Below, piece after piece: positions 1-64,000 of a stretch of 64,000 bases of DNA (position 1 is the first letter of the stretch; each line of letters opens with the position of its first letter). The DNA comes from Marinosulfonomonas sp. (GTDB lineage Bacteria > Pseudomonadota > Alphaproteobacteria > Rhodobacterales > Rhodobacteraceae): contig JALSRG010000081.1 in assembly GCA_026984915.1 (NCBI GenBank), forward strand, positions 1-64,000. Direction: 5' to 3'. A program made the position numbers and the translations under genes. The notes beneath the pieces were generated by a model. It did not search any database and was not told the DNA's origin. It was given only the letters and a program-made list of their open reading frames with translations.

Positions 1-1
1 C

Positions 2-841
2 CTAGTGCGACATGAAAACAGGAATTTCCGTTTGCTCCAGGATATAACGCGTGGCGCCACCGAGAATGGCCTCTCGAAAACGGGAATGGCCATAGGCGCC
101 CATCACCATCATATCTGCATTGATGTCCTTTGCGTGGCGCAGCAAGACATCGGAAACACGTGGGAGTGTTTTTGCCAGAACCGAGATCTCAACCTTGACA
201 CCATGGCGGACCAGAAACTGCGACAACGCGCCACCAGGGTCGGAACGGTCAGGTCCGTGTTTGGGAGGCTCCACCATGGCAATGCTGACAATGTCCGCCA
301 GCTTCAGGAACGGCAGCGCAGCACGCGAGGCGGCCATGGCTTCCGGGCTTTGGTTCCAGGCCAGAACGATGCGTTTTGCTTCGGGCTTCGGCTCTGTTTG
401 CGGCGGCACGATCAGGACGGGCGAATGGCCTTCGAACAACGAGGCTTCGACCTTGATTTCCTGTTCTTGCCCACATCCATCGCAATAGGGGCGTGGAAGA
501 ATGACCAGATCGTTGAAACGGGCGCGGTGGGCGACCAGGCTGTTCAATCCGGTTAATTGGGCAATGGCCGTTTCGGAGGACCACTTGATTTCACTGCGCT
601 TCAGTCTTTCGGCAACGAAATCTTCGATTTCCTTGGATTCGGTTTTTGCTTGCTCAAGCGCCTCCTGCATGAACTGGACGGAAGCCCCGGCATAGTAATA
701 TCCGGTCTGGGTGCGATCAACGCCGACGCAAAGCACTTCGAGATGGGCGTCGTTCACCCTTGCAATGGCGATGGCTTCTTCCAATGCCGGGCTTGCAATT
801 TTCGGGTCTGTGATGATTGAAAGCAGGGATTTATAAGTCAT
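2..841 (-). CDS. Universal stress protein, tandem Usp domains (279 aa)
   Basis: Cytoplasmic universal stress protein of the UspA superfamily, thought to bind ATP and support survival under starvation or low oxygen. The length is about twice a single Usp domain. The C-terminal half (about residues 155-279) keeps the nucleotide-binding signature GAYGHSRF followed by GGATRYI. The N-terminal half keeps the fold pattern but no clear ATP loop. It is divergent from ccoN, with two FNR-type sites in the 212-base gap, so anaerobic co-induction with the cbb3 oxidase is likely. Its stop lies at the very edge of the window, but the gene is complete. Precise role unknown. Confidence 0.88.
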   Translation of the reverse strand: MTYKSLLSIITDPKIASPALEEAIAIARVNDAHLEVLCVGVDRTQTGYYYAGASVQFMQEALEQAKTESKEIEDFVAERLKRSEIKWSSETAIAQLTGLNSLVAHRARFNDLVILPRPYCDGCGQEQEIKVEASLFEGHSPVLIVPPQTEPKPEAKRIVLAWNQSPEAMAASRAALPFLKLADIVSIAMVEPPKHGPDRSDPGGALSQFLVRHGVKVEISVLAKTLPRVSDVLLRHAKDINADMMVMGAYGHSRFREAILGGATRYILEQTEIPVFMSH

Positions 842-906
842 TTCTGTCTTCCTTTGAAAACGACGGTACCTTCTTGCACACTAACGTCGCGACAATTTGC
901 AGCGCA

Positions 907-920
907 TTGATGTCGATCAA
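907..920. promoter_or_regulatory. FNR/FnrL-type binding site
   Basis: Perfect palindrome TTGAT-GTCG-ATCAA in the usp/ccoN intergenic region. Its centre is about 72 bases upstream of the usp start codon, which puts it near -41.5 relative to a plausible usp transcription start. That is the usual position for FNR activation. Assignment to usp rather than ccoN is inferred from spacing. Confidence 0.8.
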
Positions 921-938
921 GCGATAGGGTGGGTCAAT

Positions 939-952
939 TTGACATGGATCAA
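939..952. promoter_or_regulatory. FNR/FnrL-type binding site
   Basis: TTGAC-ATGG-ATCAA, one base from the perfect FNR consensus, centred about 108 bases upstream of the ccoN start. A -41.5 position would place the ccoN transcript start near base 987, with a weak -10-like CATACC around 975-980. It fits oxygen-responsive induction of ccoNOQP, as known for other Rhodobacterales. Confidence 0.75.
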
Positions 953-1053
953 GGTGGGTTGCCCTACGGCCCGCCATACCGCATTTAGTCGAACAGGTTC
1001 GGGCTGGCTGCGAGTCGGCTTGATAAGGGCAACTAAAGAAAAAGGGACGCACA

Positions 1054-2649
1054 ATGTGGGATTTCGTGAAACTCGTCGTGCTGGGCGCAGTTGTGGTTCT
1101 CGCTGCAATTGCCGCCAACTATGCGCGCGATGTGGCCTATCTGGTACATGCGCTCATCTTCATGGCCGCAGCCGGCGCAGTATTTCTGTACACACTGCGC
1201 AATGTTGGCAAGGTAAAAGTCGCTGATACCGGATATATGGATGGCGTCATACGGTACGGGGTTATTGCAACTGCAGCTTGGGGGCTTGTCGGATTCTTCA
1301 TGGGAGTCTGGATCGCATCCGAACTGGCTTTCCCCGGCTTGAATTTTCAATTTCTCGAAGGGTATGGCAATTTTGGCCGTTTGCGTCCATTGCACACCTC
1401 GGCGGTGATTTTCGCGTTTGGCGGCAATGCACTGATCGCCACGTCCTTTTATGTTGTCCAGCGCACGTCGGCGGCACGGCTTTGGGGCGGCAATCTGGCA
1501 TGGTTCGTGTTCTGGGGATACCAACTGGTGATTGCCCTCGCGGCAACGGGTTATGTTCTGGGGGCGACCCAATCCAAGGAATACGCCGAATTTGAATGGG
1601 TTGCCGACTGGTCTTTGACTGTTGTCTGGGTTGCCTATCTGATGGTTTTCATGGGGACGCTCTACAAGCGCAAGGAAAAGCACATCTACGTGGCAAACTG
1701 GTTTTATCTGAGTTTTATCGTCACGATTGCGATGCTGCATATCGTCAACAACCTTTCGATCCCGGTATCACTGTTCGGTTCCAAATCTGTCCAGGTGTTC
1801 TCTGGCGTGCAGGATGCCATGGTACAATGGTGGTATGGCCATAATGCTGTGGGTTTCTTTCTGACGGCCGGGTTCCTGGGCATGATGTACTATTTTGTGC
1901 CCAAACAGGCCGAACGCCCGGTGTTCAGCTATAAGCTGTCGATCATCCACTTCTGGGCGCTGATCTTCCTTTATATCTGGGCTGGTCCGCACCACCTGCA
2001 CTATACCGCGTTGCCAGACTGGGCCGGAACGCTTGGCATGGCGTTCTCGATCATGCTGTGGATGCCCAGCTGGGGTGGCATGATCAACGGTCTGATGACA
2101 CTTTCGGGCGCATGGGACAAGCTGCGCACTGACCCGATCATCCGCATGATGGTGGTTTCCGTGGCCTTTTACGGCATGTCCACCTTCGAAGGCCCGATGA
2201 TGTCCATCCGGGCAGTGAACTCGCTCAGCCATTATACTGACTGGACGATCGGCCATGTGCACTCTGGTGCCTTGGGCTGGAATGGCATGATCACATTTGG
2301 CGCACTTTACTTCCTGGTGCCAAAGCTTTGGCATCGCGAACGGCTCTATTCGTTGCCCATGGTCAGTTGGCACTTCTGGCTCGCGACAATCGGCATTGTT
2401 CTCTACGCCTCGTCCATGTGGGTATCAGGCATCATGGAGGGTCTGATGTGGCGTGAAGTGGATGCGCAGGGTTTCCTTGTGAATTCGTTCGCTGACACAG
2501 TGGCTGCCAAGTGGCCAATGAATGTGGTGCGGGCAACGGGCGGTGCGATGTATCTGACCGGCGCAATCATCATGTGCTATAATCTTTGGATGACCGTAAA
2601 GCGTTCTCCGGCGAAAGCCGAAGCGACCGCTGCGGCTCCGGCAGAATAA
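1054..2649 (+). CDS. ccoN: cbb3-type cytochrome c oxidase subunit I
   Basis: Catalytic subunit of the high-affinity cbb3 terminal oxidase, which reduces oxygen to water at a haem b/haem b3-CuB site in the inner membrane. At 531 aa it has normal family length and is strongly hydrophobic with many membrane helices. Histidine ligand contexts are visible: RPLHTSAV (low-spin haem), [19 protein letters not shown] (CuB) and [11 protein letters not shown] (haem pair). It is the first gene of ccoNOQP, 14 bases before ccoO, with an AAAGGGACG ribosome site. FNR-type sites upstream point to induction at low oxygen. Confidence 0.97.
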
Positions 2650-2663
2650 GGAGGGCCGGAGTA

Positions 2664-3392
2664 ATGGCACTTATCGACAAACACTCGGTTATCGAGCGCA
2701 ACGCGACGCTGCTGCTGATCTTTGCCCTGATTGTGGTGAGCATCGGCGGGATCGTGGAAATTGCCCCGCTTTTCTATCTGCAAAATACCATCGAAAAGGT
2801 AGAAGGCATGCGGCCATATACGCCACTTGAGCTGACCGGACGCGATATCTATATCCGTGAAGGGTGCTATGTCTGCCATAGCCAGATGATCCGCCCAATG
2901 CGGGACGAGGTTGAGCGTTACGGCCACTATTCGCTGGCGGCGGAGTCCATGTATGATCACCCGTTCCAGTGGGGTTCCAAGCGGACGGGGCCGGATTTGG
3001 CCCGGGTCGGAGGGCGGTATTCGGACGACTGGCATGTCGACCACCTGACAAACCCGCAATCCGTTGTACCGGAATCAGTCATGCCAAAATACGGCTTCCT
3101 GAAGCGTCAGTTGATTGATGGGAAATACATCGAAGACCTGATGAAAACCCACCGGATTGTTGGCGTTCCTTACACAGATGAGATGATTGAGAACGCCAAG
3201 GCTGACTTTGCGGCGCAAGCTGACCCGGACAGCGATTATGATGGTCTGATCGAACGGTATGGCGACAAGGTGCAGGTTCGGAATTTTGATGGCCAGCCCG
3301 GCATTTCCGAAATGGATGCGCTGATTGCTTACCTGCAGATGCTGGGCACGTTGGTTGATTTCTCGACCTTCACACCAGATGCAAGCCGATAG
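2664..3392 (+). CDS. ccoO: cbb3-type cytochrome c oxidase subunit II (monohaem)
   Basis: Membrane-anchored monohaem cytochrome c subunit that passes electrons to CcoN. The start was set at the ATG of MALIDKHSV, preceded by a GGAGGGCCGGAG ribosome site; an upstream in-frame extension overlaps ccoN and is not protein-like. It has one N-terminal membrane helix (about residues 15-33) and a haem c site C68-Y-V-C71-H72. The 242 aa length is typical. A periplasmic domain follows, ending 9 bases before ccoQ. Confidence 0.96.
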
Positions 3393-3401
3393 GAGGGGAT
3401 G

Positions 3402-3620
3402 ATGGAAAAATATTCTCTCATGCGCGAGTTTGCAGACAGTTGGTTCCTATTGGCCATGTTCTCTTTCTTCGTGGCGGTTGTAATCTGGGTCTTTCGGCCC
3501 GGTGGCAAGCCGCTGCAGAAGGAGGCCGCAGGTATTCCTTTCAAACATGAAAACGAACCCGCAGTCGACGATACTGACGTGGTGACCGCCAGAGACAATA
3601 TCAAGGAGACGCGGCAATGA
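3402..3620 (+). CDS. ccoQ: cbb3-type cytochrome c oxidase subunit IV
   Basis: Small single-helix subunit (72 aa) that stabilises the cbb3 oxidase. The membrane helix spans about residues 12-30, with the WVFRPGGK exit motif typical of CcoQ, then a charged cytoplasmic tail. Two adjacent ATG codons are possible (3399 and 3402). The second is better spaced from the AGGAGGGG ribosome site at 3391. It overlaps ccoP by four bases (ATGA), so the two are translationally coupled. Confidence 0.92.
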   Translation: MEKYSLMREFADSWFLLAMFSFFVAVVIWVFRPGGKPLQKEAAGIPFKHENEPAVDDTDVVTARDNIKETRQ

Positions 3621-4480
3621 CAAAAGCTCCTAAAAAGCAGAAAAAAGAAGTCAAAACGACCGGCCATTCCTGGGACGGGATCGAAGAATTGAACAACCCC
3701 TTGCCGCGTTGGTGGCTGTGGACTTTTTACGGCTGTATCGTGTTTGCCTTGGTGTATATGGCTGCCTATCCGGCAATTCCTCTTCTCAAGGAGGCAACCC
3801 CCGGCTTTCTCGGCTGGTCAACCCGTCAGGATGTTGCCAAGGACATCAAGAAATTTGATGATGCCAACAAGGCGCTGGAGGAGAAGCTGGTTGCAACTGA
3901 CCTGACCCAGGTGTCTGAGGATGCCGAGCTTTACCATTACGCCACATCGGCCGGGGCTGCCGTTTTCCGCACATGGTGTATTCAATGCCATGGTTCTGGC
4001 GGTCAGGGGGCCAAGGGTTTCCCGAACCTGCTTGACGATGACTGGTTGTGGGGTGGGGATGTAGAGACCATCTATACGACCGTGACCCATGGTATTCGAA
4101 GTTCGGCAGATGACGACACACGCACAGGCGAAATGCCCGCGTGGGCCGATGTTCTGGAACCGGACGAAACCAAATCAGTCATTGAATACGTTCTGAAACT
4201 GTCCGGCCAGGATGCTGATCAGCAGTTGGCCGAAGCAGGTGCCATTGTGTTTGAAGACAATTGTGCTGCCTGCCATGGCGATGATGGAACGGGTGATCGT
4301 GATCTGGGCGCGCCGAATCTGACCGATGCAATCTGGTTATACGGTGGCGACAGGGCAACGATCACTGAGACAGTCACAAAAGGCCGACACGGAGTTATGC
4401 CAAATTGGAATGCCCGTTTGAACGATGCTGATATCCGCTCGGTCACGCTCTACGTTCACCAGCTTGGCGGCGGCGAGTAA
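3617..4480 (+). CDS. ccoP: cbb3-type cytochrome c oxidase subunit III (dihaem)
   Basis: Dihaem cytochrome c subunit, the entry point for electrons from soluble cytochrome c. At 287 aa it has an N-terminal hydrophobic anchor (about 34-56) and two periplasmic cytochrome c domains. The haem sites are C121-I-Q-C124-H125 and C216-A-A-C219-H220, with axial Met candidates in GEMPAW (about 173) and GVMPNW. It is the last gene of the structural operon and is followed by a cluster of stem-loops. Confidence 0.96.
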   Translation: MTKAPKKQKKEVKTTGHSWDGIEELNNPLPRWWLWTFYGCIVFALVYMAAYPAIPLLKEATPGFLGWSTRQDVAKDIKKFDDANKALEEKLVATDLTQVSEDAELYHYATSAGAAVFRTWCIQCHGSGGQGAKGFPNLLDDDWLWGGDVETIYTTVTHGIRSSADDDTRTGEMPAWADVLEPDETKSVIEYVLKLSGQDADQQLAEAGAIVFEDNCAACHGDDGTGDRDLGAPNLTDAIWLYGGDRATITETVTKGRHGVMPNWNARLNDADIRSVTLYVHQLGGGE

Positions 4481-4490
4481 ATAAAGAATT

Positions 4491-4562
4491 CGGGGGTCTC
4501 CAGCCCCCGGATCGGCACCGACACCCCGTCCTGTTCGCGCGTTTCCTTGGGGGGTCGGTGCC
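4491..4562 (+). other. Two consecutive stem-loops after ccoP
   Basis: Hairpin 1 pairs CGGGGG (4491-4496) with CCCCCG (4504-4509). Hairpin 2 pairs GGCACCGAC (4514-4522) with GTCGGTGCC (4554-4562), extended by CCCC/GGGG past one mismatch. Neither is followed by a T-run, so they look more like 3' mRNA stabilising structures or a processed small RNA than terminators. Confidence 0.6.
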
Positions 4563-4590
4563 AACCTAACCAAAGGTAAAACGAAAATGA

Positions 4591-4613
4591 AGGGCCAAAA
4601 ACGGCCCTTTATT
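4591..4613 (+). terminator. Rho-independent terminator of ccoNOQP
   Basis: AGGGCC (4591-4596), loop AAAAAC, GGCCCT (4603-4608), then TTATT. This is a compact GC stem followed by a T-rich run, about 110 bases after the ccoP stop and before the FNR site of ccoG. It separates the structural and assembly operons. Confidence 0.8.
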
Positions 4614-4687
4614 CGATTAACCGGCGCTAAAATGGTAATAGGGTAGCGGCAGAACGGCGCAGGTTCGGGTGTTGCTCTTGAATTTCG

Positions 4688-4701
4688 TTGATCAGGATCA
4701 A
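4688..4701. promoter_or_regulatory. FNR/FnrL-type binding site upstream of ccoG
   Basis: Perfect palindrome TTGAT-CAGG-ATCAA, centred about 72 bases before the GTG start of ccoG. A -41.5 geometry would start the transcript near 4736, leaving a leader of about 30 bases. It gives the assembly operon ccoGHIS its own oxygen-responsive promoter in addition to that of ccoNOQP. Confidence 0.82.
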
Positions 4702-4766
4702 AGTTTCCTTCAGATCCAGGTGGCAAACAGGCGCCAATCGCATAACGGCATGATCGGAGATAGTCC

Positions 4767-6194
4767 GTGTCTAACTCAGAAGAAACCCCCCAGCTCTATG
4801 CGGCCCGCGAGCCGGTTTTTCCCCGCCGCGTAAAGGGTACATTCAGAACCCTGAAATGGGTCATCATGGCCCTGACGCTCGGTGTTTATTATATCGCGCC
4901 TTGGATTCGCTGGGATCGCGGCCCGAACTTGCCTGATCAGGCCATCCTGATTGATTTGGCAAACCGGCGCTTTTATTTCTTCATGATCGAAATCTGGCCG
5001 CACGAATTTTATTTCGTTGCCGGATTGCTGATTATGGCCGGGCTTGGTCTGTTTCTGATTACATCGGCACTGGGGCGGGTCTGGTGCGGTTACACGTGCC
5101 CGCAAACGGTGTGGACGGATCTCTTCGTGACGGTTGAGCGGTGGATCGAAGGTGACCGGAACGCAAGAATCCGGCTTTGGCGATCAAAATGGGATCTTCA
5201 TAAATGGCGCCTGCGCATCACCAAATGGGTTATTTGGTTTCTGATCGCTATTGCAACCGGTGGTGCATGGGTTTTCTATTTTACCGATGCACCAACATTG
5301 CTGCACAACCTGCTGACAGGTCAGGCCCATCCGATTGCATATACCACAATATTCGTTCTGGCCCTGACGACATTCATTTTCGGCGGGTTCATGCGCGAAC
5401 AGGTCTGTATCTACATGTGCCCCTGGCCACGTATCCAGGCGGCCATGATGGATGAAGACACGCTGACAGTTGCCTACCGCAGTTGGCGGGGCGAGCCACG
5501 CGGCAAGCGTCGCAAAGGCGCAGATGTCGAAGGGTTGGGAGACTGTATAGACTGCAATGCCTGCGTTAACGTCTGCCCGATGGGTATTGACATTCGTGAT
5601 GGCCAGCAACTGGCCTGTATAACCTGTGCCTTGTGTATTGATGCCTGCGATGACGTCATGGATAAAATCGGCAAACCGCGCGGTCTGATCGATTATATCG
5701 CGTTGTCTGATGAACCACTGGAACGTGCCGGGGCAAAACCGCGAAATATTTGGAAACACGTTTTCAGGTTGCGCACCTTGATCTATATGGGGCTTTGGTC
5801 GGCCGTTGGGCTGGCACTGGTTGTCGCCCTGTTCATTCGTCCGGATATTGATGTGACTGTAGCACCCGTGCGCAATCCAACCTATGTGGTTTTGTCGGAT
5901 GGCTCGGTACGCAACACTTATGATGTCCGTCTGCTGAACAAACACGGCACCGATCAGCCTTTCCGGTTCTCGATCACATCCGAAGTCCCGCTCGAATTGG
6001 CCTTGGAAGGCGATGATGATCTTACGGTCACTGTTCCCGCTGATTCAACCATGTTGCAGCGTGTTTATGTGACCGCCGCAAAGGGATCACCGGCTGCGAG
6101 CGCTGACAGAACGCCTTTCCGGCTGTGGGTTGAAGACTTATCCAGCAGTGACCGCGCATATAAAGATACTGTATTCAACGGTAAGGTAAAGTGA
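4767..6194 (+). CDS. ccoG: cbb3 oxidase accessory protein CcoG (RdxA/FixG family)
   Basis: Membrane ferredoxin-like protein that reduces Cu(II) for loading the CuB site of the cbb3 oxidase. At 475 aa it has several membrane helices, conserved CGYTC (C107, C111) and C214/C218 pairs, and two 4Fe-4S cluster motifs: C260, C263, C266, C270 and C284, C287, C290, C294. The C-terminal part is a periplasmic immunoglobulin-like FixG domain after the last helix (about 340-362). The start is a GTG preceding SNSEE. It overlaps ccoH by one base (TGATG). Confidence 0.96.
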   Translation: MSNSEETPQLYAAREPVFPRRVKGTFRTLKWVIMALTLGVYYIAPWIRWDRGPNLPDQAILIDLANRRFYFFMIEIWPHEFYFVAGLLIMAGLGLFLITSALGRVWCGYTCPQTVWTDLFVTVERWIEGDRNARIRLWRSKWDLHKWRLRITKWVIWFLIAIATGGAWVFYFTDAPTLLHNLLTGQAHPIAYTTIFVLALTTFIFGGFMREQVCIYMCPWPRIQAAMMDEDTLTVAYRSWRGEPRGKRRKGADVEGLGDCIDCNACVNVCPMGIDIRDGQQLACITCALCIDACDDVMDKIGKPRGLIDYIALSDEPLERAGAKPRNIWKHVFRLRTLIYMGLWSAVGLALVVALFIRPDIDVTVAPVRNPTYVVLSDGSVRNTYDVRLLNKHGTDQPFRFSITSEVPLELALEGDDDLTVTVPADSTMLQRVYVTAAKGSPAASADRTPFRLWVEDLSSSDRAYKDTVFNGKVK

Positions 6195-6649
6195 TGGAAA
6201 AACCTCTGACCGGACGCAAGGTTCTCATGATAACTCTGGCTTTCTTCGGGGTTATCATTCTGGTCAATCTGTTCATGGCCTATAGCGCCATTTCCACCTT
6301 TCCCGGTCTGGAGGTGGAAAACAGTTATGTTGCCAGTCAGACGTTTGACAAGGACCGGGCCGCACAAGTGGGGCTTGGCTGGCGCGTTACCGTTGCAGTT
6401 GAAAACAATGAGCTGATCCTTTCGTTCACGGATGACGAAGGGCAACCGGTGCAGGTGGCATCGCTTGAGGCCATCTTGGGCCGGCCGACCGAGCGAAAGG
6501 ATGATCTTGTTCCGGCGTTTGCTTTTCAGAACGGGGCTTATCACGCGCCAGTGAACCTTGATTTCGGCAATTGGGAACTGAGATTCAAAGCCCAGGATGA
6601 AAATGGTACCCTGTTTCGTCAAACCAGAGAGCTCTACGTCAGGAAATAG
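6194..6649 (+). CDS. ccoH: cbb3 oxidase assembly protein CcoH (FixH family)
   Basis: Small bitopic membrane protein needed for stable cbb3 oxidase assembly. It has one N-terminal helix (about residues 11-31, ILVNLFMAYSAIS) followed by a periplasmic FixH domain containing the family pattern around GLGWRV and a C-terminal beta-sandwich. The length of about 151 aa is typical. An in-frame GTG three bases upstream is a possible alternative start, but the ATG overlapping the ccoG stop is preferred. Three bases separate it from ccoI. Confidence 0.93.
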   Translation: MEKPLTGRKVLMITLAFFGVIILVNLFMAYSAISTFPGLEVENSYVASQTFDKDRAAQVGLGWRVTVAVENNELILSFTDDEGQPVQVASLEAILGRPTERKDDLVPAFAFQNGAYHAPVNLDFGNWELRFKAQDENGTLFRQTRELYVRK

Positions 6650-6652
6650 CCG

Positions 6653-8842
6653 ATGACCGCTGCAATGCGCCCAGCTACTTCAGCCTGTCCGGCCTGTTCA
6701 GCAGCCCCGTCCGCTGAGGCCTTGGCGCGCATGAATGAGCCCGTCAAACCCGCGCGCATCATGCTTTCATTGCCGACAGCGCATTGTGCGGCCTGTATTT
6801 CGGCGGTTGAACGGCGCCTTTTGCAGTATCCCGGTGTTTCAGAGGCACGGGTGAACCTTTCTCTCAAGCGTGTCAGCATAGAAGCCATCCCGGAAATAAC
6901 CGCCGAAGATATGATCCGGGAGCTTGATGCCATCGGCTATGAGGCACACGAGTTGGACGCTGGTATACTGGCGGCGACGGCCACGGACAAACGCGGGCGC
7001 GATTTGCTGATGCGGCTGGCTGTTGCCGGGTTCTCTCTGATGAATGTCATGCTGTTGTCAGTCGCGATCTGGGCCGGGGCAGCAGATGCCACACGCGATC
7101 TTTTCCATTGGATCTCGGCCCTGATCGCCTTGCCTACCATAGTGTTTTCCGCGCAACCTTTCTTTAAGAATGCCTGGTCGGCCTTGTCGGTCCGGCACCT
7201 CAATATGGATGTACCGATTTCGCTGGCAATTATTCTTGCGGCCGGGCTGTCTCTCTTTGAAACAATTCAAGGCGGCGAGGCGGCCTATTTTGATGCGGCA
7301 TTATCTTTGACGTTTTTTCTGCTTGCCGGTCGCTATCTGGATCATCGCACGCGTGCGGTGGCCAGATCTGCGGCAGAGGAACTTTCTGCCCTTGAAGTCC
7401 CGCGGGCGATTAAAATTGTGGATGGCAAACAGCAGACAGTGCCGATTGGCGAGGTTTGCGTTGGCGACTTGGTGCTCGTCAAGCCCGGTGCACGCATGCC
7501 GGTTGACGGCGTGGTGAGCGAAGGCCAAAGCGAAATAGACAGGTCGTTGTTGACCGGAGAAACGCTTCCGGTATTTGCAGGTCCGGGAACCGAGGTGAGT
7601 GCGGGCGAGGTAAATCTGACCGGGCCACTTACTTTGCGGGTTACTGCAGCCGGGGGGGATAGCTCATTACATCGCATGGCCGATCTGGTGGCAATCGCGG
7701 AGAGCTCAAAGAATCGCTACACATCACTCGCGGACCGGGCGGCGCAAATATATGCGCCCGGCGTGCATCTGCTGGCTTTTCTGGCTTTTGGCGGCTGGCT
7801 GATGGCCACCGGCGACTTTCGTCTGGCATTGAATGTTGCGGTTGCTGTTCTGATCATTACCTGCCCCTGTGCGCTGGGGCTGGCCGTTCCGGCGGTTACA
7901 ACCGCAGCATCCGGGCGGCTGTTCAAGAAAGGTATGCTGATTAAAAATGCAACGGCACTGGAGCGTCTGGCCGAGGTGGATAGCGTCGTGTTTGACAAGA
8001 CCGGTACCCTGACGGCAGGCATGCCGGAACTCTCAAACCTGGAAGCGCATGATGCTGAAACGCTTCGGGTTGCCTTTGCCTTGGCCGAGGCATCGGCGCA
8101 CCCGCTGGCGCTGGCTCTTGCCAGTGCGGCGCGTTCAGCGGGCATAGAACCGGCCAGAGTAACAGAACTGCGTGAAATACCAGGCTACGGTGTTCGCGGG
8201 CACTGGCAAGGGCGGGATGTGCGTCTGGGACGCGCCGCCTGGCTGGGTGCAGAGGCCGGCCCCGAAACCGCGACCTGGCTTCAGATTGGTGCAGCGCCTC
8301 CGGTCGAGTTTACTTTCAACGATCATTTGCGTGATGGGGCCGAAGAAGCGGTTGCCCGGCTCATAGCCCAGGGTATATCGGTCTATTTGATGTCGGGCGA
8401 TGCAGAGCCGGCAGTTGCCAGCCTGGCCTCGCGTTTGAAAATAGACACTTTTCAGGCCGAAATGCTTCCAGAGCAAAAATCTGATTTTGTAAAACGTCTG
8501 TCTGACGGTGGGGTCAAGGTTCTGATGGTAGGCGACGGGTTGAATGACACCGCAGCGCTAACTGCGGCGTATGTTTCCATCTCTCCGGCAACAGCCTTGG
8601 AAGCCACACGTGTTGCCTCTGACATCGTGTTTTTGGGTTCGGATCTGACGCCTTTGGGGGAAACATTGGCGACGGCGCAAAAAGCCAGAAGCAGAATACG
8701 CGAAAACTTTGGAATAGCTGTCCTTTACAATATGATTGCAGTCCCGATTGCGCTATCTGGTTTTGCTACGCCGCTGGCGGCGGCACTGGCTATGTCAGCA
8801 TCGTCAATCACCGTATCGTTGAACGCCCTTAGATTGAGGTAG
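6653..8842 (+). CDS. ccoI: Copper-translocating P-type ATPase (CcoI/FixI)
   Basis: P1B-type ATPase exporting copper to the periplasmic side for cbb3 CuB assembly. At 729 aa the domain order is: an N-terminal CPAC pair (C12, C15), a heavy-metal-associated domain with C45-A-A-C48, membrane helices, actuator loop (TGE near 7555), the CPC ion site (about residue 404, followed by ALGLAVP), the phosphorylation motif DKTGTLT (about 448), an ATP-binding domain and the GDGLNDTAAL hinge. The second Cys pair before the metal-binding domain is typical of FixI-type pumps. Confidence 0.96.
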   Translation: MTAAMRPATSACPACSAAPSAEALARMNEPVKPARIMLSLPTAHCAACISAVERRLLQYPGVSEARVNLSLKRVSIEAIPEITAEDMIRELDAIGYEAHELDAGILAATATDKRGRDLLMRLAVAGFSLMNVMLLSVAIWAGAADATRDLFHWISALIALPTIVFSAQPFFKNAWSALSVRHLNMDVPISLAIILAAGLSLFETIQGGEAAYFDAALSLTFFLLAGRYLDHRTRAVARSAAEELSALEVPRAIKIVDGKQQTVPIGEVCVGDLVLVKPGARMPVDGVVSEGQSEIDRSLLTGETLPVFAGPGTEVSAGEVNLTGPLTLRVTAAGGDSSLHRMADLVAIAESSKNRYTSLADRAAQIYAPGVHLLAFLAFGGWLMATGDFRLALNVAVAVLIITCPCALGLAVPAVTTAASGRLFKKGMLIKNATALERLAEVDSVVFDKTGTLTAGMPELSNLEAHDAETLRVAFALAEASAHPLALALASAARSAGIEPARVTELREIPGYGVRGHWQGRDVRLGRAAWLGAEAGPETATWLQIGAAPPVEFTFNDHLRDGAEEAVARLIAQGISVYLMSGDAEPAVASLASRLKIDTFQAEMLPEQKSDFVKRLSDGGVKVLMVGDGLNDTAALTAAYVSISPATALEATRVASDIVFLGSDLTPLGETLATAQKARSRIRENFGIAVLYNMIAVPIALSGFATPLAAALAMSASSITVSLNALRLR

Positions 8843-8844
8843 AA

Positions 8845-9003
8845 ATGGATATTCTGGTTATTCTGATCCCTGCTTCGCTGTTTCTGGGGGCAGTCGGTTT
8901 GCTTGCCTTTTTTTGGGCCGTGCGCAGTAAACAATTTGATGACCCTGAAGGTGATCGCCATCGTATACTAAGTTCTGACTGGGACGATGAACCACGCCCC
9001 TGA
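8845..9003 (+). CDS. ccoS: cbb3 oxidase assembly protein CcoS
   Basis: Tiny membrane protein (52 aa) needed to insert redox cofactors into the cbb3 oxidase. It starts MDILVILIP, with one helix (about 3-26), then the family hallmark FDDPEGDRHRIL and an acidic tail. It begins two bases after the ccoI stop, closing the ccoGHIS operon. It is easily missed because of its size. Confidence 0.94.
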   Translation: MDILVILIPASLFLGAVGLLAFFWAVRSKQFDDPEGDRHRILSSDWDDEPRP

Positions 9004-9021
9004 GCAAAGGTAATTCCGGCG

Positions 9022-9363
9022 TCAGTCCGGGCTCCCGATGCGGCTGAGCGCCTCGGCTATACGTGTACGCACCTCTGGGGGTTCGGCCTCAATGGCCCGG
9101 GCCATAGCCCGCAATCTGCACCGTACGCCATGCAGTTGATCAACCAGCGAAATCACGATTTCAAGCGCATCTTCGTTCAGATCAAAATGCTCGGAAAGTT
9201 CACAGAGAAGCTCCAGACGCGCCAGATCGATGTCCCGATACATCGGCCCTTTGTCCGTATGGAGCGGCACAACAACCTGTGTCTCGACAAAGCTTGTCAG
9301 ACGGGATCTGCTGAGCAATGCAATCGCGGCAATGACCTCTTCTTCGGTGTATCTGTCCGTCAT
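9022..9363 (-). CDS. cbpM: Chaperone modulator CbpM-like protein
   Basis: Small helical protein (113 aa) resembling the MerR-like CbpM/GlrM family, which binds the J-domain of CbpA and inhibits its co-chaperone activity. The N-terminal part (YTEEEVIAAI..LTSFVETQVV) looks like the winged-helix half seen in CbpM, followed by helices with Leu/Arg repeats. It overlaps the upstream dnaJ-like gene by four bases (ATGA), the usual cbpA-cbpM arrangement. It converges on ccoS with only 18 bases between. Assignment rests on pattern plus context. Confidence 0.78.
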   Translation of the reverse strand: MTDRYTEEEVIAAIALLSRSRLTSFVETQVVVPLHTDKGPMYRDIDLARLELLCELSEHFDLNEDALEIVISLVDQLHGVRCRLRAMARAIEAEPPEVRTRIAEALSRIGSPD

Positions 9364-10307
9364 GTTTTCATCCCTTTGCGCGGGTCATAGGCGTGATCCT
9401 TGCGCCAGTCTTTCATGAAATTTTCCAGTGAAGCATCTACCTTTGGTGGCATCACAATGCGCAATTCCACTTTCTGGTCTCCGCGTTTCTTCCGGCGGGG
9501 CGATTTCACGCCGCGCTCGCGCAAACGCAGGACTTGTCCGCAACTGGCGCCTTTTGGAATATTCAGTTTGACCGTGCCGTTTATGGTTGGTGTTTCGACC
9601 TTTCCGCCCAATACGGCCTCATCGATCGTGATGGGAAGGACAACCAGAATGTCATCGCCTTCGCGCTTGAATATGGGGTGCGGTCGTACGCTCAGGGTGA
9701 CCAGCGCATCCCCGGCCGGCCCGCCGCCAATTCCCGGGCCACCTTTCCCGCGGAGACGAATGGTCTGCCCATCTGCCGTACCTTCGGGAATCTTGACATC
9801 AAGTGTACTGCCGTCCGGAAGCGTAATGCGGGTTTTGGCGCCTTTTACGGCATCCATAAAGGGGACTTCGAGTGAATAGCGCATGTCATGGCCGCGCGCT
9901 TTGAAAGATCGGGCGCCGCCACCGAAACCCTGCGTACCAGCGGCCCCAGCCCTCTGGCGCAGAATGTCAGCAAAAATATCCGATGTATCGAAGCCCTCAA
10001 ACCCCTCGAAGCCCCGGCCTGACTGGTAGGGGTTCCCCGAGGATTCCGCATAGTCCCGATAAAAGTGCCGCTCAGGGCGTTCCTGGCCCGAGGCATCAAT
10101 TTCACCGCGATCAAACCGCGCCCGCGTCTCGGGATCTTTCAGCAGATCATAGGCGGCAGATGCAGCTTTGAAGCGAGCCTCGGCATTCTTGTCATCCGGA
10201 TTCAGATCCGGGTGGCTCGTCTTCGCGATCTTGCGATAGGCCTTTTTGATTTCGGCATCTGTGGCGGTCTTTTTGACGCCTAGTGCCTCATATGGATCTT
10301 TGCTCAT
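9360..10307 (-). CDS. cbpA: DnaJ-family co-chaperone of CbpA type
   Basis: Curved-DNA-binding-protein-like J-protein, a partner of DnaK. At 315 aa it has an N-terminal J-domain (1-70) with HPD at about 33-35 (KTSHPDLNPDD), a Gly/Phe-rich linker (about 85-125) and two C-terminal substrate-binding beta domains (DVKIPEGTADGQ, NIPKGASCG). The CxxCxGxG zinc fingers of true DnaJ are absent, which separates it from DnaJ type A. The pairing with a CbpM-like gene supports CbpA. It is divergent from glpK. Confidence 0.88.
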   Translation of the reverse strand: MSKDPYEALGVKKTATDAEIKKAYRKIAKTSHPDLNPDDKNAEARFKAASAAYDLLKDPETRARFDRGEIDASGQERPERHFYRDYAESSGNPYQSGRGFEGFEGFDTSDIFADILRQRAGAAGTQGFGGGARSFKARGHDMRYSLEVPFMDAVKGAKTRITLPDGSTLDVKIPEGTADGQTIRLRGKGGPGIGGGPAGDALVTLSVRPHPIFKREGDDILVVLPITIDEAVLGGKVETPTINGTVKLNIPKGASCGQVLRLRERGVKSPRRKKRGDQKVELRIVMPPKVDASLENFMKDWRKDHAYDPRKGMKT

Positions 10308-10402
10308 TTATGCCTCTGACAAACCGGTTGCTCACCGGATATAGCTAGCGAAATACTGATTTCAACACAATGAGGCTGTTCAGGTATATTTTTGTTCAGC
10401 AG

Positions 10403-10432
10403 TTGACGTACCTGTCGAGGAGCAGGAATAAT
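10403..10432 (+). promoter_or_regulatory. Candidate sigma-70-type promoter of glpK
   Basis: TTGACG (10403-10408), an 18-base spacer and AATAAT (10427-10432), about 33 bases before the glpK ATG. It is the best -35/-10 match in the cbpA/glpK gap. The element is inferred from sequence only. Confidence 0.5.
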
Positions 10433-10464
10433 CCAAAAGCTAAAAGCCCAGCGGGAGACAGGCA

Positions 10465-11952
10465 ATGACGTATATAATGGCGATAGATCAGGGAACGACA
10501 TCTTCGCGGGCGATCTTGTTTGATGAAGAATTGTCAGTCGTCGCTCAGGCACAACAGGAATTTGCACAGCATTTTCCGGAATCCGGATGGGTGGAACATG
10601 TTCCGGAAGACCTGTGGCAGACAGTCGTTGGTTCCTGCAACCGGGTTATGTCCAAGGTTGCCGCCAAACCTGCCGAGATTGCGGCGATCGGTATCACAAA
10701 TCAACGCGAAACGACCCTGCTTTGGGACAGGACAACGGGGAAACCGGTTTATAATGCGATTGTCTGGCAGGACCGGCGCACCGCCGACTATTGCACCCGT
10801 CTGAAAGATGCCGGACACGAAGCCGAAATCACCGAAAAAACCGGGCTTTTGCTGGATCCGTATTTTTCCGGAACCAAACTGAAATGGCTTCTGGATAACG
10901 TAGAAGGCGCGCGGGCGCGGGCAGAGAAAGGCGACCTGCTGTTTGGGACGGTTGATTGCTATCTGATATGGCGTTTGACCGGTGGGAAAGTTCACGCAAC
11001 CGACGCAACCAATGCTGCACGCACTTTGCTCTATAATATCCGCAAAGGGCAATGGGACCAGGAGATTTGCAGGCTATTGGATATTCCCATACGTATTCTG
11101 CCCGAGGTGCGTGATTGCAATGCAGAGTTTGGTGCTACTTCCGTTGATCTGTTTGGAGTGCCGATTCCGATCAGGGGTGTTGCCGGTGACCAGCAGGCGG
11201 CAACAGTCGGGCAGGCGTGCTTTCAGCCGGGTATGATGAAATCCACCTATGGAACCGGTTGTTTTGCGTTGCTCAATACCGGTGAAACACTTGTGCGTAG
11301 CCAAAGCCGCTTGCTCGGGACAATTGCCTATCAATTTGACGGTAAAGTCACCTATGCGTTGGAAGGGTCTATTTTCATTGCCGGTGCGGCTGTGCAATGG
11401 TTGCGCGACGGGTTGAAGATAATTGATGATGCCGGTCAAACCCAGGACTTGGCGAAGAATGCGGATGCTGGCCAGAATGTCGTTCTGGTTCCAGCCTTTA
11501 CCGGGCTGGGAGCGCCATATTGGAATGCAGAATGCCGGGGAGCTATCTTTGGTCTGACCCGCAATACCGGGCGCAATGAAATTGCCCGCGCGGCATTGGA
11601 AAGCGTTGGATACCAGACGCGTGATCTGATTGAAGCAATGCGCGCTGATTGGCCCGCTGACGGCTTGGGGCATGTCTTGCGGGTTGATGGCGGTATGACG
11701 GCCAGCGACTGGACAATGCAATTTCTTGCAGACATTCTGGATGCTCAGGTGGATCGCCCGCAGATTCTGGAAACCACGGCCTTGGGTGTTGCCTGGATTG
11801 CCGGTATGAATTCCGGAATTTACCCACAACAGGATGAGTTTGCAAAAACCTGGGCGCTGGACCGGCGTTTTATGCCCAGGATGGATGAAAGAACCCGAGT
11901 CGAAAAATATGCAGCTTGGAAAAGAGCTGTTGCCGGAACACAGCTTTTCTGA
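10465..11952 (+). CDS. glpK: Glycerol kinase
   Basis: Phosphorylates glycerol to sn-glycerol 3-phosphate using ATP in the cytoplasm, feeding glycolysis and phospholipid synthesis. At 495 aa it is full length for the FGGY family, with the N-terminal [15 protein letters not shown] motif (about 5-16), glycerol-site residues in [13 protein letters not shown] and the C-terminal signature [19 protein letters not shown]. No glpF or glpD sits beside it. The next gene, an S49 peptidase, starts about 90 bases on. A GGGAGA ribosome site precedes the ATG. Confidence 0.97.
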
Positions 11953-12043
11953 GTTCCGGCCATCGGGGGCAGCCCTGCAACACAGTATTTTGTTTGAACT
12001 CCCTCTCTTGTTTGTGACGAGGCGGGGCTTTACATGCCAATTC

Positions 12044-12841
12044 ATGAAGTTCTGGATTCCGTTTCTTAAGCCGTCGCCCAAAGTGGCCGTTATACGCCTG
12101 CAGGGTGTCATTTCCGCTGCGGGGCGCGGCAGTCTGACGGACGCCAGTCTGGCACCGGTGATTGAACGGGCATTCCGCAGGCGAAGACCCGCTGCTGTGG
12201 CGCTGCTTGTGAATTCTCCGGGGGGATCGCCGGTTCAGTCATCTCTGATTGCAGCACGTATTCGCCGACTGGCGCAGGAAAAGAATATTCCGGTCTATGC
12301 ATTTGTCGAAGATGTCGCAGCCTCTGGCGGATACTGGCTGGCCACCGCTGCAGAAGAAATATGGGTTGATGATAGTTCGATCGTTGGGTCAATCGGGGTA
12401 ATATCAGCGGGTTTCGGTCTGCACGAATTTATCAGCCGGCACGGGATCGAGCGGCGCCTTTACACCGCCGGAAAGTCCAAATCCATGTTGGATCCGTTTC
12501 AGGCAGAAAAGCCGGCAGATGTGAAAAGACTGAAACGCCTGCTGGAGCAAATACATTCTAATTTTATTACCCAGGTCAAGGAACGCCGGGGGAATGCGCT
12601 TGCTGATGATCCATCCCTTTTTACCGGAGAGATTTGGATTGGAAGTTCAGCGATTGATGTGGGGCTGGCCGATGGGGTTGGTCATCTGGTACCCCGTATG
12701 AAAGAAGTTTTTGGCGACAAGGTGCGGTTTTTGCGCTACGGCCCCAAATCCACGCTGCTGCAACGCCTGGCAGCAAAAATGCTCGGTGGTGGGCTGGAGT
12801 ATCTGGAAGAGCGCGCTGAATTTGCCCGGTTTGGTTTGTAA
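12044..12841 (+). CDS. S49 family serine peptidase (SppA/SohB-like)
   Basis: Signal-peptide-peptidase-type serine protease acting in or at the inner membrane. The start at MKFWIPFLKP was chosen because the family fold begins at once (KVAVIRLQGVI). Upstream in-frame sequence overlaps glpK in another frame and is not protein-like. At 265 aa it is a short single-domain form. The nucleophile Ser lies in VAASGGYWLA (12313-12342) and the general-base Lys in AGKSKSMLDP. No clear N-terminal membrane helix is seen. Substrate unknown. Confidence 0.9.
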   Translation: MKFWIPFLKPSPKVAVIRLQGVISAAGRGSLTDASLAPVIERAFRRRRPAAVALLVNSPGGSPVQSSLIAARIRRLAQEKNIPVYAFVEDVAASGGYWLATAAEEIWVDDSSIVGSIGVISAGFGLHEFISRHGIERRLYTAGKSKSMLDPFQAEKPADVKRLKRLLEQIHSNFITQVKERRGNALADDPSLFTGEIWIGSSAIDVGLADGVGHLVPRMKEVFGDKVRFLRYGPKSTLLQRLAAKMLGGGLEYLEERAEFARFGL

Positions 12842-13012
12842 ATGATGGTTAAGGTTGTCACATTTTTTCTGATAGGAATCGTGGTTTTGGCGGTGTTTGG
12901 CCGCCTGCGGTTTCCGGGGCAGGCTAAATTGGCCTCCAAAAAATGTCCCTCTTGCGGACGGTATCGCATCGGCAGCGGGCCTTGCCCTTGCCGCAAAGGG
13001 AAAAAGGGCTAG
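12842..13012 (+). CDS. Membrane-anchored zinc-ribbon microprotein (56 aa)
   Basis: Small open frame immediately after the S49 peptidase stop and 3 bases before the antiporter gene. It encodes an N-terminal hydrophobic helix (about 4-20, VVTFFLIGIVVLAVFG) and then a cytoplasmic ribbon with C37-P-S-C40 and C48-P-C50, followed by a basic tail RKGKKG. The Cys pattern suggests zinc binding. Tight packing in the operon supports a real gene. I recognise no characterised homologue and assign no function. Confidence 0.7.
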   Translation: MMVKVVTFFLIGIVVLAVFGRLRFPGQAKLASKKCPSCGRYRIGSGPCPCRKGKKG

Positions 13013-13015
13013 CGC

Positions 13016-14014
13016 ATGGATTGGCTGTATGCGGGTCTTGGCCTGGTTATTCTGTTGCTGGCGGGCGATGCGCTGGTACGCGGCGCTGTAAACCTGAGCC
13101 TGCGGCTGGGCATTCCAGCGCTGATTGTCAGTCTGACCATCGTTGCTTTTGGTACATCCGCACCCGAATTGCTGATTTCCATTCAAGCGGTTCTGGATGG
13201 CGTCCCCGGGCTTGCATTGGGGAATGTCGTCGGTTCAAACACAGCCAATATTCTGTTGGTCCTAGGTATTCCGGCCATGTTGTTTGGTTTTAATACCAGC
13301 CAGTGCCGAACGCGAAAATCATACCTTTTCATGATCTTCTCGACATTTCTGTTCATTGCCGTTAGCTATCTTGGCCCGATCACATGGGTGCACGGTATGA
13401 TCCTTCTGGCTGCGTTGGGGCTTGTGCTTTCCGATAACTTTTTGGATGCCCGCGCCGATCGCCGCAACCAAAAGGGCTGCAATCGGGTTTGCGAAACGGA
13501 TGTCAACATTGAGCTGCAGGATGACGAAATTGATATCGACATTGATCTGGAGGGCGTCGACAAAGACATGCCCTGGTGGCAGATCGGGGTTTTTACGCTT
13601 TTAGGCTTGGTGGGGCTTCCTCTGGGCGCGGATCTGCTGGTGGAAGGCGCCACGCATATTGCGCGCAGCTATGGTGTGGACGACACGGTTATCGGATTGA
13701 CACTGGTTGCGGTGGGTACGTCTCTGCCGGAGTTGGCAACAACGGTCATGGCCGCAAGGCAGAAGCATGCAGATGTTGCGTTGGGAAACGTGATCGGCTC
13801 GAATATGTTCAACCTGCTGGCGATCATTGGAATTGCGAGTTTCTTTGGTGATATTCCGGTTGCAGAAAGCATGCTGCGTTTTGATTTATGGGTAATGCTG
13901 GGTGCATCTTTGCTGATTGCGCCAATTGTATTCATGCATTGGAACATAAACAAGACTTGGGGGCTGGTCCTGACGGCGGCATATGGCCTGTATGTTTATG
14001 TGGTTCTGACATGA
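13016..14014 (+). CDS. Calcium/sodium antiporter, CaCA family (YrbG-like)
   Basis: Inner-membrane cation/Ca antiporter of 332 aa with about ten helices. The two inverted alpha-repeats that line the ion path are clear: GTSAPELLIS with GNVVGSNTANILLVLG, and GTSLPELATT with GNVIGSNMFNLLAIIG. A hydrophilic acidic loop between them (DDEIDIDIDLEGVDKD, about 165-180) may be a calcium-sensing or regulatory segment. It overlaps the following SDR gene by four bases (ATGA). Confidence 0.93.
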   Translation: MDWLYAGLGLVILLLAGDALVRGAVNLSLRLGIPALIVSLTIVAFGTSAPELLISIQAVLDGVPGLALGNVVGSNTANILLVLGIPAMLFGFNTSQCRTRKSYLFMIFSTFLFIAVSYLGPITWVHGMILLAALGLVLSDNFLDARADRRNQKGCNRVCETDVNIELQDDEIDIDIDLEGVDKDMPWWQIGVFTLLGLVGLPLGADLLVEGATHIARSYGVDDTVIGLTLVAVGTSLPELATTVMAARQKHADVALGNVIGSNMFNLLAIIGIASFFGDIPVAESMLRFDLWVMLGASLLIAPIVFMHWNINKTWGLVLTAAYGLYVYVVLT

Positions 14015-14811
14015 ATAAACCGGCCCGAAAACGAGCACTTGTAACCGGGGCAGCCAAGCGCCTGGGCCGAGCAATGGCCCTGCATCTTGGCAGAAGTGGT
14101 TATGACGTGGCTGTACACTACCGGTCTTCTGGGAAAGAGGCGTTGGAGGTGGTAGATCAGATCCTGTCCGAAGGTCAAAAGGCAGTATCCCTTCAGGCAG
14201 ATTTTCTGGACGATGCTGAAACGGAAAGCATGGTTTCGCGTGCTGTTGCAAGTCTGGGTGGCCCGCTAACCTGTCTAGTCAACAATGCATCTGTATTTGA
14301 GTATGACACGCTGGAAACCGCAACGCGTGAAACTTGGGACAGGCATTTTGAATCAAATCTGCGTGCCCCCTTTGTCTTGATGCAGCATTTTGCCGCCCAG
14401 GCACCCGTACCTCTGAGCGACACGGACAGGGAAAAACGGGCACAGGCGCTGGTTGTCAATATGCTGGATCAGCGTATTCGCAAAATCACGCCGCAATTCA
14501 TGAGTTACTCACTGGCAAAGCACGGCCTGTGGGCACTGACAAGGATGGGGGCGCAGGCGTTGGCTCCGAAAGTGCGCGTCAATGCCATTGCGCCGGGCAC
14601 CACACTTCCCGCTGCCCGTCAATCTCAGGAACACTTCTCACGCCAGCGCAGCGCATCCCTTCTTGGGCGTGGTGCAAGCCCGGAAGATATTTGTGCCGCT
14701 CTTTCATATTTGTTGGATGCGCCCTCGGTAACCGGGCAAGCTATTTGTGTTGATGGTGGGCAGCATCTGGCCTGGCGGACTCAGGATATTCTTGGATTTG
14801 AAGGAGGTTGA
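14011..14811 (+). CDS. SDR family oxidoreductase (FolM/pteridine-reductase-like)
   Basis: NAD(P)-dependent short-chain dehydrogenase, 266 aa. It has TGAAKRLGRAMA (cofactor binding, about 11-22), NNAS (about 90) and the catalytic Tyr-Lys in YSLAKHG. The first motif with a basic residue after TGAAK and the VHYRSS segment resemble pteridine reductase/FolM-type enzymes that prefer NADPH, so a role in pterin reduction is possible. Specificity is not provable here. The ATG overlaps the antiporter stop. Confidence 0.85.
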   Translation: MNKPARKRALVTGAAKRLGRAMALHLGRSGYDVAVHYRSSGKEALEVVDQILSEGQKAVSLQADFLDDAETESMVSRAVASLGGPLTCLVNNASVFEYDTLETATRETWDRHFESNLRAPFVLMQHFAAQAPVPLSDTDREKRAQALVVNMLDQRIRKITPQFMSYSLAKHGLWALTRMGAQALAPKVRVNAIAPGTTLPAARQSQEHFSRQRSASLLGRGASPEDICAALSYLLDAPSVTGQAICVDGGQHLAWRTQDILGFEGG

Positions 14812-15117
14812 TAGGCCGTTTTTGCACGGATCGAACCCAACTTGTACACGCTCCAGACCGGACGTCACAAACATGTTATAATTTCCTTAATGATTTCAAA
14901 TGCTTGTCTGTGAATATATTTTTTTCCTTTTATATCAGGCGGTTAAAGTTATGCCTAAAAATTAGGCAAACCGAGGAGGTTCCCAGAAACAAAGGGAAAA
15001 ACAAATATAGGATAAAGTTGCCAACAAAGTTATCCACAGAAACAGTGGACATGTTTTCTCTTGCTCAAGGCGCGATAAGATTGCAGCAGGGGAGAGAATC
15101 AGAACAGACCGAGAAAA
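14812..15117. other. AT-rich intergenic region before uvrC
   Basis: About 306 bases without a gene, clearly richer in A/T than its neighbours. It contains a small perfect hairpin GCCTAA-AAA-TTAGGC (14953-14967) and a perfect DnaA-box-like TTATCCACA at 15030-15038. No convincing small gene was found. It presumably carries the uvrC promoter. Confidence 0.6.
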
Positions 15118-17022
15118 ATGGGCGAAACTCCTGATCACGATTGTAATAAAACCACAGCAGGCAAACCGGACCATGCACCGTTCGTCGGCCATAAGGTTAT
15201 TCAGAAGTATCTGAAAACACTGGACCTGAGTCCCGGCGTTTATCGAATGCTCGATGCACAAGGCCGGGTATTATATGTTGGTAAGGCTCGAAACCTCAGG
15301 CGCCGGGTCTCAAGCTATGCGCGACCGACCGGCCACAGCGACAGAATCGCAAAAATGGTCAGTGAAACAGCTTCAATGATGTTTCTGACCACCAAAACAG
15401 AAACAGAGGCGCTGTTGCTTGAACAGAACCTGATCAAGCAATTGAAACCCCACTACAATGTGTTGCTGCGCGATGACAAAAGCTTTCCTTATATTTTGTT
15501 GGCAAAAGAACATCCCTTTGCGCAAATTCGCAAACACCGCGGGCGCCGCAAAGGCAAAGGAAGTTATTTTGGCCCTTTTGCCAGTGCCGGGGCCGTAAAC
15601 CGTACCCTCAACCAATTGCAAAAGGTGTTTTTGTTGCGGAACTGTTCAGATTCCGTGTTCAATGGCCGAACGCGGCCCTGCCTGTTGTATCAGATCAAGC
15701 GCTGTTCCGGGCCTTGTGTCGGAAAGATATCCCAAGAGGATTATGCGGCGCTGGTGCAGGATGCCGAACAGTTTCTGCAGGGTAAAACCCGGGGCGTGCA
15801 AGAGGCCTTGGCACGCCAGATGGCACAGGCATCCGAGGCGCTTGAGTTTGAGCGCGCGGCAGTGATGCGGGACCGGATTAACGCCCTGACCCAAGTTCAG
15901 TCAGCACAGGGTATCAACCCGCGCGTAACCCGGGAAGCCGATGTCATCGCCCTGCATATGGAAGGCGGGCAGGCTTGCGTTCAGGTTTTCTTCATTCGGG
16001 CCCACCAGAACTGGGGCAATCGGGATTTTTACCCACGTACTGGCGCGGGGGCAGGTGAGAGCGAGATACTCGAAGCTTTCATAGGGCAGTTTTACGCCAA
16101 CAAAACACCAGCTCGGTTATTGTTGCTGTCGCACCCGATTGAAAACCCGGATCTGATGCAGGAAGCGCTTAGCCAGAAGGCGGACCGCAAGGTGGCTCTG
16201 GTTGTCCCGAAACGTGGTGAAAAAGCAGAACTTGTGGAAAATGCTGAACGTAATGCGCGTGAATCTCTGGCGCGGCGAATGGCGGAAAGTGCAAGTCAGG
16301 CTCGGCTCTTGGCAGGTCTGGCAACGGCCTTTGGTCTTGAACGCCCCCCGGACAGGATTGAAGTTTATGATAATAGTCATATTCAGGGGGCGCATGCCGT
16401 GGGTGCAATGATTGTTGCCGGACCGGATGGTTTCATGAAGAGCCAGTACCGGAAATTCAATATCAAGGATACAGCTCTGGTTCCGGGCGATGATTTTGGC
16501 ATGATGAAAGAGGTCCTTTCACGCCGCTTCAAAAGACTGCAGAAAGAAGATCCGGATCGTCAGGGCGGGAACTGGCCCGATCTGCTGCTTATTGATGGTG
16601 GGGCAGGACAGGTCAGCGCGGTACATTCCGTACTGTGTGAACTGGGCGTTTCCGATGTTCCGGTGATCGGCGTGGCAAAAGGGCTTGACCGGGACGCGGG
16701 TAAGGAAGAGTTTCATCGTATGGGGGCTCGTCCGTTTGCCCTGCGACACAATGATCCTGTGCTTTATTTTATCCAGCGTTTGCGCGACGAGGCTCACCGT
16801 TTTGCGATTGGCACACATCGTGCCAAACGCAGCAAATCTATCAGTGCGACACCCTTGGATGAAGTTCCCGGAGTAGGTGCTGCGCGCAAACGGGCGCTTC
16901 TGACCCATTTCGGCAGTGCAACGGCTGTCAGTCGTGCCGGTCTGTCCGATCTGAAAGCAGTCGAAGGAATTTCGGGCAAACTGGCACAGCAACTCTATGA
17001 CTTCTTCCATGAGCGCAGCTAA
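15118..17022 (+). CDS. uvrC: Excinuclease ABC subunit C
   Basis: Nuclease of the UvrABC nucleotide-excision repair system; it cuts 3' then 5' of the lesion. At 634 aa the domain order is: N-terminal GIY-YIG nuclease (PGVYRML..VLYVGKA, about 41-60), a Cys-rich segment with [15 protein letters not shown] domain ([14 protein letters not shown]), the RNase H-like 5' nuclease ([22 protein letters not shown]) and a C-terminal helix-hairpin-helix ([19 protein letters not shown]). Followed 18 bases later by pgsA, a common order in alphaproteobacteria. Confidence 0.96.
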
Positions 17023-17040
17023 GAGGTTAGAGGTGAACCC

Positions 17041-17712
17041 ATGACATGGAATCTGCCAAATATCCTGACTGTATTACGCCTGTTCGCAGCTCCCGGCGTG
17101 GCAGTGATGTTTCTTTACTTTGCACGCCCGCTGGCGGATTGGTTTGCATTGCTTTTGTTTGTCGGCGCCTCGCTCACGGACTTTCTGGATGGTTATCTGG
17201 CGCGTGCCTGGAAGCAGGAAAGCAAATTTGGCGCAATGCTGGACCCGATTGCAGACAAAGCCATGGTAATGATTGCGCTTCTGGTCATAACAGCGGTTTC
17301 GGGGATGAATCCCTGGGTGCTATTGCCGGCTGTCCTGATTGTCTTTCGAGAAGTTTTTGTTTCCGGGCTGCGCGAGTTTCTGGGCGACAAGGCGCATATG
17401 CTGAAGGTTACGAAACTGGCAAAATGGAAAACGACAGTGCAGATGATCGCACTTGCAGTATTGTTCTCTACCGGGTTGTTTGAGCATTACTTCGGTATGC
17501 AGAGCTTTGGCATGGATAACCAGACCATTCTCGACATTCTCAATGGCACCAGCGAAGACCCGCTGGGCTTGAAATGGAAGTATCAGGGAATGATCTGGAC
17601 GCTCTACAGTGGTATCGTTCTGTTGTGGGGGGCGGCCATACTGACACTTTTGACCGGGTTGGATTATTTCATAAAGGCACTGCCTTTCCTGAAAGACGAG
17701 GATACACAATGA
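17041..17712 (+). CDS. pgsA: CDP-diacylglycerol-glycerol-3-phosphate 3-phosphatidyltransferase
   Basis: Inner-membrane enzyme making phosphatidylglycerophosphate, the committed step to phosphatidylglycerol. At 223 aa it carries the CDP-alcohol phosphotransferase signature spanning TDFLDGYLARAW to GAMLDPIADK (four Asp residues) and several membrane helices. An insertion around 150-180 (GMDNQTILDILNGTSEDPLG) is polar and somewhat unusual. It overlaps moaD by four bases. Confidence 0.94.
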   Translation: MTWNLPNILTVLRLFAAPGVAVMFLYFARPLADWFALLLFVGASLTDFLDGYLARAWKQESKFGAMLDPIADKAMVMIALLVITAVSGMNPWVLLPAVLIVFREVFVSGLREFLGDKAHMLKVTKLAKWKTTVQMIALAVLFSTGLFEHYFGMQSFGMDNQTILDILNGTSEDPLGLKWKYQGMIWTLYSGIVLLWGAAILTLLTGLDYFIKALPFLKDEDTQ

Positions 17713-17957
17713 TTGACGTGCTCTATTTCGCCTGGGTTCGGGAACGAATTGGATTGCCACGTGAAAAGGTTGAAACCAACGCTGAAACAGTGGTTGATCT
17801 GGTCGAAGAACTGAAGGCCCGGGAAGAACGGTACGCAGCGGCATTTGCCGACATTTCAGCATTGCGGGTAGCGGTGGACCAGGAATTGACTGATTTTTCG
17901 GCCCCCTTGAAAGGCGCGCGCGAAATTGCCTTTTTTCCACCTATGACAGGGGGTTAG
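17709..17957 (+). CDS. moaD: Molybdopterin synthase small subunit
   Basis: Ubiquitin-like sulfur carrier of molybdopterin synthase. At 82 aa it ends in the obligatory Gly-Gly (PPMTGG), which is thiocarboxylated and donates sulfur to precursor Z within the MoaE active site. The start MIDVLYFAWVRE overlaps the pgsA stop. It is followed after one base by moaE, forming the synthase pair. Confidence 0.94.
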   Translation: MIDVLYFAWVRERIGLPREKVETNAETVVDLVEELKAREERYAAAFADISALRVAVDQELTDFSAPLKGAREIAFFPPMTGG

Positions 17958-17958
17958 C

Positions 17959-18402
17959 TTGGCCGTACGTATTCAGGAACAAAGCTTTGATCTGGGGGCG
18001 GAGATCGAGAAATTTGCGGCTGGACGCAGAGATGCAGGTGCGATTGTCAGCTTTACAGGTGTGGTAAGGGATGATGCTGACGGGCAACTGGACCGGATGG
18101 AAATAGAGCATTACCCCGGCATGACCGAGCGGGCGATTGCGGCGATCGAAGCCGAGGCCGTTTCGCGCTGGAATCTGACTGAGGCCCTTGTCATCCATCG
18201 GTACGGGGTTTTACGCCCCGGAGAGCGGATCATGATGGTTGCTACGGCGTCACGCCACCGGATGGATGCGTTTGCCGCTGCCGAATTTCTGATGGATTAC
18301 CTGAAATCCCGGGCGCCATTCTGGAAAAAAGAGTTCACCAAAGATGGGGCCGAATGGGTTGCTGCCAAAGAGGAAGACGAAGCGGCCCTGTCACGCTGGT
18401 AG
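17959..18402 (+). CDS. moaE: Molybdopterin synthase catalytic subunit
   Basis: Large subunit of molybdopterin synthase, converting cyclic pyranopterin monophosphate to molybdopterin. At 147 aa it contains the conserved GAIVSFTGVVRD (about 28-39), HRYGVLRPGE and the catalytic Lys region FWKKE. It uses a TTG start one base after moaD, with no better upstream codon. It converges on the next gene with only 9 bases between. Confidence 0.95.
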   Translation: MAVRIQEQSFDLGAEIEKFAAGRRDAGAIVSFTGVVRDDADGQLDRMEIEHYPGMTERAIAAIEAEAVSRWNLTEALVIHRYGVLRPGERIMMVATASRHRMDAFAAAEFLMDYLKSRAPFWKKEFTKDGAEWVAAKEEDEAALSRW

Positions 18403-18411
18403 TCCGAAAAC

Positions 18412-18741
18412 TCAGTTGTTTGCGCTTGTGCGCTCAATATATGCCCGCAGTTCCTCGGCCTCTTGCCGTGCATCGCGCAACCCGTCCATGGCTGCGCCAA
18501 GTTCCGCCTCGGTCTGGTGCAACTGGTTGGTCATTTCCGCTTCGCGTTGTTGCAGGTAGGTGATCGCCTGATCGCGGGTTTCTTCGGCTTCATGCAGGGC
18601 TTGCGCCATTTTATCCAATTCCCCGAGGTCAGCCTGTGAAACACGGGTAAACCGATGTACCAGCCAATGCGCAAACCAGCCAAAGGCAAATGCCACGAAC
18701 AGAATAACGGCGATGGCAATAATAAATTCAGTTCTGTTCAT
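18412..18741 (-). CDS. Small membrane-anchored coiled-coil protein
   Basis: 109 aa protein with a single N-terminal helix (about 5-27, FIIAIAVILFVAFAFGWF) followed by a long amphipathic coiled coil (about 40-102) rich in Glu, Gln, Ala and Leu heptads. The start MNRTEF was chosen because the upstream extension lies within the OmpA-like gene. It overlaps that gene's 3' end by 14 bases, so the two are translationally linked and probably act together at the cell envelope. Not recognised beyond that. Confidence 0.8.
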   Translation of the reverse strand: MNRTEFIIAIAVILFVAFAFGWFAHWLVHRFTRVSQADLGELDKMAQALHEAEETRDQAITYLQQREAEMTNQLHQTEAELGAAMDGLRDARQEAEELRAYIERTSANN

Positions 18742-20674
18742 GTTGTGCCTCTGCAGGTTTTTCGTGTGTGTCTGCTTGCGGGGAGTTGCCGGCAGTGCTT
18801 GCCGCATCTTCCACGGCTTCCAGCGTTGTTTGTGTTTCCACGGGTTTTTCCGGAACGACCAGTTTGAATTCAATCCGCCTGTTGGCCTCGCGGCCTTGCT
18901 CAGTCTTGTTATCGGCAATTGGCTGGCTTTCACCATAGCCTTTTGCCTCAAGCCCCGAGGTAAGTACCCGCCGTGCCATGAGCGCGGTCAAAACGGCCTC
19001 GGCCCGGGCCTGGGACAGCGACTGGTTCATTTCCTCGCGCCCCTGACTGTCGGTATGGCCTCCGATTTCCATTTTAACATTTTCACAGTTTTTCAGCAGG
19101 GCGGCAATTCTGTCGAGCGTTTTGTTGGCACTGGGTTCAATTGTCGAGGAACTGGGCGAGAACGTAATTTTATTTGCGGCCAGAACCGCATTGATCGATT
19201 TCACACATTCTTCCGGTGTAGGAAGGTTTGCAACCGGATCCAGCCGCTTTTGATATGTAATGTCGATTTTGAAGTTTGCCCCGTTGCCCAGTTTTTCCGA
19301 CAGAATGCGCGATACAGTGGCCTTGGCCTCCGGATCACCTGTGGTTCCGCGAAGCTCGACAAAGGCCGGCTGTACAACGACGCTGCCATTGTTCATCAAG
19401 CTGAGTGATTCAAGGGCGGCCAGCACCCGGACAGACCAACCGTCCGGCAGGTTATCATCCAGCCTTGTGGCACTGGCGACATTTTTCATGCCAAATCTTG
19501 CGCGGGCAAAACTGTTGACGGCGGCGCGCAGGCGATCATCCGTGAGGCGTCCACGCAGTTGCACTTGTCCTTCCGGGCTGCGTGTGGCTACAAATTCAGG
19601 CGGGCCGTCGCTTGTGTCTTTGCCGGTGCCGTTGATCTTGACAGGTTCAGGCAGGACAGCGTGCAAAGAGAAAACTTTGGGCAAATCCGCTTCCAGTTGG
19701 CCAGTAACGCGATCAAAGGTTTTCTGAGGCACACTATCCAATGCGACAAGGCTGACATCGGCGTCCGAGAAGGTCAGACTACCACCACCAAGCTCTTTGA
19801 GAGCCTTGATGGCGGTTGCAACGGCCTCGCCCCAATTTGGCGAGGGAACACCCAGCCCAATCGTGCAATTGCTGCCGGTGTCAACGCCTGCCGCCTTTGC
19901 CGCCTCCAGTATTTTTTGCTTTGAGACCTCGCTGTCAGCCGCACAGGCATCAAATCTTGCGCCCTGATCATCGATCAGGAACCGAAGGGTGAACGGTGTG
20001 ATGACAGGGCGCGGCGCGGAAACCTGCATGTCAACTTTCAGGCCCTCCGGAGCCTTGCGCGCCAGCGTTTCTTCAATCTGCCGGCGCTGGGTCGTGCTTT
20101 CGGAAATCGCGGTAATTGCCACGTGATTTGCCGCGATGGAAATTTTTGACTTTGGCAGGCGTCGCAGGGCTTCCATGCCGAAATCAAGGGCTGATTTCCA
20201 GCCTTTCGGCGCCGGAAAATCAGCAGTGTCGAGCATATCTGTAACTTTGGCCCCCTGTGCGAGTTCCGAAATTTCCGTTGCAACGGCCTCACGGTCTGTC
20301 GAAGCAGGGACCAGACCAATCAGGGAAATCCCGTCGTTGTTGCGCAGGATTTCTATCGAAAAGGTTGGAGGGGCAATGGAGGCGGCATCGGCGACTTCAA
20401 TGTTATCAATGACGCGGGCGGCATCCACGACCGAACGTGCGGCACTTAGCGCATGAAATCGGCTGGCTTCCGAAAGCGCCGTGCCGGTCAAGGAAACCTG
20501 CAATCCGTCAACATCCACTTTGGCCCAGTCATCCCCGCTGATGATCAACGCCGTTTTCACAGCACTTTTCGAGCGGTCCTCAATCACATTGGCTGAAAAA
20601 CTGGCCACCAGAACGCTGGCGGCTGCTGCAATCACGAAGACTGCCACCGGAAGAATGATGGTTGATAGGCGCAT
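18728..20674 (-). CDS. OmpA-family envelope protein with repeated BON-like domains
   Basis: 648 aa. An N-terminal helix (about 5-27) anchors the protein in the inner membrane or acts as a signal. A long periplasmic part holds several beta-alpha-beta modules resembling BON/OSMY repeats (for example VDVDGLQVSLTGTA). The C-terminal OmpA peptidoglycan-binding domain (about 510-620) includes ITFSPSSSTIEPSANKTL, EIGGHTDSQG and the NRRIEFKLV end. The architecture suggests tethering the membrane to the cell wall. It overlaps a coiled-coil partner downstream. Exact role unknown. Confidence 0.85.
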   Translation of the reverse strand: MRLSTIILPVAVFVIAAAASVLVASFSANVIEDRSKSAVKTALIISGDDWAKVDVDGLQVSLTGTALSEASRFHALSAARSVVDAARVIDNIEVADAASIAPPTFSIEILRNNDGISLIGLVPASTDREAVATEISELAQGAKVTDMLDTADFPAPKGWKSALDFGMEALRRLPKSKISIAANHVAITAISESTTQRRQIEETLARKAPEGLKVDMQVSAPRPVITPFTLRFLIDDQGARFDACAADSEVSKQKILEAAKAAGVDTGSNCTIGLGVPSPNWGEAVATAIKALKELGGGSLTFSDADVSLVALDSVPQKTFDRVTGQLEADLPKVFSLHAVLPEPVKINGTGKDTSDGPPEFVATRSPEGQVQLRGRLTDDRLRAAVNSFARARFGMKNVASATRLDDNLPDGWSVRVLAALESLSLMNNGSVVVQPAFVELRGTTGDPEAKATVSRILSEKLGNGANFKIDITYQKRLDPVANLPTPEECVKSINAVLAANKITFSPSSSTIEPSANKTLDRIAALLKNCENVKMEIGGHTDSQGREEMNQSLSQARAEAVLTALMARRVLTSGLEAKGYGESQPIADNKTEQGREANRRIEFKLVVPEKPVETQTTLEAVEDAASTAGNSPQADTHEKPAEAQHEQN

Positions 20675-20734
20675 TTATGTCGCGTTCCCTGAATTTCCCC
20701 TGCCCTGTTTATGCGTTCCGCTTTCCGGGTTCAA

Positions 20735-21706
20735 TCACAGCAGCAGGGCAATGGCGAAAAATAGCGCAGGCAGTAACCCGGCGTTGCGGTTGGAACGGAA
20801 AAGTCTGAGGCATATTTCGGAATTGTTGGTTTCAAGCACCCGCAATTGCCAGGCGAGGTGCCATCCAAACGCCCATGGCCCGCCAAGTGAGACCAGTAAA
20901 ACCGTTATGTCAACGCCGGGTGGAACCAGGGCAAGCAATACTGAAAGCGCCATCAAAAGAACCGATAGCACAAGGAAAAGACGCAGCCATCGCTTTGTGT
21001 TGTCACCAAACAGCCGGGCAGTGGACTTGATGCCGATCAGTGCGTCGTCTTCCTTGTCCTGATGGGCGTAGATGGTATCATAGAACAGGGTCCAGCTTAT
21101 CCCTGCCAGGTAGAGCGCAATTGCTGGCCACTGCAGTTTTCCGGTATGCGCTGTCCATGCCAGTAAGGCCCCCCAGTTGAAAGCAATGCCCAGAAATACC
21201 TGTGGCCACCATGTGAACCGCTTTGCAAAGGGGTAAATCAATACAGGGATTAATGAGACCATGCCCAGAATGATTGTATTCAGGTTGAATGTCAGCAGAA
21301 TGGCAAAGGCCATCAGGGCCTGAGTTGCCATCCAGAACACGGCCTGCCTGACCTTGACCTGCCCGGAAGGAATCGGTCGGCTTCGGGTGCGGCTGACTTG
21401 TGCGTCGAGCTTGCGATCCGTGATGTCATTCCAGGTACAGCCGGCCCCGCGCATCAGCCAAGCCCCCATTGCGCAACCCACGATGATCCACAGGTCAAAT
21501 ATACGAAAATCCTGCCCGGAAAGGGCTGCCAGAAGAACGGCCCACCAGCAGGGCAGCAATAACAACCAGGTGCCAATCGGCCGGTCGGCCCGTGACAGAC
21601 GCAGATACGGGCGGGCCCATTCCGGCGCAACTGTATCGACCCAGTTGCCCTTGACTGCATCGGAAACCTGCCCATCCGGGTCTGGAAGTTCGGGATTCGT
21701 GGGCAT
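20735..21706 (-). CDS. ubiA: 4-hydroxybenzoate polyprenyltransferase
   Basis: Integral membrane prenyltransferase attaching the polyprenyl tail to 4-hydroxybenzoate in ubiquinone synthesis. At 323 aa it has the two Asp-rich motifs NDITDRKLDAQ and DTIYAHQDKEDD and about eight helices. The start MPTNPELPD was chosen over an upstream codon because it fits family length. Its start codon directly abuts an in-frame ATG of the divergent rsmE gene (CATATG at 21704-21709). Confidence 0.93.
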   Translation of the reverse strand: MPTNPELPDPDGQVSDAVKGNWVDTVAPEWARPYLRLSRADRPIGTWLLLLPCWWAVLLAALSGQDFRIFDLWIIVGCAMGAWLMRGAGCTWNDITDRKLDAQVSRTRSRPIPSGQVKVRQAVFWMATQALMAFAILLTFNLNTIILGMVSLIPVLIYPFAKRFTWWPQVFLGIAFNWGALLAWTAHTGKLQWPAIALYLAGISWTLFYDTIYAHQDKEDDALIGIKSTARLFGDNTKRWLRLFLVLSVLLMALSVLLALVPPGVDITVLLVSLGGPWAFGWHLAWQLRVLETNNSEICLRLFRSNRNAGLLPALFFAIALLL

Positions 21707-21718
21707 ATGGTTTCCCTC

Positions 21719-22444
21719 ATGAGAAAAGCAAAGATCAGACTCTATGTAGAACAGCCATTGGCAGATGGGCAATCGCTTACCCTTTCACGCGATCAGGCGC
21801 ACTATCTTTTTGGCGTGATGCGACAGCGTGTCGGCGGGCAGATTCTGGTGTTTAATGGCCGGGATGGCGAGTATCTTGCCGAGATTGTCGAGGCCGGCAA
21901 ACGCAGTGGAGTTCTTTATTGCAGGCAACAGACGCGGGTGTTGCAAATGCCCCCGGACCTGTGGCTTTTGTTTGCGCCGATCAAAAAGGTGCGTACTGAT
22001 TTTATCGTGGAAAAGGCGGCAGAGCTGGGGGTGGCGCGCATATTTCCGGTGCAAACCCGTTTCACAAATTCAGATCGGGTGCGCCAGGACCGTCTTCAGG
22101 CGCATGTCATTGAGGCGACGGAACAATGTGGCGGTACATTCGTGCCACCAGTTGAAGACTTGCAACCGCTGGACAAACTGTTGGAAAAATGGCCACAGGA
22201 TCGCCAGGTGGTGTTTTGTGATGAATCTCTCGTCGGGTGCAAAGCCAACCTGATTGCAACAAGCGACATACAGAAATGGGCCATTCTCGTAGGGCCAGAA
22301 GGCGGGTTTTCCGACGAAGAGCGGAAGCGCCTTGCACATTTGCCCTATGTCACGACGATCAGCCTGGGGCCGCGCATCTTGCGGGCTGATACGGCGGCTG
22401 TCGCCGCCTTGGCGCTTTGGCATAGCACGTTAGGGGACTGGTGA
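21719..22444 (+). CDS. rsmE: 16S rRNA (uracil1498-N3)-methyltransferase
   Basis: SPOUT-fold methyltransferase using S-adenosylmethionine to modify U1498 of 16S rRNA. The C-terminal knot motifs ILVGPEGGFSDEE and LGPRILRADTA are present, with an N-terminal PUA-like domain. The start at MRKAKIRLYVEQ matches family N-termini; an in-frame ATG at 21707 would add four residues and abut ubiA. No strong ribosome site precedes either. It overlaps the next gene by one base. Confidence 0.92.
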   Translation: MRKAKIRLYVEQPLADGQSLTLSRDQAHYLFGVMRQRVGGQILVFNGRDGEYLAEIVEAGKRSGVLYCRQQTRVLQMPPDLWLLFAPIKKVRTDFIVEKAAELGVARIFPVQTRFTNSDRVRQDRLQAHVIEATEQCGGTFVPPVEDLQPLDKLLEKWPQDRQVVFCDESLVGCKANLIATSDIQKWAILVGPEGGFSDEERKRLAHLPYVTTISLGPRILRADTAAVAALALWHSTLGDW

Positions 22445-22959
22445 TGGGATTTTTGCGCCCCGAGGCGCGAGCAACTCTCTGGCAATGGCGCGAAACACTG
22501 ATCGGACTTTCAATTGTGTCGCTCGGTCTGTGGATTTCCTGGCGATCATTCGGGTTCGTGCTGTGGTTCGGTTTGGCGGTTGCTTTTGTTGGTCTGGCAC
22601 TGGCCTGGGCCGGGTTGCAACGGGCACGGTTCCGCATCGGGTCGGGTGGCGAAGGTGTCGTGCAGATTGACGAGCGGGAGATAACCTATTTCGGCCCGTA
22701 TCACGGTGGGGCTGTGTCGCTTGATGGTCTGAAGCGTCTTGAACTTGGGCTGGGCGTGGACAAAGTCATTTACTGGAAGCTTGTAGCTGATACAGGCCCG
22801 CCGCTGCGGATACCGGTTACGGCAGAAGGAGCGGATGCATTGTTTGATGCCTTTGCAGCCTTGCCGGGGCTTGCGGTAGAACCGATGCTGGCCGCGCTTC
22901 AGTCGCCGCTGGATCACCCTGTTGTGATCTGGCAGAAACCACACCTAAAGCTGTATTGA
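22444..22959 (+). CDS. Hypothetical membrane protein (PH-like C-terminal domain)
   Basis: 171 aa protein with two N-terminal helices (about 20-38 and 40-58), then a beta-rich cytoplasmic part (EGVVQIDEREITYFGPYHGGAVSLDGLKRLELG..). The pattern resembles small bacterial PH-like membrane proteins. It is coupled to rsmE by a TGATG overlap and is 72 bases before gshA. I know no specific function. Confidence 0.7.
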   Translation: MGFLRPEARATLWQWRETLIGLSIVSLGLWISWRSFGFVLWFGLAVAFVGLALAWAGLQRARFRIGSGGEGVVQIDEREITYFGPYHGGAVSLDGLKRLELGLGVDKVIYWKLVADTGPPLRIPVTAEGADALFDAFAALPGLAVEPMLAALQSPLDHPVVIWQKPHLKLY

Positions 22960-23031
22960 CAACTTTGAATTTTCCCGCCACCTGTTGGGGCCACGGCTGA
23001 AAAAACGCGCGAACAGATCGGAGCATTGTCC

Positions 23032-24402
23032 ATGTCTATCCCCCAATCCGGCGGCGGTCTTATCGAACATGATGGCCAATTGGCTGAGTATCTGGAAGCG
23101 GGCTGCAAGCCCAAGTCGGATTGGCGTATAGGCACAGAGCATGAAAAATTCGGCTATTGCCAAGATACGCTGAAACCGCTGCCTTATGATGGGCCGCGTT
23201 CTATCAAGGCTATGCTGGAGGGTTTGCGCGATACATACGGCTGGATAACAATCGAGGAAGGTGGAAACATCATCGGTCTGGAAAAAGACGGTGGAAATAT
23301 CAGCCTGGAGCCGGGTGGTCAGTTGGAACTGTCCGGTGCACCTCTTGAGACTATTCATGACACTTGTGACGAGGTAAACGAACACCTGCGTGAAGTGCAT
23401 ACTGTGGCTGACAAGATGGGTGCCCGTTTCATTGGTCTGGGGGCAGCACCGATCTGGACGCATGAGGATATGCCGCAAATGCCAAAAGGGCGCTACAAAC
23501 TGATGACCGGCTATATGGATAAGGTTGGCACACATGGCACCCAGATGATGTATCGCACCTGTACTGTACAGGTTAACCTCGATTTCGGCTCCGAAGCCGA
23601 TATGGTGAAAAAGCTGCGTGTCGCACTAGCATTGCAGCCGGTGGCCACAGCGCTTTTTGCAAATTCCCCATTCTTTGAGGGCAAGCCAACAGGTTTCAAA
23701 AGCTGGCGTTCCCGCATCTGGCGAGATTTGGATGCTGCCCGAACTGGCATGCTCCCCTTTGTGTTTGAGGATGGGTTTGGGTTTCAACGCTATGTTGATT
23801 ACGCGTTGGATGTGCCGATGTATTTTGTTTACCGAAACGGAGAATACATTGATGCGCTGGGGATGAGTTTCCGGGATTTTCTACGTGGAGAGCTTCCGGC
23901 TCTGCCCGGAGAAAAACCGACGCTGTCTGATTGGGCTGATCATCTGACGACGATTTTCCCTGAGGCGCGGATCAAGCAATATATGGAAATGCGTGGAGCG
24001 GACGGAGGCCCTTGGCGACGGCTCTGCGCTTTGCCTGCCCTGTGGACCGGATTGATGTATGACGAAACGGCATTGGATGCCGCTTGGGATCTGGCAAAAA
24101 AATGGGATGCCGAGACACGTCAGGAATGGCGTGTGGCCGCTGGCAAGGATGCACTGGATGCCAAAGTGCGCGGCATGCGCATGCAGGATCTTGCGGGTGA
24201 AGTGCTGGATATAGCCGAAGCCGGACTAAAAGCACGGGCCCGGCCAGGTGTTGGTGGCATGGTGCCGGATGAACGCCATTTCCTGAACGCCCTGAAAGAT
24301 AGTGTTGAGAGCGGAATCACTCCTGCGGACGAGCTATTGGCCAAGTATCATGGCGAATGGAACGGTGATCTGACCCGCATATATGACGAATACAGTTACT
24401 GA
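23032..24402 (+). CDS. gshA: Glutamate-cysteine ligase (GCS2/plant-type)
   Basis: ATP-dependent ligase making gamma-glutamylcysteine, the first step of glutathione synthesis. At about 456 aa it is the proteobacterial/plant-type class rather than the E. coli class. Conserved blocks include IGTEHEKFGY (about 33-42), LEPGGQLELSGAPLETIH and MYRTCTVQVNLDF. The ATG at 23032 has a CGGAG ribosome site; a TTG two codons upstream is less likely. It appears to be transcribed with or just after the hypothetical gene. Confidence 0.94.
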   Translation: MSIPQSGGGLIEHDGQLAEYLEAGCKPKSDWRIGTEHEKFGYCQDTLKPLPYDGPRSIKAMLEGLRDTYGWITIEEGGNIIGLEKDGGNISLEPGGQLELSGAPLETIHDTCDEVNEHLREVHTVADKMGARFIGLGAAPIWTHEDMPQMPKGRYKLMTGYMDKVGTHGTQMMYRTCTVQVNLDFGSEADMVKKLRVALALQPVATALFANSPFFEGKPTGFKSWRSRIWRDLDAARTGMLPFVFEDGFGFQRYVDYALDVPMYFVYRNGEYIDALGMSFRDFLRGELPALPGEKPTLSDWADHLTTIFPEARIKQYMEMRGADGGPWRRLCALPALWTGLMYDETALDAAWDLAKKWDAETRQEWRVAAGKDALDAKVRGMRMQDLAGEVLDIAEAGLKARARPGVGGMVPDERHFLNALKDSVESGITPADELLAKYHGEWNGDLTRIYDEYSY

Positions 24403-24451
24403 CCACAGAACCCTGTTTGCCACGAAGCCTAAAGGATCATGAGCAGTTTTG

Positions 24452-24949
24452 TTAGCGCAGGTTCTGTTCGCGCGATTTTCGCAGTGATCGCACATCCGGA
24501 ATGTCACTACGGGAATACCCCTGATCATTATCGTCATCATGGAACTGGCCGGAGCTGTCCAATGGGTCAGGACCAAAGCGGTTGGGGCCAGGGGTGCCTT
24601 TTGACGCAAACCAGACGATCAGCAGGATAATACCGATTAGCGGGACAAGCGCGATCCAGTACCACCAGCCGGATCTATCGACATCATGTAGGCGCCGAAC
24701 TGCAACGGAGATACTTGGTAGGAAGGTTGCTAGCCCAAAGAGGCCCGAAAACACCGGCGTATTGGTATAGGCTTCGAAACCGTCTGGTGTGGTCACCACC
24801 GTTCCAAACATGAATGAGTCCAGAAACGACAAAGCTAGGTTTCCAATGAAAACAAAAAGCGCAAACCACCAATACTCTGAACGCGGAGCACGGCCTGAAA
24901 AGGTTACGTATTTTTTGAAGCAGGATTTAATGGCTTCTCCGAAAGTCAT
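24452..24949 (-). CDS. DUF805 family membrane protein
   Basis: 165 aa inner-membrane protein of the DUF805/YhaH type. It starts MTFGEAIKSCFKKYVTFSGRAPRSEYWWF, a family hallmark (a Phe/Gly-Arg-Ala-x-R-x-E-Y-WWF block), and has four helices ending in a WYWIALVPLIGIILLIVWF segment. A polar C-terminal tail with PGPNRFGPDPL is also typical. Function unknown. It stands alone, about 175 bases from the desaturase gene on the same strand. Confidence 0.9.
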   Translation of the reverse strand: MTFGEAIKSCFKKYVTFSGRAPRSEYWWFALFVFIGNLALSFLDSFMFGTVVTTPDGFEAYTNTPVFSGLFGLATFLPSISVAVRRLHDVDRSGWWYWIALVPLIGIILLIVWFASKGTPGPNRFGPDPLDSSGQFHDDDNDQGYSRSDIPDVRSLRKSREQNLR

Positions 24950-25123
24950 GGTGAGTCCCTTTTTGTCTGCGTTTGTGGCATGAAAACTGGTCTGTACACC
25001 GCCTCCAAATGCCGTTTTTCAGATGAAGACAGGGCATTTTACCCAGGTCAACAGGGTGTTTGTGGAATAGTTGAACTGTGGCGGATGAAATACAACCATA
25101 GAGAAGGGCGCAGCCGTCTGGTA

Positions 25124-26167
25124 TCAAAGAGGTCCGTAAAGCCGTTCGGCCTGTGCAAACGATAGCAAACGGCGTGAACGAATATCCCAAAGCTGAAGTG
25201 ACACGCAGGACAGGCTTTCGCGAATGGTCAGACGTTGCGCCTGCGCAAGAACCGGGTTGTCCTGCAGGACTTCGGTCAGCCGGTAGAAAGGAATGCGGCT
25301 ATAGAGGTGATGTACGTGGTGAATGCCGATATTGGCGGTCAGCCATTGCAGAATACGCGGCATTACATAGTGCGAACTGCCCAGCAAGGCCGCATCATGT
25401 AATTCCCAATCGTGTGCTTCATCCCATTGGGTTTCTTCAAACTGATGTTGAACAAAGAACAACCAGATTCCGATTGTGGCACCAACAATGCTGGTCGGTA
25501 AGAAAATAATCAGTAAGGGCATCCAGCCACCGAAGTAAATGATCGTTGCCAGCACGATGGCCAGCGCCAGATTTGTACCCATCGCGCTCACCCAGTATTT
25601 TGCACCGGAACGCATCATGCCAAAGGGCAACCTGTTGGTGAGCAGGAAAATATAAGATGGCCCCAGGCCAAACAAAACCAAAGGATGCCGATAAATTCTG
25701 TATTGAACACGCCCAAGCCAATTGCGGTTGCGGTATTCATCGACTGTGATCGTGTCGATATCACCCAGTCCGCGCTTATCCAGATTCCCGGCAGTGGAAT
25801 GATGAATTGAATGCGCGCGTTTCCATACATCATAGGGGGTCAGAGTCAGAACTCCTAAAACCCTTCCAACCCAATCGCCTACGTGTCGGTTCAGAAAGAA
25901 CGCACTATGGCCGCAGTCGTGTTGGATTGCAAAGAGGCGAACGACGAAAACACCGTTCAGCGCCGCAATAGCCATAGCCAGCCATGGGCTGAAGGAAAGT
26001 GTCCACCACGCAATGGCCCAAAGTGATAAAAAAGGAATGGCGGTCACAGCGATTTCAAAGAGACTCCGTGACAGATTTGGCGTGCGATAGTTTGCAAGTA
26101 TTCGGCACCAGTCCCGGGAAGTCTTTACAGTTTCGTCTTGTGTGCGGTTGGTATTCTGAGAATGCAT
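25124..26167 (-). CDS. Membrane fatty acid desaturase
   Basis: Di-iron membrane desaturase, 347 aa, introducing double bonds into acyl chains. All three histidine boxes are visible: HDCGH (about 109-113), HSIHH (about 144-148) and HHVHH near residue 291-295. Four or more helices surround them. It resembles the acyl-lipid/omega-6 type, so it probably tunes membrane fluidity, but substrate and position are unknown. Flanked by intergenic gaps of about 120-175 bases, so probably transcribed alone. Confidence 0.92.
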   Translation of the reverse strand: MHSQNTNRTQDETVKTSRDWCRILANYRTPNLSRSLFEIAVTAIPFLSLWAIAWWTLSFSPWLAMAIAALNGVFVVRLFAIQHDCGHSAFFLNRHVGDWVGRVLGVLTLTPYDVWKRAHSIHHSTAGNLDKRGLGDIDTITVDEYRNRNWLGRVQYRIYRHPLVLFGLGPSYIFLLTNRLPFGMMRSGAKYWVSAMGTNLALAIVLATIIYFGGWMPLLIIFLPTSIVGATIGIWLFFVQHQFEETQWDEAHDWELHDAALLGSSHYVMPRILQWLTANIGIHHVHHLYSRIPFYRLTEVLQDNPVLAQAQRLTIRESLSCVSLQLWDIRSRRLLSFAQAERLYGPL

Positions 26168-26288
26168 TCATTTGCCTGTAGTATTTATTCGTGGTGTATT
26201 TTCTGCCCGAAAGCTGTGCACTTGCATAAACTGATTATCGGATAGTACCAGTAGTAAGCTTGTGTGATCGTGCATTATCAGAGGCAAA

Positions 26289-26897
26289 TCATTCTTTTTG
26301 GCCAATTTTTGGCTCGGTTCCCGCTTCCAGCCGTTTGATGTTTTCAAGATGCCGCCAATAGATCAGGAGCGTCAGCGCCACGCCTATAAAAAATGTTTCG
26401 CCATGGGCGAATACAAACATCCAGATTGTGCTCCCTCCGGCCGAGGCCAATGCGGCGAGTGAAGACCAGCGAAGCGTTACCGCAAAGAAAAGCCAAGTGG
26501 CACAACAGGCGACTCCGACCGGCCAGTAGAGCGCAAGCATGATCCCCAAAAATGTGGCGACCCCTTTCCCGCCGCGAAATCCAAGCCAGATCGGGAACAG
26601 ATGGCCCAGAAAGGCACAGAACCCTGCGATTTGCGCTGCATCCTCACCCCAGGCAAAACGGGCTATCAGCACCGCAGCGGCACCTTTTCCGGCATCGAAA
26701 ATAACTGTAAGCAATGCCGCCAGTTTACTGCCGGTCCGCAAAACATTTGTTGCGCCGATGTTGCCCGATCCGATTTCGCGCAGATTTCCCAGGTTCATCC
26801 AGCGCGCAATTATCAAACCCGACGGGATCGATCCAAGCAGATAGCCGATTGCGATCGCCGCCAGCACTGCCGGCGTTGATGATACGAGTTCGGGCAT
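26289..26897 (-). CDS. plsY: Glycerol-3-phosphate acyltransferase PlsY
   Basis: Inner-membrane enzyme transferring acyl groups from acyl-phosphate to glycerol 3-phosphate, starting phospholipid synthesis. 202 aa, about five helices. The three PlsY motifs are seen: GSIPSGLIIAR (about 22-32), SGNIGATNVLRTG (about 43-55) and FRGGKGVATFLG (about 107-118). Its start overlaps the upstream pseudo-dihydroorotase stop by one base, so it is the last gene of the pyrB operon. Confidence 0.95.
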   Translation of the reverse strand: MPELVSSTPAVLAAIAIGYLLGSIPSGLIIARWMNLGNLREIGSGNIGATNVLRTGSKLAALLTVIFDAGKGAAAVLIARFAWGEDAAQIAGFCAFLGHLFPIWLGFRGGKGVATFLGIMLALYWPVGVACCATWLFFAVTLRWSSLAALASAGGSTIWMFVFAHGETFFIGVALTLLIYWRHLENIKRLEAGTEPKIGQKE

Positions 26898-28198
26898 TAA
26901 CTCTCTCCTCCGAATATCTGTTTGCCGCCCACAAATGTTGCCAGCACCTTGCCTTGCATCCGCTGCCCGTCAAAGGGGGTATTTTTTGATTTGGAGTGTA
27001 ATTGGAAACGATTCAGTACAAATGGGACGTTTGTGTCGAAAAGCACAAGATCTGCCGGAGCCCCAACGCACAGCCGTCCAGAATCAAGGCCCAACCTTCT
27101 GGCCGGGTTGTACGCCAGGGCGCGAAACAACGTGGGCAGATCAATGGCACCTGCATGATAAAGGCGCAACGCAGCCGGTAGCAGGGTTTCCAGCCCAACC
27201 GCACCGGATGCCGCTTCTTCGAACGGCAGGCGTTTGCTTTCCTCGTCTTGCGGGGTGTGGAACGAACCGATCATGTCAATCAATCCGGAGGCGACAGCCT
27301 CGACCATAGCCAACCGGTCATCCTCGCTGCGCAGGGGCGGCTTCAGTTTGAAGAATGTGCGGTAATCACCCACGTCGAGTTCATTCAGTGTCAAATGATG
27401 AATGTTTACGCCGGCCGTCACATCCAGACCGTTCTGTTTGGCGCGTTCCAGCGCGGGCAGGGCTGCTGCGGTTGACAGGGCGTCGGCGTGATAACAGGCG
27501 CCGGTCATCTCGACCAGAGACAGGTCGCGCTCCAGTTCCAGCTTTTCGGCCATAGGGGATACGGCTGGCAGCCCGCGTAAACTGGCGAATTTTCCCGAAG
27601 TTGCCGCCGCACCTTCTGATAACAGGGGCTCCTGAGGATGCGCAATGACCAGCGCCCCCAAAGAGTGGGCATAAGTCAGGCAGCGTGTGAATACCTTTGT
27701 GTCCTGCACGACGCGATCGCAATCGGTAAAGGCCACGGCGCCGGCATCGCGTAAAAATCCGATCTCAACCATTTCACGCCCGTTTCGCCCGCGGGTAAGT
27801 GCAGCCATATGCCGGATGTTGATCGGCGCATCCTGTGCCGCGCGACGGGTCACAAACTCCAGAATCTCGGGGCTGTCGATTGCCGGTATGGTATCGGGAC
27901 GCGTGACCATGGTTGTCACCCCGCCTGCAGCGGCAGCCAGTCCTGCGGTTCGGTAGCTTTCCTTGTGGCGCTCACCGGGTTCGCACACTTTGACGCCAAC
28001 ATCCACGATTCCCGGTGCCAGATGTTTGCCATTGCAATCAATCAGGTGAATTTGCTTTGTGCGACAAGCTTGCGAATTCACGTCAATGGTCTGGTCCAGA
28101 ATTTCGGCAATTTTCCCATCCGAAATGCGAAGGCCGCCGAGGGCTTCGGTTCCGGCCTCCGGATCAATCAGGCGGGCATTGTGCAGGATGAGATTCAC
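26897..28198 (-). CDS. pyrX: Dihydroorotase-like protein lacking catalytic residues (PyrX-type)
   Basis: Amidohydrolase-fold homologue of dihydroorotase, 433 aa, GTG start. The metal-binding signature of active enzymes (D-x-H-x-H) reads D66-V-G68-V-K70, so both histidines are lost. The late catalytic Asp (TDHAPH in active forms) reads S312-F313-H314. The rest of the fold is retained (VCEPGERHKESYRTAG, GGVTT, SGAVGLETLLP). It is therefore probably a non-catalytic subunit that assembles with aspartate carbamoyltransferase, as known for PyrC-prime of pseudomonads. It lies in the pyrB operon. Confidence 0.9.
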   Translation of the reverse strand: MNLILHNARLIDPEAGTEALGGLRISDGKIAEILDQTIDVNSQACRTKQIHLIDCNGKHLAPGIVDVGVKVCEPGERHKESYRTAGLAAAAGGVTTMVTRPDTIPAIDSPEILEFVTRRAAQDAPINIRHMAALTRGRNGREMVEIGFLRDAGAVAFTDCDRVVQDTKVFTRCLTYAHSLGALVIAHPQEPLLSEGAAATSGKFASLRGLPAVSPMAEKLELERDLSLVEMTGACYHADALSTAAALPALERAKQNGLDVTAGVNIHHLTLNELDVGDYRTFFKLKPPLRSEDDRLAMVEAVASGLIDMIGSFHTPQDEESKRLPFEEAASGAVGLETLLPAALRLYHAGAIDLPTLFRALAYNPARRLGLDSGRLCVGAPADLVLFDTNVPFVLNRFQLHSKSKNTPFDGQRMQGKVLATFVGGKQIFGGES

Positions 28199-28755
28199 GC
28201 GGTTTCCTCGGTGCGATGTTGAATTTGGATGTCCCGCATCATGCGATAGACCGCTTTGCTGTCAGCAATTCGCTCAAACCCGACGTTTACAGTATAGGTG
28301 CCGTTTTTGCCGCGTTTTTCGCGCTGTGCAAAATGCACGCTCCCTGGGTTGCCTTCAATCAGTTCCAGTGGCGAGTTTTTGTTAATGGAATAGGATATCA
28401 GTTTCTTTCCAACGAACGGCAGGTCGCTCGCAATAAACGCGCGTCTGCTCGTCAATGTATACCATGAATGGCGTCTCTTGAAACTTCCCCAGTAAATCGG
28501 GATCAGGGCCAGGGAAAGACCAACGGAAAAATGTATCAGGCCAAACATCCAGAAATATCCACCGGCCTGGGCGGCCATAAGCATCCAGAACAGTGCAAAC
28601 CCGGCGAAAAGCAAGCCAAAACCGAGAGTCCCGATGGTGGCTGGGGTCAAGGCAACTTTTCCATCCGGGCGCCCCTGCCAGAGAATTTTCTCGCCTTTGT
28701 CCAGTATGCCTTCCCATCCGGATGCCTGGTGTTGTTCTGCTTTCACGTTGGCCAT
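28195..28755 (-). CDS. PH-like domain membrane protein (186 aa)
   Basis: Protein with a short N-terminal segment LDKGEKILWQGRPDG, typical of small bacterial PH-like membrane proteins, two membrane helices (about 42-66 and 70-92) and a cytoplasmic beta-rich domain beginning YTLTSRRAFI and ending in a helix (ADSKAVYRMMRDI). It overlaps the pseudo-dihydroorotase start by four bases (GTGA) and follows the next PH-like protein after 11 bases. It sits inside a pyrimidine operon. Function unknown. Confidence 0.78.
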   Translation of the reverse strand: MANVKAEQHQASGWEGILDKGEKILWQGRPDGKVALTPATIGTLGFGLLFAGFALFWMLMAAQAGGYFWMFGLIHFSVGLSLALIPIYWGSFKRRHSWYTLTSRRAFIASDLPFVGKKLISYSINKNSPLELIEGNPGSVHFAQREKRGKNGTYTVNVGFERIADSKAVYRMMRDIQIQHRTEETA

Positions 28756-28766
28756 TGTTGCCCCTG

Positions 28767-29207
28767 CTATTTTGCCGGCTGACGATGCTGAATGACAGCA
28801 TTGTTGATGGCGTCGACAGCACTCTTTGTATCGCGCAGATATTTCAGCATGTATTTATCACCACTATTCGTAATCAGTTGTGCTGCGCTGAACAGACCTC
28901 TGGCCTTTTTGATTTGAGAAAGCGGGATTGAGCGCCCGTCAGGGCCGATCATCCGCTGATCCGTCAATAGCCAGTGCATGTTGAGTTGCTCGGACGCAAC
29001 ATAGAGGCCTCGAACAGCAATTGCTGCAACCGCCGCCACCGGGCCAACCCAGGGATAGGGGTTTCCCGTGGCCATCAGGAAAACGGTTGTAATGACAGAA
29101 CCAAGTGCCGCCAAAATGATATGTTCGCGTATATAGGTACCGCGATCAGGTACAAATTCACGTATCAGAGTCTCGCCATCACGCAGGGTTGGAATTGTAT
29201 CAAACAT
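28767..29207 (-). CDS. Second PH-like membrane protein of the pyrB operon
   Basis: 146 aa protein starting [18 protein letters not shown], chosen over an upstream codon inside pyrB. It has two helices (about 28-44, 50-68), then a compact domain with [23 protein letters not shown], a pattern similar to the adjacent 186 aa protein and to DUF304-type PH-like folds, ending in a helix. It overlaps the pyrB 3' end by eight bases, so translation is coupled. Function unknown. Confidence 0.76.
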
Positions 29208-30153
29208 AGATCCCCTCCTGTTTTGATGTCCGCAGATTTCTTGCCAGCAGATCCATCGCGGCCATGCGGACCGCGACCCCCATTTCCACCTGTTCCTGAA
29301 TGACGCTGCGGTTGATGTCATCGGCCAATGTGCCGTCTATCTCGACCCCGCGGTTCATCGGGCCGGGATGCATGACAATGGCATCGGCTTTGGCCCGCGC
29401 CAGTTTTTCGGCGTCCAGCCCGAAACGATGGTAGTATTCACGCTCAGAAGGGATAAAGCCGCCATCCATGCGTTCGCGTTGCAGACGCAGCATCATCACC
29501 ACATCAACACCCTCCAGCCCGGCACGCATGTCATCAAACACTTCAACACCAAAGTCTGCAATACCGGCGGGCATCAGGGTGGGTGGACCGATCAGCCGGA
29601 CCCGGTTTTCCATCTTCCCCAGTAGCAGAATATTCGAGCGGGCCACCCGGCTGTGGGCAATGTCGCCGCAAATAGCGACAGACAGGCGGTGCAGACGGCC
29701 CTTTGCACGCTGGATGGTCAGTGCATCCAGCAAAGCCTGCGTCGGGTGCTCATGGCGCCCGTCACCGGCGTTCAAGACGGCGCAGTTAACCTTTTCCGCC
29801 AGCAGGTTTACGGCACCAGACTGCGGATGGCGTACAACCAGAATGTCTGGATGCATGGCATTCAGTGTCAGGGCGGTATCAATCAGGCTTTCGCCTTTCT
29901 TGATCGAACTGGCTTGCATTGACATGTTCATTACGTCCGCCCCAAGCCGTTTCCCGGCAAGTTCGAAAGATGCCTGTGTGCGGGTTGAGTTCTCGAAGAA
30001 CATGTTGATCTGCGTGAGGCCGATCAGGGCCTCTGAATGCTTTTGCGTTCTGCGGTTCAGGTCGACATACTGATCTGCCAGTTCCAGAACGGTGCGAATC
30101 TCTTCGGGTTTCAGGTATTCGATGCCCAAAAGATGTTTTGCTTCAAAAGTCAT
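29200..30153 (-). CDS. pyrB: Aspartate carbamoyltransferase catalytic chain
   Basis: Second step of de novo pyrimidine synthesis: carbamoyl phosphate plus aspartate gives carbamoyl aspartate. 317 aa. The carbamoyl-phosphate site [18 protein letters not shown] (about 54-71), [12 protein letters not shown] and [12 protein letters not shown] are clear. No pyrI regulatory gene is present. Instead a dihydroorotase-like pseudoenzyme follows in the operon, typical of class A dodecameric ATCases. Divergent from the uracil-DNA glycosylase gene with a 145-base gap. Confidence 0.96.
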
Positions 30154-30298
30154 TCAACACCCAGTTCTGCCGGTTTCCTGCTTATAGAAAGGGGTGGGGG
30201 AATGGGCAAGTCGCATGGGCCAACAGAAGGCGGCAATATACGCAAAGGCAAACAAGAAGAGCATTTACCAAACCGGATGAGCAGAATAGGAATACGGC

Positions 30299-31084
30299 AT
30301 GGATTCCCGCATGGATGCTCATGCTGCAAAAGCGGCACTGGAATGGCAGATCGAACTCGGCGCGACCGAGGCAATCGATGATGCGCCAAGAAATCGGTAC
30401 GACCTGCCTGCAAAAGCGCCAGCGCCGAAAAAGGCTCGTCCCGTTGGCGCAGTGGCACCAGAGAATTTGCCCACTGAAAGTGATCCGGTAGCAGAGGCCG
30501 AGCAAGCAGTGGCCAACGTCCGGACTCTGGAAGAGTTGCAAGCGGCGATCGCGGCTTTTGATGCGTGTGAGTTGAAACGCGGTGCACGCAATCTGGTGTT
30601 TGCCGATGGCAATCCGCATGCGCGAGTCATGATTGTTGGCGAGGCGCCGGGCCGTGATGAAGACCGGGAAGGGCGCCCTTTTGTCGGCCGGGCCGGGCAT
30701 CTGCTGGACAAGATGTTCGCTGCGATTGATCTCAGCCGCACGGCTCCCGATCCCGAGCACGCACTCTACATTACCAATATACTGCCTTGGCGTCCCCCGC
30801 AGAACCGCGATCCAAAGCCGGAAGAAATAGCCATGATGCGGCCCTTTGTCTTTCGTCATATTGATCTGGTGGGACCGGATATACTGGTGCTGATGGGAAA
30901 TATCGCGTGCCAGGGTCTGCTGGGAAAGCGCGGCATTACCCGGCTGCGCGGCAAATGGCAGGAATTGGGAGGGCGACCGGTCATGCCGATGTTCCATCCG
31001 GCATATTTGTTGCGTAACCCTTCCGCGAAACGCGAAACCTGGCAGGATTTACTGGCTTTGAAAGAAAAACTTGGAGAAAGTTGA
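30299..31084 (+). CDS. Uracil-DNA glycosylase, family-4-like without most Fe-S ligands
   Basis: DNA repair enzyme of the UDG superfamily, 261 aa. Motif A is GEAPGRDED (114-122) and motif B is HPAYLLRNPS (233-242). In classical family 4 enzymes four cysteines hold a 4Fe-4S cluster; here only C90 remains, with F87, W164 (in PWRPPQNR) and M179/M180 at the other positions. An N-terminal extension of about 75 residues is Ala/Pro/Glu-rich. Overlaps moaB by one base. Uracil removal is inferred from the retained catalytic motifs. Confidence 0.88.
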   Translation: MDSRMDAHAAKAALEWQIELGATEAIDDAPRNRYDLPAKAPAPKKARPVGAVAPENLPTESDPVAEAEQAVANVRTLEELQAAIAAFDACELKRGARNLVFADGNPHARVMIVGEAPGRDEDREGRPFVGRAGHLLDKMFAAIDLSRTAPDPEHALYITNILPWRPPQNRDPKPEEIAMMRPFVFRHIDLVGPDILVLMGNIACQGLLGKRGITRLRGKWQELGGRPVMPMFHPAYLLRNPSAKRETWQDLLALKEKLGES

Positions 31085-31626
31085 TGTCACGAATTGACGA
31101 GACCATGGAGTTTATTCCAGTGCGTATTGCCGTATTGACGGTTTCGGACACACGTGGACTGGATGACGACAAATCGGGCCGGGTATTGGTAGACCGTATC
31201 TCCGCAGCCGGGCATATTCTGGCCGACCGTGCGATCGTACAGGATGAACGCGATGAGATTGCAGCGCAACTGCGCAAATGGTGTGCAAATCCCGAAGTTG
31301 ATGTGATCATTTCGACAGGTGGTACCGGCCTCACCGGGCGCGATGTGACTGTTGAAGCACACCGGGATGTCTACGAAAAAGAGATCGAAGCCTTTGGTAC
31401 GGTTTTTACGATGGTCTCCATGGACAAGATTGGCACCTCTGCGGTGCAGTCGCGCGCAACGGGCGGTGTGGCGCAGGGCACCTATCTGTTTGCTTTGCCA
31501 GGAAGTCCCGGCGCATGTAAGGATGCTTGGGACGAAATACTGCTTTTGCAACTGGATTACCGCCACCGACCGTGTAATTTTGTCGAAATGTTTCCTCGGC
31601 TGGAAGAACACAAACGCCGGAAATAA
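31084..31626 (+). CDS. moaB: Molybdenum cofactor biosynthesis protein B
   Basis: MoaB/MogA-fold protein, 180 aa, implicated in adenylating molybdopterin before molybdenum insertion. Conserved VSDTRGLDDDKSG, ISTGGTGLTGRD and ALPGSPGA motifs are seen. The ATG at 31084 overlaps the glycosylase stop (TGATG), preferred over the TTG one codon earlier. It is one of three separate Moco loci in the window. Confidence 0.93.
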   Translation: MSRIDETMEFIPVRIAVLTVSDTRGLDDDKSGRVLVDRISAAGHILADRAIVQDERDEIAAQLRKWCANPEVDVIISTGGTGLTGRDVTVEAHRDVYEKEIEAFGTVFTMVSMDKIGTSAVQSRATGGVAQGTYLFALPGSPGACKDAWDEILLLQLDYRHRPCNFVEMFPRLEEHKRRK

Positions 31627-31728
31627 TGCAAAAACAGCAGGCTGTGATATAATGTCAGGGTTGGCGGTCGTGCCTGCCGTGCTTATCTGAGGTAAAGCGG
31701 ATCAACGCCGTTGATTAAGGGAATGGCC

Positions 31729-33198
31729 ATGCGATTTTTGGGACGCAGCCTGATGGGTCTGATTCTGCTGTCTCTGACAGTGGGTCTATTGGCTTGGGCT
31801 GGTGCCACACTGGTCTCTGCGGTTGAAGCGCGTCGCAGCAAGACTACACAGGAAAGACCCCATCGCGAGCGGGTCTTTTCCGTGAATGTGGTTAAGGTAA
31901 CCGCAAGTGATATTGCCCCGGTTCTGACCAAATACGGAGAGTTGCGCAGCTTGCGCACACTGGATTTGCGCGCACCGGAATCGGGGCGCATCATACGCCT
32001 TGCCGCCGAATTCGCAGAAGGCGGGCGCGTGCAGGAAGGGCAGTTCCTGGCGCAGATAGATCCTGCAGATGCGTTGTCGGTGCTCGAACAGGCCAAGGCT
32101 GATTTGCAAGAAGCGCAAAATGAGGTGCAGGATGCCGCAGCGGCCCTGAAGCTGGCCACCAGGGATCTTGAACTGGCCAAGGCACAGGCGGCATTACGCA
32201 AACGAACCCTGTCGCGGCAGAAAGACTTGCAAAAACGGGGTGTGGGAACAGATGCAACCGTTGAAGCGGCAGAGCTTGCCGATGCGGCGGCTGCTCAGGT
32301 CGTGCTGTCGCGGCAACAGGCAATCCAGAAGGCGCAAGCTCGCGTAAAACAGGCCAGCATACGTGTGAAGCGCCTTCAGATTTCTCTGAAGGACGCGCAA
32401 CGACGTTTGTCGGATACACGGATCGTTACGCCTTTCCCGGGTACGCTTGATCAGGTTTCAGTCGTGGCAGGAGGATTGGTGGCAAAGAACGAACGACTGG
32501 CACAACTCATCGACCCGTCAGAACTCGAAGTGGCTTTTCGGGTGTCCACTTCCGAGTACGCGCGCCTGCTGACCGATGATGGGGGCGTGGTGCGTGCACC
32601 TGTGGAAGTCGTATTGGATGTTCTGGGCCTTGATTTAACGGCGCATGGTGTCCTGTCCCGCGAAAGTGGGGCCGTCGGCGATGGCCTGACCGGTCGCCAG
32701 TTGTTTGCGCAACTTGACGACGCACGTGGCTTTCGTCCCGGTGATTTTGTGGAAGTTCGCCTGAAGGAGCCGACGTTAAAGCAGGTAACCCTTTTGCCGG
32801 CAACGGCCTTGAATGCAAAACAGGCGGTCCTTGTGTTGGGAGATGACGATCGGCTGGAAGAGGTGCCTGTGAAACTGCTGCGGCGGCAGGGTAATGACGT
32901 GATCGTTCGCGCTGCGGAATTGGTTGGGCGGGAAGTGGTTGCCAAGCGGTCGCCGTTGCTGGGGGCCGGGATCAAGGTTCGGCCCCTGCGGGCGGATTCT
33001 GCTGCCAGGTCACATGATGATCCGACAGACACGGCAACGGTTGTGCTGGAGCCGGAGCGGCGCGCACGTCTGGTTTCGTTCATAAAGAACAATTCCGACT
33101 TGCCTGAGGATGCCCGGAAACGGATGTTGACCCAATTGGAGAAAGAGGCAGTCCCAGTCCGGGTGGTTACCCGTATCGAAGCCCGGATGGGGGGCTGA
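31729..33198 (+). CDS. RND efflux periplasmic adaptor subunit (MFP/HlyD family)
   Basis: Membrane fusion protein linking an RND pump to an outer-membrane channel. 489 aa from the ATG at 31729, which has a well-spaced AAGGGA; earlier in-frame TTG (31711) and ATG (31723) are alternatives. One N-terminal helix (about 7-27), then a lipoyl-like half (LRAPESGRIIRLAAEFAEGGRVQEGQ), a long alpha hairpin (about 105-220), the second lipoyl half and a beta-barrel. A helical C-terminal tail of about 60 residues (RARLVSFIKNNSDLPEDARK) is unusual. Two bases before the RND gene. Confidence 0.9.
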   Translation: MRFLGRSLMGLILLSLTVGLLAWAGATLVSAVEARRSKTTQERPHRERVFSVNVVKVTASDIAPVLTKYGELRSLRTLDLRAPESGRIIRLAAEFAEGGRVQEGQFLAQIDPADALSVLEQAKADLQEAQNEVQDAAAALKLATRDLELAKAQAALRKRTLSRQKDLQKRGVGTDATVEAAELADAAAAQVVLSRQQAIQKAQARVKQASIRVKRLQISLKDAQRRLSDTRIVTPFPGTLDQVSVVAGGLVAKNERLAQLIDPSELEVAFRVSTSEYARLLTDDGGVVRAPVEVVLDVLGLDLTAHGVLSRESGAVGDGLTGRQLFAQLDDARGFRPGDFVEVRLKEPTLKQVTLLPATALNAKQAVLVLGDDDRLEEVPVKLLRRQGNDVIVRAAELVGREVVAKRSPLLGAGIKVRPLRADSAARSHDDPTDTATVVLEPERRARLVSFIKNNSDLPEDARKRMLTQLEKEAVPVRVVTRIEARMGG

Positions 33199-33200
33199 AG

Positions 33201-36200
33201 ATGGTACGGCAGCTTCCCCCGGCGGCCCACGGGTTTCTATCCTATTTCACACGGCACCGCACAGCGGCAAATCTGTTGCTTGTGGTCATGCTGGCGCTGG
33301 GGCTTGCTGTTTTACCCCAACTGCGCACGCAGTTTTTTCCGGATATTGTTATTGATAATGTTTCGGTGCGGGTGCTCTGGAAAGGTGCCGGCGCCGAAGA
33401 TGTCGACAAGGCGATTGTTCAGGTTTTGGAACCTGCTCTGTTGTCTGTTGAAGGTGTCGAAGGGTCATCATCGACCTCGGTCGAGGGGCGCGCCTTTATC
33501 AAACTGGATTTCCTGCCCAACTGGGACATGGCAAGGGCGGCCGAGGATGTGCAGGCGGCCATTGACGCGGTGAGCAATCTTCCAGAGGACGCCGAAGAGC
33601 CGACTGTACGCCGCGGTGCCTGGCGTGACAGGGTGACGGATGTTGTCATAACCGGGCCGGTTTCGGTGGAGCAGATCGGGCGATTTGCTGACGAGTTTAC
33701 CACCAGACTGTTTGCCGCCGGAGTGACAAGAACCACTATTCGGGGGGTGGCATCGCCGGAAATCGTGATCGAAGTTCCTTCCGAAAACCTGATCCGCAAT
33801 GGTGTGACCATGCAGGAAATCGCATCCGCCGTTGCCGAGGAAGCATCAGCCGACCCGGCAGGCGATGTAAACGGTGCCAACGCGCGTGTGCGCACAGGGA
33901 TTGCCAAGGTAAGCGCGCGTGATATTGCCCGTATCGTTCTGCGCTCGAACCCGGACGGGTCACGTTTGACGGTGGGAGATGTGGCGGATGTCTACAAGTC
34001 CGGCACCGACAGGGAAATTGCTTATTTCGTCGGCAGTCAGCCGGCAGTTTCCGTTCGGGTGGATCGTTCCGACAAAGGCGACGCGATCGAGATTCAGAAA
34101 ACAGTGGAAAAAGTGGCTGCAGATTTGATGCTGACTCTGCCGCCGGCTGTGAAGATCGACCTTATCCGAACGCGGGCCGAGGCCATTTCCGGGCGCCTCA
34201 ATATGCTGCTGGATAACGGTCTGATGGGGCTGGGAATGGTGTTGGCCCTGCTCTTTCTGTTTCTGAACACGCGTACGGCCATCTGGGTTGCCGCAGGCAT
34301 ACCTGTTTCTGTCCTGACCGCTCTGGCGCTGATGTATGCTGCGGGAATAACCATCAACATGATCTCGCTGTTTGCGCTTATTATCACGTTGGGCATGGTG
34401 GTTGATGATGCCATTGTCGTCGGAGAACACGCGGATTTTCGGGCGCGCCGCCTTGGCGAAGACCCGACAATAGCGGCCGAAAATGCAGCGCGGCGCATGG
34501 CGGCCCCGGTTTTTTCAGCGACTCTGACCACGGTGATTGCCTTTTTTACGCTGGTTGCTGTCGGCGGGCAGATGGGAAGCCTGATTGCCGATATTCCCTT
34601 TACCGTTATTGCCGTTTTGACGGCGTCCCTGATGGAGTGTTTTCTGATCTTGCCAAATCACATGGCCCATGCACTGGCCCATTCGAACCGGGATCACTGG
34701 TATGACTGGCCCAGCCGTACTTTCAACCGTGGGTTTTTCTGGTTTCGCCAGCATGTATTTCGCCGTTTGATGGTGGCCGTTGTCTGGGCACGTTATCCGG
34801 TTTTGGCCGGTGTGATTGTTCTGCTGGCGTCGCAAGTGGCGCTTGTTGTGCGTGGAGACGTCCAATGGCGTTTTTTTAACGCGCCCGAGCGTGGTTCGGT
34901 GACAGGAAATTTTGCCATGATCGAAGGCGCTACGCGGGCAGATGCGATTGAAATGATGCATGAAATGCAACGCGCGACCGAGGCGTTGGGGAAGAAATAT
35001 GAGAAACGATACGGTCGCAACCCGTTGGACTATGTTCTGGCTGAAATCGGCGGAAACACCGGGCACGGTCTGGCTGGTGTCGAAAACAAGGATACCGATT
35101 TGCTGGGCTCCATCGCCATAGAACTTATCGACCCGGATCTGCGGCCATATTCGTCATTCAAGTTTGTCGCCGATCTTCAGGAAACCGTACGCAAGCTTCC
35201 GTTAGCCGAGACAGTCAGTTTTCGGGGATGGCGTTCTGGTCCGGGCGGAGATTCTCTGGCCGTAGAGTTCTACGGAGCCGACGCAAGAACACTCAAAGCC
35301 GCTGCAGAGGCGTTAAAGACGGCGATGGTGCAGTTCCCCGAAGTGACAGGCGTGCAGGACAGTCTGGCCTATGACAAATCGGAACTGGTGCTGGAACTTA
35401 CACCTCAGGGAAAGGCATTGGGGTTTACGATTGACGGGCTGGGCCGGGCCTTGCGCAACAGATTGAACGGTATCGAAGCCGCCAGCTATCCGGAGGGGCC
35501 GCGCTCGGCAACGATCATGGTGCAGTTGCCCAAGGACGAATTGACAGCGGATTTTCTGCAAAACACCCAAATGCGTACTAAAAAGGGTCAGTATGTTTCC
35601 CTGTCTGATATTGTAACGGTTAGCGAATCCACCGGGTTTTCAACAGTTCGGCGTGAAAATGGCGTGCGGCTTGTTTCGGTTACAGGCGATATATCCGAGG
35701 ACGACGCCGAGCGCGCAACAGAAATCATGGAGAGCCTGCGCAAGGATATCCTGCCGCGCATTGAAAGCGATTACAGGGTAGAAGGCAAACTGTTTGGTCT
35801 GGCAGAGCAGGAGCGCGAATTTCTTTCGGACGCGATGCTGGGTTTTATGCTTGGCCTGATCGGAATATATCTGACCCTGGCGTGGATATTTGCAAGTTGG
35901 ACAAGGCCAATGGTGGTTATGGCCATAATCCCCTTTGGGCTGGTCGGCACCATTTTCGGGCATTGGCTACATGATGTTCCACTGTCGATGTTCACGGTGG
36001 TCGGACTGCTTGGAATGACCGGGATTATCATAAATGACGCGATCGTTCTCGTGACAACAATTGATGAATATGCACGCGAGCGCGGGCTGATTCCGGCCAT
36101 TATAGAGGGAACATCCGATCGTCTTCGGGCAGTGTTGCTGACCACGCTGACAACGGTGATAGGTCTGGCACCCTTGCTGTTTGAAAGCTCGTCGCAAGCC

Positions 36201-36602
36201 CAGTTTCTGAAACCCACGGTGATAACGCTTGTGTATGGTCTGGGGTTTGGCATGGGGCTTGTTTTGCTTGTTGTGCCCGCGCTTTTGGGGATGCAGATGG
36301 ATATCCGGCGCCAGATGCAGGCGCTGCGCCGGGCCATGCGCTGGCGGCATGGCGCGGGTTTGGTCAACTGGACAGTATCCGTGGTTGCGCTGGGATCGGT
36401 CGGGATTTTCGCAATGACATTCGGTCAGGTGTTTCTGACCGGCTCACTCCCGGCAGCACTGCTAAAGATCTTGCCGTTTTTACAATCTGTCCCGTCGATG
36501 CCTGCCGCCTTTGGCGCATTTGTCATTGGCGTGATGATTCTGGTATTCATCGCCTATATGATCGGGGCATTAATGATCAATCGTCAGAGAAGACGGGCCT
36601 GA
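33201..36602 (+). CDS. RND efflux transporter, inner-membrane pump, with extra C-terminal helices
   Basis: Proton-driven RND transporter of the AcrB/HAE1 superfamily, 1133 aa, about 90 longer than usual. Features: TM1 after NLLLVVMLALGLAV, large periplasmic loops, TM4 with the proton-relay GMVVDDAIVV, and a second repeat with MTGIIINDAIVLV. Beyond the normal TM12 (ending near 1031) there is a basic linker and two further hydrophobic helices (about 1053-1078, 1101-1125). Substrate unknown. Pairs with the upstream adaptor; no outer-membrane channel gene nearby. Confidence 0.93.
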   Translation: MVRQLPPAAHGFLSYFTRHRTAANLLLVVMLALGLAVLPQLRTQFFPDIVIDNVSVRVLWKGAGAEDVDKAIVQVLEPALLSVEGVEGSSSTSVEGRAFIKLDFLPNWDMARAAEDVQAAIDAVSNLPEDAEEPTVRRGAWRDRVTDVVITGPVSVEQIGRFADEFTTRLFAAGVTRTTIRGVASPEIVIEVPSENLIRNGVTMQEIASAVAEEASADPAGDVNGANARVRTGIAKVSARDIARIVLRSNPDGSRLTVGDVADVYKSGTDREIAYFVGSQPAVSVRVDRSDKGDAIEIQKTVEKVAADLMLTLPPAVKIDLIRTRAEAISGRLNMLLDNGLMGLGMVLALLFLFLNTRTAIWVAAGIPVSVLTALALMYAAGITINMISLFALIITLGMVVDDAIVVGEHADFRARRLGEDPTIAAENAARRMAAPVFSATLTTVIAFFTLVAVGGQMGSLIADIPFTVIAVLTASLMECFLILPNHMAHALAHSNRDHWYDWPSRTFNRGFFWFRQHVFRRLMVAVVWARYPVLAGVIVLLASQVALVVRGDVQWRFFNAPERGSVTGNFAMIEGATRADAIEMMHEMQRATEALGKKYEKRYGRNPLDYVLAEIGGNTGHGLAGVENKDTDLLGSIAIELIDPDLRPYSSFKFVADLQETVRKLPLAETVSFRGWRSGPGGDSLAVEFYGADARTLKAAAEALKTAMVQFPEVTGVQDSLAYDKSELVLELTPQGKALGFTIDGLGRALRNRLNGIEAASYPEGPRSATIMVQLPKDELTADFLQNTQMRTKKGQYVSLSDIVTVSESTGFSTVRRENGVRLVSVTGDISEDDAERATEIMESLRKDILPRIESDYRVEGKLFGLAEQEREFLSDAMLGFMLGLIGIYLTLAWIFASWTRPMVVMAIIPFGLVGTIFGHWLHDVPLSMFTVVGLLGMTGIIINDAIVLVTTIDEYARERGLIPAIIEGTSDRLRAVLLTTLTTVIGLAPLLFESSSQAQFLKPTVITLVYGLGFGMGLVLLVVPALLGMQMDIRRQMQALRRAMRWRHGAGLVNWTVSVVALGSVGIFAMTFGQVFLTGSLPAALLKILPFLQSVPSMPAAFGAFVIGVMILVFIAYMIGALMINRQRRRA

Positions 36603-36606
36603 CCCT

Positions 36607-36736
36607 GGTCACCCGAATCCAAAGTTCGCTACATTTCGGCAATCGTCCCCGGATCGCTTGCGATCCGGTTTGCGCCCGGCCCCGAACCTGCCGTTGGCAC
36701 CTGATTTCCATGCAGAGAACTTCGATTCCGGGTGAC
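36607..36736. repeat. Large imperfect inverted repeat with inner hairpin
   Basis: Outer arms GTCACCCGAATCCAAAGTTC (from 36608) and GAACTTCGATTCCGGGTGAC (36717-36736) are near-complementary with a small shift. Inside is a perfect stem CCGGATCGC-TT-GCGATCCGG (36649-36668). It fills the gap between two convergent genes and reaches the stop codon of the reverse one. It may act as a bidirectional terminator or encode a structured RNA. No T-run. Confidence 0.7.
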
Positions 36737-37569
36737 TAGCTCTCGGTGCAGCCGCGGATATCGACAGCACGGTCGCTTCCCAAAACCGTGATTCGTACCT
36801 TTGCGCTGTCGAGTTCGAAAGGGGCGTTGGATGGCGGGACCATTTCTGCGCGGGCAATGAGTGTGCCGCCCTTGCGGACTGTTTCAGCTTGACCGACCCA
36901 AATTGATTGATCGGGGGCCTCAAGCACAGCGGTTTCTTCCCCTCCGGTTGAAGGAATATCAATGGTTGCCGTTACGCGCAGCCCGTCTTTGATGGGTTCG
37001 ATCTGGCATGTTACAGCGCCTACGCCAGCCTTTTGTGCAGTTTCAGGTTGCGCGGCCAGTGCTTGGCGGATTTCAGGATCGGGCGACGTTTCATCGGGCG
37101 AAAGATCAACATTGAACTGAAGGCTGATCGGAACGCAGATATCCCGGCAAACACCAAGCGTAACCTGCGCTTTCATCTCGATGGGTTTTTCTACGGCTTC
37201 GGGTGTGAACTCCAGCGGGATAATGACTTCGTTATGGTAGACAATAGAACGCATGCCGCCAAGGGTCGCAACCTCGGGGCGGGGCCACATCATTTCAACT
37301 GATTTAATGTTTTTTGAGCCGGACCAATCAAACTGCGGAGGAATTCCGGCATCACCCGGTGCACGCCAATAGGTTTTCCAACCCGGTTTCAAACGGATGC
37401 GCAATGCAGCCATATGGTGGCCATCTGGTTTCTGCCAGCCCGATAAAATGTCAATGGACTGTACACCAATCAAGTCGGCCTCTGCTGGTGCAATACCTGG
37501 CATCGCAAGAAAAACACAGGTCATGACCAGGAAACGCAAACGGCAAATCAAAGAAACAATCATATTCAT
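36736..37569 (-). CDS. Periplasmic DsbD N-terminal-domain-like protein
   Basis: Secreted protein of 277 aa with a signal peptide (about 1-31, ending near MPGIAPAEA). The body resembles the DsbD/ScsB alpha domain: KPGWKTYWRAPGDAGIPPQFDW is a family hallmark, and the Cys pair C-R-D-I-C occurs in LGVCRDICVPIS (about 134-138). DsbD-type membrane and thioredoxin domains are absent and no ccdA neighbour is seen, so it is an orphan alpha domain, perhaps receiving electrons from a CcdA elsewhere. Divergent from yqgE. Confidence 0.85.
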   Translation of the reverse strand: MNMIVSLICRLRFLVMTCVFLAMPGIAPAEADLIGVQSIDILSGWQKPDGHHMAALRIRLKPGWKTYWRAPGDAGIPPQFDWSGSKNIKSVEMMWPRPEVATLGGMRSIVYHNEVIIPLEFTPEAVEKPIEMKAQVTLGVCRDICVPISLQFNVDLSPDETSPDPEIRQALAAQPETAQKAGVGAVTCQIEPIKDGLRVTATIDIPSTGGEETAVLEAPDQSIWVGQAETVRKGGTLIARAEMVPPSNAPFELDSAKVRITVLGSDRAVDIRGCTES

Positions 37570-37683
37570 CCGGTTAGAAATACCTGTTTAAGCGGGAAAT
37601 GAAAATCACGTTTCCGCGAAGGGTTCTGAAATGTGGCAATTCTTCCCCTTGCGCTATATCTGAAACACGCCCATCTTTCAGGT

Positions 37684-38280
37684 ATGAACAAGACAGGAAA
37701 CACCAAGAGCAACAAAGAGGATCTGGTCGGCAAGCTACTGATTGCCATGCCCAGCATGGGCGACCCAAGGTTTGGCAAAAGCGTCGTCTACATTTGCGCC
37801 CACACTACCGATGGCGCAATGGGCCTGATTATAAACAAGCCCACCCCCGACCTGAAATTCAAGGATTTGCTGGAACAACTGTCGATTCCTTCGCAGGCCG
37901 GTGGTGGAATCGACGATGGACGTCCCATCTTTTTTGGTGGCCCGGTAGAAACGGCCCGCGGGTTTGTCCTGCACACATCCGATTACAAGATCGAAGAGAT
38001 GACGCTGGCCGTGACTCGTGGTTTCTGCATGACGGCGACACGTGACATTCTTGCCGATATGGCCAAGGGGCAGGGCCCGGATCAGGCAATCCTGGCCCTG
38101 GGATATGCGGGCTGGGGGCCTGGCCAGCTTGAGGCCGAACTCCAGCAGAACGGATGGCTTGTGGCTGAAGGCGCGCGGGATCTGGTCTTTTCGGAAGACA
38201 ACTCTGGTAAATGGACGGCTGCCCTGCAAACATTGGGAATTGATCCTTCATTGCTTTCGCTGGAAGGCGGGCGCGCCTGA
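37684..38280 (+). CDS. YqgE/AlgH family protein
   Basis: Conserved 198 aa protein of the UPF0301 family, function poorly known. Core motifs GKLLIAMPSMGDPRF, GAMGLIINKPT, FFGGPVE and LALGYAGWGPGQLEAEL are intact. The start MNKTGNTK was chosen because it matches the family; a frame extending back to 37633 adds 17 hydrophobic residues not expected. It converges with tsaC, 31 bases between. Confidence 0.93.
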   Translation: MNKTGNTKSNKEDLVGKLLIAMPSMGDPRFGKSVVYICAHTTDGAMGLIINKPTPDLKFKDLLEQLSIPSQAGGGIDDGRPIFFGGPVETARGFVLHTSDYKIEEMTLAVTRGFCMTATRDILADMAKGQGPDQAILALGYAGWGPGQLEAELQQNGWLVAEGARDLVFSEDNSGKWTAALQTLGIDPSLLSLEGGRA

Positions 38281-38311
38281 TCATCTTTTCCTGACCTCGG
38301 GTATGTGAGAC

Positions 38312-38962
38312 CTAAGCCATTGTGACTTTGCTGCCGAGCACGGTTTCTATGTCAGCTTGCGGGATGGCGCCCCGCCGTAGGATCTGGGCTTCAGAGCCGG
38401 CCAAGCGAACGATGGTGGACTCTTTTGCAAGCGGGCAGGGCCCGGCATCAATGACTGCGTCAATCAGGCCGGACATTTCCGCAACAACATGCTCTGCCCT
38501 TGTTGGGCTATCCTTTCCAGAGAAGTTGGCCGAGGGGGTGGCGACGGGTCCTCCAAACGCCCGCAGCAATTGATTGGCAACAGGATGAGCGGGTATGCGA
38601 AGGCCGATACTGCCGCCGTTGGAGCTGACCTGTTCGGGCAGTTTCCGGTTTTTGTGGATCGGCAAAACCAGCGTCAGGGCGCCGGGCCAGAAGGCGTGCG
38701 CCAGTTTTTTTGCCGGAGATCCAAAAATCGCCATACTACGGGCAATGGCAAGATCAGGAACCAAAACACTGAACGGTTTGGACAAAGGGCGTTTTTTCAC
38801 CTGGACCAGTTTTTGAATGGCCAGTTCATTTGCCGCATCTGCCCCAAGTCCGTAAACTGTTTCTGTCGGAAAGGCGACCAGACCACCGGCACGAAGGATG
38901 GAAACAGCTTCACTCAATCCTCTTGAACAGCCGGACAGGATACGCGTTTCGCATTTGTTCAT
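38312..38962 (-). CDS. tsaC: L-threonylcarbamoyladenylate synthase (YrdC domain only)
   Basis: Makes threonylcarbamoyl-AMP for the t6A37 tRNA modification. 216 aa covering the YrdC domain: GGLVAFPTETVYGLGADA (about 26-43), KKRPLSKPF, WPGALTLVLP, GLRIPAHPVA, ATPSANFSG and KESTIVRL. The C-terminal Sua5 domain common in related bacteria is missing: the protein ends shortly after RRGAIPQADIE and there is no room for it before yqgE. Start at MNKCETR fits the family. Confidence 0.9.
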   Translation of the reverse strand: MNKCETRILSGCSRGLSEAVSILRAGGLVAFPTETVYGLGADAANELAIQKLVQVKKRPLSKPFSVLVPDLAIARSMAIFGSPAKKLAHAFWPGALTLVLPIHKNRKLPEQVSSNGGSIGLRIPAHPVANQLLRAFGGPVATPSANFSGKDSPTRAEHVVAEMSGLIDAVIDAGPCPLAKESTIVRLAGSEAQILRRGAIPQADIETVLGSKVTMA

Positions 38963-39087
38963 GATTCTGACGCTGCGTTTCGGTTGCGGGGGTGGCACTA
39001 TAGCTTACCGTGGTGCCAAGTTGCTGGGTGACATAGCGGTATGGGGACCGGAATCCAAGCCGCCAAAAGAAATGCAGGGAGAAAACA

Positions 39088-40809
39088 TTGGCCTATCGTG
39101 CACCAGTGGGGGAGTTCAAATTTCTTTTTGATCATGTGGTCGGCATGGACCGCGTGACACAAACGCCATTGTTTGCCGAGGCCGCAGGTGAGGTAACTGA
39201 GGCCATCCTGACAGAAGCTGGCCGTATGTGTGAAGAGATTCTTGCTCCGTTGCAGCGTGTCGGAGACCTCAACCCGGCCCATCTGGAAAACGGGGTGGTT
39301 CGATGCAGCCCCGGGTTTGGCGATGGTTACAGGGCCATTGCAGAAGGTGGCTGGATAGGCATGGCCGCCAGCGCAGAAAGCGGTGGCATGGGGCTGCCGG
39401 TTACTCTCATGACAGCCGTCAACGAAATGATGGCCGGTGCTTGCCTGTCCTTGCAGTTGAACCCGCTGATGAGCCAGGGACAGATAGAAGCACTGGAACA
39501 TCACGCCAATGACGCGTTGAAATCCGTTTACCTGCCCAAACTGATCAGCGGTGAATGGTGCGGGACAATGAACCTGACCGAGCCGCAAGCAGGTAGCGAC
39601 GTGGGCGCATTGCGCTGCAAGGCCATTGCCAATGGTGATGGAACCTACGCGGTGAGTGGCACCAAGATTTTCATCAGTTGGGCGGACAACGATTTTTCCG
39701 AGAATGTCTGCCACCTGGTTTTGGCGCGCCTGCCAGACAGCCCGCCGGGAACCAAGGGGATCAGCCTGTTCATGGTTCCGAAACTGATCCCGGATGCCGA
39801 AGGAAACCCCGGTGAGAGCAACAGCCTGAAGGTCGTTTCCCTTGAGCACAAGCTGGGGCTGCATGCCAGCCCGACCGCAGTCATGGAATTTGCCGGAGCG
39901 ACCGGCTGGTTGGTGGGGGAACCAAATGCCGGGATGAAAGCCATGTTCACAATGATGAACAATGCACGCCTTGGCGTTGGCGTGCAGGGGCTGGGCGCGG
40001 CAGAAGGGGCATATCAGAAAGCGCTGTCATATGCGCAGGAGCGCAAACAGGGCCGCCCGATGATAAAAAACGGTACGGGGGCCATCATTGACCATGCGGA
40101 TGTGCGCCGCATGCTGCTGACGATGAAATCTCAGATTTTTGCGGCCCGGGCTATTGCGCTATCATGTTCGGTGGCAATTGATATGGCACGCGCCACAAAC
40201 CGCAAGGAATGGCAGGCTCGGGCGGCCTTTCTGACCCCGATAACAAAGGCCTATGGTACTGATGTCGGTATTGATGTTGCGTCGACCGGAATTCAGGTGC
40301 ATGGCGGCATGGGCTATATCGAGGAAACCGGGGCGGCACAGTATCTGCGCGATGTCCGGGTTACAGCGATATACGAAGGGACCAACGGAATTCAGGCCAT
40401 GGACCTCGTTGCGCGCAAAATGATGGATGATGGCGAAGCAGGCTATCGTTTGCTGGAAGAGATAGAAGGGAATGCAGAATCTGCACGGGCTGTATTTCCC
40501 GAACTGGCCGAAGCACTATGGTTGGCGGCCGAAAATCTGAGGGAAACGACAGAGTGGCTGGTTGCCCAGAATGATTTGAACGAACGGTTCGCCGGCGCTG
40601 TCCCCTATTTGCGTGCTTTTGCATTGGTTCTGGGGGCGGATGCACATTTGCGCGCCGCAATGGCCGCAGGTTCCGGCAGCGCCAGGATGCATTTGGCCGC
40701 CTTCTATATTCAGCGCCTGCTTCCGGAATACACTGCGCTGTTGACACATAGCCGGGTCGGGGCAAAAGGCCTGTACACGCTTTCCGCTGAAGACCTGGCC
40801 GAGTTGTGA
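39088..40809 (+). CDS. Acyl-CoA dehydrogenase, DmdC-like
   Basis: FAD-dependent acyl-CoA dehydrogenase of the long (573 aa) class with an extra C-terminal helical domain. Motifs: MNLTEPQAGSDVGAL (FAD/substrate), KIFISWAD, NNARLGVGVQG, GIQVHGGMGYIEETGAAQYLRD and AIYEGTNGIQAMD with the probable catalytic Glu. Overall it resembles roseobacter methylmercaptopropionyl-CoA dehydrogenase DmdC (DMSP demethylation), but the family also oxidises other acyl-CoAs. TTG start with a CAGGGAG ribosome site. Overlaps the following MBL hydrolase gene by one base. Confidence 0.9.
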   Translation: MAYRAPVGEFKFLFDHVVGMDRVTQTPLFAEAAGEVTEAILTEAGRMCEEILAPLQRVGDLNPAHLENGVVRCSPGFGDGYRAIAEGGWIGMAASAESGGMGLPVTLMTAVNEMMAGACLSLQLNPLMSQGQIEALEHHANDALKSVYLPKLISGEWCGTMNLTEPQAGSDVGALRCKAIANGDGTYAVSGTKIFISWADNDFSENVCHLVLARLPDSPPGTKGISLFMVPKLIPDAEGNPGESNSLKVVSLEHKLGLHASPTAVMEFAGATGWLVGEPNAGMKAMFTMMNNARLGVGVQGLGAAEGAYQKALSYAQERKQGRPMIKNGTGAIIDHADVRRMLLTMKSQIFAARAIALSCSVAIDMARATNRKEWQARAAFLTPITKAYGTDVGIDVASTGIQVHGGMGYIEETGAAQYLRDVRVTAIYEGTNGIQAMDLVARKMMDDGEAGYRLLEEIEGNAESARAVFPELAEALWLAAENLRETTEWLVAQNDLNERFAGAVPYLRAFALVLGADAHLRAAMAAGSGSARMHLAAFYIQRLLPEYTALLTHSRVGAKGLYTLSAEDLAEL

Positions 40810-41855
40810 TGGATGCCCCGTCTCCCAGGCTTTGCTATCCATTTGAAGTTGCGCCCTCTGAAGGAGAAGCAATAGAAGTTGCCCCCGGTATCTTTTGGAT
40901 GCGTCTGCCGCTGCCTATGAAGCTGGATCATGTAAATGTTTATGCTGTAGACGAAGGCGATAGCTGGACGTTGATTGATACCGGGTTCAACAGCCGGCGT
41001 GGCCGCCGGATCTGGCAGAAGCTGTTAAATGGTCCCTTGGCCGGAAAACCGGTGCAAAGGGTTATGGTAACCCACCACCACCCCGACCACATCGGTATGG
41101 CGGGGTGGCTGCAGTCGGATTTTGATGCTGAATTGTGGACGACCCGAACCGCCTGGTTGTTTGCGCGCATGCTGATGCTGGACGAACAGGACAGGCCCAC
41201 AAGAGAAACGGTGAAATTTTGGCGGGCCTGCGGAATGGAACCGCGTGTTCTGGAAAAACGTCTTCAGGAACGACCGTTTAATTTTGCCGATGTGGTGGCG
41301 CCGCTACCGTTGGGTTTCAAGCGCTTGAAAGAGGCTGACAGCATTGAAATGGGGGGGCGTGTCTGGGATGTACACATGGGTAACGGGCATGCGCCGGAAC
41401 ACGCAACGTTTTGGAGCAGGGATGACAATCTGGTCATTGGCGGAGATCAACTGCTTCCCTCCATTTCACCGAATATTGGTGTTTACGCGACGGAACCTGA
41501 GGCTGACCCATTGGCCGAATGGTTGGAAAGCTGCGAAAAGCTGCGCCAATTTGCGCGTGATGATCAACTGGTATTGCCGGGCCATAAACTGCCCTTTACC
41601 GGCTTGCCGTTTCGATTGCATCAATTGATAGAGAACCATCACGGGGCTCTGGCCAGACTGCAAGGTTTTCTGAAAACACCTCGTACCGCAGCAGAGTGTT
41701 TTCAGACGCTGTTCAAGCGTTCTATTGGCGAGGCAGAATATGGGCTGGCCCTGGTCGAAGCCATGGCCCACGTGCAGCATTTGTATGTTTCGGGCCACGC
41801 CAGCCGTACCGTGCGGTCGGATGGAGCCTATTTGTGGCATTGCGGTGACGTATGA
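40809..41855 (+). CDS. MBL-fold metallo-hydrolase
   Basis: Metallo-beta-lactamase-fold hydrolase, 348 aa. The metal site is T-H89-H90-H91-P-D93-H94, with NGHAPEHA and GGDQLLPSISPNI blocks and later LPGHKLPF. It resembles glyoxalase-II/lactonase-like hydrolases; a C-terminal helical domain follows. Its one-base overlap with the DmdC-like gene suggests a shared pathway, perhaps thioester hydrolysis, but this is inference. Confidence 0.88.
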   Translation: MDAPSPRLCYPFEVAPSEGEAIEVAPGIFWMRLPLPMKLDHVNVYAVDEGDSWTLIDTGFNSRRGRRIWQKLLNGPLAGKPVQRVMVTHHHPDHIGMAGWLQSDFDAELWTTRTAWLFARMLMLDEQDRPTRETVKFWRACGMEPRVLEKRLQERPFNFADVVAPLPLGFKRLKEADSIEMGGRVWDVHMGNGHAPEHATFWSRDDNLVIGGDQLLPSISPNIGVYATEPEADPLAEWLESCEKLRQFARDDQLVLPGHKLPFTGLPFRLHQLIENHHGALARLQGFLKTPRTAAECFQTLFKRSIGEAEYGLALVEAMAHVQHLYVSGHASRTVRSDGAYLWHCGDV

Positions 41856-41956
41856 CGATCTGATAGGACCGCCAATGAGGCTGTGATCCAGCAAGCCGTG
41901 ACAGGCTGGCAAGAATCGTCTAATTGGAAGAAAGCGAACAGGAGAGGAGACAGGCT

Positions 41957-42142
41957 GTGACGGATAAAAAAACTGGTAAAACATCAGAAGAGCATGAGAT
42001 GATCGGCGATTTTGTTGTTGAACACGGCGACATGAATGTCGAGGCGCATGAAAAAACCTTTGAAGGGTTCATGAAGTTCGTAACCTATGCGGGAATTGGC
42101 ATTATCATATTTCTGATATTTCTGGCCATGGTTGGCGCCTGA
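41957..42142 (+). CDS. aa3-type cytochrome c oxidase subunit IV
   Basis: Small single-helix subunit (61 aa) of the bacterial aa3 oxidase, alphaproteobacterial COX4 type. The pattern EHGDMNVEAHEKTFEGFMKF followed by a hydrophobic helix IGIIIFLIFLAMVGA is diagnostic. The GTG at 41957 lies 5-6 bases after a GGAGAGGAGA ribosome site, better than an ATG further upstream. No other aa3 genes are nearby, so it is an orphan subunit locus. Confidence 0.88.
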   Translation: MTDKKTGKTSEEHEMIGDFVVEHGDMNVEAHEKTFEGFMKFVTYAGIGIIIFLIFLAMVGA

Positions 42143-42184
42143 ATTAAAACAGGAAAACTACCGAAACAGGGGTGAGGCGTTCGC

Positions 42185-42799
42185 ATGCGTAAATTTTTTC
42201 TGGTGTTACTTTTGCCTCTTTTTCTGGCTGCCTGCGGGGCTGAACCCATTTGGGCCCCGGATGCCGAAGTTGCACGCGCAAATTACCGATTTGATGGCCC
42301 GACAAAGCTGACGTTGTTTACAGTGATCAACAACAGGTCGAATTCCGGCGCGCATTCCGCCCTTATGATCAATGCCTCACAAAGGGTAATTTTCGATCCG
42401 GCAGGCACTTGGAAGCATCATTCAATCCCCGAGCGAAATGACGTGCAGTATGGGATTACTCCGCGCGTTCTGGAGTATTATGTAGACTATCACGCGCGCA
42501 CCACCTACCGGGTCGTCATGCAGGAAATCGAAGTTTCACCGGCAGTGGCAGAGATGGCACTGCGCCTGGTGCAGGCAAATGGCGCCGTACCCAAAGCATA
42601 TTGTGCACGGTCTCTCTCATCCATCCTGAGGCAATTGCCGGGTTTTGAAAGCATAAAGGTGACGTTCTTCCCCAAAAGGATCATGCGGGATTTCGCAAAG
42701 ATCCCCGGAGTGAAAGAACGTGTGATCTATGATAACGATGACGACGATCACAGTGCTCTGCTGACAGCGCAAAATCAGGTTGCAGCACCGGTGAATTGA
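42185..42799 (+). CDS. Lipoprotein with permuted NlpC/P60-like motif (hypothetical)
   Basis: 204 aa. Signal peptide with lipobox LAAC17. The mature part holds H57 in NSGAHSALMINASQRVIFDPAGTW, D71 and a later C140 in KAYCARSLSSILRQL. A His-block preceding a Cys-block is the order of circularly permuted NlpC/P60 (LRAT/YiiX-like) folds, suggesting an envelope amidase or acyltransferase. This is an inference from motif order; overall similarity is not known to me. It ends with an acidic stretch DNDDDDHS. Confidence 0.7.
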   Translation: MRKFFLVLLLPLFLAACGAEPIWAPDAEVARANYRFDGPTKLTLFTVINNRSNSGAHSALMINASQRVIFDPAGTWKHHSIPERNDVQYGITPRVLEYYVDYHARTTYRVVMQEIEVSPAVAEMALRLVQANGAVPKAYCARSLSSILRQLPGFESIKVTFFPKRIMRDFAKIPGVKERVIYDNDDDDHSALLTAQNQVAAPVN

Positions 42800-42802
42800 T
42801 AC

Positions 42803-43132
42803 TCATCCAATCACTGAAAGTCCTGTGTAAAGCGTGGCGGCGCCGCCCAGAATTGATACCAGAATGTTTCTGGTGATTGTTCCCAGGCCGATTGTAACGA
42901 GCGCTGCGAGCAAACGGGCGGCATCGGGTTGTCCTCCTGTTGCCTGAGGCCAGAGAACCAGAGGCGCCACCAATCCGGGAAGTATGGCAACGGGGGTATA
43001 GCGCAAATGCCTCAGAACCCAGGCCGGAAAAGTTCTATTGCCAATCAGCCCGAAAAAGGAAAAGCGGATCAGATAAGTGCCTATGGCAATCAGCCCGATA
43101 AGAAACCAGATTTGTGTGGAGGACATTGTCAT
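42803..43132 (-). CDS. azlD: AzlD-family branched-chain amino acid transport protein
   Basis: Small (109 aa) hydrophobic protein with about three to four helices, the AzlD partner of the AzlC exporter. It contains the pattern IAIGTYLIRFSFFG and RYTPVAILPGLVAP typical of the family. It overlaps azlC by four bases. The AzlCD pair exports branched-chain amino acids or analogues. Confidence 0.9.
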   Translation of the reverse strand: MTMSSTQIWFLIGLIAIGTYLIRFSFFGLIGNRTFPAWVLRHLRYTPVAILPGLVAPLVLWPQATGGQPDAARLLAALVTIGLGTITRNILVSILGGAATLYTGLSVIG

Positions 43133-43839
43133 TTGGATTTTCTTTCCATCCAGAGCTCAACCTGTACGCCAGCCACCATGGCCAGAAGTGCAGCGATCAG
43201 CAGCCCTAAGTTTAACGGCAGAAAAGCCAGCGCCAGTGATAATACAACAGAGGTTAACGCCGCAGCCAAGTGTGCAACAGTGCGCAGCATCGGCGCGACA
43301 AGGGCAAGAAATGTGATTGGAACGGCAAAGTCCAATGCGAATTCGGGGGGAATGCCCGCGCCCATCCTGGCGCCGAGAAATGTCGCGCCATACCACATTG
43401 GCACCAAAGGTGTGGCGACACCAAAGTAATACGCATATTTCTGAGGTGTGTTCAGTTCGGGGGGGCGGTCGTAACGGGCAAGGCTGACCGCGTAAACCTG
43501 ATCAACCAGAACATAGGCCGCCAGAGCGCGCTTCCATAACGGAGCATTGCTCAGATGTGGGGCGAGTGAAGCCGAGTACATGGCCATGCGCAGATTTACA
43601 GCCAGAGACGTGGCCAGAATAATCAGAACAGGCGCGTTTTCCTGCATCAGTTGCAGGGCGGTGAACTGGGCAGCTCCGGCAATGACAGCAATACTGAAAC
43701 CCATGGTTTGCGCCAGGGTCATCCCGGCCTCGGTTGCTACGACGCCGAACAGCATTCCAAAGGGCAAAGCCACGATCAAAAACGGAAGCCCGTCGCGAAA
43801 GCCCTGCCTGTAAACTGATTTGGTTGTGGTGGCCGACAT
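43129..43839 (-). CDS. azlC: AzlC-family branched-chain amino acid exporter
   Basis: Inner-membrane protein of 236 aa with about six to eight helices, major component of the AzlCD exporter. Family blocks FRDGLPFLIVALPFGMLFGV, FSIAVIAGAAQFTALQLM and LRMAMYSASLAPHL are recognisable. Divergent from fdhD, with 59 bases between starts. Confidence 0.92.
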   Translation of the reverse strand: MSATTTKSVYRQGFRDGLPFLIVALPFGMLFGVVATEAGMTLAQTMGFSIAVIAGAAQFTALQLMQENAPVLIILATSLAVNLRMAMYSASLAPHLSNAPLWKRALAAYVLVDQVYAVSLARYDRPPELNTPQKYAYYFGVATPLVPMWYGATFLGARMGAGIPPEFALDFAVPITFLALVAPMLRTVAHLAAALTSVVLSLALAFLPLNLGLLIAALLAMVAGVQVELWMERKSK

Positions 43840-43898
43840 TTCTTGCCTTTAGACTGGTTTTGAATTCCGCGAACAAGCGGTGACAGCAGGAGACAGAA

Positions 43899-44783
43899 TT
43901 GCCAAGTAAAATCGACCTGTCGGAATACATAATCGCCCCGCATCCAACGCGCGAAGATCTTTCTCGTGCGGTTCAGGGCTGGGACCAGACCGGCCAACCT
44001 ATTGTAACCCACGTGGTCGAAGAGCGCCCGCTGACAATTTTTCTGAATAAGCGCGAAATCGTGACCGCCATGACCATAGGCGATTATCCGGAATATCTTG
44101 CCCTGGGGTTCTTGCGAAATCAGGGAATGCTGGCATTGGATGAGGAAGTCACCGCAATCGATTTCGATGCTGATATCGAAACCGTGGTTGTGCGAACAAT
44201 GCGGGAAACTGATTTTGAGGACAAGCTGCGCAAAAAGACCCGCACATCCGGTTGCGCTGTTGGCACTGTTTTCGGCGATATGATGGAAGGGCTGGAAGGT
44301 GTGCAACTGCCAGAAACGGAAGTGCGGTCTTCCTGGCTTTATACCCTGGCGGATAAAATAAACCGCACACCCAGTCTTTATCTTGAAACCGGCGCCATAC
44401 ATGGCACGGTTTTGTGCAAGAAAGACCGCCCGTTGGTTTATATGGAGGACGTGGGTCGCCATAACGCAGTTGACAAGGTGGCAGGTTGGATGATGTCTGA
44501 ACGTGTGCAAGCAGCGGATAAGATCCTCTACACAACAGGGCGATTGACCTCGGAAATGGTTATCAAAACGGCGATGATGGGGATTCCTGTGCTGGCTTCG
44601 CGGTCGGGTTTTACTGCTTGGGGGGTGGAAATTGCCCAACAGGTCGGTTTGACCCTGATCGGCAGAATGCGCGGCCAGCGTTTTGTTTGCCTGTCGGGAA
44701 ACGATCGTCTGATCCGTGATATTGACCCGGCAGCGATCCCGCAGGAACCCAAGAAACACAGACGTAAAGGCGCGCACGGATGA
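43899..44783 (+). CDS. fdhD: Formate dehydrogenase accessory sulfurtransferase FdhD
   Basis: Sulfurtransferase that transfers sulfur from IscS to the Moco of formate dehydrogenases. 294 aa, TTG start. The loop equivalent to the Cys-x-x-Cys of E. coli reads TSGCAVGT, so only the first Cys is present, as in many alphaproteobacteria. Other motifs: EDVGRHNAVDKVAGWM, YTTGRLTSEMVIKTAMMGIP and SRSGFTAWGVEIA. No formate dehydrogenase gene in the window. Overlaps mobA by four bases. Confidence 0.94.
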   Translation: MPSKIDLSEYIIAPHPTREDLSRAVQGWDQTGQPIVTHVVEERPLTIFLNKREIVTAMTIGDYPEYLALGFLRNQGMLALDEEVTAIDFDADIETVVVRTMRETDFEDKLRKKTRTSGCAVGTVFGDMMEGLEGVQLPETEVRSSWLYTLADKINRTPSLYLETGAIHGTVLCKKDRPLVYMEDVGRHNAVDKVAGWMMSERVQAADKILYTTGRLTSEMVIKTAMMGIPVLASRSGFTAWGVEIAQQVGLTLIGRMRGQRFVCLSGNDRLIRDIDPAAIPQEPKKHRRKGAHG

Positions 44784-45400
44784 AACAGCCTCTGGGGGTG
44801 ATCTTGGCCGGCGGGCAAGCCCGGCGTATGGGGGGAGGTGACAAAGGGCTGTTAACCCTGGGAGGAATCCCGATACTGCAAAGAGTAATAGACCGGTTGC
44901 AGCCACAGGTGGCCGATTTGGCCTTGAATGCAAATGGAGAAGCCGCACGTTTTGAACAGTTCGGCTTGCCTGTGATTCCGGATTCAATTGCCGGGTTTGC
45001 AGGGCCGCTGGCCGGTGTTCTGGCAGGGTTGGATTGGGCTGCTCAGCAAGGGGCAGAACAAATTGTCACTGCGGCTGCCGATACTCCGTTTTTCCCTTGT
45101 GATCTGGTTCCACAATTGTTGCTTGCGGCCGAAAGGGCGGAAACCACCATTGCGCTGGCTGCAACGCCGCATGCCACGCGCGGTTGTATGCGGCATCCGA
45201 CTTTTGGATTGTGGCCTGTGGCGCTGCGCGATGATTTGCGCAAAGCGCTGGAAAACGGGTTGCGCAAGGTTGTGATCTGGACTGAAACCCATCAGGCAAC
45301 CGAGGCCATTTTCCCGGACACCCCGTTTGACCCGTTCTTCAATGTAAATACGCCAGAAGATCTGGCACTGGCTGAAAGCATGATCGTAAGGGAAGCATGA
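44780..45400 (+). CDS. mobA: Molybdenum cofactor guanylyltransferase
   Basis: Links GMP to molybdopterin to make Mo-MGD cofactor for DMSO-reductase-family enzymes. 206 aa. N-terminal nucleotide-binding signature ILAGGQARRMGGGDKGLL (about 9-26), AADTPFFP (metal site) and FFNVNTPEDL near the end. Four-base overlaps on both sides (fdhD, mobB-moeA) show a tight operon. Confidence 0.95.
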   Translation: MKQPLGVILAGGQARRMGGGDKGLLTLGGIPILQRVIDRLQPQVADLALNANGEAARFEQFGLPVIPDSIAGFAGPLAGVLAGLDWAAQQGAEQIVTAAADTPFFPCDLVPQLLLAAERAETTIALAATPHATRGCMRHPTFGLWPVALRDDLRKALENGLRKVVIWTETHQATEAIFPDTPFDPFFNVNTPEDLALAESMIVREA

Positions 45401-47181
45401 TGAAAATTTACGGTGTTACAGGCTGGAAAAATGCTGGAAAAACAGGACTGATGGAGCGGTTGGTGGCTGAATTCACGGCGCGTGGGATATCGGTTTCAAC
45501 GGTAAAACACGCGCACCACAGCTTTGATGTGGATCACAAAGGCAAAGACAGCTATCGGCATCGCATTGCTGGCGCGCAAGAGGTCATGCTGGCCTCTACA
45601 AAACGCTGGGCCTTGATGCATGAAAGCCGCCCGCCTCAGGATCCGGCACTTGCGGAATTGCTGTCGCGCCTCTCACCCGTCGATCTTGTTCTTGTCGAGG
45701 GCTACAAACGCGATCGACATCCCAAGGTTGAGGCATTTCGCGCCGAAACCGGAAACCCTCTGATTGCACCCGAGGATGAAACCATTCGGGCGGTGGCCAG
45801 CGACAGCCCGCTTGAGGGATTGGACCGGCCGGTTTTTGACTTGAATAACACGTCGGCGATTGCTGATTTCATTTTGAAAGAGGTAGGATGGAAGCAGGAT
45901 CGTTCTGAAATTCGCCCGAATATCGTTCCACCACCTCTGCGCAACGATTGCTTTGCATTACCGGCAGGCGTGAACTGGATTCCCGTGGATGAGGCTTTGG
46001 AGCGTCTGCAGAAATCCATACATCCCGTGACGGGTCGGGAAGAGATAGCCGTTGATTTGGCCCTGGGGCGTATTCTGGCCGAGGATGCTGTTGCGGTGCG
46101 GGCCAACCCGCCTGGCCCGAATTCGGCAGTTGATGGGTATGGGTTTGCGCATGAAACGCTTGATGGGGGTGTGCAGGTGTTGCCCCTGGTTCAAGGCCGC
46201 TCTGCTGCCGGTGCGGCTTTTGCCGGCACGCTTCCCGCAGGCCACGCTGTCAGGATTTTGACAGGTGCCTTGCTGCCTGATGGCGTTGATACAGTTGTCC
46301 TGCAAGAAGATGTGACGCTACAGGAAGGACATATTGCATTTCAATCCGGGGTTCGCGCCGGGGCCAATACCCGCAAAGCTGGCGAGGACGTTCAGGCTGG
46401 GGAAAAGGTGCTGGCGGCGGGAACCAAACTGCGCGCGCCGGAGCTTGCCCTGCTGTCGGGGGTGGGGCTTTCGCGCATCATGGTTCGCAAGCGCCTGCGG
46501 GTCGGGGTGTTGTCCTCTGGCGATGAAATCGTCCCTCCCGGCAGCACAATGGATGTTGCGAAAACCTATGATGCAAATCGGCCAATGCTACTGGCACTTG
46601 CCCGAGGGTGGGATTGTGAGGCAATTGATCTGGGGCATGTGCCGGACAGGCGGGATCTGCTGCGCGATGCGTTTGATGAGGCATCCGGCAAGGTGGATGT
46701 CATCATGACATCGGGCGGTGCTTCGGCTGGTGAAGAAGATCATGTTTCAGCGCTGCTGACGCAGGAAGGCACCATGCAGTCATGGCGGATTGCCATGAAA
46801 CCCGGGCGCCCTCTGGCGTTGGCGCTGTGGAAGGGTATTCCCGTTTTCGGGTTGCCGGGAAATCCTGTAGCCGCATTGGTGTGCGCACTTGTTTTTGCCC
46901 GTCCGGCGTTGCTGCGGCTGGCAGGGGGGGCGTGGGCAGCCCCTATGGGGTTTGAGGTTCCGGCAGCTTTTGCCAAAGTCAAAAAGCCGGGCAGGCGGGA
47001 ATATCTGCGGGCGCGGATAAATGCCAAAGGCGAAGCAGAAGTATTCAAATCCGAAGGGTCAGGGCGCATTTCAGGCCTGAGCTGGGCGGATGGATTGGTT
47101 GAATTGAAGGATGGTGAACTCAGCATCAAACACGGCGATCCGGTTCGGTTTTTTCCCTATGCAAGCTTTGGGGTGTGTTAG
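45397..47181 (+). CDS. Fused MobB-MoeA bifunctional protein
   Basis: 594 aa fusion of two Moco enzymes. The N-terminal part (about 1-165) is a MobB GTPase-like adaptor with P-loop GWKNAGKTGL (9-18) and LVEGYKRDRHPKVEAFR. The C-terminal part (about 185-594) is molybdopterin molybdotransferase MoeA with NPPGPNSAVDGYG, GVLSSGDEI, TYDANRPML, TSGGASAGEEDHV and GLPGNPVA. Fusion channels molybdenum insertion and dinucleotide formation together. Ends the fdhD-mobA operon; convergent with the next gene. Confidence 0.94.
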   Translation: MMKIYGVTGWKNAGKTGLMERLVAEFTARGISVSTVKHAHHSFDVDHKGKDSYRHRIAGAQEVMLASTKRWALMHESRPPQDPALAELLSRLSPVDLVLVEGYKRDRHPKVEAFRAETGNPLIAPEDETIRAVASDSPLEGLDRPVFDLNNTSAIADFILKEVGWKQDRSEIRPNIVPPPLRNDCFALPAGVNWIPVDEALERLQKSIHPVTGREEIAVDLALGRILAEDAVAVRANPPGPNSAVDGYGFAHETLDGGVQVLPLVQGRSAAGAAFAGTLPAGHAVRILTGALLPDGVDTVVLQEDVTLQEGHIAFQSGVRAGANTRKAGEDVQAGEKVLAAGTKLRAPELALLSGVGLSRIMVRKRLRVGVLSSGDEIVPPGSTMDVAKTYDANRPMLLALARGWDCEAIDLGHVPDRRDLLRDAFDEASGKVDVIMTSGGASAGEEDHVSALLTQEGTMQSWRIAMKPGRPLALALWKGIPVFGLPGNPVAALVCALVFARPALLRLAGGAWAAPMGFEVPAAFAKVKKPGRREYLRARINAKGEAEVFKSEGSGRISGLSWADGLVELKDGELSIKHGDPVRFFPYASFGVC

Positions 47182-47191
47182 CTGATCTGGA

Positions 47192-48220
47192 TCAGTCGAA
47201 TGTTCCGGCAACGCGTCCGAGCAGCATAAAAGCCCGTGCTGTACGGGTATCGGAAAGGGCGGCAATATCAGGATCACTGGCGCCCTTTTCAAAGCTGACG
47301 AAAGTCTGATCAAACTGGCGCAGAAAATGGTGCGCTGTGTCACGAAAAATTGGATCCTGGCGCATACGGCCAGCCGCAAGAGCCAGGCTGGAGCGGTCTC
47401 TTACGCCCCCCAATGCGGCAACGGTGCGGCCACGTTCGCCTTTGGCAAATTTACGCCAGATTTCCGGCCGTGCCCTGTCCGGGCGCAAGTCATCCATATA
47501 AATCCCGTCCTGCGACAACAGGGTCAGAATGTCTTGTGCGGCCTGAACCAGTTTCGCAACCTGGCGGTCATGCAGTGCACGGCGCAACGCGGCAAACCCT
47601 TCCTTGTCATCCGCGTTTTCGGGAAAGTTGAGGGCGCGAACGAAATCCTGAATGGAAACTGGCGGGCCGATTTCTTCGGCGGGGGTCCCGAGCGCCAGCG
47701 TCGGTTGCGATTCGCTGGCCTCTGCTGCGCTGTTGGCCAGCGCCGGTTTTGTTTCCGGAGCTTCGGCGGCCAGTTTTTCCCTGTGCGAGGTGAAGGTGGC
47801 AATGGCCGTTTCGGTTTGTTTCTGTGCGGCCGCGATCTTGTCCAGCTTGGCCTCAACCGAGGGCTTTAATTCCAGACCGGCATTATGTGCCTGCGTCAGG
47901 TATGTGTGGCGCATGGCATCAATTGCCGATTGAAGGCGCGCGGCTTCTTCTCGCATGATACGGGCGCTCCGGGCTGCCGCTGCACCTACCCATATCACCG
48001 CTACCGGCAGGAAAATTGCCATAAGCGTTATCACCAGCGCCAGCGCGTCCAGTTGGGATGCGCCGTCATCACTGCTTTTTACAAGAAAAAACAGCCCAAC
48101 ACCGCCGACCCAAAGGACACTGAGTACAATGGCGATTATTTCAGTTGATGTAATCCCTGGCGCCCCTCGGCGCGCAAAAATGCCAAGGTCGATTGCCGGA
48201 TCTTTGTTTTGCTCTGTCAT
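47192..48220 (-). CDS. Hypothetical membrane protein with coiled-coil
   Basis: 342 aa protein from MTEQNKDPAIDL (a start six codons upstream is possible). It has two N-terminal helices (about 25-47 and 58-80), a charged coiled-coil segment (about 85-150), an Ala/Glu/Pro-rich linker and a C-terminal helical domain (about 195-342) with ALRRALHDRQVAKLVQAAQDILTLLSQDGIYMDDL. I recognise no named family, but the layout looks like a conserved Rhodobacterales protein. Downstream of greA by 32 bases on the same strand, so likely co-transcribed. Confidence 0.72.
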   Translation of the reverse strand: MTEQNKDPAIDLGIFARRGAPGITSTEIIAIVLSVLWVGGVGLFFLVKSSDDGASQLDALALVITLMAIFLPVAVIWVGAAAARSARIMREEAARLQSAIDAMRHTYLTQAHNAGLELKPSVEAKLDKIAAAQKQTETAIATFTSHREKLAAEAPETKPALANSAAEASESQPTLALGTPAEEIGPPVSIQDFVRALNFPENADDKEGFAALRRALHDRQVAKLVQAAQDILTLLSQDGIYMDDLRPDRARPEIWRKFAKGERGRTVAALGGVRDRSSLALAAGRMRQDPIFRDTAHHFLRQFDQTFVSFEKGASDPDIAALSDTRTARAFMLLGRVAGTFD

Positions 48221-48252
48221 CGCAGTGTTCTTTGGCACCTTGTTGTTTCGCG

Positions 48253-48723
48253 TTAGCGAAAAACCACGCTTAACACTTCATAGCTTTTTTCACCGCCCGG
48301 TGTTCGCACTTCGACGCTGTCACCTTCTTCTTTACCAATCAGGGCTCGGGCGAGGGGTGATTTGATGTTCAGCAAACCTTTTTCAATATTTGCCTCCGGC
48401 TCGCCGACAATCTGATAGGTTTTTTCCTCATCGGTGTCTTCGTCAACCAATGTGATGGTCGCCCCGAACTTTATCGAGCCGGTCAGGGAAGCGACATCAA
48501 TGACTTCTGCCAATGACAGTATCGCCTCGAGTTCCTTGATTCGGCCCTCGATAAAACTCTGCTTTTCGCGTGCCGCATGATATTCGGCGTTTTCCGAAAG
48601 GTCACCGTGTTCGCGCGCTTCGGCAATCGCCCGGATTACAGCGGGACGTTCCTCGGATTTGAGGGTTTTCAGTTCAGCGTCAAGCGCGGTATGCCCCGCG
48701 CGGGTCATAGGTATCTTTTCCAT
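48253..48723 (-). CDS. greA: Transcription elongation factor GreA
   Basis: RNA polymerase cleavage factor that rescues backtracked complexes. 156 aa: an N-terminal coiled coil ([17 protein letters not shown].., about 6-76, with the acidic tip [13 protein letters not shown]) and a C-terminal FKBP-like domain ([30 protein letters not shown].., [14 protein letters not shown]). The start [10 protein letters not shown] is the family start. Preceded by a 269-base gap to the divergent ETF-QO gene. Confidence 0.95.
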
Positions 48724-48992
48724 CACACACTTCAAAAGGTTGTAACACAGGGCAAGCCACTTTGCCTTGCGTAGAATTGACTATCTATGCAACTGACCTG
48801 ACGACAGCAAAGATTGCAAGCCAATTGGCAGCGAATTCTGTTCCTCTGGCCGATATTTGCTGTGAAGTGCAGTTTTCATGTGCTGTAACGCTGAGTTGTG
48901 ATTGACCCCTTTGGCCAGTGTCAGCTATCCGTTTTCAAAGGACCGTGAAATTCTGCGCGGGTATCTTGCGCATTGTGAACAGAGGATCAGAC

Positions 48993-50645
48993 ATGGCCGA
49001 TATTGAACGCGAATCCATGGAGTATGATGTGGTGATCGTAGGCGCAGGCCCTGCGGGTCTTTCTGCCGCGATTCGACTAAAGCAACTGGACTCTGATCTG
49101 TCGGTCGTTGTTCTCGAGAAGGGATCGGAGGTTGGGGCGCATATTCTTTCCGGCGCGGTCCTCGATCCCTGTGGCCTGGATGCGCTGTTGCCTGACTGGA
49201 AAGAGCAGGGCGCGCCGATCAACGTGGCGGTAAAACATGACAACTTTTACCTGCTGGGTGAAGGCGGTAAAATCCGGGTTCCCAACTGGCCGATGCCACC
49301 GTTGATGAGCAACCATGGGAAATACATTGTTTCAATGGCCAATGTTTGCCGCTGGATGGCCGAACAAGCCGAGGCTTTGGGCGTAGAAGTCTTTCCGGGC
49401 ATGTCCTGCTCGGAACTCGTTTACGGAGAAGCGGGTGAGGTAACAGGTGTGGTCGCCGGTGTTTTTGGCCTGAATCCGGATGGGACCCCAGGCCCGAACT
49501 ATGAGCCTGGAATGGAATTGCTGGGAAAATATGTCTTTCTGTCCGAGGGGGTTCGGGGGTCACTTTCAAAAGAAGTGATCGAAAAATTTGAGTTGGCCAA
49601 AGATCATGATGTTCCCAAATTTGGCCTGGGGATGAAGGAAATCTGGGAAATTGATCCCGAGAAACACCGTGAGGGCACTGTAACGCATACGGCAGGATGG
49701 CCGTTGGGCAAGCGGGCCGGAGGCGGCTCTTTTATCTATCACCTTGAAAACAATCAGGTTTATATCGGTTTTGTCGTGCATTTGAACTACAAGAACCCAT
49801 ACCTTTATCCATATATGGAGTTTCAACGCTTCAAGCATCATCCGATGGTGGCCGAATTGCTGAAAGGCGGTAAACGTGTGGCTTACGGTGCGCGGGCCAT
49901 TTCCGAGGGTGGCTGGCAGTCGATTCCCAAAGTCGTTTTCCCGGGCGGGGCCCTGTTGGGATGTTCTGCCGGGCTTGTGAATCTGCCGCGGATCAAAGGC
50001 AACCATAACGCCATGCTGTCGGGCAAAGCCGCGGCAGAGGCGGCCTTTGCTGCGCTGCAGGCCGGGCGCAGCCATGATGAACTGACAGAATATGAGACCG
50101 ACCTCAGAACGGGACCCATCGCAAAGGATCTGAAACGCGTTCGCAATGTTAAACCACTCTGGTCGCGGTTTGGCCTTTTGGCTTCGCTGATTATCGGCGG
50201 GTTTGACATGTGGACCAACAACCTGTTCGGATTGTCGCTGTTCGGAACATTGAAGCACGGGAAGACCGATGCAGAATCAACCGAACACGCTGCAAGGCAC
50301 AAGCCCATTGATTACCCGAAACCTGACGGCATTCTCTCATTTGACCGGCTGACGAATGTTTCATTTTCATTTACCAATCACGAGGAAAATCAGCCTTGCC
50401 ATCTGAAACTGAAAGATCCTGAACTGCCAGTTCGGGTAAACCTGCCGGAATATGACGAGCCGGCACAACGGTATTGCCCGGCCGGCGTGTATGAGGTGTT
50501 GCGCGACGGCGTGGAAACGCCTGTTTTCGTGATCAATTTCCAGAACTGCGTGCATTGTAAAACTTGTGATATCAAGGATCCGAAACAGAATATCGTTTGG
50601 ACCACACCACAAGGGGGCGATGGGCCAAACTATCCGAATATGTAA
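48993..50645 (+). CDS. Electron-transfer flavoprotein:ubiquinone oxidoreductase
   Basis: Inner-membrane enzyme passing electrons from ETF (fed by acyl-CoA dehydrogenases) to ubiquinone. 550 aa. FAD-binding YDVVIVGAGPAGLSAA near the N-terminus, amphipathic UQ-binding regions, and a C-terminal 4Fe-4S ferredoxin part with CPAGVYEV and NCVHCKTCDIKDP. The start MADIERESMEYD with an AGAGGA ribosome site replaces a longer in-frame reading. It fits the acyl-CoA dehydrogenase elsewhere in the window. Confidence 0.96.
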   Translation: MADIERESMEYDVVIVGAGPAGLSAAIRLKQLDSDLSVVVLEKGSEVGAHILSGAVLDPCGLDALLPDWKEQGAPINVAVKHDNFYLLGEGGKIRVPNWPMPPLMSNHGKYIVSMANVCRWMAEQAEALGVEVFPGMSCSELVYGEAGEVTGVVAGVFGLNPDGTPGPNYEPGMELLGKYVFLSEGVRGSLSKEVIEKFELAKDHDVPKFGLGMKEIWEIDPEKHREGTVTHTAGWPLGKRAGGGSFIYHLENNQVYIGFVVHLNYKNPYLYPYMEFQRFKHHPMVAELLKGGKRVAYGARAISEGGWQSIPKVVFPGGALLGCSAGLVNLPRIKGNHNAMLSGKAAAEAAFAALQAGRSHDELTEYETDLRTGPIAKDLKRVRNVKPLWSRFGLLASLIIGGFDMWTNNLFGLSLFGTLKHGKTDAESTEHAARHKPIDYPKPDGILSFDRLTNVSFSFTNHEENQPCHLKLKDPELPVRVNLPEYDEPAQRYCPAGVYEVLRDGVETPVFVINFQNCVHCKTCDIKDPKQNIVWTTPQGGDGPNYPNM

Positions 50646-50747
50646 CAGGTCTTCACGTTTCATGGTGAAAACCATGCCCCTACATTGATTTGCGGACCCG
50701 AAACGACTATTTTGACCTGCGAACGCGGACCAGAAAAGGGACAACCA

Positions 50748-52448
50748 GTGACGTTGAAATATCTGAAAGCGCTCGCCTTGGCAGCGGCGGGAATGAGCTT
50801 TGCGATGCCTGTCATGGGAGAATCCGTTTCCGGAGCCTATCTGGCGGCGCGCCATGCCGGTTATTTCAACGATTATAGCAAGGCGGCTGAATACTACACG
50901 CTGGCGCTTGCACGCGATCCGTCGAACCCCGCTCTGCTGGAAAATGCCTTGATGGCATTCATCGGACTTGGCGATTTCGATCGGGCAAACGCTATAGCGC
51001 AGAAAATGCTGGCAGATGGAATAGAAAGCCAATCCGCCAATATGACTCTGACAGTTGGTTTGGCGCGCAAGGGTCGTTTCGATGCGATTCTGCAAAACCT
51101 GGACGAAGGCCATTCCATCGGCCCATTGGTCGATGGTCTTGTGCGTGCATGGGCTGAAGTGGGACAGGGGCGCATGTCAGAGGCACAGCAGGCATTTGAT
51201 AAGGTGATCGCGGCCAAAGGGACCAAGGCCTTTGGATTATACCACAAGGGATTGGCGCTGGCATCTGTTGGCGATTTTGAAGGGGCAGACAGAATTTTCT
51301 CTGGCGAGGAAGCCGGCCCATTGCGGATGACACGACGCGGGGTAATTGCACACGCACAGATTCTGAGCCAGCTAGAGCGCAATGACGCAGCGCTGGAATT
51401 GTTCGATCAGGCATTTGGAAAGGCGATAGATGCTCGCACATCCGAAATGCGCGCAAAACTGGAAGCCGGAGAATCACTGCCTTTCACGCTGGTCTCTTCA
51501 CCGGAAGATGGTCTGGCGGAAGTTTTTTACACTGTGGCAAGCGCCTTGAAAGGGGAAGCCGCAGACAGTTACACCCTGATTTACAGCCGTATGGCGGAAA
51601 CACTGAAGCCGGATCATACTGATGCACTTTTGCTGACAGCCAGCCTGTTCGATGCATTGAAACGTTACGATCTGGCGATAGAGACCTACAAACGCGTGTC
51701 TCCACAGGATCCGGCCTTTGTCACCGCGGAAATGGGTCGTGCAGATGCATTACGCAAGTCAGGAAAGGTCGATGCTTCGGTGGAAGTGCTGGAGCAACTG
51801 GCAAAATCCAACCCGAATCTGCCGACGGTTCAGGTAACATTGGGCGATACATTTCGGCAAACAAAGAATTTTGCGGGAGCGGCAAAAGCATATAGCCGCG
51901 CACTCGAATTGTATGGTCCCCCAACGAAATCGCAGTGGTTCATATACTATGCACGCGGTATTGCACTGGAACGTCTGGATGATTGGGAAAAGGCTGAGGC
52001 CGACTTTCGCCAAGCATTGAAGCTGCAACCGAACCAGCCCAACGTATTGAATTACCTTGGGTATTCATTGGTAGAGAAAAACACGAAACTGGACGAAGCG
52101 CTTGGAATGATACAGCGCGCTGTGGCTGCTCGCCCGGATGACGGATATATAACGGATTCACTGGGGTGGGCTCTGTATCGCCTTGGGCGCTACAAAGATT
52201 CTGTTTCCTTCATGGAACGTGCGGCAGAACTGACGCCAACGGACCCGATTATCAATGACCATCTGGGCGATGTTTATTGGGCGGTGAAACGTTTCCGCGA
52301 GGCGCGGGTTCAGTGGCAGCGGGCCTTGTCATTCAACCCCGAAGAAAAAGAGGCCAAACGCATGCGCCGCAAACTTGATGTCGGTCTGGATGCCGTATTG
52401 AAGGCTGAAGGCGCCAAGCCTCTGACGGTTACAGCGAATGGCGGTTAG
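50748..52448 (+). CDS. Secreted tetratricopeptide-repeat protein
   Basis: 566 aa protein with a signal peptide (about 1-25, LKALALAAAGMSFAMPVMG) followed by many TPR-like helical repeats along its length (for example FNDYSKAAEYYTLALARDPSNPALLE and the run near residues 400-530). GTG start with an AAAAGGGA ribosome site. Periplasmic scaffold role is likely, partners unknown. Overlaps the ispE start by 11 bases, an order seen in related bacteria, so it is co-transcribed. Confidence 0.85.
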   Translation: MTLKYLKALALAAAGMSFAMPVMGESVSGAYLAARHAGYFNDYSKAAEYYTLALARDPSNPALLENALMAFIGLGDFDRANAIAQKMLADGIESQSANMTLTVGLARKGRFDAILQNLDEGHSIGPLVDGLVRAWAEVGQGRMSEAQQAFDKVIAAKGTKAFGLYHKGLALASVGDFEGADRIFSGEEAGPLRMTRRGVIAHAQILSQLERNDAALELFDQAFGKAIDARTSEMRAKLEAGESLPFTLVSSPEDGLAEVFYTVASALKGEAADSYTLIYSRMAETLKPDHTDALLLTASLFDALKRYDLAIETYKRVSPQDPAFVTAEMGRADALRKSGKVDASVEVLEQLAKSNPNLPTVQVTLGDTFRQTKNFAGAAKAYSRALELYGPPTKSQWFIYYARGIALERLDDWEKAEADFRQALKLQPNQPNVLNYLGYSLVEKNTKLDEALGMIQRAVAARPDDGYITDSLGWALYRLGRYKDSVSFMERAAELTPTDPIINDHLGDVYWAVKRFREARVQWQRALSFNPEEKEAKRMRRKLDVGLDAVLKAEGAKPLTVTANGG

Positions 52449-53292
52449 GGTTCTTGCCCCCGCAAAGATCAATCTGACACTTCACGTGACCGGGCAGAGG
52501 CCGGACGGATATCATTTGCTGGACAGCCTGGTGATATTTGGCAAGGCGGCCGATGTGGTGCAGGTTCGTGACGCCAAAATACTTTCCTTGAAGGTTGAAG
52601 GCCGCGAAGCCCATGATGTTCCCACTGGTGAGGACAATCTGGTTCTGCGTGCTGCCCGTCTGATCTGCAAAGAACGCGGCGCGGAAATAACGCTGACAAA
52701 AAATCTGCCGGTTGCATCCGGAATTGGCGGTGGTTCCGCCGATGCGGCTGCCACGCTTCGGGCTCTTTCCGCGTTGTTGAATGAGCCGCTTCCGGACAGA
52801 CGCCAGGTTCTGGCCTTGGGGGCTGATGTTCCTGTTTGTCTGCACAAACAACCCGTGCGCATGCAAGGTGTCGGAGAATGCCTTTCCCCGACACCAGAGA
52901 TGCCGCGCAATACCGGAATGCTGCTGGTAAACCCCAGAGTTGGCCTGGCTACACCAGAAGTGTTCAGAAGGCTTGAAAGCCGGGATAATCCGCCAATGCC
53001 CGCAGAAATACCGCTTTTTTCAGATGCTTCAGAACTGGCAGAATGGCTGCGTTGTCAGCGAAATGATCTTGAGTCAGCCGCCATATGCCTGCGGCCGGTT
53101 ATTGCCGATGTCATCCGGTCCATCCAGAAATCCGGCAGCTTGATTGCGCGCATGTCAGGATCCGGGGCAACCTGTTTTGGCTTGTATGCTTCGGGCGAAG
53201 ATGCGCAGTTGGCCCAAGAAAAAATCAGAGCTGCGCACCCGGATTGGTGGACAAGTTGGTTTGATTTGGCGCCGATGCCATCGCTTAGCTGA
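52438..53292 (+). CDS. ispE: 4-diphosphocytidyl-2-C-methyl-D-erythritol kinase
   Basis: GHMP kinase of the MEP isoprenoid pathway, phosphorylating CDP-methylerythritol. 284 aa. Motifs LAPAKINLTLHVTGQRPDGYH (about 6-26), PVASGIGGGSADAAATLRAL (ATP loop) and MSGSGATCFGLY near the C-terminus. Its 3' end overlaps the convergent polyprenyl synthase gene by eight bases. Isoprenoid and quinone genes cluster here. Confidence 0.95.
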   Translation: MAVRVLAPAKINLTLHVTGQRPDGYHLLDSLVIFGKAADVVQVRDAKILSLKVEGREAHDVPTGEDNLVLRAARLICKERGAEITLTKNLPVASGIGGGSADAAATLRALSALLNEPLPDRRQVLALGADVPVCLHKQPVRMQGVGECLSPTPEMPRNTGMLLVNPRVGLATPEVFRRLESRDNPPMPAEIPLFSDASELAEWLRCQRNDLESAAICLRPVIADVIRSIQKSGSLIARMSGSGATCFGLYASGEDAQLAQEKIRAAHPDWWTSWFDLAPMPSLS

Positions 53293-54280
53293 CCCGTGCC
53301 ACCACATAATCGGCCAAATCGCTTAACATGGTACGAATGGGGTGATCTGGCAGGACCGCCAGTGATTTTTTTGCCGTTTGTGCCCAGTATATGGCTTGGC
53401 TGCGCGTGGATTGCAGAGCGCCATGCCGGTTCAGCAATTCCATGGCATGTTCAAGATCACCTTCCCGCTGCCGGCCCTTTTCAATCACACGCTGCCAAAA
53501 GGCGCGCTCTTCAGCATTTGCCTGCTCTACCGCTTTGATAAGCGGCAATGTCAGTTTTCTTTCGCGGAAATCGTCGCCAATGTTTTTGCCAATGTTTTCC
53601 GACCCCCAATAATCCAGCAGATCATCAACTATCTGAAAGCTGATACCCAAGGCATCACCATAATCGCGCAGGGCCTTGACAATACCTTGATCCGCGCCGG
53701 CAATGACGCCGCCAACTTCTGCCGCTGCGCTGAACAGGGCGGCCGTTTTACCGCGGATAACCTGTAGATAGATGGATTCGTCTGTTCGCAAGTCCTGTGA
53801 AGCAGTCAATTGCAGCACTTCACCTTCGGCAATGGTTGCACTTGCGTTGGCCAGAATATCAAGCACGGTCAGGCTGCCGGTTTCCACCATCAACTGAAAA
53901 CTGCGGGAAAACAGATAGTCGCCCACAAGCACACTAGATTTATTATCCCACAGCAGATTGGCCGTCGGGCGCCCACGCCGCCGGTTGCTTTCATCCACAA
54001 CATCATCATGTAGCAGGGTTGCGGTGTGGATAAATTCAACGGTTGCCGCCAGGTGCACGTGATAAGGCCCGCTGTAACCACAAAGACGTGCCGCCGCGAG
54101 GGTTAGCATCGGGCGCAGGCGCTTGCCGCCCGCCTCGACCAGATGCGCGGTTACTTCGGGGATGCGGGGTGCATGTCGCGAAGCCATCCGGTCGCGGATC
54201 AACGTGTTTACGGCATCCAGATCTTCTGCCAGATAGGCACTGAGCGCCTCATGTGGTTTAACGGCGGTATCCAATGTCAT
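53285..54280 (-). CDS. Polyprenyl diphosphate synthase (octa/decaprenyl type)
   Basis: Head-to-tail prenyltransferase making the ubiquinone side-chain precursor. 331 aa. First Asp-rich motif DDVVDESNRRRGRPTAN (about 92-108), second DDLLDYWGSENIGKNIGDD (about 217-235), with GGKRLRP upstream. Chain length cannot be read with certainty; decaprenyl (Q-10) is expected in this group. ATG at 54280 preferred to a GTG one codon upstream. Complements ubiA in this window. Confidence 0.93.
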   Translation of the reverse strand: MTLDTAVKPHEALSAYLAEDLDAVNTLIRDRMASRHAPRIPEVTAHLVEAGGKRLRPMLTLAAARLCGYSGPYHVHLAATVEFIHTATLLHDDVVDESNRRRGRPTANLLWDNKSSVLVGDYLFSRSFQLMVETGSLTVLDILANASATIAEGEVLQLTASQDLRTDESIYLQVIRGKTAALFSAAAEVGGVIAGADQGIVKALRDYGDALGISFQIVDDLLDYWGSENIGKNIGDDFRERKLTLPLIKAVEQANAEERAFWQRVIEKGRQREGDLEHAMELLNRHGALQSTRSQAIYWAQTAKKSLAVLPDHPIRTMLSDLADYVVARVS

Positions 54281-54336
54281 CACGCTCTCGTTAGTTGTCT
54301 CGACAAACCGATGCAGAAGGCTCTAAGTCTGATGTC

Positions 54337-54552
54337 ATGAAAGAACTCATCCGCACCACCGACCCGACACGCATAGCCTTCGCCAAGGCCCTCCTTCAAG
54401 GCGAGGGTATAGACTGCTTTGAAATGGACGTAAACATGAGCGTTCTTGAAGGTTCGATCGGGATTTTCCCGCGCCGGTTGCTGGTGCACGATCGTGATCT
54501 TTACCGCGCCCGAATTACCATGACGGATAATGATATTCCGATAGAGACCTGA
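54337..54552 (+). CDS. DUF2007 family small protein
   Basis: 71 aa protein of the DUF2007 putative signal-transducing family. Start MKELIRTTDPTRIAFAKALLQGEGI; central FEMDVNMSVLEGSIGIFPRRLLV and final acidic ETT-like tail match the family. Stands 3 bases before the methyltransferase gene, so probably co-transcribed with it. Function unknown. Confidence 0.85.
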   Translation: MKELIRTTDPTRIAFAKALLQGEGIDCFEMDVNMSVLEGSIGIFPRRLLVHDRDLYRARITMTDNDIPIET

Positions 54553-54555
54553 ACG

Positions 54556-55323
54556 ATGGATTTTTCGGTCGATGAACTTACACGCGACAGGTTTCTGGGG
54601 GGGCAATTGCAGATCTGGCAACCGCAAAGCGGGTATCGGGCCGGGATTGACCCGGTCCTTCTGGCGGCAAGTGTGCCTGCCAAAAAGGGTCAGACTGTTC
54701 TTGAGCTGGGCTGTGGGGTCGGTGTGGCCAGCCTGTGCCTGGCTTGCCGCGTCGCAGGGTTGCATTTGACGGGGGTTGAAATTCAGCCTGACTATGCGGA
54801 ACTGGCACGACTGAACGCTGCGGAAAACAAAATTCCAATGCCCATAATAACGGCTGATTTGTGCCGTTTGCCGCCCGAGATTCTTCAGCAAAGATTTGAC
54901 CATGTTATCGCCAACCCGCCTTATTTCATTGGCGCGCGACGAACCGCAGCCAAGGACTGCGGACGCGAAACTGCTTTGGCAGGTGGGGCCCCGCTGGAGG
55001 ATTGGATCTCTGCTGCAAGCCGGCGTTTGGCTCCAGGAGGGCGGTTGACCGTCATTCAGAACGCTGCCCGTCTGCCGGATTTGCTTGAGGCCTGTACAGG
55101 GCGTGTGGGCAGTCTTGTGGTAACGCCTTTGGCCCCGCGCATCGGGCGTGCCGCCAATTTGATTGTATTGCAGGCGCGCAAAGGCGGAAAGGCTGCCTTC
55201 AGGCTGTCAGCCCCGATAATCATGCACCAAGGTGATGTCCATGATGCTGATCGCGAGAGCTACTCGCCGCTGTTAAAGGATGTCCTTCGCAAGGGGGCGC
55301 CCTTGTTTTCAACCCAAGATTAA
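54556..55323 (+). CDS. tRNA1(Val) N6-adenine methyltransferase-like enzyme
   Basis: SAM-dependent methyltransferase, 255 aa, TrmN6/YfiC-like. SAM motif VLELGCGVGVASLCLACR (about 49-66), acidic VEIQPD, and the N6-adenine signature NPPYF (about 118-122). Likely modifies A37 of tRNA1Val, by family analogy. The N-terminus (FLGGQLQIWQPQSGYRAGIDPVLLAAS) is typical. Confidence 0.88.
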   Translation: MDFSVDELTRDRFLGGQLQIWQPQSGYRAGIDPVLLAASVPAKKGQTVLELGCGVGVASLCLACRVAGLHLTGVEIQPDYAELARLNAAENKIPMPIITADLCRLPPEILQQRFDHVIANPPYFIGARRTAAKDCGRETALAGGAPLEDWISAASRRLAPGGRLTVIQNAARLPDLLEACTGRVGSLVVTPLAPRIGRAANLIVLQARKGGKAAFRLSAPIIMHQGDVHDADRESYSPLLKDVLRKGAPLFSTQD

Positions 55324-55427
55324 CCATTTATCAATACATCAGGCGTGAATGATTGGATGCGGAAGAGACGTGACAAACCGGCCAATTTGTGGTCGACTGT
55401 ATATGTGGAAAATCAATCAGGAGGAAC

Positions 55428-55598
55428 ATGATGACTTTGAGTTCACACCTTCAGGAACTCCGCAAGAAACACCAATATCTTTCAGAACAGGTTGAGCAGG
55501 CCCAGCGCAGTCCGGGCAGCGATGACCTCCAGATTGCTGATATGAAAAAACAAAAACTAAGACTGAAGGAAGAAATTTCGCGCCTTTCCGGCAGCTAG
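55428..55598 (+). CDS. DUF465 (YdcH-like) small protein
   Basis: 56 aa helical protein. MMTLSSHLQELRKKHQYLSEQVEQAQRSPGSDDLQIADMKKQKL shows the DUF465 pattern: short helix, acidic-polar linker, second helix rich in Lys. Ribosome site CAGGAGGA (55418-55425); a second ATG at 55431 is also possible. Convergent with the DMT exporter gene, four-base overlap. Function unknown. Confidence 0.85.
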   Translation: MMTLSSHLQELRKKHQYLSEQVEQAQRSPGSDDLQIADMKKQKLRLKEEISRLSGS

Positions 55599-56506
55599 AG
55601 ATTATGGGTGCTGGCGTGGGCGGCCAATGTTGCCCCGCCGGTTATCAACAGCGCCGAGATCAGCAAACTCCATCCGGGGTTTGCGAATCCGGCCAGAACA
55701 AGGGCGAGCGTCGACAAAAGCGGCGCAGCATAGCTGGCGACCCCCAGCAGTTGAATGTCGCCATGTTTGATGCCTATGTCCCAGACGTAGAACGCCAGTC
55801 CGACCGGACCCAATCCAAGTGCAATCACAGAGCTCCATCCAGTCAGGCTGTTTGGCCAGATTGTGGTTTCAAATGATTCATGCGCAATGAATGAAAGCAT
55901 CGCCGTCGCCAGACAGAAGATGGCGACGCTGGATGTTGGTATTTCACCAAGCCGACGGGACAGAACGGAATAGCCTGCCCAGGTAACGGCACATAAAACG
56001 GCAAGGCCATAGCCCGATAACGCGGAACCCGAAAACCCGTTTGCACCGTTCATTATGATTAACGCAGCGCCCGAGAAACCCAGCACTGCCCCCAGAATGT
56101 GCCCACCGCGCAAGGTTTCGCCCGGAAGAAGGCCTGAAAACAGAACAATAATCAGGGGCCACAAATAGGCAATCAGGCCGGCTTCTGCGGCGGGGGCCAT
56201 ACGTAAGGCGGAAAAGTAGAGGAAATGATAGCCAAACAGGCCCGCAGTTCCAAAGGCATAGACACGCCATCCCACCTGGCGCAGGCGCGGCAGTTCACCG
56301 GTTGCAGCGCTCCAGATCAGGCCGATAGCTCCACCGATGGCAAAACAGATCGCAGTCAGTTGAAAGGGAGGCACAGGAGCGCTGCCAACCGTGAGCAAGG
56401 CCAGAAATGACCAGAGCAAGACGGCGATAAAACCTGTCTGGGTGGCGCGTGTGCGGGTCAAATCTTTATGTCCGTCTGGCTGATAAGTTGGCGGGGTTCG
56501 CGACAT
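55595..56506 (-). CDS. DMT/EamA family exporter (YddG-like)
   Basis: Ten-helix drug/metabolite transporter, 303 aa, with two EamA repeats. The N-terminus TRTRATQTGFIAVLLWSFLALLTVG resembles YddG aromatic amino acid exporters. Repeat 1 ends SGLLPGETLRGGHILGAVLGFSGAALII, a typical EamA loop. Substrate is uncertain. Ends opposite the DUF465 gene. Confidence 0.88.
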   Translation of the reverse strand: MSRTPPTYQPDGHKDLTRTRATQTGFIAVLLWSFLALLTVGSAPVPPFQLTAICFAIGGAIGLIWSAATGELPRLRQVGWRVYAFGTAGLFGYHFLYFSALRMAPAAEAGLIAYLWPLIIVLFSGLLPGETLRGGHILGAVLGFSGAALIIMNGANGFSGSALSGYGLAVLCAVTWAGYSVLSRRLGEIPTSSVAIFCLATAMLSFIAHESFETTIWPNSLTGWSSVIALGLGPVGLAFYVWDIGIKHGDIQLLGVASYAAPLLSTLALVLAGFANPGWSLLISALLITGGATLAAHASTHNL

Positions 56507-56651
56507 TTATGCATGGTTGCGACCCGTTTCAAAACCCAATCAATATAGGCGCGGATATCAGTCCGGTTTTGCGCAATCGGATTCATGCGCATGGTCGGAT
56601 TACGAAACCCTGATCCGCCGTGTTCAGGGGGGTGGGCTGCTCGGCCCTGAT

Positions 56652-57374
56652 TCAGGTCATGTACTGCCCGCCGTTGGCTGTGAGTGTTGAACCGGTAATG
56701 AAACCAGCCTCATCCGAGGCAAGGAATACGACGCAGCGGGCGATTTCTTCCGGTTCGCCCAGGCGCCCGACCGGAATTTGGGAAACAATTGCATCACGCA
56801 CTTTTTCCGGAACGGCCATGACCATTTCTGTTGCGATATAGCCGGGGCAGATCGCGTTTACAGTAATGCCCTTGAAGGCACCTTCCTGGGCCAGAGATTT
56901 GGTGAACCCGAGGTCACCTGCTTTGGCGGCGGAATAATTTGCCTGCCCCATCTGTCCCTTTTGTCCATTGATGGAAGAGATATTGATGACACGGCCAAAC
57001 TTGCGGTCGCGCATCCCGGGCCAGAGCGGATGGGTCATATTGAACAGCCCGCTCAGGTTGGTATCCATCACTTCCTGCCATTGTTCGCGGGTCATCTTGT
57101 GGAACATGCCATCACGGGTAATGCCGGCGTTGTTTACCAGAACGTCAATCGGGCCAAGATCATTCTCGACTTTGCCGATGCCCTCGACGCAGGCATCATA
57201 ATCAGCGACTGACCATTTATAAGCCGGAATGCCGGTTTCCTTTGAAAACGCGTCGGCGGCCTGGTCATTACCCGCATAGTTCGCGGCGACGTCATATCCC
57301 GCCGCTTTCAGAGATTTTGAAATGGCCGCGCCGATACCGCGCGTTCCTCCGGTGACTAAAGCAACTCTGGCCAA
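56652..57374 (-). CDS. phbB: Acetoacetyl-CoA reductase
   Basis: NADPH-dependent SDR reducing acetoacetyl-CoA to (R)-3-hydroxybutyryl-CoA for polyhydroxybutyrate. 240 aa. TGGTRGIGAAISK (about 8-20), NNAGITRDGMFHKM, SSINGQKGQMGQANYSAAKAGD with the catalytic Ser-Tyr-Lys, and a C-terminal FITGSTLTANGGQYMT. It follows phbA (75 bases) on the same strand. No phbC synthase in the window. Confidence 0.95.
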   Translation of the reverse strand: MARVALVTGGTRGIGAAISKSLKAAGYDVAANYAGNDQAADAFSKETGIPAYKWSVADYDACVEGIGKVENDLGPIDVLVNNAGITRDGMFHKMTREQWQEVMDTNLSGLFNMTHPLWPGMRDRKFGRVINISSINGQKGQMGQANYSAAKAGDLGFTKSLAQEGAFKGITVNAICPGYIATEMVMAVPEKVRDAIVSQIPVGRLGEPEEIARCVVFLASDEAGFITGSTLTANGGQYMT

Positions 57375-57449
57375 GGGGTTCTCCTCTGTTGCGCAATCAA
57401 ATTACCGTGTTGTACATGCATGCGCAAGATTATTACGCTGCGGGTGTAT

Positions 57450-58736
<1,287 letters not shown>

Positions 58737-58749
58737 CTACATGGATTTG

Positions 58750-59589
58750 TCAGGCAGTTCGTTTGCTTCTTGGAAGCTGCCATGGTGGTGTCGTCGTCGG
58801 GGCGCCGAAATAATATCCTTGCATGCAATCAATGCCTGTCTCTGCCAGAAAGGCGACGTCATCAGCAGATTCAACACTTTCCGCAACAGTAAACATTTCA
58901 AACTGTTTGGCAATTCCAATCAGGGCCTTGGTCAGAATCTGATTGTCCGGGTTGTTGTGAACACCGCGTATGAACTGGCCGTCTATCTTGATGATGTCGA
59001 AATAAAAATCCCGAAGGTGGCGAAAGGCGGTGTATCCAGAGCCAAAATCGTCAAGCGCAAAAGAGACCCCCTGCTTTTGCAGCTCTTCCATAAAGCTGAT
59101 GACAAGTTCCGGCATGAGCATGGCGGACGTTTCCGTGATTTCGAGTATGAGGCGCTCCGCCGCCGTCGGATCTTTCCTGAATCCGTTTTCCAGAGTTCTG
59201 ATCCAGCGCAGATAGCCGACAGAACGGGCAGACATGTTGATTGAAAGGCGCAATGAAGGCTCATCCAACAGCGCCTCAAACCCCTTTTCCAATGCGAGGC
59301 AGTCAATAACCCTGCCTATTTCATGTGTTTCAATGACATTGATGAAATCGCGGGCCGGAATGATACGGCCTGTATCATCCATTATTCGGATCAGCCCTTC
59401 ATAAAAGGCGATTGGTGTATCGTCTTTGGCAAGAACAACCGGCTGGAAGGCCAGCATTGCCCGTTTCTGGCGCAAGGCATTCTCTACCATATTCAGTACA
59501 TCGCGATCGCGTTGATTTATCGCATAGGCCAGCGGGCTACCGGCGGGATTTTGTGATCGTGCCTCTGTGGGCAACAATTGTGATGGCAT
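58750..59589 (-). CDS. EAL-domain c-di-GMP phosphodiesterase-like protein
   Basis: 279 aa, a single EAL domain with a 40-residue helical lead. The signature reads E64-G-L rather than EAL (FYEGLIRI); catalytic-type residues are otherwise retained: Asn in SINMSA, ILEITETSAM, ALDDFGSGYTA, KIDGQFI, AESVES and MQGYYFGAP. Probably an active phosphodiesterase, but activity should not be assumed from the variant alone. No GGDEF or membrane region. The last residues are basic. Confidence 0.85.
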   Translation of the reverse strand: MPSQLLPTEARSQNPAGSPLAYAINQRDRDVLNMVENALRQKRAMLAFQPVVLAKDDTPIAFYEGLIRIMDDTGRIIPARDFINVIETHEIGRVIDCLALEKGFEALLDEPSLRLSINMSARSVGYLRWIRTLENGFRKDPTAAERLILEITETSAMLMPELVISFMEELQKQGVSFALDDFGSGYTAFRHLRDFYFDIIKIDGQFIRGVHNNPDNQILTKALIGIAKQFEMFTVAESVESADDVAFLAETGIDCMQGYYFGAPTTTPPWQLPRSKRTA

Positions 59590-59805
59590 GGCTAATCTCC
59601 GTCCCAGACTTGGGACAGTTTGTAGCCGCGGAGTCTAATATTTCGTAAATATTCTTATTTTGTTCTATTTTTGAATAAACATGTCTTGGGGCTTGGAAAT
59701 CGGTGACATGCATCATTTTGTTTTTGGCTGAAGAAACCTTTTGCGCGAAATTCGGCAGCCACTCTGGCCCGACATGCGCCGGTACGTCCGGCCGGCCCGC
59801 CCCTT

Positions 59806-60372
59806 TTAACTGTCCGCCCCTTCTGAAAGCAGGGCTTTGAATATGGATTTCGCCGAATCGCTATCCCACTCGGCATCACCGCGCAGACGGGCAATTTCCC
59901 GCCCTTGAGGGTCAAGAATTATCGAAATAGGAAGGCCGAACACTCCCATTTTCCGGGCCAGAGCCTGTTTTGTGTCAAGAAGGATGGGCATGTTCTTTAC
60001 GCCGACTCTGTCGAAAAACTGTTTGATCCCGCGCACGGAATTGCGCCCGGTGGCAATGGTGACGACCTGAAAATTCTTTCCGCCAATTTCAGTCTGCAGA
60101 CGATCAAGAGACGGCATTTCAGCCAGACAGGGTGGGCACCAGGTTGCCCAGAAATTCAGCAGAATATACTTTCCCTTGTATTCAGCCAGGGTGTGCGGGT
60201 TTCCGTCCGCGTCGAAAAATGGGGTTTGCGGGGCGGCTTTCGGCTCACCGATAAACAGTAATTTCTTCATGGAGCCTTCGCGCAAAGCTTCCAGGGCTGC
60301 TGTATCGGCCATGGCTGCATTTGCACCCAGCGCAAGGCCCGCGTATAGGACGACAGAACGAAACAATCTCAT
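59806..60372 (-). CDS. TlpA-like periplasmic thioredoxin
   Basis: 188 aa redoxin with an N-terminal signal peptide (about 1-22, [14 protein letters not shown]) and a thioredoxin fold with active site C-P-P-C in [15 protein letters not shown], followed by a [16 protein letters not shown] loop. It probably reduces periplasmic disulfides, e.g. for cytochrome maturation. Start at [10 protein letters not shown]; an upstream reading overlaps the argH start. Divergent from argH. Confidence 0.9.
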
Positions 60373-60394
60373 CTTTCCCTCCAAGGGTTCAGCC

Positions 60395-61801
60395 ATGACG
60401 AACGAAACCTCAGACACCAAATCTGCCAACGCCATGTGGGGCGGTCGCTTTGCTTCGGGTCCAGATGCGATCATGGAGGCTATCAATGCCTCAATCGGGT
60501 TTGATCAGCGTCTGGCTGCGCAGGATATCCAAGGCTCTCGTGCCCATGCCGCCATGTTGGCTGCAACAGGTATCATTACTGATAGTGATGCCAAAGCGAT
60601 AAGGGAAGGGCTGCTCACGGTCTTGTCAGAAATTGAACGCGGCGGGTTTGAGTTTTCCGCAGCACTGGAAGACATCCACATGAACGTGGAATCCCGCCTG
60701 AAGGAGCTGATTGGCGAACCGGCGGGGCGCCTTCATACCGCGCGGTCGCGCAATGATCAGGTGGCACTGGATTTCCGCATGTGGGTGCGCGAGCAGACCG
60801 ATGCGGCGATCACCGGCTTACAGGCGCTGATCAAGGCGCTCCTGACGCAGGCCGAGGCCGGCGCAGACTGGGTGATGCCCGGCTTCACCCATTTGCAGGT
60901 GGCGCAGCCGGTGACATGGGGCCATCACATGATGGCCTATGTGGAAATGTTCGGCCGCGATATGGGCCGATTTCAGGATGCGCGCAAACGTATGAACCTG
61001 TCGCCTCTGGGGGCCGCAGCGCTGGCGGGCACATCGTTCCCGATCGACCGGCATATGACGGCAGAGGCGCTGGGCTTTGACGCGCCGGCGCCCAATTCGC
61101 TGGACGCGGTGGCGGATCGGGATTTCGCACTGGAGTTTCTGGCTGTATGTTCGATAACTGCAATGCATCTGTCGCGGTTTTCAGAAGAACTGGTGATATG
61201 GTCTTCGGCCCAGTTTCGATTTGTGCAATTGTCGGACCGGTTTTCCACCGGCTCAAGCATCATGCCGCAAAAGAAAAACCCGGATGCCGCCGAACTGATC
61301 CGGGCCAAGATCGGCCGGATCATGGGGGCAATGGTGGGGCTGTTCACGGTGATGAAGGGCCTGCCGCTGACCTATTCCAAGGACATGCAGGAAGACAAGG
61401 AACAGGTGTTCGACGCCGCCGACAGCCTGATGCTGGCGCTGGCCGCGATGACCGGCATGGTCAGCGATATGAACGCCAACGTCAAGGAACTGGAGCGCGC
61501 GGCGGCCACCGGATTTTCCACCGCCACCGATCTGGCCGACTGGCTGGTGCGCGAGTTGGGGATGCCGTTTCGTGAGGCACACCATGTGACCGGCACGCTG
61601 GTGGCTCTGGCCGAGGGCAAGGGCTGTGATTTGCCCGACCTGTCGCTGGATGATATGCAAAGCGTGCAGGAAAACATCAACGCGGGTGTGTTTGATGTGC
61701 TGGGCGTGCATAACTCGGTGGCCAGCCGCACCAGTTATGGCGGCACAGCACCCAGTGAAGTGCGCAAGCAGATTGCCCGCTGGAAAGAGGCATTGAAATG
61801 A
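60395..61801 (+). CDS. argH: Argininosuccinate lyase
   Basis: Last step of arginine synthesis, cleaving argininosuccinate to arginine and fumarate. 468 aa; family signature [22 protein letters not shown] (about 286-307) and [14 protein letters not shown]. Start [19 protein letters not shown]. Codon GC rises sharply within the gene: the first 300 bases and 61135-61245 are A/T-richer than the rest, suggesting mosaic origin. Four-base overlap with a mini-lipoprotein gene. Confidence 0.96.
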
Positions 61802-61971
61802 GAGCAGTTTTAACAATGATCGCGCTGGCTATGCTGGCCGCCTGTGGCGCGGATGGCGAACCGGTACGCCCGTCGGTAAATGCGGGTGTATCCATCACTC
61901 CAAGCGGGGTGCATCCGTCGGCATCTGTTGGCACCCGCGTTGGTCCGGTAAACGTCAGTATCGGGCTATAG
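61798..61971 (+). CDS. Mini-lipoprotein (57 aa)
   Basis: [17 protein letters not shown] is a lipoprotein signal ending in a LAAC lipobox (Cys16). The mature peptide is short and Ser/Val/Pro-rich (about 41 residues) with no motif. It overlaps argH by four bases (ATGA). Similar tiny lipoproteins after argH occur in related genomes, to my knowledge. Function unknown; too short for most ORF callers. Confidence 0.75.
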
Positions 61972-61975
61972 TAAA

Positions 61976-62701
61976 CTACAGTACCCAGCGAAATGCGCGT
62001 TTCAATTCGGCCACAGCGTTTTTGTCATACCAGCGCCCATGCGCCAGAATAATGCGCTCCGGCCCCCAGTCGATCATCTGTTGCACACTGGCCCGTAGCT
62101 TGTCACGGTGCTTGGAAAAGGTCATGCGCATATCGCGGGGCATCCCGCCGTCCGGGTCCTGTATTCCGCCCCATCTGGTCAGGATTCGCAGAAATTGGCC
62201 CAGTTTGTCTGGCTCGAAATTTTCAATCAGATCGGTCAGGATCAGGGTTTTCGAGGGGGAGTGAAAGAACACCGCCTCGCGGTGGATTTTGCTGCCCTCG
62301 ACAATCATCTGTTCGATCTGGCCGGCCCAGGCGGCGGGCGGGGTCTGGGTCAGTTCCTCGTCAAAGCGCAGGCGCATCCCGTGCTTTTCTGCCCGCTTCA
62401 CCACGCCGGGGGCGGCATAGGCGCGGGCCTTGGGAAATGCCTTTTGCCATTCGGTGATATAGGCATAGTGAATCCAGTTGGGCGCAATCAGGTGGCAAAC
62501 CGGGCCAAGGGCGGCCACTTCATCCCGCAGGCTGTCGCAAATTTTGGTGGGTGAGTGCAGCCAGATATCGCCGTTTTCCAGCCGCACCACGGTCATGCGG
62601 GTGGAAAAGGGGACGCCGTAGAACCTGATGGACGGGCCATCCACGATCCAGATGTTTTCCGCGACGGGTTTCAGGGTGTTCAGGGGGGCGTAGCCGGCCA
62701 T
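61976..62701 (-). CDS. DUF4336 domain protein (MBL-fold related)
   Basis: 241 aa protein resembling DUF4336, a metallo-beta-lactamase-like family with altered metal motifs. Seen: NTLKPVAENIWIVDGP, ENGDIWLHSPT, HLIAPNWIHYAYITEWQKAFP, FHSPSKTLILTDLIENF and ILAHGRWYDKNAV. No HxHxDH motif is present, so hydrolase activity is doubtful. Divergent from lysA. Function unknown. Confidence 0.85.
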   Translation of the reverse strand: MAGYAPLNTLKPVAENIWIVDGPSIRFYGVPFSTRMTVVRLENGDIWLHSPTKICDSLRDEVAALGPVCHLIAPNWIHYAYITEWQKAFPKARAYAAPGVVKRAEKHGMRLRFDEELTQTPPAAWAGQIEQMIVEGSKIHREAVFFHSPSKTLILTDLIENFEPDKLGQFLRILTRWGGIQDPDGGMPRDMRMTFSKHRDKLRASVQQMIDWGPERIILAHGRWYDKNAVAELKRAFRWVL

Positions 62702-62839
62702 TCTCTCGGTTTTCGGTTATGGTGGTAATATATACCGGATTTGTACCGGCGCGGATATCCTTAACCTTGGTTGAAGGGTTGCTATTTATTATGGTTTCCT
62801 TATCCGTATGCGGCAAATATAACGAACAAGGCCAGCTAG

Positions 62840-64000
62840 ATGGACCATTTTCTATACCAAAACAGCATCCTCCATGCCGAAGACGTTGCAATCCCCGAAA
62901 TCGCCGCACAGGTGGGCACCCCGTTCTACCTCTATTCCGCCGCCACCCTGCGCCGCCATTACCGGCTGTTCGACGAGGCGCTGGAGGGTCTGGACCATCT
63001 GGTTTGCTATGCGATGAAGGCCAATTCCAATCAGGCGGTGCTGAAACTGATGGCCGATATGGGCGCGGGTATGGATGTGGTTTCGGGCGGGGAATATGCT
63101 CGCGCAAAAGCCGCCGGTGTGCCCGGCGAGCGGATCGTGTTTTCCGGCGTTGGCAAAACACGGCAGGAAATGTACATGGCGCTGACCGGTGGCATACGCC
63201 AGTTCAATGTTGAATCCGAACCGGAAATGGAGGCGCTGAACGAGGTGGCATTGTCGCTGGATATGGTCGCCCCCGTCACCATTCGGGTGAACCCGGATGT
63301 CGACGCCAAGACCCATGCCAAAATCGCCACCGGCAAAGCGGAAAACAAATTCGGTATTCCGATCTCGCGGGCCTCGGCGGTTTACGCCCAAGCGGCGGCG
63401 ATGAAGGGGCTTGAGGTGATCGGCATTGACGTTCACATCGGTAGTCAGTTGACGCAACTGGACCCTTACCGTGCGGCTTATGAAAAGGTGGCTGACCTGA
63501 CAAAACAACTGCGCGCCGAAGGGCACAGCATCCGTCGCCTTGATTTGGGGGGTGGTCTGGGCATCCCCTACGAGCGCTCCAATGACGCCCCGCCCCTGCC
63601 GGCGGAATACGGCGCCATGGTCAAGGAAGTGCTGGGTGATCTGGACTGCGAGATCGAGATTGAGCCCGGTCGCCTGATCGCCGGAAACGCCGGCATTCTG
63701 GTGGCGCAGGTGATCTATGTGAAACAGGGTGAGGACAGGCAATTCCTGATTGTGGATGCGGCCATGAACGACCTGATCCGCCCCGCGATGTATGAAGCAC
63801 ACCACGACATCCTGCCGGTGACCGAACCCGTGGCGGGGGCGGAACAATCCCCTTACGACATCGTTGGCCCTGTCTGTGAAAGCGGTGATACATTCGCCAA
63901 ACAGCGCAATTTGGCGCCGCAACAGGCGGGTGATCTGGTGGCGTTCCGCTCGGCCGGTGCTTACGGCGCGGTGATGGCCTCGGAATACAATTCTCGCCCT
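62840..64000 (+). CDS. lysA: Diaminopimelate decarboxylase (3' truncated by window end)
   Basis: PLP enzyme making lysine from meso-diaminopimelate. 387 codons are visible with no stop; full enzymes are about 420 aa, so about 35 codons lie outside. Key features: the PLP Lys in YAMKANSN (about 59), HIGSQ, LDLGGGLGIPYE, EPGRLIAGNAG and CESGDTF. ATG start MDHFLYQNS. Strongly GC-rich codon use like the rest of the 61-64 kb end. Only the + strand reading is real. Confidence 0.95.
   Translation, partial: MDHFLYQNSILHAEDVAIPEIAAQVGTPFYLYSAATLRRHYRLFDEALEGLDHLVCYAMKANSNQAVLKLMADMGAGMDVVSGGEYARAKAAGVPGERIVFSGVGKTRQEMYMALTGGIRQFNVESEPEMEALNEVALSLDMVAPVTIRVNPDVDAKTHAKIATGKAENKFGIPISRASAVYAQAAAMKGLEVIGIDVHIGSQLTQLDPYRAAYEKVADLTKQLRAEGHSIRRLDLGGGLGIPYERSNDAPPLPAEYGAMVKEVLGDLDCEIEIEPGRLIAGNAGILVAQVIYVKQGEDRQFLIVDAAMNDLIRPAMYEAHHDILPVTEPVAGAEQSPYDIVGPVCESGDTFAKQRNLAPQQAGDLVAFRSAGAYGAVMASEYNSRP

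Follow-up and report, generated by a model that had tools for sequence, protein, structure and literature searches.

Two predicted C-terminal membrane helices added to an RND permease of Marinosulfonomonas sp., and their relation to the helical tail of its adaptor

Published accounts give RND exporters twelve membrane helices (e.g., PMC2891726; PMC6975555). The stretch of Marinosulfonomonas sp. DNA analyzed here (64,000 nucleotides, contig 81 of a 3.16-Mb assembly; hereafter the window) encodes an RND pump that runs on after the twelfth membrane helix (TM12), next to an adaptor that also ends in an additional segment. A previous sequence-only reading of the locus noted about 100 residues after TM12 in the pump, with a basic linker and two hydrophobic segments (1053-1078 and 1101-1125), and a helical C-terminal tail in the adaptor; it suggested that the two extensions may be a matched pair and that topology prediction and their presence in the same genomes could be used as checks. 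The locus raises the question of what the extra helices of the pump are, whether they are kept for a reason, and whether the adaptor tail is their partner.

The adaptor-pump operon and the permease core

The features of the operon, in window coordinates, are the following:

31729..33198, + strand: periplasmic adaptor (membrane-fusion protein), 489 aa, with an N-terminal membrane anchor (TIGR01730, AF2, Foldseek)
33037..33195, + strand: adaptor C-terminal tail, 53 residues, three helices (alignment, AF2)
about 33187-33201, + strand: G-run in the last codons of the adaptor (ATG GGG GGC TGA), approximately 6 bases 5' of the pump ATG (sequence)
33201..36602, + strand: RND (HAE1-type) permease, 1133 aa, 14 predicted membrane helices (ORF, PF00873, hydropathy, AF2)
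33237..36284, + strand: canonical 12-TM RND core, residues 13-1028 (Pfam span, best 50 solved chains)
36285..36353, + strand: basic linker, predicted cytoplasmic, residues 1029-1051 (column conservation, AF2)
36354..36440, + strand: predicted TM13, residues 1052-1080 (AF2, hydropathy, column conservation)
36441..36494, + strand: predicted periplasmic loop between TM13 and TM14, residues 1081-1098 (length of 3-33 residues over 59 extensions)
36495..36596, + strand: predicted TM14, residues 1099-1132, with a basic C-terminus (AF2, column conservation)

The two genes adjoin on the plus strand with a gap of two bases. The adaptor ORF opens with TTG at 31711, and its true start is probably the ATG at 31729, since all 24 aligned adaptors start there with Met, most of them with M-R-F-L. 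Its product exceeded the curated cut-off of TIGR01730 (124.6 bits against 94.9). The operon is flanked on the 5' side by uracil-DNA glycosylase-like and MoaB-like genes and on the 3' side by DsbD_N-like and AlgH-like genes, an order largely retained at the named loci of the family and not seen around distant relatives. The named loci nearest to that of the window belong to Rhodobacteraceae and Paracoccaceae (e.g., Sulfitobacter, Marivita, and Ruegeria). No outer-membrane channel gene was recognized in the ten scanned neighbors of the operon. The G-run at the end of the adaptor gene, found in the same arrangement before the pump start in most orthologues, is probably the ribosome-binding site of the pump gene, as judged from the sequence, and the near-invariant Met-Gly-Gly end of the adaptors would follow from that function. 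In this regard, Gly-Gly persists in several adaptors without the tail helices (L008, L105, L108, L135, and L139), an indication that these final positions may be retained as a ribosome-binding site.

The pump matched PF00873 (ACR_tran) over residues 13-1028 with an E-value of 7.3e-142 and 474.6 bits (cut-off 28). The RND permease topology of 1+6+5 helices with two large periplasmic loops (PMC2891726) was found in its core, the hydrophobic segments being located at 21-39, 336-550 (six segments), and 879-1025 (five segments). None of the named drug-pump subfamilies or equivalogs of NCBIfam was reached at its cut-off, the best being NF033617 with 404.8 bits against 1250. TM4 residues D402 and D403 of the pump are invariant. 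From its family, the pump would be a proton-driven, probably trimeric exporter working through the adaptor and an outer-membrane channel.

The TM10 lysine of AcrB takes part in the proton relay. In a phmmer alignment, the pump has Asn945 followed by Asp946 (window 36033-36038) where AcrB and AcrD carry this lysine, and we take Asn945 to occupy its position (AcrB numbering). Asn945 was invariant in all 47 aligned rows, including relatives of 29-37% identity, and Asp946 was nearly so. As far as the alignment indicates, the whole pump subfamily may have a different arrangement of the proton relay.

The C-terminal hairpin and its conservation

With residue 1028 as the last of the Pfam core, 105 residues remain, in keeping with the extension first noticed. 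The Kyte-Doolittle scan gave 14 hydrophobic segments in the pump, the final two at 1061-1079 and 1108-1126. The AF2 model of the pump (mf27e5f08ac65, a monomer built from 47 sequences; mean pLDDT 86.4, pTM 0.76) showed TM12 and the basic linker as a single helix (998-1046), followed by helices at 1052-1080 and 1099-1132. The pLDDT of the extension was about 76-89 through residue 1120 and 64-77 at the extreme end, with about 85 in the hairpin. Hydropathy and model therefore agree on the basic linker and the two segments of the sequence-only reading. None of the best 50 solved chains aligned beyond residues 11-1043 of the model (Z 47.5-51.5, with 954-1002 residues aligned), so that the hairpin was barely probed by that comparison; normal RND pumps finish after TM12, and the pump of the window has two further helices. 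An annotation or frameshift artefact in this pump was ruled out, as most family orthologues have the extension in one frame.

It must be noted that shuffling the residues of the extension produced two hydrophobic segments in 43% of the trials. Hydropathy of a single sequence is therefore weak evidence, and composition explains part of it. Among the 59 orthologous extensions, two segments were present in 56 at a threshold of at least 1.6 and in all of them at 1.4 or higher. The positive-inside rule fitted 56 of the 59, with mean net charges of +5.3 in the linker, −0.4 in the loop and +3.0 in the C-terminus, a pattern which locates the linker and the C-terminus in the cytoplasm and the TM13-TM14 loop in the periplasm. 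The charge pattern, together with conservation across sequences that share a mean pairwise identity of only 24%, carries the case for a membrane hairpin. Searches for relatives gave only weak Pfam matches to the extension (27 members scanned; e.g., Lamp2_2nd, below cut-off), the region being too short and hydrophobic for such a search to be decisive. These matches were judged to be due to chance, and no sequence likeness of the hairpin to AcrZ or to another membrane-protein family was found. Comparison with the viral structure library gave nothing at an E-value of 0.001 or better.

Among the orthologues in the tree, 58 of 69 carried the hairpin, and the extension is conserved. Of the 56 more distantly related pumps whose 3' ends are complete, only one had a hairpin-type extension, unlike that of the family, and the other three RND pumps observed in the genome of the window had none, which rules out a general RND feature for this sample and for this genome. 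The exception, a Pseudomonadales pump of 33% identity (L158, 4191-4733), has a 3' extension of approximately 180 aa with three hydrophobic segments, possibly an independent addition of C-terminal helices. Other departures were seen within individual loci: the pump frame of L115 (G442) continues for several hundred mostly hydrophilic residues beyond TM14, and L040 (G018), L041 (G023), and L150 have an in-frame insertion in mid-protein, near pump residue 495.

The sequence of the hairpin has diverged far more than that of the core, with a mean pairwise identity of 24% vs. 62% and a pN/pS of 0.83 vs. 0.27 (pS being saturated near 0.6). Over the 59 extended pumps, the conserved columns were the linker arginines R1043 (81%) and R1044 (93%), F1070 (64%), T1073 (73%), and G1075 (76%) in TM13, where A1071 is also conserved, G1081 (83%) beside it, and A1103 (71%), F1107 (78%), and G1110 (66%) in TM14. 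With the exception of the arginines, these positions lie where TM13 and TM14 reach the periplasmic side. With hydropathy and charge pattern retained in 56 of the 59 despite this divergence, the constraint is on a membrane hairpin and not on a precise interface, apart from this periplasmic-end patch, and it is chiefly as a membrane hairpin that the extension is kept across the family (Rhodobacteraceae and Paracoccaceae in the named loci).

Such divergence agrees with a hairpin that drift established in the ancestor of the family and that has been carried along ever since, with no role beyond compatibility with the membrane. The low identity, the pN/pS, and the variable loop are what a passenger of this kind would show, and one lineage (L112) has lost the hairpin yet retains the pump. 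However, the conserved columns listed above, from R1044 down to A1103, persist in 59 diverged sequences, and the fewest changes that account for the 58 of 69 rows with a hairpin are one gain and one loss, even though truncation is mutationally trivial. The hairpin rarely changes although a single nonsense mutation removes it and hairpin-less orthologues exist, which argues for selection to retain it. On balance, it seems likelier to be useful than useless, and we consider the passenger explanation unlikely, although it deserves serious attention.

The adaptor tail and its history relative to the hairpin

The helical tail of the adaptor proved to be real. In the AF2 model of the 489-residue adaptor it forms three helices (442-454, 460-471, and 477-487) with a block pLDDT of about 79-90, and 27 adaptor tails aligned with a mean column identity of 62%. 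Mean pairwise identity was 46% in the tail and 49% in the adaptor body, while the linker reached 20%. By profile search, the tail was detected in 5 of the 385 genomes of the class sample, all five from the family of the window (0 of 380 others), and in 234 of the 295 genomes of the family sample. A match in G575 (E 3.7e-5) was dismissed, since it sits in an ORF that appears flavodoxin-like by eye. No credible Pfam family was found for the tail when members were scanned singly (best E 0.0076), nor a credible sequence match in the PDB (best E 0.0043, a transcriptional regulator covering 25 positions), and a resemblance to SHOCT-like helical hairpins had no counterpart among the matches of the Pfam scan. 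The tail is duplicated in tandem in G004 (L019, 4892-5248, minus strand) and in G530 (L207), and therefore behaves as a module. Second, diverged copies of the operon were observed in L038 (G010) and L211 (G624), with pumps 52-55% identical and both adaptors bearing a divergent tail; the second-copy pump of L038 has the hairpin, and the L211 locus has only the first part of the pump.

At first sight, tail and hairpin go together. In a table compiled by eye from the two profile-match lists, 230 of the 295 family genomes matched both profiles; in 10 there was a match to the pump profile alone, in 4 to the tail alone, and in 51 to neither. The pump profile spans TM12, and its nine weakest matches (E above 1e-34) comprised eight pumps without hairpin and one cut by a contig end (G616); moreover, in two of the ten pump-profile-only genomes (G447 and G564) the adaptor lies off the contig. 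A search of 14 tail-less family genomes with the full-length pump gave no orthologue in 11, identity being at most 32% among the best matches listed. Inspection of genes showed neither feature in G011, G441, G468, and G578, a tail without hairpin in G486, G491, G659, and G666 (degenerate in the last), and a hairpin without tail in G554, G648, and G653. Among named organisms, a hairpin without tail occurs in two Paracoccus and one Tabrizicola. In the genus of the window itself, G002 has lost the tail and kept the hairpin, and G003, present as two fragments, is consistent with this condition.

Among 69 orthologous operons, hairpin and tail were both present in 50 and both absent in 6, while 8 had the hairpin alone and 5 the tail alone, raw counts that point to an association. 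This count excludes loci truncated at a contig end or with a broken frame (e.g., L047, L090, L109, L110, L115, L119, L123, L136, and L148). For L040, L041, and L150, the adaptor was not picked correctly by the automatic procedure, and both features were scored manually as present; a tail was counted as present at an HMM E-value under 1e-4 on the adaptor, a threshold by which the degenerate tail of L112 counts as present. L042 was excluded from the tree. Along the careful tree (72 rows), the hairpin needed two changes of state and the tail 10. Independent pairs differing in the tail numbered 8 (starred branches, 72 rows) or 9 (quick tree, 74 rows), and in none of them did the two features change jointly; occasionally the hairpin moved in the direction opposite to the tail. 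Given so few pairs, the sign test is unable to reach 0.05, and the pair test represents an absence of support rather than a proof of independence. In addition, the basal hairpin-less rows, among which some forks are open, include tail bearers (L143, L117, and L120), and in those rows a partnership with the hairpin does not account for the tail.

These data bear on the idea of a matched pair, in which the adaptor mini-domain would dock on TM13-TM14, at their loop or their periplasmic ends, and provide cognate recognition or a latch. It has points in its favor: the joint profile matches and the operon table, the location of the conserved patch at the periplasmic ends, the recognition of the transporter by the C-terminal part of the adaptor described for known systems (PMC4446572), and one lineage (L112, G666) that combines a hairpin-less pump with a degenerate tail. 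Co-occurrence in the same genomes is thus found as a count, but it has no counterpart in joint change on the tree, and at the genome level it is expected for two neighboring genes in one inherited operon. Against the pair stand the approximately 10 tail changes vs. 2 of the hairpin, the eight hairpin-only operons, which include the genus of the window (L008), Paracoccus, and Tabrizicola, the five tail-only operons, and the variable length (3 to 33 residues) of the loop on which a tail in the periplasm would most obviously dock. An obligate pair is rejected by these separate gains and losses, and we regard the matched pair, whether for recognition or as a latch, as quite improbable. Hairpin and tail have separate histories, and the adaptor tail would not be the partner of the hairpin.

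Possible role of the hairpin and comparison with known systems

The permease core and the adaptor body are those of an ordinary RND system, and what is new is both C-terminal extensions. Neither a 14-helix RND permease nor this adaptor tail was found described in the literature consulted, which comprised open papers and is not proof of absence. The explanation to which we give about even credence, by analogy with known accessory helices, is that of an ordinary exporter with two separate accretions, the hairpin being a built-in accessory of the AcrZ type. In this account, a tripartite HAE1-type RND exporter of the usual kind, driven by protons and belonging to the Rhodobacteraceae lineage, would have gained two separate additions. 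The permease would have acquired its C-terminal transmembrane hairpin once and lost it nearly never. The basic cytoplasmic helix after TM12 would lead into TM13, running from cytoplasm to periplasm, and then through the short loop into TM14, which would return to the cytoplasm. The hairpin may pack outside the membrane domain of the protomer, as a covalent counterpart of AcrZ or YajC, and tune lipid contacts or substrate entry, while the periplasmic ends (F-A-x-T-x-G in TM13 and A-x3-F-x2-G in TM14) may pack mutually or against the core. Both the packing site and the modulatory role are drawn from that analogy. The adaptor would carry its three-helix mini-domain on a variable linker after the membrane-proximal domain; this tail would be older than the hairpin or independent of it, dispensable and repeatedly lost, and probably a separate module for binding or spacing. 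It must be considered that the high pN/pS of the hairpin relative to the core speaks against this explanation, since much of the hairpin could be a weakly constrained passenger.

The persistence of the hairpin needs a cause, and this could also be the docking of a fourth partner in the inner membrane or cytoplasm, for instance through the basic helix, in place of a lipid or conformational modulation. The double-arginine helix is indeed the best conserved stretch after TM12. Basic stretches after TM12 are nevertheless present in pumps without hairpin as well, and are hence older than it, and no conserved membrane gene of a new type was recognized among the conserved neighbors of the operon described above. 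We therefore find such a docking element quite improbable.

A bolder form of the accessory explanation, which we put forward tentatively and consider improbable as a whole, would be a 14-helix RND class in which an accessory with the role of AcrZ, once loose, has been built into the pump of the whole family. It would act mainly where TM13 and TM14 end in the outer leaflet, close to the point at which membrane-borne substrates enter, and the adaptor would have separately evolved a detachable, tandem-duplicable three-helix module.

What helices on the membrane domain do for the pump has been left open for AcrZ in the account of PMC7267776. A family-wide 14-helix pump is a natural fusion for asking this question, and the operons that occur in nature with the two extensions, with one of them, or with none are ready-made controls for it. 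The locus also illustrates that the co-occurrence of neighboring features across genomes can mislead until it is corrected by the tree.

With regard to known systems, the pump shares with AcrB, MexB, and AdeB the 12-TM core and the two periplasmic loops (Z about 50), as well as the TM4 aspartates (D402 and D403), and differs from them in the two added C-terminal helices and in an identity of only about 20% to solved pumps. AcrZ is a transmembrane helix on the concave membrane surface of AcrB, which it modulates together with lipid (PMC7267776), and YajC and AcrZ are described as binding the transporter within the inner membrane and as seemingly non-essential, perhaps modulatory (PMC4446572). 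By analogy, the hairpin would resemble them as helix added to the membrane domain of a pump, but it is covalent, consists of two helices, and has no detectable sequence relationship to them. The adaptor has the hairpin, barrel, and membrane-proximal parts of AcrA, MexA, and MacA (Foldseek E-values down to 6.9e-26), and differs from them in the extra 53-residue three-helix mini-domain and in its N-terminal anchor helix. It shares an extra C-terminal domain with SilB-type adaptors (PMC4446572), but that of SilB, as presented there, is a CusF-like metal chaperone shown beside beta domains, while the tail of the window adaptor is helical. Finally, the 14-TM major-facilitator exporters EmrB and QacA are likewise a 14-helix variant of a 12-helix family (PMC8277102; PMC10425836); their fold is unrelated to that of the RND pump, and the likeness is one of analogy only.
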